Shown here: piece by piece, positions 1 through 25,673 of the stretch
How positions within the stretch are numbered: position 1 is the first letter of the stretch
How the letters are laid out: every line of letters begins with the position of its first letter
Virus record (IMG/VR): IMGVR_UViG_3300032308_000340
Location: 1-25,673 of that record
Length of the DNA stretch: 25,673 nucleotides
Strand: one strand, 5' to 3'
From: a virus
Notes under the pieces: model-generated
What the model was told of the DNA's origin: nothing
Database searches by the model: none
The model's input: the letters and a program-made list of their open reading frames with translations, nothing else
Made by a program: the position numbers and the translations under genes

Positions 1-132
1 ACTCCAACGCCAACGCCTACCCCAACTCCAACACCAACCCCAACGCCTACCCCAACTCCAACACCAACCCCAACGCCTACCCCAACTCCAACACCAACCC
101 CAGAGCCAACCCCAACGCCTACTCCAACTCCA
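1..132 (+). repeat. 30-bp tandem repeat coding for Thr-Pro dipeptides
   Basis: Three identical 30-bp units (13-42, 43-72, 73-102), each encoding five Thr-Pro pairs, are preceded by a partial unit and followed by diverged TP codons with one Glu-Pro. The repeat is in frame with the protein that ends at 1173. Identical DNA units, not just identical amino acids, point to recent slippage or unequal recombination. Copy number may also be collapsed or variable in an assembly. Confidence 0.9.
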
Positions 133-1173
133 GGCGAAGGTGCTAATACAGTCCAACCTCCAGCAACTGGTGGTCCAGGAGCACCTAACCCAGCACCTAC
201 TCAGGTAGATGGCGGAGGAGCCACTGGCGGTATGCCAGGAGGTGCTACAGGGTTCTCTGGTGGATTTACTCAGGCTGACATTGATAGGGCTTTTAAAGAG
301 GGCGAAGCAACAGCAGCCAAGGTTGCAGCCGATAATGCCTTTGCAGTAAAGATGAAGGCTTCTGACAAGTTGATTAACTTGTTCAAGGCTCAAGGTATTG
401 AGGACCCAGCCTTTGCCACATTTATTACTAACAACATTATCAACGATGTATCTGAGGCACAGACTCTTATTGAGATTTATGACCAACCAGCGTACAAACT
501 ACGCTTTCCTGGCATGGACTCACTTCGTAAGAAGAACCGTACTATTGATGAAAAGACATACATTGGACTTGAGAATCAGATAGTTCAAACTCTTAAGTTC
601 TTTGACCTACCTAAAGGTTTTTATGATGACCGTGCAACTCTTGGAAAGATTATTGGTAACGAAGTATCTCCAAAAGAGGTACAAGACAGAGCGCAGATGG
701 CTCAAGACTTAGCCCGTGCTGCTGACCCAAATATCCGCCAGTCACTTATGGACTTCTACAAAGTGGGCGAAGGTGGCATTACTGCTTACTTCCTTAACGC
801 AGATGCTGCGTTGCCATTGCTTGAGAAGTCTGCCAAGGCTGCTGAGATTGCAGGTATCGGTAAGACATACGGCTTTAATGAGTTTGGCATGTCAGAAGCA
901 GAAGCACTTGGTGTTAAGGATTCCTATGCAAAACTTAGCCAGACAGATATGACTAAAGCCTTTGGTCGAGCAGCACAACTTGCTGCAACACAGTCACGAC
1001 TTTCTTATCTTGAAAAGGGTCAATACTCAGATAGAGAAGCATTGGCTGCTACAATTGAAGGCGACCAGCAAGCAATACTTGCATCAGAAAAACGAGCACA
1101 ACGAGAGCAAGCACGCTTCGGTGGCTCAAGCGGATTGAGCGCAGCCTCACTTCGCACTGGTTCCAACATATAA
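1..1173 (+). CDS. C-terminal part of a head-module protein with a (Thr-Pro)n linker; 5' end outside the window
   Basis: The frame is open from base 1, so this is the 3' part (390 codons) of a longer gene and the internal ATG at 232 is not its start. Visible residues begin with 17 consecutive Thr-Pro pairs, one Glu-Pro and four more Thr-Pro pairs. A Gly/Pro/Ala-rich spacer follows, then about 300 residues of mostly helical, charged sequence ending in a Gly/Ser-rich tail. I recognise no enzymatic motif. Its place directly before the scaffold and capsid genes is where portal, protease or minor head proteins usually sit, so a structural or internal virion role is likely but inferred. The TP stretch resembles the stiff extended linkers of surface and structural proteins. 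Confidence 0.7.
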   Translation, partial: TPTPTPTPTPTPTPTPTPTPTPTPTPTPTPTPTPEPTPTPTPTPGEGANTVQPPATGGPGAPNPAPTQVDGGGATGGMPGGATGFSGGFTQADIDRAFKEGEATAAKVAADNAFAVKMKASDKLINLFKAQGIEDPAFATFITNNIINDVSEAQTLIEIYDQPAYKLRFPGMDSLRKKNRTIDEKTYIGLENQIVQTLKFFDLPKGFYDDRATLGKIIGNEVSPKEVQDRAQMAQDLARAADPNIRQSLMDFYKVGEGGITAYFLNADAALPLLEKSAKAAEIAGIGKTYGFNEFGMSEAEALGVKDSYAKLSQTDMTKAFGRAAQLAATQSRLSYLEKGQYSDREALAATIEGDQQAILASEKRAQREQARFGGSSGLSAASLRTGSNI

Positions 1174-1232
1174 GAATCCCCACCCTGACCGACTAGCCCA
1201 GGGGGGCGTACAAGACTAGGAGCGATAGCCAG

Positions 1233-1252
1233 CATGGTTTCCCCGAACCATG
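1233..1252 (+). other. Perfect inverted repeat between head genes
   Basis: CATGGTT (1233-1239) and AACCATG (1246-1252) form a 7-bp perfect stem around a 6-base loop (TCCCCG). It lies in the 121-base gap between the TP-linker protein and the scaffold candidate. No T-run follows, so it is not a typical intrinsic terminator. It may be an mRNA processing or stabilising hairpin. The rest of the gap (1174-1294) holds no gene that I can support. Confidence 0.5.
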
Positions 1253-1294
1253 TTGTGGATTGCGAATACAACAACTAACAAGGGAGATAGGTAG

Positions 1295-1762
1295 ATGGCT
1301 ACCAATTATGACGATGACGATTTCGATGAGGACTTTGAACCTCAGGATGTTGTCAAGCAATTACGCAGAGTAAACAAAACGCTAGAAAAGCGTTTGAAAG
1401 AACTCGAAGTAGAAGCAACAACTCTAAAGAATCAGACTCGTCAACGCACCGTAAAGGATGTGTTGACTGCAAAGGGTATTAACCCAAAGGTCGCAGCGTT
1501 CATACCCCAGGACTTAGAGGCTTCGGAAGAAGCAGTTAATAACTGGCTTAATGAATATGGCGATGTATTCGGTGTTAACCAAGATGCCAAAGAAGGCGAG
1601 AGCCAGGCATCGAACAACCCAGCACTACAAGCACAAAAGAGAATCAACGATGTTGTATCAACAGGTACTCCTCCAGGAGTAGATGAAGATGCAATGGCAA
1701 AGATTCTTAACGCTACAAGTGCTGCAGAACTCAGCGCAATACTCGGTGTTTCAGTTCAATAA
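1295..1762 (+). CDS. Probable capsid scaffolding protein
   Basis: A 155-residue protein with a very acidic N-terminus (runs of Asp/Glu in residues 4-16), a charged, coiled-coil-like helix at about 18-55, and a low-complexity C-terminus. Size, charge pattern and position immediately before the major capsid gene fit phage scaffolding proteins, which diverge too fast to be recognised by motif. An AGGGAGAT ribosome site lies before the ATG. The function is inferred mainly from synteny and composition. A capsid-associated assembly factor is the main alternative. Confidence 0.6.
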   Translation: MATNYDDDDFDEDFEPQDVVKQLRRVNKTLEKRLKELEVEATTLKNQTRQRTVKDVLTAKGINPKVAAFIPQDLEASEEAVNNWLNEYGDVFGVNQDAKEGESQASNNPALQAQKRINDVVSTGTPPGVDEDAMAKILNATSAAELSAILGVSVQ

Positions 1763-1795
1763 CTCAAACTACCAATCACCAGGAGGTGAACCCAC

Positions 1796-2965
1796 ATGGC
1801 ATACACAGATTCGTCAGCACTCGCTGGCTTAGTCAAGCAAGCGTATGACCGCTATGTAGAGTTTGCGCTTCGTTCACAGCCACTGATTCGTTCAGTAGCC
1901 GACAAGCGCCCTACTCAACAGGCAATGCCAGGTTCAAGTGTTGTATTCTCAATTTACAACGACTTGGCACCAGCAACCGCATCACTATCAGAAACAACTG
2001 ACCCAGATGCAATCGCACTATCAGATGTAACAACAGTTGCAGTAACACTACAGGAATACGGAAACGCATCTCTTGTAACACGCAAGTTGCAACTATTCTC
2101 ACTATCAGATGTTGACCCTGCAGTAGCAGACATCATCGCTTACAACATGGCTGACTCACTAGACCGTCTTGCAATGGATACTCTCCGTCAAGGCACAAAT
2201 GTTATCTACGGTGGCTCACGCACATCAACAGCAACAATCACATCATCAGACACAATCACTGCTGCTAATATCCGCCGTGCTGTGGCTAAACTTCGTTCAA
2301 ACAAGGCTGTTCCTCGTGAAGGTTCACTTTACTGGACAGGTATCCACCCAGAAGTTTCACACGACCTTCGTGCTGAAACAGGTGTTGGTGGATGGAACGA
2401 CATGCACAAGTATGCAGAGACAGGCACAGGCAACTTCTGGGCTGGCTCAATCGGAACTTACGAAGGCGCTTTCTTTGTTGAGACACCTCGTATGTACCGC
2501 TTTGCAGATGGTGCAGACCAGACAGCACTTGCTACAACAGCAGTAACTGTTGCTGGCGCATCAGGTGGATTTACACTTGGTGTTGCTTCTTCATCTGTAA
2601 TCGCTACTTCTGCAGAAGCAGGAGATAAGATTTCAGGTACAGGTATTGCATCAGGTGCTGTAATTACAGCCCTCACAACAGTAGGTTCAACAACAACAAT
2701 CACTGTAAACACTGCACACACTGCAGCAGTTACAGCGACAACAGTTGTAACAGTAACTCCAGAAACACCTGTCTACCGCACAATCGTATGTGGTAAGCAA
2801 GCACTTGCTGAGGCAGTTGCACAGGAGCCAAATGTTGTCATTGGACCAGTTACAGACAAGTTGCTCCGCTTCCGACCAATCGGTTGGTACGGCGTACTTG
2901 GCTTTAGCCTTTACCGTCAGGCAGCCCTTTACCGCATTGAGACTGGTTCTTCAATCGCTGGATAA
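1796..2965 (+). CDS. Major capsid protein (probable N4 gp56/HK97-like type)
   Basis: A 389-residue protein with a strong AGGAGGTG ribosome site. The N-terminal part (SALAGLVKQAYDRYVEFALR), a helical segment with NMADSLDRLAMDTLRQG, and the central GSLYWTGIHPEVSHDLR match the general pattern of the N4-gp56 family of phage capsid proteins as I know it. Residues about 243-322 are a Thr/Ala/Val-rich beta segment that looks like an inserted surface domain. The capsid fold resumes at PVYRTIVCGKQALAEAV. It follows the scaffold gene and is followed by a strong hairpin. Length is normal for the family. The exact subfamily should be checked by a profile search. Confidence 0.85.
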   Translation: MAYTDSSALAGLVKQAYDRYVEFALRSQPLIRSVADKRPTQQAMPGSSVVFSIYNDLAPATASLSETTDPDAIALSDVTTVAVTLQEYGNASLVTRKLQLFSLSDVDPAVADIIAYNMADSLDRLAMDTLRQGTNVIYGGSRTSTATITSSDTITAANIRRAVAKLRSNKAVPREGSLYWTGIHPEVSHDLRAETGVGGWNDMHKYAETGTGNFWAGSIGTYEGAFFVETPRMYRFADGADQTALATTAVTVAGASGGFTLGVASSSVIATSAEAGDKISGTGIASGAVITALTTVGSTTTITVNTAHTAAVTATTVVTVTPETPVYRTIVCGKQALAEAVAQEPNVVIGPVTDKLLRFRPIGWYGVLGFSLYRQAALYRIETGSSIAG

Positions 2966-2978
2966 AGTAATTGTAGTT

Positions 2979-3007
2979 GAGAGGGCGGTGCATGTGCCCG
3001 CCCTCTC
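2979..3007 (+). terminator. Strong hairpin after the capsid gene
   Basis: A 10-bp GC-rich stem (2979-2988 with 2998-3007) encloses a 9-base loop, 13 bases after the capsid stop codon. The downstream side is CT-rich, not a clean T-run, so termination is probably partial. Such hairpins after capsid genes often protect the 3' end of abundant capsid mRNA, which is the reading I favour. Confidence 0.6.
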
Positions 3008-3030
3008 TCTACACCAATAAAGGAGAAACA

Positions 3031-3303
3031 GTGGCAGAGTATTTATTTGTAACACCCAGTGTTGAAGAAACACCTATGGGCTGGCACCGACTTCTTGAGC
3101 GTTATTCTATTGCTCGTGGCGTAACAGTAATGATGATAAATGGTATGTATTCCTCCTATCGCTACCCCGCACAAACTGAGATTGCTACAGCAACAGAAGT
3201 CTACTTAGGTGGACATGAATATATTATTGACGAGGCAACTAAGAATCGTTTAACAAACGCAAGCATCGGTGGCAATTATGGAGAATACATAACCGAATTA
3301 TGA
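3031..3303 (+). CDS. Small structural-module protein, unknown
   Basis: A 90-residue protein starting at GTG 3031, chosen because AAGGAG lies 6-11 bases upstream; an in-frame ATG at 2977 lies inside the capsid 3' hairpin and has no ribosome site. The sequence begins MAEYLFVTPSVEETPMGWHR and contains mixed beta/helix sequence with GGHEYIIDEATKNRL near the C-terminus. The stop overlaps the next ATG. Position after the capsid gene suggests a head-completion or tail-linked role, but no family was recognised. Confidence 0.75.
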   Translation: MAEYLFVTPSVEETPMGWHRLLERYSIARGVTVMMINGMYSSYRYPAQTEIATATEVYLGGHEYIIDEATKNRLTNASIGGNYGEYITEL

Positions 3304-3572
3304 ACTTACATCAAAAACAAAAACACCCAGAGTTTGTTGAAGGTTGCTTTGGTTGCAAACTTGGAACTCTCCAACTATCCCCAGGAGATGCTGCAAGCAA
3401 TAAAGGTATGTCCCAAAAGAAATGGGATAAAGAGTTGGACCTTTACAGGTCTGCTCGCAGTCAAGGAATCCAGCCAGCAGGAACATCCACCAGGCAGGTG
3501 CAAAAAGCAATAGATGATTCAAACAAAGTAGGCAAAGCCTACGATGCAAACACCAATAGTTTTAAGGGGTAA
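3300..3572 (+). CDS. Small CxxC protein, unknown
   Basis: A 90-residue protein that begins at ATG 3300, overlapping the previous stop (ATGA). The N-terminal segment HPEFVEGCFGCKLGTL carries one CxxC pair, followed by a basic, helical Gln/Lys/Ser-rich region. One pair can bind metal only as a dimer or together with the nearby histidines. It belongs to a run of small proteins around the Ntn hydrolase. A frame of this size and context is probably real. Function is unknown. Confidence 0.7.
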   Translation: MNLHQKQKHPEFVEGCFGCKLGTLQLSPGDAASNKGMSQKKWDKELDLYRSARSQGIQPAGTSTRQVQKAIDDSNKVGKAYDANTNSFKG

Positions 3573-3574
3573 AC

Positions 3575-4279
3575 ATGACTGCCATTGTAGGTATTCAGGG
3601 AAAAGGCTGGGCGGTAATAGCAGCAGATTCCATGACTACCTATGATGACAAACCTTATTATGCCAAGGGTATGGATAAGGCAGTGCGTAAAGGTGATTAT
3701 GTGTTTGCCTTTGCTGGAGATGCCATTGCTGGCAACATAGCAGAGTTTCTATGGACTCCACCTAAACTTATTAAGACAATGCCACTTGATGCTTTTATGC
3801 AAGTAAAGGTGCTTCCATCTTTACGAGAAGCAATGAAAGAACATGGCTATGAGCCAGATGCAATCAAAGACCCAAACGCTGGTTTTGATGCACTTATGTG
3901 TTTAAACGGTGTTATTTATGAAATTGACGAGGAGTACATGTGGTCACGAGATGACCGTGGACTCTACGCAGTAGGCAGTGGTGGGCAGTTAGCACTAGGT
4001 GCATTAGCCACTGGCTTTAGTAAGAACTCGATGAAGGCAGCAGAGTTTGCTGCTCGTAGAGCAATCAAGATTTCCGCTGACTACTGCATAGGTGTTGGTG
4101 GAGATGTCAAAGTAATCACTCAAAAGGGGAACAACATGCCAGCAATGAAGAAGAAGGCGCTATCGCCAGCAATGAAGAAGAAGGCTTATGCAATGGCTGA
4201 AAAAGTAGAGTCCAAGCCACAGAAGGCTAAGGAACTTAAGAAGGGCGTTGCAATGCTTAAGAAGGCTGTGAAGAAGTAA
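3575..4279 (+). CDS. Proteasome-beta/HslV-like Ntn hydrolase with lysine-rich tail
   Basis: A 234-residue protein. Residues 1-182 resemble 20S proteasome beta subunits and HslV. After Met removal the chain would start TAIVGIQGKGWAVIAADS, giving Thr1 as nucleophile, Asp17 in the family position and Lys34 in KGMDKAVR, close to the usual Lys33. FAFAGDAIAGN and AVGSGGQLALGAL match the conserved beta-strand and GSG segments. This predicts an N-terminal-threonine peptidase, possibly self-assembling. Residues 188-234 are a separate Lys/Ala-rich basic tail that may also be translated on its own. In a capsid module it could mature virion proteins, although host-directed proteolysis is also possible. 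The fold assignment is strong. The role is inference. Confidence 0.8.
   Translation: MTAIVGIQGKGWAVIAADSMTTYDDKPYYAKGMDKAVRKGDYVFAFAGDAIAGNIAEFLWTPPKLIKTMPLDAFMQVKVLPSLREAMKEHGYEPDAIKDPNAGFDALMCLNGVIYEIDEEYMWSRDDRGLYAVGSGGQLALGALATGFSKNSMKAAEFAARRAIKISADYCIGVGGDVKVITQKGNNMPAMKKKALSPAMKKKAYAMAEKVESKPQKAKELKKGVAMLKKAVKK
4136..4279 (+). CDS. Possible internally started Lys/Ala-rich 47-aa protein
   Basis: ATG 4136 lies in frame inside the Ntn hydrolase gene and is preceded at good spacing by AAAAGGGGA, a better ribosome site than most real genes here have. It would make a 47-residue highly basic protein (MPAMKKKALSPAMKKKAYAM start). Translation from here would give both a fusion and a free tail. 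The two MKKK-containing repeats resemble the other small basic genes downstream. It is not distinguishable from a simple C-terminal extension without expression data. Confidence 0.35.
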   Translation: MPAMKKKALSPAMKKKAYAMAEKVESKPQKAKELKKGVAMLKKAVKK

Positions 4280-4401
4280 TGTGCGTATCATGTGGCTGCG
4301 GGACTAAAACCGTCAACGCAGATGACAACTTTGGAACTATTAACCCGTACGGCATCCCTGCCCCTGCGGTCAATAATCCGACTACTCTTGGTGAAAAGTA
4401 A
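4279..4401 (+). CDS. Tiny Cys-rich protein (CVSCGCG)
   Basis: A 40-residue frame starting at ATG 4279, overlapping the stop of the Ntn hydrolase (TAATG), and ending in a TAATG overlap with the next gene. The N-terminus MCVSCGCGTK has three closely spaced cysteines suited to a small zinc or metal knuckle. The rest is polar and Pro/Asn-rich. The tight coupling on both sides is the main evidence that it is translated. Function unknown. Confidence 0.65.
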   Translation: MCVSCGCGTKTVNADDNFGTINPYGIPAPAVNNPTTLGEK

Positions 4402-4562
4402 TGCCGAAAGGCATGGGGTTTCAAGCAGCCCAGAAATCAATAGCCAAGAAGCAAGGTATCCCGATGAAAAATGCGGGTGCAATTCTGGCTGCAGGTGCAC
4501 GCAATGCAAGTGCAGCAGCAAAGAAGAAGAATCCAAATCTTAAGAAGGTTAAAGGAAAATAA
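4401..4562 (+). CDS. Small Lys/Ala-rich protein
   Basis: A 53-residue protein from ATG 4401, coupled by TAATG to the gene before and ending in TAA one base before the next ATG. It starts MPKGMGFQAAQKSIAKKQ, has an Ala-rich helix (NAGAILAAGARNASAAAKKK) and a basic end. The composition resembles nucleic-acid-binding or virion-packaged basic peptides. No enzyme motif is present. It is part of a chain of four small basic products (4136-4981). Confidence 0.65.
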   Translation: MPKGMGFQAAQKSIAKKQGIPMKNAGAILAAGARNASAAAKKKNPNLKKVKGK

Positions 4563-4820
4563 ATGTCAGACCCAAGGCTAAAGCGAGCAGGAGTGTCAGG
4601 CTTTAACAAGCCTAAGCGCACACCAAGTCATCCAACAAAGTCACATGTAGTTGTGGCTAAGGAAGGCGATAAGGTCAAAACTATTCGCTTTGGTCAACAG
4701 GGTGTTAGTGGAGACAAGACACCTACAGCAAGACAAAAATCATTTAAGGCTCGTCATGCAAGCAACATTGCCAAAGGCAAAATGAGTGCTGCATATTGGG
4801 CAGATAAGGTGAAATGGTAA
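4563..4820 (+). CDS. Small basic phage protein (SFKARHASNIAKGKMSAAYWA type)
   Basis: An 85-residue basic protein. The segment KTIRFGQQGVSG and the C-terminal TARQKSFKARHASNIAKGK then MSAAYWADKVKW resemble a small protein family I have seen repeatedly in virus genomes from aquatic environments, usually of unknown function. It starts immediately after the previous stop and overlaps the next ATG through TAATG. The pattern of conserved Arg/Lys/His and a Trp-rich end suggests a nucleic-acid or virion role. I cannot name a function. Confidence 0.75.
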   Translation: MSDPRLKRAGVSGFNKPKRTPSHPTKSHVVVAKEGDKVKTIRFGQQGVSGDKTPTARQKSFKARHASNIAKGKMSAAYWADKVKW

Positions 4821-4981
4821 TGGCTAAAAAAGAAGTATGGGATAAACCAAACCCTAAGAAAAAATCAACACCGCTATCACCTGCTGCTAAAGCATCAGCA
4901 AAGGCTGCTGCTAAAAAGGCTGGCAGAAAATATCCCAATCTTGTGGACAACATGAGAGCAGCACAAAAGAAAGGCAAGTAA
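4820..4981 (+). CDS. Small Lys/Ala-rich protein
   Basis: A 53-residue protein from ATG 4820 (TAATG overlap with the preceding stop). It starts MAKKEVWDKPNPKKK and continues with an Ala/Lys helix and a C-terminal KYPNLVDNMRAAQKKGK. It shares Ser-Pro-Ala plus Lys/Ala composition with the Ntn hydrolase tail (LSPAMKKKAYAMA versus LSPAAKASAKAAA), suggesting related or convergent basic modules. No recognisable enzyme motif. Confidence 0.65.
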   Translation: MAKKEVWDKPNPKKKSTPLSPAAKASAKAAAKKAGRKYPNLVDNMRAAQKKGK

Positions 4982-4983
4982 TT

Positions 4984-5259
4984 ATGGCTACAGGTTATGA
5001 CGGTTCAACACTCGTTGCTGAGTTAAATAGACTTGCCAATGAAGGCACTTATCCAAACCGAACTGTTTTTTTAGATGCACCAGGTGCTGCCAATAAATGG
5101 GCTGGAACAACTGGTAAAGATTTATTAGGAGCGCTGAACTACAAGGCTAGTTCATCTCGCCAACCAGATAACTTTAAAGGTTTAAACGCAGTATGCAATG
5201 AACTTGCTGGCACAACAGACAAGTCGGCAGTATCAGCATTGAGGAGCATTGACCTGTGA
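4984..5259 (+). CDS. Structural-module protein, unknown
   Basis: A 91-residue protein (MATGYDGSTLVAELNRLANE start) with a helical N-terminus, a Gly/Ala-rich middle (DAPGAANKWAGTTGKDLLGALN) and a C-terminal NAVCNELAGTTDKSAVSALR. Its stop overlaps the GTG of the next gene (GTGA), so the two are translationally coupled. The position just before the head-tail adaptor suggests a virion or assembly protein. It contains one GTTTAAAC copy (5180-5187). No family recognised. Confidence 0.7.
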   Translation: MATGYDGSTLVAELNRLANEGTYPNRTVFLDAPGAANKWAGTTGKDLLGALNYKASSSRQPDNFKGLNAVCNELAGTTDKSAVSALRSIDL

Positions 5260-6179
5260 GCACACTTGAACAACTTACTGACCGTGTAGATACACTTCTT
5301 CACGGCTACAGTTTAAACATGGAATCAACCACATGGTTGACTGGCGCAATAACAACTACCACTCAGACCACTATTTCTGTTTATGATTCTAATGTTGTAA
5401 GCCGTGGCTTCATCCAAATTGGCGATGAGATTATGTATGTTAATACTACAAATAACATTGACAATACCCTTACCCTTGCACCATGGGGTCGTGGGCAGCG
5501 TGGCACAATAGCAACAACGCATGACAACTCATCTAAGGTAATGGTATCCCCACTGTTTCCTCGTTTTGAAATCAAGCGTGCTATTAACGACACACTCAAT
5601 GCAATGTATCCAGATATATTTGCCATTGGTCAATACCAGTTCCCGTTTATTGCTGCTCGTACAACTTACGATGTTCCAGATGTAATTCAAAACATTTTGT
5701 CTGTGACTCACCATGTCATTGGTCCATCTCAAGAGTGGCTACCAGTGCGTGCATGGCAATTAGATAGAACAGCAAACCCAGCACAATATGGTACTAACGG
5801 TGCCTTTGGGCATACCCTTGGTATTTACTCATCAGTAGTTCCAGGGCGTATTGTCAATGTGGCTTACTCAAAGCGCCCAACACTTTTTGACATCACACAA
5901 TTACCATCAGTTACACAAGAATACTCAACGGTAACTGGTATGCCTGACTACTCAGAAGATGTAGTTATCTATGGCGCAGCCTTCCGTATGATTTCTTTCC
6001 TAGACCCTTCACGCCTTGGTGCGCTATCTGCAGAAGCAGATGTGCTCGATAACCAGCGTGGAGCACGAAGTGGTGAGAACGCAGCACGCTTCTTGTTCAA
6101 TGTTTACAACACTCGTCTTAAGGAAGTGGCGGAGAACCAGCGCCGTCAGTTCCCTATTCGTTCACACTATCAGAGATAA
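5256..6179 (+). CDS. Probable head-tail adaptor (connector) protein
   Basis: A 307-residue protein starting at GTG 5256, coupled to the previous gene by GTGA. Residues about 25-105 form a beta-rich module (GDEIMYVNTTNN then TLTLAPWGRGQRGTIATTHD). The part from about 110 on (FEIKRAINDTLNAMYPDIF, RTTYDVPDVIQNILSVTHH, PDYSEDVVIYGAAFRMI) resembles adaptor proteins that sit between portal and tail in short-tailed phages. It is followed directly by fibre genes, with no tape-measure or tail-tube genes of long-tailed type. The role is inferred from this pattern and position. Confidence 0.6.
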   Translation: MSTLEQLTDRVDTLLHGYSLNMESTTWLTGAITTTTQTTISVYDSNVVSRGFIQIGDEIMYVNTTNNIDNTLTLAPWGRGQRGTIATTHDNSSKVMVSPLFPRFEIKRAINDTLNAMYPDIFAIGQYQFPFIAARTTYDVPDVIQNILSVTHHVIGPSQEWLPVRAWQLDRTANPAQYGTNGAFGHTLGIYSSVVPGRIVNVAYSKRPTLFDITQLPSVTQEYSTVTGMPDYSEDVVIYGAAFRMISFLDPSRLGALSAEADVLDNQRGARSGENAARFLFNVYNTRLKEVAENQRRQFPIRSHYQR

Positions 6180-6191
6180 GGTAACCCCACC

Positions 6192-7982
6192 ATGGCAGCA
6201 GGCGACCCAGGCGTACTCAAGCGGAACTTTTCCGCCACAGCAATTGAAACAACGCTCGTTAACTCTATTTCATCAGCAGCAACTGGTGATACAACCACAA
6301 GCGTTTCCGTTGTATCTGTTAGCGGTTACCCTGCTGCTCCATTTACACTCATCCTTGCACCAGATACCAACAAAGAAGAAGTTGTTACATGTATATCTGT
6401 AGTTGGAACAACACTTCAAATAATTCGTGGTCAAGATTCAACCCTTGCGGTTTCTCATACCGCTGGCACATCTGTTCGCCATGGTGTATCTGGTCGTGAT
6501 TTTAGAGAAGAACAAACTCACATTGCAGCCCGTGGCTACGATGCAGATACTGCTATTCTTACTAACGCTGGTCAAACACATGTGCATGGACTTCAAACAG
6601 GCGATGGTTCAGTAGTTGGTTCTGACCAGTTAGTAACCCTTACTCGCAAAACTCTTACAACGCCAACAATTAACGGCGCTACCCTTACAGGCACAATAAC
6701 TTCAACAGCATCCATTGTTGTTAGTGGCGCTGGAACAATTACTGGTCTTTCATCTGCTGGTATGTCTAGTTCATCTGCTGCACCTAAGTCTTATGTAGAT
6801 GCAATCCTTGTTTTACAGCAAGCATCTGCTGCATCATCTGCAACCAGCGCATCTGCTGCTGCAACCTCAGCAACCAGCGCTGCAGCCTCTGCTACCGCAG
6901 CAGCAACAAGTGCAACAAGTGCAGCAACTAGCGCTACAAGCGCTGCTGCTAGTGCAACTACCGCTGCTGCTTCTGTGGCTACAATCGCAGCATCTGCAAC
7001 AAGTGCAGCAAACTCTGCTAGTGCTGCAGCCACAAGTGCAACTTCTGCTGCTAATAGTGCTACTTCATCTGCTTCATCAGCAAGTGCTGCTGCTACAAGT
7101 GCAACCAGTGCTGCTGCCAGTGCAACTGCTGCTACTACCAGTGCTACATCCGCTGCTGCTTCTGCTACGGCTGCTGCTACCAGCGCTACAAGCGCTGCAG
7201 CCAGCGCTACTGCTGCTGGTACTTCGGCTACATCTGCTGCAGCCAGTGCTACTACTGCTGCTGCATCTGTTGCAGCAATTTCAGCCTTTGCAACTACTGC
7301 ATCTAACTCAGCATCTGCTGCTGCCACATCAGCCACAAGCGCTGCTACATCGGCAACTTCATCTGCTACATCTGCCTCTGCTGCAGCAACATCAGCATCA
7401 AGTGCTTTAACATCTCAAACAGCAGCAGCAACCTCGGCTACTAGCGCAGCAACAAGTGCTACTGCAGCAGCCACCTCTGCTACATCAGCAGCAGCATCGG
7501 CTACCGCTGCAGCAACTTCTGCAACTAGCGCTGCTACTTCTGCATCATCTGCTCTAACAAGCCAGACAGCAGCAGCAACCTCTGCAGCCAGTGCTGCAAC
7601 AAGTGCATCATCAGCAGCAGAAACTTATGACAACTTTGATGACCGCTATCTTGGTGCTAAGACAGTAGCCCCAACGGTAGACAACGATGGCAACCCACTT
7701 ATTGTTGGTGCCCTGTACTTTAACTCAGTAACTGGAATCATGGGCGTATGGTCAGGTAGCGCATGGGTTGCAATCAACACAACAAGTTCTTACTCAGCAC
7801 CAACCCTTGGTTCAACGCTTATTCCATCTGGAACAACAGTCGGAACTATTGCTGGTTTAACGCTTACAGCACCAACGCTAACTGGAACAGTAACTGCAAG
7901 TGGGGATATAAACCTATCAGCAGCCCGTGGTCCAGGTAGTTTAATTGACGAACTAACCCTGCTTCTTATGGAAGCAATCTAG
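6192..7982 (+). CDS. Tail fibre with long Ala/Ser/Thr repeat
   Basis: A 596-residue protein. Residues 1-105 hold a beta module (EEVVTCISVVGTTLQIIRGQ, then SHTAGTSVRHGVSGRDF). At 130-205 there is a transition with TLTRKTLTTPTINGATLTGT and KSYVDAI, typical of fibre shaft entry. Residues 211-476 are an almost pure Ala/Ser/Thr repeat resembling the side-tail-fibre repeats of lambda-like phages, expected to form a trimeric rod. The end (GALYFNSVTGIMGVWSGSAWVAI) is a small beta tip module also seen in the adhesin downstream. The role is virion attachment. It is likely to vary between relatives by repeat expansion. Confidence 0.8.
   Translation: MAAGDPGVLKRNFSATAIETTLVNSISSAATGDTTTSVSVVSVSGYPAAPFTLILAPDTNKEEVVTCISVVGTTLQIIRGQDSTLAVSHTAGTSVRHGVSGRDFREEQTHIAARGYDADTAILTNAGQTHVHGLQTGDGSVVGSDQLVTLTRKTLTTPTINGATLTGTITSTASIVVSGAGTITGLSSAGMSSSSAAPKSYVDAILVLQQASAASSATSASAAATSATSAAASATAAATSATSAATSATSAAASATTAAASVATIAASATSAANSASAAATSATSAANSATSSASSASAAATSATSAAASATAATTSATSAAASATAAATSATSAAASATAAGTSATSAAASATTAAASVAAISAFATTASNSASAAATSATSAATSATSSATSASAAATSASSALTSQTAAATSATSAATSATAAATSATSAAASATAAATSATSAATSASSALTSQTAAATSAASAATSASSAAETYDNFDDRYLGAKTVAPTVDNDGNPLIVGALYFNSVTGIMGVWSGSAWVAINTTSSYSAPTLGSTLIPSGTTVGTIAGLTLTAPTLTGTVTASGDINLSAARGPGSLIDELTLLLMEAI
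6822..7619 (+). repeat. Ala/Ser/Thr fibre repeat region
   Basis: About 266 codons of ASATSAA-like units. A longer order is visible: a block with SATTAAASVATIAASATSAA recurs as SATTAAASVAAISAFATTAS about 100 residues later, and ALTSQTAAATSA appears twice near the end. Synonymous codons vary between units, so the protein pattern is maintained over DNA identity. The compositional skew opens long spurious frames on both strands here. Confidence 0.85.
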
Positions 7983-7997
7983 GAAAGGTAGTAACTA

Positions 7998-8312
7998 ATG
8001 GCTACATTAACCCAGGCTCTTGCTAGAACAGCAGCAGCCACATCAAGCACAACCCTATACACGGTGCCGACTACAACAACTATAACTGTTGTATCAAACA
8101 TTGTATTGGCTAACGCAGCAACATCCGCATCAACAGCAACTATTGCTATTGATGGCGTTGCAGTTGTTCCTGCAGTATCTATCCCTGCTAATTCACTTAT
8201 AGGCTTTGACCTTAAGCAGGTTATTCCTGCCAACGCAACACCTAAGGTAATTACTGGCTTTGCATCTACAACTGCTGTGTCAATCCACATCAGTGGAGTG
8301 GAGATTTCATAA
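7998..8312 (+). CDS. Small beta-rich tail-associated protein
   Basis: A 104-residue Ala/Thr/Val/Ile-rich protein (MATLTQALARTAAATSSTTL start) with alternating hydrophobic strands such as TTTTITVVSNIVLANAA and AIDGVAVVPAVSIPANSLIG. It lies between two fibre genes, and its stop overlaps the next ATG (TAATG). Small beta-sandwich proteins of this type at this position are usually fibre accessory or tip proteins. The function is inferred only from context. Confidence 0.65.
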   Translation: MATLTQALARTAAATSSTTLYTVPTTTTITVVSNIVLANAATSASTATIAIDGVAVVPAVSIPANSLIGFDLKQVIPANATPKVITGFASTTAVSIHISGVEIS

Positions 8313-9889
8313 TGGCATTTCAACAATATCCACAAAAGTTTGGTATTCCATCAGGTAATACTGCTGGTCGCCCAAGTAATCCTATTATTGGTGATACTTA
8401 CTACAATGGTCAAACCGAAGTTCTTGAAATTTACAATGGTACTGCTTGGGTTGCAGCATCTGCTCCTCCAGCAGTTCCGTCTATTGTAAGCGTAACTGAT
8501 GTTGGAACTGGGTTGGCTTATGCTACTGGTGGAACTTTTACTGTTGTGGTTGCCCCTGGTTCAGGTGGTTCAACACCATTACAATACAATATATCAACAA
8601 GTGCTGGTGGATTTTCGGCAACAACAAGCGGTACAACGGCATCTTTAACAGGATTAACTCCTGGCACATCTTTTGTTGTATTGGCAAATGCTCAAAATAA
8701 CTTTGGAACAACTGTTAATAGCAGTCCTTTTTCTGCTGTCACTGCAACAACAGTGCCACAAGCACCAACTATTGGAACTGCTACTGCATCAACATCGGCA
8801 AATCAAATAACTGTAACTTGGACACTTAATGCAAATGGTGGTAAAAACCTTTCTGCCGTTATTATTACTCCTTACTTAAATGGAACTACTGCTGAAACAG
8901 CACAAACAGCAGCAACAACAAGTTCAACATCTTTTACTTTCACAACAGCCATGATTACTGCTGGTAGTAATTATACATTTAAGGTTAAAACAACTAACGC
9001 TAATGGAACTAGCCTTGAAAGTTCTGCAACAAACTCTGCAACAATGCCCAATAATATAACTGTTGATTATTTAGTTATTGCTGGTGGCGGTGGTGGCGGG
9101 TCTGGTCTATTATCAGGCAACACTGAATCTGGCGGTGGTGGCGGTGCTGGTGGCTATAGAAGCACTGTAGGAACTTCTGGTAGAGGTGCTGCACAAGAAA
9201 CTGCTTTGCAAACCACAATGAGTGCAAAAACAGTAACAGTTGGTGCAGGTGGTCCTGGTGCGCCATCGGGTAACAGCAACGGAAGCACAGGTAATGATTC
9301 TGTCTTTAGTACAATCACATCAGCAGGTGGTGGTAGAGGTGCAAAGTCTGAGGTTGCTGGCGGAAACGGCGGTGCTGGTGGCGGTGCTGGTTCAGGAAAC
9401 GGAACATTTGGTGGTGGTCAAGGAACTAATAACCAAGGCTATGACGGCGGTACTGGTACTAACGGTGCGCAAGGTGGTGGCGGTGGTGGCGCTGGGGGTG
9501 CTGGTCAAAATGGTAGTACATACATAACTGGCGGAAACGGCGGAAGCGGTCAATCATCTTCAATTACTGGAACCTCAGTCACTCGCGCAGGAGGCGGTGG
9601 TGCTGGTAGTTACACTGGCGGTTCTGCTGGCTCAGGTGGCGGTGGCGCAGGCGGGTCAAGTGGAAATGGCTCTCCAGGTACGCAAAACACAGGTGGTGGC
9701 GGTGGTGGAGGCGGTGGTAATAACAATTACACTGGTGGTCAAGGTGGTTCTGGCGTTGTTATCCTTAGATACGCAGACACCTTTACAATAACTATTGGAG
9801 CAGGTTTAACAGGTACAGAAAGTGCAGCAAGTGGTGGTTACAAGCGAGCCACTCTTACTGCTGGTACTGGAAATGTGAGTTGGTCATAA
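8312..9889 (+). CDS. FN3 plus glycine-rich tail adhesin
   Basis: A 525-residue protein. Residues 1-50 carry a small fibre module (GDTYYNGQTEVLEIYNGTAW). Residues about 52-148 and 150-246 are two fibronectin-type-III-like domains (SLTGLTPGTSFVVLANAQN, ITVTWTLNANGG). From VDYLVIAGGGGGG at 251 to about 490 comes a glycine-rich region with Gly runs spaced by short Ser/Asn/Thr loops, ending GSGVVILRY. The last 35 residues are beta. The glycine-rich part resembles polyglycine-helix receptor-binding domains of phage tail tips, which suggests that it contacts the host receptor. It is coupled by TAATG on both sides. Confidence 0.8.
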   Translation: MAFQQYPQKFGIPSGNTAGRPSNPIIGDTYYNGQTEVLEIYNGTAWVAASAPPAVPSIVSVTDVGTGLAYATGGTFTVVVAPGSGGSTPLQYNISTSAGGFSATTSGTTASLTGLTPGTSFVVLANAQNNFGTTVNSSPFSAVTATTVPQAPTIGTATASTSANQITVTWTLNANGGKNLSAVIITPYLNGTTAETAQTAATTSSTSFTFTTAMITAGSNYTFKVKTTNANGTSLESSATNSATMPNNITVDYLVIAGGGGGGSGLLSGNTESGGGGGAGGYRSTVGTSGRGAAQETALQTTMSAKTVTVGAGGPGAPSGNSNGSTGNDSVFSTITSAGGGRGAKSEVAGGNGGAGGGAGSGNGTFGGGQGTNNQGYDGGTGTNGAQGGGGGGAGGAGQNGSTYITGGNGGSGQSSSITGTSVTRAGGGGAGSYTGGSAGSGGGGAGGSSGNGSPGTQNTGGGGGGGGGNNNYTGGQGGSGVVILRYADTFTITIGAGLTGTESAASGGYKRATLTAGTGNVSWS

Positions 9890-10251
9890 TGGCACACTAT
9901 GCCTTTTTAGATGAAAACAATATAGTCACAGAAGTAATTACTGGTATAGATGAAACAGAAACCATTGAAGGGTTAGATACCGAAATTTGGTATGGAAAAT
10001 TTAGGGGTCAGGTATGCAAGCGTACCTCTTTTAATGGAAACATCCGTGCAAATTATGCAGGTATTGGGTATAAATACGACTCAGATTTTGATGTGTTTAT
10101 TGCACCTCAACCATTTCCTTCTTGGAAATTAAACTACACAACTTTTCAATGGGAAGCACCAGTTGCTAAGCCAGAAGATATTGAAGGTTTTGTATGGAAA
10201 TGGTCTGAGATAAATAAAGAGTGGATTAAAAAAGAAATCCCTACAGAATAA
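9889..10251 (+). CDS. Tail-associated protein (MAHYAFLDENNIVTEVI type)
   Basis: A 120-residue protein. I chose ATG 9889, which overlaps the previous stop as TAATG, a junction used repeatedly in this genome; a start 9 bases upstream is possible. The pattern MAHYAFLDENNIVTEVITGI, then RANYAGIGYKYDSDFDVFIA and PQPFPSWKLNYTTFQWEAPV is one I recognise from many cyanophage and other aquatic phage genomes next to fibre genes. Its exact function there is not established to my knowledge. A fibre-associated or assembly role is the best reading. Confidence 0.75.
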   Translation: MAHYAFLDENNIVTEVITGIDETETIEGLDTEIWYGKFRGQVCKRTSFNGNIRANYAGIGYKYDSDFDVFIAPQPFPSWKLNYTTFQWEAPVAKPEDIEGFVWKWSEINKEWIKKEIPTE

Positions 10252-10311
10252 TCTGTACACCTGAGCATGTGTTTAAACGGCTCACTATTATTTTTAACCT
10301 AAGGAGATACA

Positions 10312-12342
10312 GTGGCTAGTCGTTCACCCGATATATCCGAGCGCACGATAATTGATTTATCTGGTCGCCTTTCTACATACTATGATTTAAACGGTAACGC
10401 CTTTGACATGGCTATCGGTGGCTTGCCATTTATTATGGCAGTAACAGACAGTACACCTTACCGCCGACAGACTGCAGAGTTTCGTGTTCAGCGTGTAGAC
10501 CAGATGCGTGACCCAGGCGAGCATACCCTCGGTGGCTCTGGCTACTGGACTCGTGCACAATCATCATGGCATTATGGCGAGGGTGTTCTATTTGCTGAGC
10601 CAATGGAAGGTAATGAAAACGAAGTTCGCTTTCGCTTCCGTGATTCTTATGGCATAGATGTATGGACTCCAGGTGAGATAAGCCTAATTAAAAGAAGCAC
10701 ACTTGTTCAGGCTTTTACTGGCAAGTGCAAGATAGATACAGGTGCAAGCAGTGCAGGAGTTGCTTTCCTTGTAGCAACCGATATGGCACCACGCACCTCA
10801 CAAACTACAGCAATGTATAAGATTACAAGTTCTGGCTCATCTACACCTTTGGTTAACTTCTCATCATTTACTAATGAAACTATCCTTGCTACCACATCTG
10901 ATGGCACATACATGTATGTTGCTACAACTGCTGGCATTTACGATGTTCAACTATCTGATGGAACCACCCATAAACATTATGGTTATGATGGTTTAACGGC
11001 ATCAAATGTAGTTATTAAATATGCTAAGAATCGTGTTATTGCTGCGTTTGGATTTACTGATGGAACTTTCTCAGCCTATGAACTTACATTTAAAGACCAT
11101 GGTGGTGCGCCTGTTGTTCAAATTAAACCAGGGATGAGCGCTTCCCAAGGAGACCTTATTAACGGGTCAACTTTAATGCCTGCATTATGGCAATGGTCAG
11201 GCATTACCGAAGGAACTAACGCCATTTATTTTGGTGGCTACGCTGGCGACCACTCTGTTATCTTTAAATTACAAGTAGATAATACTGCTGCGTTAGGCAC
11301 GCTTATTACCGCTGCCACCTTGCCACGAGGCGAAACTGTTTTATCTTTGTATACATACCTTGGCACCTTTCTTATGCTTGGCACAAATAAGGGCGCTCGC
11401 ATTGCAACCTTAGACCAAAACGGTGACCTGACATACGGACCATTGGTATTTCACAATGAGAACGGTGTCTATGATTTTGAAGGGCGTGACTCTTACATCT
11501 GGGCTGGAAATACAAACCAAGTAAATACTAACTCAGGTACTACACGCATCAACCTTGGTCAGCCACTTACTCTTATTGGCTATGCTCAACCTATCTCTAG
11601 TGGTGTGTATGCCCGTGCAACGGATGCCTATGCAGACGGTATCTTCGGTACAGTAAATGCCGTTCGTATTTTAGGTGCTAATAACCAAGTTGCTTTTGCA
11701 ATCAATGGTTCAGGTATTTGGCTACAACATCCAACCGAGTTGGTTGAATCTGGACAAATCCGTACTGCTCGTATTCGTTATGACACCATGGAAAACAAAG
11801 CATGGAAGCGTATCCGTGTGCGTACATCTGATGACATAGCAGGTGGTGATATTGAAATCTTTAAGATTGGTCCAACAACAGACACTGTTATCACTACGCT
11901 TTATGAAGGCAATACCACTACTGCTGATATTGATTTAGGTGATGCCTACCAAGCAGCAGGACCAGATGCATCGTTTAAACTTACTCTTACCCGTAACTCT
12001 ACTAGCGCAACCACTGGTCCAGTAGTGGTAGGTATTGCTGTTAAGGCTTTGCCAACACCTACTCGTGCTCGTGTGCTACAGATTCCTTTGTTCTGTTATG
12101 ACAAAGAAACAGACAAGACAGGCAACATCATTGGCTACGAAGGCTACTCAAGAGAGCGTTTAAATGCACTAGAAACTATTGAAGCCAACGGGCAAACAGT
12201 TATTCTTCAAGACTTTAATCAAGGTGGAGAGCCAACCGAAGTCATCATTGACCAAGTTACCTTTACTCGCTCTACCCCTGCTAACCGTAACTACACAGGC
12301 TTTGGTGGAATCATCACACTCATTGCCCGTACTGTCGTATAA
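10312..12342 (+). CDS. Large tail protein (nozzle or receptor-binding candidate)
   Basis: A 676-residue protein starting at GTG 10312 with AAGGAGATAC just upstream. The N-terminal 110 residues (SPDISERTIIDLSGRLSTYY ... GYWTRAQSSWHYGEG) look like a conserved virion domain. From about 125 on, regularly spaced short beta motifs (ATTSDGTYMYVATTAGIYDV, LGTFLMLGTNKGARIATLDQ) suggest a beta-propeller-like body. The C-terminal 120 residues are again a beta domain. Position after the fibres and before lysis fits a tail nozzle or knob protein of a short-tailed phage. This is inferred. One GTTTAAAC lies at 11973. Confidence 0.6.
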   Translation: MASRSPDISERTIIDLSGRLSTYYDLNGNAFDMAIGGLPFIMAVTDSTPYRRQTAEFRVQRVDQMRDPGEHTLGGSGYWTRAQSSWHYGEGVLFAEPMEGNENEVRFRFRDSYGIDVWTPGEISLIKRSTLVQAFTGKCKIDTGASSAGVAFLVATDMAPRTSQTTAMYKITSSGSSTPLVNFSSFTNETILATTSDGTYMYVATTAGIYDVQLSDGTTHKHYGYDGLTASNVVIKYAKNRVIAAFGFTDGTFSAYELTFKDHGGAPVVQIKPGMSASQGDLINGSTLMPALWQWSGITEGTNAIYFGGYAGDHSVIFKLQVDNTAALGTLITAATLPRGETVLSLYTYLGTFLMLGTNKGARIATLDQNGDLTYGPLVFHNENGVYDFEGRDSYIWAGNTNQVNTNSGTTRINLGQPLTLIGYAQPISSGVYARATDAYADGIFGTVNAVRILGANNQVAFAINGSGIWLQHPTELVESGQIRTARIRYDTMENKAWKRIRVRTSDDIAGGDIEIFKIGPTTDTVITTLYEGNTTTADIDLGDAYQAAGPDASFKLTLTRNSTSATTGPVVVGIAVKALPTPTRARVLQIPLFCYDKETDKTGNIIGYEGYSRERLNALETIEANGQTVILQDFNQGGEPTEVIIDQVTFTRSTPANRNYTGFGGIITLIARTVV

Positions 12343-12355
12343 GGAGAACCATGTA

Positions 12356-12559
12356 ATGACTGCTGCAAATTGGGCTGGACTAATCGTATCTGTAATAGCA
12401 ATTGTATCTGCATTTACAGGCTCTGTTAGATGGTTAGTCAAGCATTATCTTGTAGAACTTAAGCCCAATTCTGGCTCAAGTCTAAGAGATTCCGTTGATA
12501 GATTGGAGCGACAAGTTGAAGAAATATATCGCATCCTTCTTTCTCGCAATAACTCTTAG
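12356..12559 (+). CDS. Small membrane protein, holin-like candidate
   Basis: A 67-residue protein from ATG 12356; AAGGAG lies just upstream, and the earlier ATG at 12351 is followed at once by TAA. There is one strong membrane helix (residues about 7-30, AGLIVSVIAIVSAFTG) followed by VRWLVKHYLVELKPNSGSSL and RDSVDRLERQVEEIYRILL, an amphipathic coiled-coil tail. The KPN-GSSLRD-DRLE pattern resembles small membrane proteins in actinophage lysis regions. It is one of three membrane proteins next to the endolysin, so which one is the holin is unresolved. Confidence 0.7.
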   Translation: MTAANWAGLIVSVIAIVSAFTGSVRWLVKHYLVELKPNSGSSLRDSVDRLERQVEEIYRILLSRNNS

Positions 12560-12707
12560 CGGTTGCGGTTACCAAGGCTGGGTTAGATACCCATGTCAAG
12601 AGTTTGAAAATTGGGAAAAGCCTGAGTGCAACCCACCTCAATGTATTCCAACTGGTACTTGTACTAAAGATATTTTGCCTGGAGTAACTGATGAACCAAA
12701 GAAATAA
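12516..12707 (+). CDS. Lipoprotein overlapping out of frame (spanin-like position)
   Basis: A 63-residue protein from TTG 12516, with GGAG seven bases upstream, overlapping the end of the previous gene in another frame. The N-terminus MKKYIASFFLAITLSGCGYQ is a textbook lipoprotein signal with lipobox LSGC, so Cys17 would be lipidated. The mature part is short and Cys/Pro-rich (YPCQEFENWEKPECNPPQC). A small lipoprotein nested in a lysis cassette recalls Rz1, but the likely host has no ordinary outer membrane. Superinfection exclusion or envelope binding are alternatives. Related short YPC..NWEK..C.PP proteins occur in aquatic phages, as I recall. Confidence 0.7.
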   Translation: MKKYIASFFLAITLSGCGYQGWVRYPCQEFENWEKPECNPPQCIPTGTCTKDILPGVTDEPKK

Positions 12708-12966
12708 ACTAAGCCCAGAAGAATTACATGCAAGGTTAATTGTAACTATTGGAATTATCTTAGCCATTGTATTTGCTGGCTCTGTATTTGCGCTGCTCTA
12801 TGCATTGCTATTTATCACACAACCACTGGGAGAACAGGCACCAAACGATGCTGCATTTATTGACCTTGTTAGTACCTTGTGCGTGTTTCTTACTGGTTCT
12901 CTTGCTGGCGTACTTGCAGGAAATGGATTGAAGTCTAAGCCAAAAGAAAAGAAAGATGGAGAATAA
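12691..12966 (+). CDS. Two-helix membrane protein, holin candidate
   Basis: A 91-residue protein with two clear membrane segments: residues about 16-43 (LIVTIGIILAIVFAGSVFAL) and about 57-78 (LVSTLCVFLTGSLAGVLAGN), ending in a short basic tail KSKPKEKKDGE. Two helices plus a charged tail directly before the endolysin, with a TAATG overlap to it, is the classic holin arrangement. It overlaps the lipoprotein gene by 17 bases. I consider it the best holin candidate of the three membrane proteins. Confidence 0.7.
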   Translation: MNQRNKLSPEELHARLIVTIGIILAIVFAGSVFALLYALLFITQPLGEQAPNDAAFIDLVSTLCVFLTGSLAGVLAGNGLKSKPKEKKDGE

Positions 12967-13469
12967 TGAAACCTGTAGTTAACAGAGCCACACCTGCTGC
13001 AATCGCAGTGCTGCGCCAAGCAACAGCATTAAAACCATTTCGCAAGAAAGCCTCAGATGGGCTGCTTCCAAGTGCTGCTCATGTAAAAGCCAGCCCTAAT
13101 TCAGACCACAACACAGGACTTGCAGTTGACTTAACACACGACCCTAAGCAGGGCATTGATTGTGTTGAGATATTTGAAAAGTTAAAGGAAGATGCACGAG
13201 TTGACTATTTAATTTTCCAAGGAAAGATTTGGTCAAAGGCTCGCGCTAAAGAAGGTAACCGCAAGTACACAGGTTCTAACCCACATAACAAACATCTTCA
13301 TATTTCAATCAAGCCAGAACTATCTAAGGATACAAGCCCTTGGTTTTGGTGGCTTAACCAGCCAAAAATTATTAACCAGGTGGTATCAAAGGTGATGCCA
13401 GTACCTGCTAAAAAGGCGTATACCGCCGAAGTTTGTACCTGTTGCAAGGTGCATAGCAAGACAAAATAA
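12966..13469 (+). CDS. Endolysin, M15-type (VanY/L-Ala-D-Glu-like) peptidase
   Basis: A 167-residue protein. SDHNTGLAVDLTHDP (residues about 71-85) and NPHNKHLHISI (about 109-119) supply the His...Asp...HxH zinc-binding pattern of M15/VanY-like peptidases, which cut peptide stems of peptidoglycan. There is no signal peptide, so it would depend on a holin for export. The C-terminus carries an unusual Cys/His cluster (AEVCTCCKVHSK), perhaps a small metal-binding or wall-contact tail. Coupled by TAATG to the holin candidate upstream. The fold call is strong; exact bond specificity cannot be told from sequence. Confidence 0.85.
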   Translation: MKPVVNRATPAAIAVLRQATALKPFRKKASDGLLPSAAHVKASPNSDHNTGLAVDLTHDPKQGIDCVEIFEKLKEDARVDYLIFQGKIWSKARAKEGNRKYTGSNPHNKHLHISIKPELSKDTSPWFWWLNQPKIINQVVSKVMPVPAKKAYTAEVCTCCKVHSKTK

Positions 13470-13480
13470 AGGAGCAATAA

Positions 13481-13669
13481 ATGAATCCACAGTTAAAGCA
13501 AGTTGTACTATCTTGGTTCCGTGCAGCAGCAGCAGCAGCCGTTGCATTGTATGTAAGCGGAATTACTGACCCTAAGCAATTAGGAGCAGCAGCATTAGCA
13601 GGTCTTGCAGGACCAGTTCTTAAGTGGCTAGACCCATCAGCAACAGAGTTTGGTCGTGGCTCTAACTAA
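13481..13669 (+). CDS. Small Ala-rich membrane protein at the end of the lysis cassette
   Basis: A 62-residue protein with AAAGGAGC just upstream. It starts MNPQLKQVVLSWFRAAAAAA and has a hydrophobic Ala-rich stretch, a short charged turn (GITDPKQLG), a second Ala/Leu-rich stretch, and WLDPSATEFGRGS at the end. Such small two-stretch proteins near endolysins are often annotated as holins. It is the last gene before the terminator at 13686. A holin, antiholin or lysis-timing role is plausible. Confidence 0.7.
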   Translation: MNPQLKQVVLSWFRAAAAAAVALYVSGITDPKQLGAAALAGLAGPVLKWLDPSATEFGRGSN

Positions 13670-13685
13670 GTAGTTTAAACAGATT

Positions 13686-13716
13686 AGCCCCTCGCTTTTT
13701 AGCGGGGGGCTTTTTT
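13686..13716 (+). terminator. Rho-independent terminator of the late operon
   Basis: An 11-bp stem (13686-13696 with 13701-13711, one G-T pair) around a TTTT loop is followed by six T. It is a strong plus-strand intrinsic terminator directly after the lysis genes. The opposite side has no T-run, so it is directional. The stop codon of the converging HNH gene lies inside it. Confidence 0.9.
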
Positions 13717-14064
13717 GCTTTCCCAATCTCTATTGTCTTGGGTCTTTAGTCGGTGGCAGTTGGCACATAGTGTCTGTAGATTTTCTATGTCATTGTTTTG
13801 ATGGTTGCCATCTATGTGGTCTATATCCAACTGGCTACGGTGTATGGCTACAAAGCCACAATCCTCACAGTAATCCTTTTTGTATTTAGATAACTTAACA
13901 CGATTAACATTGGACTTAGTTCGACAAGACCAGTAGCCTCGTTGCTTTAACTTAAGTCTTGTGGGTCCACACACTGCACAGATACCCCATCGTTTGGCTG
14001 GGTTCTTGAGCAGCAGGCGATGCTGCTTTGGTTTATCCGCCTGTCGAGTAGAAGCCAGAGGCAT
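13699..14064 (-). CDS. HNH endonuclease
   Basis: A 121-residue protein with the HNH core LDIDHIDGNHQNNDIENLQT (from residue 79) followed by LCANCHRLK, and zinc-binding pairs CEDC (66-69) and CANC (100-103); an earlier CAVC lies at 29-32. This is the beta-beta-alpha-metal nuclease fold. Free-standing HNH genes in phages act as homing endonucleases or in genome packaging. Here it sits alone at the boundary of late and early modules on the opposite strand, which favours a mobile or homing type. It overlaps the FmdB-like gene by 32 bases, and its end runs into the late terminator. Confidence 0.85.
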   Translation of the reverse strand: MPLASTRQADKPKQHRLLLKNPAKRWGICAVCGPTRLKLKQRGYWSCRTKSNVNRVKLSKYKKDYCEDCGFVAIHRSQLDIDHIDGNHQNNDIENLQTLCANCHRLKTQDNRDWESKKAPR

Positions 14065-14209
14065 TGAACTTCACTGGTGGGCTACTCCAAATGCGAGACA
14101 TCAATTGGCTACAGCATGTACACATAGGCGCATCAGCCTCGGCATGCATCGAACGCTCAATCTCCACGACTATCTCACATTGTGGACACTTGTATTCGTA
14201 CTTACTCAC
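14033..14209 (-). CDS. FmdB-family zinc-ribbon protein
   Basis: A 58-residue protein from GTG 14209, easily missed because it is short and uses GTG. KYEYKCPQCEIVVEIERSMH, then MCTCCSQLMSRIWSSPPVKF and a GFYSTGG end reproduce the FmdB regulatory-protein pattern: two Cys pairs forming a zinc ribbon, then the R..SPPVKF...GFY signature. FmdB-type proteins are thought to be transcription-linked; in phages the target is unknown. The start overlaps the stop of the membrane-peptide gene, and the end overlaps the HNH gene. Confidence 0.8.
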   Translation of the reverse strand: MSKYEYKCPQCEIVVEIERSMHAEADAPMCTCCSQLMSRIWSSPPVKFNASGFYSTGG

Positions 14210-14351
14210 GAGTATTAAGAATCCTCTTTAATGCGTTTAAACGGCGTTGTCTGGCTTTTTGTTCACGATTTACTCCACGGCTAAAGCCGAGGCGGTAAAA
14301 GAAATATGCTTCAATCAAAGCAATCAGTATTAGAATTAGTTTCATTGTCAT
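14202..14351 (-). CDS. Small membrane-anchored basic protein
   Basis: A 49-residue frame from ATG 14351, or 47 residues from the ATG two codons later (14345). MTMKLILILIALIEAYFFYR is a strong membrane helix, followed by a very basic tail (NREQKARQRRLNALKRILNT). It overlaps the zinc-ribbon gene upstream by 41 bases in another frame and the FmdB gene downstream by 8, so it is tightly packed in the minus operon. It contains a GTTTAAAC (14235). Function unknown; a membrane tether or toxin-like peptide are both possible. Confidence 0.6.
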   Translation of the reverse strand: MTMKLILILIALIEAYFFYRLGFSRGVNREQKARQRRLNALKRILNTRE

Positions 14352-14565
14352 CCACTGGTGTAGGTACGGTAACTAATGCGCCACAGTCAGCACACTTAGC
14401 ATCAGTAAACCATAGGCTAATCTCGTTATCTTCAAACATGCATCCAACTTGGAATACAAGATGCCCACAATTCAGGCAAACACTTGAAGGTATACCACGC
14501 AAGTTCACTTGGGCTGGCTTCGCTCGCCTCTTGACGAGTCTCGCTATTACACCCTTACGCTGCAC
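14311..14565 (-). CDS. Zinc-ribbon protein with CLNC and CADC pairs
   Basis: An 84-residue protein with Cys pairs at 30/33 (CLNCGHLVFQVGC) and 58/61 (CADCGALVTV), spaced as in four-cysteine zinc ribbons. The N-terminus is basic (MQRKGVIARLVKRRAKPAQV) and the end is acidic. It starts at GTG 14565 without a clear ribosome site, so a later start such as the GTG before NLRGIPSS is possible. It would be the first gene of the minus-strand set. Probably a nucleic-acid- or protein-binding accessory factor. Confidence 0.65.
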   Translation of the reverse strand: MQRKGVIARLVKRRAKPAQVNLRGIPSSVCLNCGHLVFQVGCMFEDNEISLWFTDAKCADCGALVTVPTPVDDNETNSNTDCFD

Positions 14566-14675
14566 GAACAGGAGTGTAGTAGTCGTTTAAACTACATGCT
14601 TGTAATTCGACTTCGGCGTGTCGCACAATAGAGCAGACTTTGTGCAGTAATCTCCTCTATTGAAAGGAAGTAAAT
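14566..14675. promoter_or_regulatory. Divergent intergenic control region with alternative hairpins
   Basis: This short gap separates the minus-strand set from the replication operon, so it should carry both promoters. It holds GTTTAAAC (14585-14592), an 8-bp inverted repeat CAATAGAG/CTCTATTG (14626-14633, 14655-14662) ending just before the AAAGGAAG ribosome site of 14676, and a competing repeat GCACA/TGTGC (14623-14627, 14641-14645). The two stems cannot form together. I see only weak promoter matches (TTGTAA at 14600, ACAATA at 14625). It may be an operator or leader switch. Confidence 0.45.
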
Positions 14676-15530
14676 ATGACACTCGAACAAGTAACAGGTA
14701 AGAATTATGTCAGCCACTCTGCCCTAAATACATGGCTCAGTTGTGGCTGGCAGTTCTACCTATCACGAATACAGCATGTTCCAGAACAACCATCTTACTG
14801 GTTAGCAGGTGGTAAGGCAGTACATGAGGCAACGGAAAACTATGACCGTTTGTACCATGGTATGCCTAATCAAGATGACTTCTCAGAAATTGCAGCATTT
14901 ACTAATTTTTGGGATGCCAACTTCAAGGGTGCCGATAACGGTATGCCTTGGCGTGCAGGTGGTCGTGCTACTAAAGCCAATCCAAATAAAGAGGATGCTG
15001 CTTGGTGGCTAGACAACGGACCAAAGATGATTAACTTTTGGACACAGTTTAGACAAGACAGTGGCTTCAATATGTATCAGTTACCTGATGGCAGTGAGGC
15101 TATTGAAACAGAACTTAATCAGGAAGTTGGGGGCGTACCTTTAAAGGCGTTCCTCGACCGACTAATGGTTGCACCGACTGGTGAGTTGATAGTAGTAGAC
15201 ATTAAGACAAGTTCTCGTGAACCTGCCTCACTAACTCAACTAGGTATCTACGCAATTCTTGTGGAGAAAACCTTTGGTGTTCGCCCATCTCTTGGCTCTT
15301 ACTTTATGGCTCGCACTGGGGAACTTACTGCTCCTCAATCATTAGACCGTTACACTGAGGCACGCCTTGGTTCATGGGCTAAAGGCTTTGAGTTAGCCAT
15401 AGAAAATAAAATCTTTATCCCACAAGTAAGCACCATGTGTGGTACTTGCTCTGTCAATGCTGCATGTTATGCAGTTGGCGGTAAAGACTCTCACCTCTAC
15501 CCTGAAATAACAATAGGAGAAAACAAATGA
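14676..15530 (+). CDS. RecB/Cas4-like PD-(D/E)XK exonuclease with Fe-S cysteines
   Basis: A 284-residue protein. SHSALNTWLSCGWQFYLSRI opens the fold with Cys23. GGKAVHEA holds the motif His50. LKAFLDRLMV gives Asp161. LIVVDIKTSS gives the Asp175-x-Lys177 catalytic pair, and a Gln at 188 fits the QxxxY motif. Three more cysteines (CGTCSVNAAC, 255/258/264) complete a four-Cys 4Fe-4S site as in Cas4 and AddB. The predicted activity is single-strand exonuclease, used in recombination, end processing or host DNA degradation. First gene of the replication operon. Confidence 0.85.
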   Translation: MTLEQVTGKNYVSHSALNTWLSCGWQFYLSRIQHVPEQPSYWLAGGKAVHEATENYDRLYHGMPNQDDFSEIAAFTNFWDANFKGADNGMPWRAGGRATKANPNKEDAAWWLDNGPKMINFWTQFRQDSGFNMYQLPDGSEAIETELNQEVGGVPLKAFLDRLMVAPTGELIVVDIKTSSREPASLTQLGIYAILVEKTFGVRPSLGSYFMARTGELTAPQSLDRYTEARLGSWAKGFELAIENKIFIPQVSTMCGTCSVNAACYAVGGKDSHLYPEITIGENK

Positions 15531-15943
15531 GCACTACCGAAGCAGCAATTCAAATTAACTTCAAGACAAAGCGTGATGGCATGTTGATTAACCTTCGTGC
15601 TAACGATGCGATTGAACTTGATGGTCTACTAGATGCACTATCACAACGCCTTGCTACATTGATTGACTTAGAAACAACAGTTGAATCAATGGCACAACCA
15701 TCAGCACCAACATCTCCAGCAGCAACTATTGCTGCAGCATTTCCAAATGCACAAGTAGTATCACAACCTCCAGTTGCAGGCTATAAGCCAGCAGGTGCAG
15801 GAGCACCACAGTGCACATGCGGTGCAGGACCAATGCGTTTGGTACCAGCAGGTATTGCAAAATCAACTGGTCGCCCATACAAGGGCTTCTATGCATGTCC
15901 ACAACCACAGGGTCAGGCTTGCCAAAACAAGGTACCTGCATAA
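15527..15943 (+). CDS. Zn-finger protein, possible ssDNA-binding
   Basis: A 138-residue protein coupled to the nuclease by an ATGA overlap. Residues 1-55 are a small mixed domain (IQINFKTKRDGMLINLRAND). A Pro/Ala/Thr-rich flexible linker follows (56-95). The end has four cysteines (96, 98, 124, 132) in an APQCTCGAGPMRLVPAG ... GRPYKGFYACPQPQGQACQN layout, like the C-terminal zinc knuckles of topoisomerases and some DNA-binding proteins. It probably works with the nuclease and helicase on single-stranded DNA. That is inference. Confidence 0.65.
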   Translation: MSTTEAAIQINFKTKRDGMLINLRANDAIELDGLLDALSQRLATLIDLETTVESMAQPSAPTSPAATIAAAFPNAQVVSQPPVAGYKPAGAGAPQCTCGAGPMRLVPAGIAKSTGRPYKGFYACPQPQGQACQNKVPA

Positions 15944-15946
15944 CCC

Positions 15947-16744
15947 ATGCGCCTACTCAGCCGTGCTATTAGAACAGCATCACAAGGTGGTGCCACGCTT
16001 CCTGTTGTGTGGCAATCACTTGCTGCTCAACAAATAGCAATCCGTTACGGCGAGGTAAGCATGATTGCTGGACCGCCAGGGGCAGGCAAGTCAACACTTG
16101 CTCTGTCCTTGGCAGTCCGTGCAAAAGTTCCTACTCTTTACATTTCAGCAGACACACACTCACATACGATGAGCCTTCGTCTACTTGCTTTGCTAACTGG
16201 CAAGCATCAGTCAGATGTTGAACCATTGATGGAAGCAGACAGAGATTGGGCAGCACAAATGCTCAAGCCTGCTGACCATATTATGTGGGAGTTTGATTCA
16301 TCCCCAACGCTTAAAGATATTGAAGATGCAGTCCTTGCATCTCGTGAGCGACTGGGCGAAGATGTGCGTTTAATTGTTTTAGATAACGCAGTGGATGTAA
16401 CGATGGACTCACAAGATGAGTGGGGTGGGTTGCGTACCTTGATGAAAGAACTCAAGTGGTGGGCTAGAGAAACTGGAGCAGCCGTTGTTGTGTGTCACCA
16501 CACCAGCGAAGGTATGCCTGGCAATCCATGTCCTCCACAAAAAGCACTACATGGAAAGGTGGCGCAGACCCCTTCGTTAATCCTTACCATACATAATCAG
16601 ATTTCTACAATGGGAGTCTGTGCTGTTAAGAACCGTTATGGTCCTGCTGATGCAACTGGTGGTACACCAGTGTGGTTGTCTTATGAACCAGCATCAATGC
16701 AAATCAATGATGTTATTTCGTACGAACCGATGCAGTTAGTTTAG
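15947..16744 (+). CDS. RecA/DnaB-like ATPase, probable replicative helicase
   Basis: A 265-residue protein with Walker A AGPPGAGKST (41-50), Walker B LIVLDN (142-147) and a VVVCHHTSE segment (180-187) typical of RecA-fold hexameric helicases. It lacks the DnaB N-terminal domain, so it resembles the short RepA/DnaB-like ATPases of phages. With the split primase downstream it would form the fork machinery. A RadA/recombinase-type ATPase is the alternative. The sequence after Walker A (TLYISADTHSHTMSLRLLAL) matches the helicase style. Confidence 0.8.
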   Translation: MRLLSRAIRTASQGGATLPVVWQSLAAQQIAIRYGEVSMIAGPPGAGKSTLALSLAVRAKVPTLYISADTHSHTMSLRLLALLTGKHQSDVEPLMEADRDWAAQMLKPADHIMWEFDSSPTLKDIEDAVLASRERLGEDVRLIVLDNAVDVTMDSQDEWGGLRTLMKELKWWARETGAAVVVCHHTSEGMPGNPCPPQKALHGKVAQTPSLILTIHNQISTMGVCAVKNRYGPADATGGTPVWLSYEPASMQINDVISYEPMQLV

Positions 16745-16752
16745 GAGAACAC

Positions 16753-17070
16753 ATGTGGGAACTTACAGTAGTTGAAAACGCTGGTGAAATACCAGTAGAT
16801 AAAGTCAAAGATGAGATTTCAGTTGAAACAAAACCTCTCCTCATAGACATCAAGGCTCAGTTAATGATTGCTAAGCCTAAGACACTTACATATACCGTTG
16901 GTTGGAGGGCAATTGTTTGGCAAAATAAAGAGACTGGTCAGTTCAAAGACCTATCCGAAGCAGAGTACAATCAATATATTACAAGCGGGTCTGTCAATCC
17001 CACAGGGGGAGATGGAAAAGATGGTAAACAAGATGAAGTTACCAGCGGAGATGAAGGAAGCACTGCTTGA
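16753..17070 (+). CDS. Hypothetical replication-operon protein
   Basis: A 105-residue protein with TTAGGAGA before the ATG. It starts MWELTVVENAGEIPVDKVKD and has a middle beta segment (TYTVGWRAIVWQNKETGQFK) and an acidic Gly/Asp-rich tail. The acidic tail resembles those of single-strand DNA-binding proteins or helicase loaders, but no core motif is visible. Its last 50 bases overlap the next gene. Function unknown. Confidence 0.65.
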   Translation: MWELTVVENAGEIPVDKVKDEISVETKPLLIDIKAQLMIAKPKTLTYTVGWRAIVWQNKETGQFKDLSEAEYNQYITSGSVNPTGGDGKDGKQDEVTSGDEGSTA

Positions 17071-17323
17071 AGAACTGCCTCAAGTAATTGAGCAGATGGA
17101 GGAAGTAGCCAAGAAGGTTTACGACCCCCATCAGATATGGCTAGAAGCCATGCAGTTTGCAGACTATGTAACGCAACTATCTACCCATCTTAAAGATGAC
17201 CACGGTAGAGATTGCATACTAGACATAGCAGAGCAGTTAACTAACATGTCCAACTCGTTTAAACAAATGGGAGAGAACGCACTACGGGTTCTTGATGAAG
17301 CAGAAGGGGAGCACAATGGCTAA
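17021..17323 (+). CDS. Helical hypothetical protein
   Basis: A 100-residue all-helical acidic protein. I chose ATG 17021 because AGGGGGA lies about 10 bases upstream; ATG 17012 is also possible, and earlier starts lie inside the preceding gene. It contains ALLEELPQVIEQMEEVAKKV and LKDDHGRDCILDIAEQLTNM. A GTTTAAAC lies at 17257. It overlaps the next gene by 8 bases. No family recognised. Confidence 0.65.
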   Translation: MVNKMKLPAEMKEALLEELPQVIEQMEEVAKKVYDPHQIWLEAMQFADYVTQLSTHLKDDHGRDCILDIAEQLTNMSNSFKQMGENALRVLDEAEGEHNG

Positions 17324-18047
17324 CAGTAATCAAGAAACATTATCTCTTGGTTGGTGCGACAACGGTATGGTGGATGGGAAGTTTGCCGAAGGTATTATGT
17401 ACACCACCGTGACCGCACCATCACACAAGATGGCAATTAACAACGCTATTCGTGTTCAAGGTAATCAGATTGGCAGACAACGCCAAGCGCTGATGGACAT
17501 GTGGTATGACAAAGTAAAGACAGACTGGTTGTTATGGGTTGACTCTGACATTGTGCTTACCGCTGATGTGCTTGGCATGTTATGGAAGATAGCCGATAAG
17601 AATACTAAGCCAGTTGTATGTGGCACTTACTTTATCTCCAAGCAAATGGAGTCATCGTTAATGCAACCTATGCCTGCTTTATTTCATGAAGTTAGTGAGT
17701 ATGAGATTAAATACCTACACCCACTACCTAAGGATGAAGTAGTAAAGGTTGACTGTGCTGGCTTAGGTCTTACCCTGATGCATCGCAGTGTTGTTCCTAA
17801 GTTGCGTGCCATCTCACCTGACTACTCAGTGTTTGCTGAGAAGGAAGGGCTAGGAGATAAGTATGTTGGCGAGGACATTGTGTTCTTCCGTAACCTAAAG
17901 AAGGCTGGCGTTGATGTGTATGCACACACTGGTGCAGTTGTTAAACACATGAAGCGGTTTGCCTATGACGAGAACTACTATGCGTTGTATTGGCAGGCTG
18001 CAGCAGCAGCAGAAAGGCAGACAAATGGCGACACAACAAGCGAGTAA
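17316..18047 (+). CDS. GT-A glycosyltransferase (family-2-like)
   Basis: A 243-residue protein; start at ATG 17316, chosen because GGGGAGC is just upstream. APSHKMAINNAIRVQG, then WLLWVDSDIVLTADVLGML with the DSD metal motif (76-78), VVCGTYF and DCAGLGLTLMHRSVV are the landmarks of a nucleotide-sugar GT-A fold. The end DKYVGEDIVFFRNLKKAGVD and HTGAVVKHMKRF fits as well. Targets could be phage DNA bases, virion protein or host wall sugars. None can be chosen from sequence. It sits in a DNA-metabolism operon, which slightly favours DNA. Overlaps the resolvase gene by 23 bases. Confidence 0.75.
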   Translation: MANSNQETLSLGWCDNGMVDGKFAEGIMYTTVTAPSHKMAINNAIRVQGNQIGRQRQALMDMWYDKVKTDWLLWVDSDIVLTADVLGMLWKIADKNTKPVVCGTYFISKQMESSLMQPMPALFHEVSEYEIKYLHPLPKDEVVKVDCAGLGLTLMHRSVVPKLRAISPDYSVFAEKEGLGDKYVGEDIVFFRNLKKAGVDVYAHTGAVVKHMKRFAYDENYYALYWQAAAAAERQTNGDTTSE

Positions 18048-18390
18048 CAAGCGCAGAGGTGCAGCCTTTGAGATTGACCTTGCTGATTGGTTAATGCAAC
18101 AAGGTTTAAACGCTCAACGATTACCTCGTGCAGGGCGTAACGACATTGGTGATGTATTTCTACCAGCAAACAACGACATCTATGTTATTGAAGCCAAGGC
18201 ACCACGGCGTGATGGCAAGGTAGACCTATCGGGTTGGTTGCGCGAGGCATACTTAGAGGCAGAGAACTACCGTAAATCTAAGAACATGAAGGTAGCACCT
18301 ACGCCATTGGTAATTATCAAGGCATCTAATAAAGGAATCGAGGATGCCTATGTTGTACAAAGGCTAGGTGACATCCTTGCAAAACTCTAA
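18025..18390 (+). CDS. Hjc-like Holliday-junction/PD-(D/E)XK nuclease
   Basis: A 121-residue protein from ATG 18025 with AAAGGCAG upstream. Basic start (NKRRGAAFEIDLADWLMQQG), then AGRNDIGDVFL (Asp43), and IYVIEAKAPRRDGKV with the Glu56-x-Lys58 pair: the catalytic layout of archaeal Hjc-type resolvases and related phage nucleases. It would cut branched DNA during replication or packaging. Early Glu16 fits the first acidic position. A generic VRR-NUC-like nuclease is the alternative. Confidence 0.75.
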   Translation: MATQQASNKRRGAAFEIDLADWLMQQGLNAQRLPRAGRNDIGDVFLPANNDIYVIEAKAPRRDGKVDLSGWLREAYLEAENYRKSKNMKVAPTPLVIIKASNKGIEDAYVVQRLGDILAKL

Positions 18391-18748
18391 GCACGACATA
18401 GTTAAAGTCCTTGAGCATTACGGTTTTGAGATACCGCATGGAAGGCGTGGGTGGTTTACGCTGCGCTGCGCTTTCCACGGTGATAGAGTTAAGTCTGCCC
18501 GTTTAAACATAGACAACGGTGGGTTTCGTTGCTTCGGATGTGAGATGGCTGGAGATGTGTATTCACTTATCATGAAGAAAGAAGGAGTGGGATTCAATGA
18601 GGCTAAGCAAATCGCAGAAGGAATTACTGGAGAAAGCAACGGAGAGTTACGCTCAAAACCTACAGGAAATAGTGCCGTATCTACAGAGCAGAGGTATCAC
18701 AGAACAGACAGCGACTATGTTTCGCCTCGGCTTCGTAAGAGAGCCTGA
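18368..18748 (+). CDS. Primase zinc-finger half
   Basis: A 126-residue protein. CAFHGD (34-39) and FRCFGCEMAGDVYSLIMK (53-70) form the C-H...C-C zinc site of DnaG primases. FNEAKQIAEG follows, as in the family. After about residue 90 the sequence loses family resemblance, whereas the DnaG-like continuation (SYAQNLQEIVPYLQSRGI) is found in the next, overlapping frame. GTG 18368 and TTG 18377 are both possible starts; the latter has AGGTGA at good spacing. It partners the TOPRIM gene, and the overlap of 152 bases is unusual. Confidence 0.75.
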   Translation: MTSLQNSKHDIVKVLEHYGFEIPHGRRGWFTLRCAFHGDRVKSARLNIDNGGFRCFGCEMAGDVYSLIMKKEGVGFNEAKQIAEGITGESNGELRSKPTGNSAVSTEQRYHRTDSDYVSPRLRKRA

Positions 18749-19214
18749 GATGGGGCATGAACCTTATGTTGGTAAGTTAGCAATCCCTTACCTCACACCC
18801 ACAGGAGTGATTGACATACGGTTTCGTAGTTTAAACAGTGATAGTGGTCCCAAGTATATGAGTAGACCAGGGGCTACGACTCACATCTATAACATCACTG
18901 CACTTAGTAATGACTCAGAGATACTTGCTATCTGTGAAGGTGAACTCGATACAGTGGTAGCAACACAAGCAGGGTTCAGCGCGGTTGGTTTGCCTGGGGC
19001 TAACAACTGGAAGTCCTTTTACAATCGTGTACTTGCTGACTGGTCAAAGGTTATCTTGCTATGTGATGGTGACAATGCAGGGCGTGAGATGGCTAAGCAT
19101 TTAAGTCGAGAACTAGACAATGTGTTTCCTGTGTTTATGCCTGAGGGTCAAGATGTTAATGATGTTTACTTAGCAGAAGGTGCTGACGGTTTACGAAAGC
19201 GAGCAGGCATCTAA
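18597..19214 (+). CDS. Primase TOPRIM half
   Basis: A 205-residue protein from ATG 18597, preceded by GAAGGAG with 9-base spacing, so independent translation is plausible. ELLEKATESYAQNLQEIVPY followed by LQSRGITEQTATMFRLGFV matches the start of the DnaG RNA-polymerase domain. AICEGELDTVVATQAG (Glu114) and ILLCDGDNAGREMA (Asp157, Asp159) are the TOPRIM motifs. There is no zinc finger in this chain and no C-terminal helicase-binding domain. It probably works with the preceding zinc-finger protein, or the two are joined by a +1 frameshift. Confidence 0.8.
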   Translation: MRLSKSQKELLEKATESYAQNLQEIVPYLQSRGITEQTATMFRLGFVREPEMGHEPYVGKLAIPYLTPTGVIDIRFRSLNSDSGPKYMSRPGATTHIYNITALSNDSEILAICEGELDTVVATQAGFSAVGLPGANNWKSFYNRVLADWSKVILLCDGDNAGREMAKHLSRELDNVFPVFMPEGQDVNDVYLAEGADGLRKRAGI

Positions 19215-19216
19215 AG

Positions 19217-19612
19217 ATGATGGTAAAGAACTCATCATTTGATTTAGACTTTGGCTACGGTCGTAAGGGTGAACAATTAGTTGAGGCTTTACTAACAGAA
19301 GGCAAGACAGTAGAAGTTAAGCGTGACCGTAAGTGGTGGGCAACTAACAACATTTATGTAGAGGTTGAGTGTTGGTTTAACAAGAGTAAATCGTGGGAGC
19401 CATCGGGTTTGATGGTTACTACTGCCGAGTATTGGGCGTTCGTACTTGAGCGCGGTGTTGTAATGGTACCAACAGACCATGTGCACTACGCAATCAGGGA
19501 GTTTGGTAAGGAAATTACTTGCGAGATACCACCGAACTGGAGTAAAGGCTTCCTAATTACTATCGAGGATTTACTAACAACAATGAAGGAACTTAAACAT
19601 GGAGAACAATAA
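19217..19612 (+). CDS. Probable small PD-(D/E)XK-like nuclease
   Basis: A 131-residue protein (ATG 19217, or 19220). The sequence FGYGRKGEQLVEALLTEGKT then VEVKRDRKWWATNNIYVEVE supplies Glu19, a Glu33-x-Lys35 pair and Glu49; GLMVTTAEYWAF follows. The layout resembles restriction-endonuclease-like folds seen in small phage genes of unknown role. It sits between the primase and the sigma-like gene and overlaps the latter by 14 bases. Fold assignment is moderate; biochemical role unknown. Confidence 0.5.
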   Translation: MMVKNSSFDLDFGYGRKGEQLVEALLTEGKTVEVKRDRKWWATNNIYVEVECWFNKSKSWEPSGLMVTTAEYWAFVLERGVVMVPTDHVHYAIREFGKEITCEIPPNWSKGFLITIEDLLTTMKELKHGEQ

Positions 19613-20249
19613 CGAATTGTTATGGGAAAGCGTATACAAAGTGGCACGCTACAGTGCAACACGATGTGTGCGTATCCATCGCAACCTCGTATCTGTTGAT
19701 GATGTATTCCAACACTTAAGCCTATGGGCAGTAGAACATTGGCATAAGATTGAGGAGTGGGAAGGGCAGGATTCTTTAGTGTTTAAACTGCGCCGAACAT
19801 TTAACAACGAGAGTCAGAAGTTTGCAGCCAAAGAGCGTGCGTATAAAACAAAGTCCATACCAAGCGATGCGTTCTACTATACACACGAGATACTTCAAGA
19901 GTTACTGCGTGATGTATGGAACTACGAGCAGTGGGTATCATCAGGTTCGCCAGCAGATGCAGAGTTTATTAGCAAGACAAGTAAACCTAATGAAGGCATG
20001 AACAGAGAAGCAATGTTGTCAGATGTAAGCGGCTCACTTGCCCGTTTAAACGAGCAGGACAGGGACTTGTTGCGGCGTAGGTTTGACGGTGGCGGTACTG
20101 ACTTCGATGTGCTTGCCGTTGAGTACAGTGCCAGCGAGGAAGCGTTGCGTAAGCGTGTCTCTCGTGCACTTACTAAGTTACAAGACAGACTAGGTGGGGA
20201 ACAACCTCAATGGAACAATCGTAGATACAGGAAACCCGATAATGATTAG
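19599..20249 (+). CDS. Sigma-factor-like or region-4 HTH protein
   Basis: A 216-residue protein. Residues about 145-198 (GSLARLNEQDRDLLRRRFDG, VLAVEYSASEEALRKRVSRA, LTKLQDRL) are a good match to sigma-70 region 4 with a helix-turn-helix. The N-terminal 80 residues (VDDVFQHLSLWAVEHWHKIE) recall region 2 weakly. It could be a phage sigma factor that redirects host RNA polymerase, or an HTH regulator. It contains two GTTTAAAC copies (19781, 20044). It might in principle recognise phage promoters. That is untested. Confidence 0.65.
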   Translation: MENNNELLWESVYKVARYSATRCVRIHRNLVSVDDVFQHLSLWAVEHWHKIEEWEGQDSLVFKLRRTFNNESQKFAAKERAYKTKSIPSDAFYYTHEILQELLRDVWNYEQWVSSGSPADAEFISKTSKPNEGMNREAMLSDVSGSLARLNEQDRDLLRRRFDGGGTDFDVLAVEYSASEEALRKRVSRALTKLQDRLGGEQPQWNNRRYRKPDND

Positions 20250-20403
20250 ACCTAAGTACCAACGCATGAAACCATGGAACTGGATAGGACTGCCGTTGTA
20301 TTACATTGGCATCTGTTTAAACGACATAGGGTATTATACTTACCTGGCTGGAGATAAAATAATTTGGTTTAAACGCAAACAGATTGGATACATTGACAAA
20401 TGA
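20242..20403 (+). CDS. Small basic/aromatic protein
   Basis: A 53-residue protein from ATG 20242 with CAGGAAA upstream. It is rich in Tyr/Trp/Ile and Lys (MIRPKYQRMKPWNWIGLPLY start; IIWFKRKQIGYIDK end), with one hydrophobic stretch that could touch a membrane. It overlaps the sigma-like gene by 8 bases and the kinase gene by 4 (ATGA). It carries two GTTTAAAC copies (20315, 20367) 52 bases apart. Function unknown. Confidence 0.6.
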   Translation: MIRPKYQRMKPWNWIGLPLYYIGICLNDIGYYTYLAGDKIIWFKRKQIGYIDK

Positions 20404-20933
20404 TTATTGGATTAAGTGGATACGCACAATCAGGTAAGGACACTGTTGCTGAACTGTTGTGTTTAAACTATGGGTTCAAGCGTATATCTTTTGCATTACC
20501 TATGCGTGATGCAATCTATACACTCAACCCTTATGTTGAAGGTGGCAATCGAGTTGTTGATTTAGTAGATGAGTATGGTTGGGATGTAGCCAAGGCTAAC
20601 CCTGAGGTGCGCCGTTTACTTCAAGTATTTGGTACTGAGGTAGGTCGCAATCTTTTTGGTGAAACCTTTTGGATTGACCAAGCGTTTAAACGAGCAGAAG
20701 AATACGAACGAGTAGTTTTTTCTGATGTGCGTTTTCCTAATGAAGCACATGCTATTCAAGCCAAAGGTGGTGATGTGTGGCGTATCAATAGACACAATCA
20801 CGCACCAGTTAACGCACACAAGAGCGAGCATGCAATGGATATGTTTATGTTTAAACATGTTATCTATAACGATGGCACGCTTAATGATTTATCTGATGAA
20901 GTGTTCATGCTTGCTAAACAACTAGGTTTGTAA
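20400..20933 (+). CDS. Deoxynucleoside monophosphate kinase (dNMP kinase-like)
   Basis: A 177-residue protein. The P-loop GLSGYAQSGKDTVAELL at 4-20, an FKRISFALPMRDAIY segment, and VVFSDVRFPNEAHAIQ match phage dNMP kinases (T4 gp1-like). It would phosphorylate dNMPs, including modified ones, for phage DNA synthesis. It is the last gene of the operon and is followed within 10 bases by an intrinsic terminator. Three GTTTAAAC copies lie in it (20461, 20684, 20849). Related nucleoside kinases are the alternative. Confidence 0.8.
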   Translation: MIIGLSGYAQSGKDTVAELLCLNYGFKRISFALPMRDAIYTLNPYVEGGNRVVDLVDEYGWDVAKANPEVRRLLQVFGTEVGRNLFGETFWIDQAFKRAEEYERVVFSDVRFPNEAHAIQAKGGDVWRINRHNHAPVNAHKSEHAMDMFMFKHVIYNDGTLNDLSDEVFMLAKQLGL

Positions 20934-20940
20934 AATGCAG

Positions 20941-20976
20941 AAGCCCCGCAAAGGACTGGAACCCTGCGGGGCTTTT
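20941..20976 (+). terminator. Terminator of the replication operon
   Basis: A perfect 10-bp stem (20941-20950 with 20965-20974) around a 14-base loop, followed by a short T-run (four T including the last two stem bases). It lies 7 bases after the kinase stop. The loop contains GGACTGGA, a sequence that also lies before several minus-strand start codons. A second imperfect stem (TGGGCA 20980-20985 with TGCCCA 21017-21022) follows, between the converging operons. Confidence 0.8.
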
Positions 20977-21036
20977 GTATGGGCACCTACTTTACGCTTC
21001 CCCTTCGTAAGGGAGATGCCCAATAACTTTACTGTA

Positions 21037-21381
21037 TCACATGCCGAACCCTCGTGGGTCGCTGACCTGTAAGTTCAATGCCTTTCGTGCTGCGTGTCTA
21101 CGGTAAGGGGTAGTGCCACCCCACACACCGCTGCGTTCGTGGACTAGACCCCACTCAAGGCACATCTCCATGACTGGACACTCGGCACACATGCGAGCAA
21201 AGATATTCTCCTCCTCAAGTGTGAACACATCCCTGTCGGGGTAAAACAATTCAACATCTAACCCCTTACATGCAGCGTTCTCGGTTAGTTCACGATTCCA
21301 TTGCAGTTTAAACGCTAGGTTATCCTTGCCTCGGTTGCGAACCTCTCGCTTTTCCATAACACGATGGTGTTTAATCTCCAT
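21037..21381 (-). CDS. whiB: WhiB-family Fe-S transcription regulator
   Basis: A 114-residue protein from ATG 21381 (TAATG overlap with the transglycosylase gene). Four cysteines at 38, 65, 68 and 74 (AACKG; FARMCAECPVMEMCLEW) give the WhiB C-C-x2-C-x5-C cluster ligands, and GVWGGTTP (85-92) is the WhiB G[VI]WGG turn. WhiB proteins occur in Actinobacteria and their phages and bind the housekeeping sigma factor. In phages they can shut down or redirect host genes. The presence supports an actinobacterial host. It is the last gene of its operon. Confidence 0.95.
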   Translation of the reverse strand: MEIKHHRVMEKREVRNRGKDNLAFKLQWNRELTENAACKGLDVELFYPDRDVFTLEEENIFARMCAECPVMEMCLEWGLVHERSGVWGGTTPYRRHAARKALNLQVSDPRGFGM

Positions 21382-21818
21382 TAGTACCACCCCTTGGCAA
21401 GGTGATGAGCGTATGCTCGGCAGATGCCACGAGATTTGCCATATCTGTGGTCAAGATATTTGAGTCCAGCATCCACCTGTTTAAACCCATCTTTAGTTGG
21501 CTTAACATTTATATTTACCCATGTTGCAGGCATAAGTTGTGCGATGCCCATGGCTTTGCTTGATTTGTTTAGTGCAGCAGGTCGCCAGTTGCTTTCCTTT
21601 GTCCACAATTCATAGAGACATGGATACTGTTCAAGTTTGTTTTGTTCAGTTAAGCGTTGGATAGCGTAGCGTTGGTACTCGTTGTCGTAGTACGCAATCA
21701 CCTCACCCTTGGGTGCGTGTGAAGTTATCTGTACTCGTGGGTTGAACACAAGAAAGATTCCGAGTATCACTACCGTAACAATCCATAGTCGAGCATGCGG
21801 GTGTATCTGTTTAAACAT
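21381..21818 (-). CDS. Signal-anchored lytic transglycosylase-like protein
   Basis: A 145-residue protein with an N-terminal membrane anchor (residues 11-26, LWIVTVVILGIFLVFN), then a lysozyme-like domain: ELWTKESNWRPAALNKSSKA with the catalytic Glu75, then MGIAQLMPATW and a C-terminal CRAYAHHLAKGWY. This is the SLT/transglycosylase core, exported and held at the membrane. It lies in an early-type operon with WhiB, not in the lysis cassette, so it may remodel the wall or help DNA entry or exclusion instead of causing lysis. It overlaps both neighbours. The start contains GTTTAAAC (ATGTTTAAACAG). Confidence 0.8.
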   Translation of the reverse strand: MFKQIHPHARLWIVTVVILGIFLVFNPRVQITSHAPKGEVIAYYDNEYQRYAIQRLTEQNKLEQYPCLYELWTKESNWRPAALNKSSKAMGIAQLMPATWVNINVKPTKDGFKQVDAGLKYLDHRYGKSRGICRAYAHHLAKGWY

Positions 21819-22173
21819 ACTCAGCCTCTAACTTTGCACGGTTACCACACACTCGACTAATGAAAGTCAAGATGTCTTGAGGGATGTCGGTGTCATTGCC
21901 ATGACTATCAGTTAAACCAAGCACAATCATATTACCTACGATGGTGGGTGAGTTGCCGAACATGAAAGATAAGGCGCTCGCCACTGTGTTAATTGATAAT
22001 CCCTTGAGCAACCCTTCCTCATTTACATAGCCTTGGCATACGCCAGTGCCGTAGTAATCATGCATGCCAATCGGTTCAATCAATCCATCCACTGCTGCTT
22101 GCATGTCGGAGAGTTGTTTAAACTCTTTCTCCTCGTATGTTCCATCTGTGTATAGCACTGCACCTTTAGGCAT
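21811..22173 (-). CDS. DUF3846-like protein
   Basis: A 120-residue protein with AAAGGAGAAC upstream. DGLIEPIGM, GYVNEEGLLKGLSINTVASA and IVGNMIVLGLTDSHGNDTD match the DUF3846 pattern common in actinophages and firmicute phages. The molecular function of this family is not known to me. It overlaps the transglycosylase gene by 8 bases and the preceding gene by 8. It carries a GTTTAAAC at 22116. Confidence 0.8.
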   Translation of the reverse strand: MPKGAVLYTDGTYEEKEFKQLSDMQAAVDGLIEPIGMHDYYGTGVCQGYVNEEGLLKGLSINTVASALSFMFGNSPTIVGNMIVLGLTDSHGNDTDIPQDILTFISRVCGNRAKLEAEYV

Positions 22174-22393
22174 AGTTGTTCTCCTTTAGTTGTCCGTTCT
22201 TGAACTCTTTACCTACCTGATACTCCCGACCTATCTTGTCAATCTCCTCGCTGAGTTTGTTCATGAACTCGTTGCGTTGAGACGGTGATAGGTGGGTAAT
22301 CATCTCGTCTGTTACCTCGGCGTACCATAAAACTTTTGGTTGCTTGGGTTTGGTATCAGAAGAAACTGCAGTGCGCCAGTTGCGTTTAAACAT
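22166..22393 (-). CDS. Hypothetical helical protein
   Basis: A 75-residue basic/acidic protein (MFKRNWRTAVSSDTKPKQPK start; ITHLSPSQRNEFMNKLSEEI in the middle). Its start codon forms part of ATGTTTAAAC, so GTTTAAAC (22384-22391) lies at codons 1-4. A GGACTGG element lies 8 bases before the ATG, inside the end of the upstream gene. No family recognised. Confidence 0.65.
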   Translation of the reverse strand: MFKRNWRTAVSSDTKPKQPKVLWYAEVTDEMITHLSPSQRNEFMNKLSEEIDKIGREYQVGKEFKNGQLKENNYA

Positions 22394-22648
22394 TTAGTTC
22401 ACCAGTCCTTTCATCATTTCATTTAGTTCTCCGTAAGCGAGGTCGCTTGCGTTGTACTTGCATCCATCAATGGTTGCCTTGCCTTCGAGTCCAGCAATCT
22501 TTACCCAATCACGATAAGGCTTGGCACCTTGGTAGTTCTTGATGAATAAAGTTGCTGATAAATAGAGGGCGTAGTCGTTCTGAATCCACAACGCAATGTT
22601 CCATGTGTTGTAGTTTTTCCAGCCCTCGTATGTTGTTGGCTTGCTCAT
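22394..22648 (-). CDS. Small phage protein (GWKNYNTWNIALWIQND type)
   Basis: An 84-residue protein. The N-terminal TYEGWKNYNTWNIALWIQND is a recurring signature in small proteins of many phages (one DUF in that group). The rest is helical (GLEGKATIDGCKYNASDLAY). GAGG precedes the ATG, and it overlaps the upstream gene by 4 bases. Its role in other phages is unknown to me. The strongly conserved N-terminus suggests a specific partner. Confidence 0.75.
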   Translation of the reverse strand: MSKPTTYEGWKNYNTWNIALWIQNDYALYLSATLFIKNYQGAKPYRDWVKIAGLEGKATIDGCKYNASDLAYGELNEMMKGLVN

Positions 22649-22836
22649 AGTGATGCCTCCAGTTCTGCAATCTGTGCCTTGAGATGTTCGATTCTTTCAG
22701 CAGTTGATGGTTTTACCTTGCCACCTAAAGCAAGCACATGTGAGCGATAGATAGCATCGTATTCACTGCGGTATTTTTTGACTAAGTATTTGCGTGCCTC
22801 ACCTTGGGCGATGGCATGCGCTGAGCGTTCTTTCAT
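22645..22836 (-). CDS. Small coiled-coil protein, first gene of the WhiB operon
   Basis: A 63-residue basic protein, helix-rich, with a heptad-like end (AERIEHLKAQIAELEASL). Start ATG 22836 lies five bases after GGACTGGA and about 40 bases downstream of the predicted transcription start from the promoter at 22883-22911. The leader contains a small hairpin (TAGCA/TGCTA at 22861-22874). No family recognised. Confidence 0.65.
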   Translation of the reverse strand: MKERSAHAIAQGEARKYLVKKYRSEYDAIYRSHVLALGGKVKPSTAERIEHLKAQIAELEASL

Positions 22837-23164
22837 TTGTATCCAGTCCTTTGTTCTTGGTAGCAGTGTTGCTACATGTCCGAGTATTCAGGAACCAAGA
22901 AGTGAAGTCAAGGATTTAAAAGAAAAAAGATTAACTATTTTTTTGTTTAAACAAGATGCTATCTTTTTTAGTTTTATCAACCTTGTGGTTGATAAAACCT
23001 ATCCTATCACACATGTCAACCTCACTGTTTAAACGCATGTCGTTAGCAGTCTGGTGCTGTGAGTGCTAACTGTTTAAACATGCTGTACCACCAGACCAAC
23101 CACCACCGCCACCACCGCCACCATTGTTTAAACAATTAAGTTTTTACCTGGTTTCCAGGCAAAA
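22837..23164. other. Structured AT-rich non-coding interval with four GTTTAAAC copies
   Basis: No convincing long gene lies here. It holds the promoter above, an A/T-rich run (about 22912-22970), a 12-bp stem around TTGT (22971-22982 with 22987-22998), and a nested dyad in which two GTTTAAAC copies (23027-23034, 23072-23079) flank GTTAGCA/TGCTAAC (23042-23048, 23064-23070). A second, competing repeat TCTGGTG/CACCAGA (23050-23056, 23089-23095) overlaps that dyad. A further GTTTAAAC (23126-23133) sits within a 14-bp palindrome, and CACC-rich DNA lies at 23099-23122. It is a candidate replication origin or control region. Confidence 0.55.
22883..22911 (-). promoter_or_regulatory. Sigma70-like promoter for the WhiB operon
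   Basis: Reading the minus strand: TTGACT (-35, 22911-22906), 17-base spacer, AATACT (-10, 22888-22883). This gives five of six matches at -35 and four of six at -10 with ideal spacing, and a start point expected near 22876, just upstream of a 5'-end hairpin and the gene at 22836. A GTTTAAAC copy sits about 34 bases upstream of the -35 box. Confidence 0.7.
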
Positions 23165-23187
23165 GAAAACCCCCGCCGAAGCGGGGG
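23162..23187 (-). terminator. Minus-strand intrinsic terminator
   Basis: A 7-bp all-GC stem (23170-23176 with 23181-23187) around a tetraloop, followed on the minus strand by TTTTCTTTT. It ends the operon that contains the glutamine amidotransferase and the amidoligase, about 40 bases past the amidotransferase stop. It separates that operon from the WhiB operon's own promoter. Confidence 0.85.
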
Positions 23188-23225
23188 CTATCTTTATCGG
23201 AGGATGCTGGGGCTATCTCCGAAAC

Positions 23226-24029
23226 TTAGAAGGCTAGTTCATCTTGGTCAGCCCAATACTTGTCGAGTTCTGCATCGGTTAATCTACCGAACCCTCGCCA
23301 GTTGTTTGTATAGACCTGTCTAAACGGCTCGAAGTTCTGATGCTCCACAATCTTGCCATCTTTGACCTTGAAGTATTCACCCTCGTTGGCTGCGTATGAC
23401 CAAGCAAGCACCGAGTCAAGCATTACGGATGCGTTTTCGATAGTCTCCTCAGTTGAGCCATAGACCAGCGAACCTGATGCGGTTTGCCCAATCCATAGGG
23501 GCGATGAGTTGACACGAGCAAGGTGCAATGTGTTGCCCTTACCCTGTTCAATCCAAGCCAGTGCAGCGGTGCCTTGTACCTGTGAGAGTAACTCGGTGAT
23601 AGGTGCAGAAGTAAATGCGATTAGTGCAGCGACTGCCTCGCTATCTACCTGACCATGGCGCTTGACCTTGAGTTGTTTAAACAGTTGGTCATCGTTGCTG
23701 ATGTGTCCGTTGTGAGTGAGTACGATTTTGCCACGAGGAATTGGGTGGTTGTTATCGTTTACCTTTGGCGAACCCTGAGTTGCCCAACGAGTGTGCAAGA
23801 TAGCGGTGGTTGCGTTTAAACAGAGTCGCTTGCCTGCATCTGTTGTGATGAACTTGGTTGCAGCAACGGGTGCCTTGGTGATTACACGATTGCCTGACTT
23901 GGGGTTAATCCAAGCAGCGCCAGTGGCATGGTAGCCACGATGTTCGATGTCGAGCAGCATCTGTGCTGCAAGGTCGGTCTGATTCTGATTGTGCTTTGGG
24001 TTAAGGCAGAAGCCTGCGATTCCACACAT
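23226..24029 (-). CDS. Class-II glutamine amidotransferase (Ntn glutaminase)
   Basis: A 267-residue protein beginning MCGIAGF, so Cys2 becomes the N-terminal nucleophile after Met removal. HRGYHATGA (30-38), HTRWATQGSP (79-88), NNHPI (93-97), THNGHISN (105-112) and DSEAV (129-133) are the Gln-binding and oxyanion landmarks of GlmS/PurF-type glutaminase domains. The chain ends soon after this domain, so no synthase half is attached. It would release ammonia from glutamine or transfer an amide for a partner enzyme. The amidoligase in the same operon is the obvious candidate. Contains GTTTAAAC at 23675 and 23814. Confidence 0.9.
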   Translation of the reverse strand: MCGIAGFCLNPKHNQNQTDLAAQMLLDIEHRGYHATGAAWINPKSGNRVITKAPVAATKFITTDAGKRLCLNATTAILHTRWATQGSPKVNDNNHPIPRGKIVLTHNGHISNDDQLFKQLKVKRHGQVDSEAVAALIAFTSAPITELLSQVQGTAALAWIEQGKGNTLHLARVNSSPLWIGQTASGSLVYGSTEETIENASVMLDSVLAWSYAANEGEYFKVKDGKIVEHQNFEPFRQVYTNNWRGFGRLTDAELDKYWADQDELAF

Positions 24030-24055
24030 AATTTATTTCTCCAGTCTGCTAGTTG

Positions 24056-24220
24056 TTAGTGGTTAAGTGTATCACATGGGCTGATAACTTTTACCAGCCT
24101 GTTTAAACGGTCGGCTGCCAATAGGTAATCGGCATCCTCTTTGGTGTAAACACTATTGAACTTGCGACCCGATGGGTCGGTGCCTTCAATAATGTATAAC
24201 GATTCGTTATCTTTCATCAT
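24056..24220 (-). CDS. Small acidic protein
   Basis: A 54-residue protein. I chose ATG 24220 (MMKDNESLYIIEGTDPSGRK), preceded by GGTGACC and overlapping the end of the membrane-peptide gene by 14 bases; upstream starts would run through that gene. It has a beta hairpin-like start and a helix (YTKEDADYLLAADRLNRLVK). It lies between the membrane peptide and the amidotransferase. Function unknown. Confidence 0.6.
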   Translation of the reverse strand: MMKDNESLYIIEGTDPSGRKFNSVYTKEDADYLLAADRLNRLVKVISPCDTLNH

Positions 24221-24305
24221 GGTCACCAAGCCAATACCATGCCCATGTTCCAGCGATGATTGCAACGATGAGTAATGCACGACCATCGAAGATTGAAAGG
24301 TCCAT
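24207..24305 (-). CDS. 32-aa single-pass membrane peptide
   Basis: A 32-residue frame from ATG 24305: a short polar start, a strong membrane helix (ALLIVAIIAGTWAWYWLG) and an acidic-basic end DHDER. The ATG follows directly after GTTTAAAC, whose TAA is the stop of the gene before. Being compact, hydrophobic and linked to both neighbours, it is likely translated. It could anchor or regulate the neighbouring enzymes at the membrane. Confidence 0.6.
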   Translation of the reverse strand: MDLSIFDGRALLIVAIIAGTWAWYWLGDHDER

Positions 24306-24307
24306 GT

Positions 24308-24463
24308 TTAAACACCAGCCTTAATATCTTGGATGTGTGCTCTGAACTTTAAATCTCCAACATTTAAGTCAGCGATTGTTTGATTGATTTCTTTCATGCT
24401 TGATGCAGTTAGGTTGACACCAATGCAGCGACCACCTTGAAAGATTGCGTATGTGATTTTCAT
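24308..24463 (-). CDS. 51-aa protein ending in GTTTAAAC
   Basis: A 51-residue protein from ATG 24463, starting MKITYAIFQGGRCIGVNLTA and continuing with a helix (SSMKEINQTIADLNVGDLKF). Upstream are GGACTGGA, two bases before the ATG, and a GTTTAAAC (24479-24486). Its last codon and stop (GTT TAA) are the first six bases of GTTTAAAC at 24306-24313, and the next gene starts right after that motif. No family recognised. Confidence 0.65.
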   Translation of the reverse strand: MKITYAIFQGGRCIGVNLTASSMKEINQTIADLNVGDLKFRAHIQDIKAGV

Positions 24464-24488
24464 TTTCCAGTCCGTTCTGTTTAAACAG

Positions 24489-24559
24489 TACGAGTATTTC
24501 TCGTATCTGCTTGTGCCTGCCGAGGGTAACGCTCCCTCGCTTGCCCACTTGGGGCAGGC
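24489..24559 (-). other. Structured intergenic segment in the amidoligase operon
   Basis: Three stems lie in the 104-base gap between the amidoligase and the 51-aa gene. TACGAG/CTCGTA (24489-24494, 24500-24505) has a 5-base loop. GCCTGCC/GGCAGGC (24515-24521, 24553-24559) encloses an inner GAGGG/CCCTC (24522-24526, 24534-24538). No T-run follows, so it looks like an mRNA processing or attenuating structure rather than a terminator. A GTTTAAAC (24479) adjoins it. Confidence 0.5.
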
Positions 24560-24567
24560 TGCGCTGA

Positions 24568-25269
24568 TTAGGCGCTGAGTTCGATTGCTCGCTGCTTGAG
24601 ATAGATTGCGGTGTCACCCTTGAGTGCATCGTGTTGAGTCAATGTGTCGAGCAGGGCGTTGACATCGTTTAAACGATTGTCGGTCAAGATTCCACCTGCG
24701 GTGCTGAATTGTGCGATTGCCTGCACAAACTCTGCCCATGCTTGGATTTTCTTGCCGTTGAGTGTGCCATGGTGTAGGCGAAACTCTACGGTGCCATGGC
24801 GTTGGTATGAGTCGAGATTGAGTGAGCGATAGCGACCCTGCCCAGCGTTATCAATGCGACCGTTGCGGATTGATTCTGTCCACTGGTCAATGATTGCCTC
24901 GCTGAGATTGTGTTGGCAGAAGTGATTGTTTAAACGAGACTTGGCAACGAGTGCACCGATTGCCTCATGTGCGGTGTACCAGTTGCGAACCAAGGCAGCG
25001 ATTCCATCCAAGCCATAATGGTCGGCACCAATGTGCACATGAAAACCAGTCTGCTTGTTAACGGTCGCGCCAGCCTTGAGCAGTGCTCGCGCTGCTGAGA
25101 TTGACTCGTTTAAACTGCCATCGTTGAGGATTGGTGAAACTGCCTCAGCATCAACGCCACGAGTTCCATCGGGCTTGCACTGCCAGTTTAAACCGACTGC
25201 ATCGAGGGCAGATTGTGCGGTGCGGATTGAGATGCTGCTAGTTTCGAGTTCGATTCCGTAAGTTTTCAC
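24568..25269 (-). CDS. Amidoligase_2-family COOH-NH2 ligase
   Basis: A 233-residue protein from GTG 25269 with GGAGG seven bases upstream. KTYGIELET (2-10), TGFHVHIGADH (74-84), RYRSLN (146-151) and GTVEFRLHHGTLNGKKI (159-175) are the diagnostic segments of the Amidoligase_2 group, which has a glutamine-synthetase-like fold and is predicted to make amide bonds using ATP. Earlier comparative work on amidoligases linked such enzymes with class-II amidotransferases. Both occur in this operon. The substrate (wall peptide, small molecule or protein) is unknown. Four GTTTAAAC copies lie within it. Confidence 0.8.
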   Translation of the reverse strand: MKTYGIELETSSISIRTAQSALDAVGLNWQCKPDGTRGVDAEAVSPILNDGSLNESISAARALLKAGATVNKQTGFHVHIGADHYGLDGIAALVRNWYTAHEAIGALVAKSRLNNHFCQHNLSEAIIDQWTESIRNGRIDNAGQGRYRSLNLDSYQRHGTVEFRLHHGTLNGKKIQAWAEFVQAIAQFSTAGGILTDNRLNDVNALLDTLTQHDALKGDTAIYLKQRAIELSA

Positions 25270-25271
25270 GA

Positions 25272-25673
25272 TTAAGCCTCCACTAGTGAGTTGGTGCAAA
25301 CTGGGCAGATTGGAGCGCCGAGATTCACCAAGGTAGTGCGAGAAACTCGTGCAATGTAATCATCGTTTAAACAAGCAACCTTGATGAGGCGAGTTGTCTG
25401 CTTAGGTGCTGCTGCAATTTCAAGGGCAGCATGAGGATACGCGCCGATAGTTGCAAGGATTTCCACTGCCCATGATGGGAGGGTTTCGAGTGGCTTGGCA
25501 ACGCTTGGCGCTGCTGAACGCCAGTTTCCAATGTGAGCCAGTTTCAGCAGTGGCAGCACCAATTTTGCGACTGATTCAGTCGAGTCAATAATCGGGCTTA
25601 TGAAAATCTCAGCAGTGAAATCATCACTGGCTGATGGAGGCACAATGGCTGCATCGGCAGCCTTGCGACCAGT
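25272..25673 (-). CDS. Unknown protein with C-terminal CxxC, 5' part outside the window
   Basis: The frame is open to the window edge (134 codons including stop), and the in-frame sequence TGRKAADAAIVPPSASDDF reads as protein, so the GTG at 25643 is probably not the start. Helical sequence such as SWAVEILATIGAYPHAALEI leads to IARVSRTTLVNLGAPICPVC near the end. The final CPVC could bind metal. It is immediately upstream of the amidoligase (2 bases apart) and is therefore probably cotranscribed. Not recognised. One GTTTAAAC at 25365. Confidence 0.65.
   Translation of the reverse strand, partial: TGRKAADAAIVPPSASDDFTAEIFISPIIDSTESVAKLVLPLLKLAHIGNWRSAAPSVAKPLETLPSWAVEILATIGAYPHAALEIAAAPKQTTRLIKVACLNDDYIARVSRTTLVNLGAPICPVCTNSLVEA

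Follow-up and report, generated by a model that had tools for sequence, protein, structure and literature searches.

A reduced phage operon pairing a predicted amidoligase with a stand-alone class-II glutamine amidotransferase

At its right end, on the minus strand, the virus record analysed here carries an intact Amidoligase_2 protein, by its sequence a predicted ATP-dependent amide ligase, together with a stand-alone class-II glutamine amidotransferase (GATase). The record is 25,673 bases long and is covered in full by what we call the window. The two enzymes stay together throughout one phage lineage and probably function as a coupled pair. Their pairing has already been predicted in print; the reduced variant of the cassette described below, with its two conserved helpers, appears to be new.

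Results

The layout of the operon is given in Table 1. As the first-pass annotation had described, it is a minus-strand operon with three tiny genes between the enzymes, one of them encoding a membrane peptide. That annotation had also called the operon terminator-bounded, which holds for the 3' end, where a hairpin is present, but not for the 5' end, since the window contains no terminator there. It had further taken positions 23226-25269 to be the whole set. This span omits the set's first gene, because the gene that abuts the amidoligase, ending 2 bases before its start, is conserved with it, and the same set is found in all testable relatives. The GTG start of the amidoligase is itself preceded by a GGAGG-type ribosome site.

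Table 1. Positions of the operon features and of other genes in the window
Feature	Position	Strand	Remarks
SprT-like protein homologue without HExxH	25272..25673	-	phrog_6361; C-terminal part only, cut by window end
Amidoligase_2, GS-superfamily carboxylate-amine ligase	24568..25269	-	233 aa; GTG start; PF12224
SM1, small ORF	24308..24463	-	51 aa; kept in a minority of relatives
Single-pass membrane mini-protein MDLSIFDGRALLIVAIIAGTWAWYWLGDHDER	24207..24305	-	32 aa; DGR before membrane segment
SM2, small soluble ORF	24056..24220	-	~54 aa; conserved in many relatives
Stand-alone class-II glutamine amidotransferase (Ntn glutaminase domain)	23226..24029	-	267 aa; PF13522
Intrinsic-terminator-like hairpin, operon 3' end	23168..23189	-	9-pair stem (7 GC), then T-rich tail
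HslV/proteasome-subunit-like protein	3575-4279	+	PF00227 1e-5, phrog_1040 3e-23; among virion genes
GT-A-type glycosyltransferase	17292-18047	+	phrog_34859 9e-117; inside replication gene block
Deoxynucleoside monophosphate kinase	20400-20933	+	PF21448, phrog_139

In a Pfam profile search the amidoligase matches PF12224 with E=7e-24 and 85.4 bits, against a curated cut-off of 22. Its residues E7/E9 (ExE), H77/H79 (HxH) and E162/R164 (ExR), which from knowledge of the family we take to be the metal and nucleotide ligands of the GS superfamily, are invariant among 43 diverse homologues from the lineage. The same residues are kept in seven distant phage proteins, from Arthrobacter, Porphyromonas, Bacillus, Geobacillus and gut phages, that are 23-32% identical to the amidoligase. 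Searching the PDB by sequence gave no match, so a fold search was needed: the AlphaFold (AF2) model (pLDDT 93) has a GS-superfamily fold and matches YbdK with a Z score of 14 and glutamine synthetases with Z of about 13, over 200-215 residues. A dN/dS of about 0.2-0.3 indicates purifying selection. No relative was found in a profile search of bacterial genome contigs, and therefore no prophage or host could be named; a plasmid search returned only three distant matches, in unannotated Phocaeicola and Subdoligranulum records.

The GATase likewise lies well above its profile cut-off (PF13522; E=4e-20, 73 bits, cut-off 27; Pfam profile search). Across 36 homologues, residues C2, R81, N107-G108 and D129 do not vary, and the gene is under purifying selection (dN/dS 0.07-0.24). 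The nearest fold to its model is the glutaminase domain of GlmS (1xff, E=1.3e-17, TM 0.70-0.77). GlmS differs in carrying a fused synthase domain; the window's GATase is without one, which implies that its acceptor enzyme must be elsewhere. YbdK and the GlmS glutaminase domain are thus the closest solved folds to the two proteins, at about 13-20% and 25% identity, respectively. These profile matches, fold assignments and invariant residues bear out the earlier view that both enzymes are intact at motif level; the loss of catalytic residues on alignment, which that view had named as its refutation, did not occur.

Loci were gathered independently, once with each enzyme as query. A GATase lies within 2 kb downstream of every one of the 68 distinct amidoligases that have at least 2.5 kb of downstream sequence, and an amidoligase lies upstream of all 55 distinct GATases with enough upstream sequence. 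The neighbourhood survey proposed in the first-pass annotation therefore found complete co-occurrence and not the lack of it that had been named as contrary evidence. All surveyed loci come from a single phage lineage (genomes of about 40-42 kb) that is syntenic across the whole region, and part of this result could therefore be due to synteny alone. That the two genes are unrelated neighbours held together by synteny only is nevertheless quite improbable, since the distance between them ranges from 234 to 1307 bp and the intergenic content varies while the pair stays constant, and since unrelated phage groups have the same pair in other gene contexts. Among Arthrobacter phages, 14 records match the amidoligase and 14 the GATase, and the GATase is the next gene after the amidoligase in Kovu and Ottawa, the two that were inspected; the pair is also present in LUZ24-like phages and in RIO-1. 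The amidoligases of all five Porphyromonas, Bacillus, Geobacillus and gut-phage regions inspected, in contrast, have no class-II GATase within 5 kb. Four of these regions have an annotated gamma-glutamyl cyclotransferase, and the Porphyromonas region has neither. Amidoligase_2 proteins can therefore act without a GATase, and the pairing is frequent but not obligatory for the family. One record of the lineage, IMGVR_UViG_3300044731_000025 (42567 bases), carries the cassette at both ends (loci L105 and L107). The two copies are separated by about 39.7 kb, as would be expected if the genome were circularly permuted and roughly this long.

The gene upstream of the amidoligase matches phrog_6361, is 34% identical to gp49 of Arthrobacter phage Maureen, annotated as a 'SprT-like protease', and belongs to a family that is also homologous to a Microbacterium phage 'SprT-like protease'. 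It is present in all 59 testable loci, always directly upstream of the amidoligase. The HExxH motif is present in Maureen gp49 and absent from all 15 lineage members inspected, in which HELVH is replaced by hydrophobic residues of the LPLLK type. Relatives encode either a protein of 175-205 aa (a full-length copy is found, for example, at L013:1517-2047) or just the zinc-ribbon-like C-terminal part of 55-94 aa, the latter at about a dozen loci. The gene was also considered as the missing cyclotransferase, a possibility ruled out by its homology to SprT-like proteins.

A hydrophobic ORF with an ATG start and a single membrane pass occurs in 79 of 91 distinct intergenic segments, compared with 3% of shuffles and with 12 of 91 segments in an opposite-strand control; most of the remaining 12 segments encode the same kind of peptide slightly below threshold. 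The mini-protein is about 30 aa long and has DGR just before the membrane segment in 53 intergenic segments. NGS or DGS takes the place of DGR in some relatives, and others encode a distinct membrane peptide (MKLTNRGWF...YCWG..EC) that has a Cys pair. Because a membrane peptide is conserved between the two enzymes, an envelope substrate is favoured, and the mini-protein may be a concrete clue to it. In the part of the literature on published cassettes that was covered, no description of the SprT-like gene or the membrane mini-protein was found.

Published accounts describe amidoligase-GATase cassettes, annotated in LUZ24-like, RIO-1-like, OM43 and Arthrobacter phages, with a predicted role in host-wall remodelling (PMC10580990 citing Iyer 2009; PMC5498523). 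The 'peptidoglycan modification cassette' of phiEco32, LUZ24-like and RIO-1-like phages goes back to Iyer et al. 2009 and Hardies et al. 2013 (both as quoted by PMC10580990 and PMC5498523); a further source is the account of UFV-P2 (PMC3890496). The window set resembles the LUZ24/RIO-1 type in having Amidoligase_2 and a class-II GATase together among early or replication-side genes. That type, however, has extra genes, for a gamma-glutamyl cyclotransferase, a RimK-type ATP-grasp protein and a COOH-NH2 ligase, and its GATase is longer (about 420-510 aa versus 267 aa), whereas the window set consists of the two enzymes plus a motif-less SprT-like gene and the DGR membrane mini-protein. In 21 related records, of which 14 measure 39-43 kb, the profile of gamma-glutamyl cyclotransferase (PF06094) gave no match, compared with matches in 9 of 14 control genomes; that of RimK-type ATP-grasp (PF08443) matched none of 10 near-complete relatives. 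The profile of a second COOH-NH2 ligase (PF14395) gave no match in 14 relatives, nor in any control genome. With the cyclotransferase and the RimK-type ATP-grasp absent, the window's set is a reduced variant that falls short of the full LUZ24/RIO-1 cassette.

The cassette of Arthrobacter phages (Kovu, Salgado, Laroye and others), in which the amidoligase is directly followed by the GATase, encodes proteins 27-40% identical to those of the window. It differs in three ways: the amidoligase is preceded by a gamma-glutamyl cyclotransferase, annotated as such in Kovu; the gap between the two enzyme genes is about 100 bp, too short to hold the membrane mini-protein or SM2; and no SprT-like gene adjoins the pair. 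With MurT/GatD there is a possible working likeness, namely glutamine-dependent amidation by a ligase with a separate amidotransferase. The MurT/GatD enzymes are, however, a Mur ligase and a class I amidotransferase, not homologous to the window pair, whose Pfam matches are to PF12224 and class-II GATase families.

The genome has a further unusual feature in the palindrome GTTTAAAC, which occurs 38 times where 0.5 occurrences are expected (about 70-fold), mostly inside genes, with 32 of the 38 sites to the right of base 14,000. Counting variant forms, it is found at one conserved position in 91 of 93 GATase genes and at two conserved positions in the amidoligase (74/93 and 71/93). Leucine is encoded by TTA in 41% of cases before asparagine and in 10% elsewhere, which suggests selection on the DNA as well as on the protein; L53 and N54 of the amidoligase may therefore be conserved for the sake of the DNA site. 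In a sister clade (L038-L041, L050-L052) GTTTAAAC is absent and GTTTAGAC is found instead, at about 22 copies per 12.7 kb, in either orientation and partly at positions orthologous to those of GTTTAAAC. Locus L095 (7919 bases) has both forms, GTTTAGAC mainly on the left and GTTTAAAC only to the right of base 5800, and is possibly a recombinant between the clades. Overall, these data suggest that GTTTAAAC and GTTTAGAC are a putative stoperator-like protein-binding site spread over the early region and co-evolving with its protein. A literature search for GTTTAAAC as a phage repeat gave nothing relevant, and the GTTTAAAC/GTTTAGAC system is probably a more novel feature of this genome than the enzyme pair.

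Finally, the capsid relatives are Streptomyces phages and the window encodes a WhiB protein. The host is therefore probably actinobacterial, an assignment that goes to no finer level.

Discussion

The first-pass annotation had proposed that the two enzymes form a joint amide-forming pathway. As far as coupling is concerned, this is well supported: the residues are intact, the two genes co-occur without exception in the lineage, and unrelated phages have the same pair. The chemistry that we infer from the active sites and folds would run as follows. The N-terminal cysteine of the GATase would hydrolyse host glutamine to release ammonia; the amidoligase would use ATP to convert a carboxylate into an activated acyl phosphate, to which it would join the ammonia, or another amine, to give an amide. 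The membrane mini-protein and the SprT-like, zinc-ribbon protein may serve as accessory or scaffold components, anchoring the enzymes to the membrane or to their substrate. The likeliest target would be a component of the host envelope, for instance a carboxyl group in the stem peptide of a peptidoglycan precursor, and an altered wall might help the infecting phage by warding off superinfecting phages or preventing untimely lysis.

Glutamine-dependent amidation of a carboxylate by both enzymes, with the wall as target, is a reading that we put forward tentatively, at somewhat less than even chances. To our knowledge, the action of the known cassettes on peptidoglycan is itself only a prediction. 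Counting against wall amidation are the occurrence of Amidoligase_2 without a GATase in other phages and the lack, in this lineage, of the gamma-glutamyl cyclotransferase and of a RimK-like protein. Stem peptides are, moreover, already amidated through MurT/GatD or LtsA in many Gram-positive and actinobacterial hosts, so a phage copy would be redundant. The published predictions are of peptidoglycan modification and the exclusion of competing phages (PMC5498523; PMC10580990 citing Iyer 2009).

Three other reactions have to be weighed against this one. The amidoligase might join an amino acid or amine, and not ammonia, to a glutamyl carboxylate, with the class-II enzyme as a separate hydrolase or glutamine consumer and a small gamma-glutamyl metabolite or tag as product. 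The nearest structural relatives do include YbdK, a gamma-glutamyl-cysteine-type ligase, and other phages pair their amidoligase with a gamma-glutamyl cyclotransferase; one published account also names the enzyme a gamma-glutamyl amidoligase and assigns the GATase to degradation (PMC5498523). Yet in the present lineage the cyclotransferase is missing from every record searched and the GATase is never lost, which makes this reaction somewhat unlikely here. A role in protein modification, in which the pair would amidate side-chain carboxylates of a phage or host protein, is distinctly unlikely. Candidate substrates would be a virion protein, the DGR membrane mini-protein or a Pup-type tag, in the last case reversing a Dop-like deamidation. 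The Pup deamidase Dop is indeed among the GS-fold relatives, a small conserved protein with a fixed Asp (in DGR) lies between the enzymes, and the capsid relatives make likely an actinobacterial host, possibly with pupylation; but several other GS-fold proteins match just as distantly as Dop, and the DGR sequence is replaced by NGS or DGS, or the whole peptide by a different one, in some relatives. Phage base-modification clusters can use amide-forming enzymes, and the window has a deoxynucleoside monophosphate kinase and a GT-A-type glycosyltransferase near its replication genes, as would suit the addition of an amide or amine to a hypermodified base. This, however, is highly improbable, as no thymidylate-synthase-like, TET, QueC-type or alpha-glutamyl/putrescinyl enzyme was found among the window proteins tested, and the cassette operon is separate from the kinase and the glycosyltransferase.

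The earlier statement that no characterised phage pathway has this make-up holds in that we found no biochemical characterisation; the cassette itself, on the other hand, has been predicted or annotated in several phage groups since 2009. In the literature since that year we found no identification of a substrate for the predicted phage amidoligase-GATase pathway. The minimal version described here, with two enzymes that always occur together, would be easier to reconstitute than cassettes of seven genes. The more specific idea of a membrane-tethered phage amidation complex, in which the DGR mini-protein recruits the ligase-GATase pair, or is its substrate, together with a repurposed SprT-like zinc-ribbon protein, is speculative and, in our view, rather unlikely. 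If true, it would mean that a phage can rewrite the carboxylates of the envelope or of membrane proteins during infection by a route not described before.
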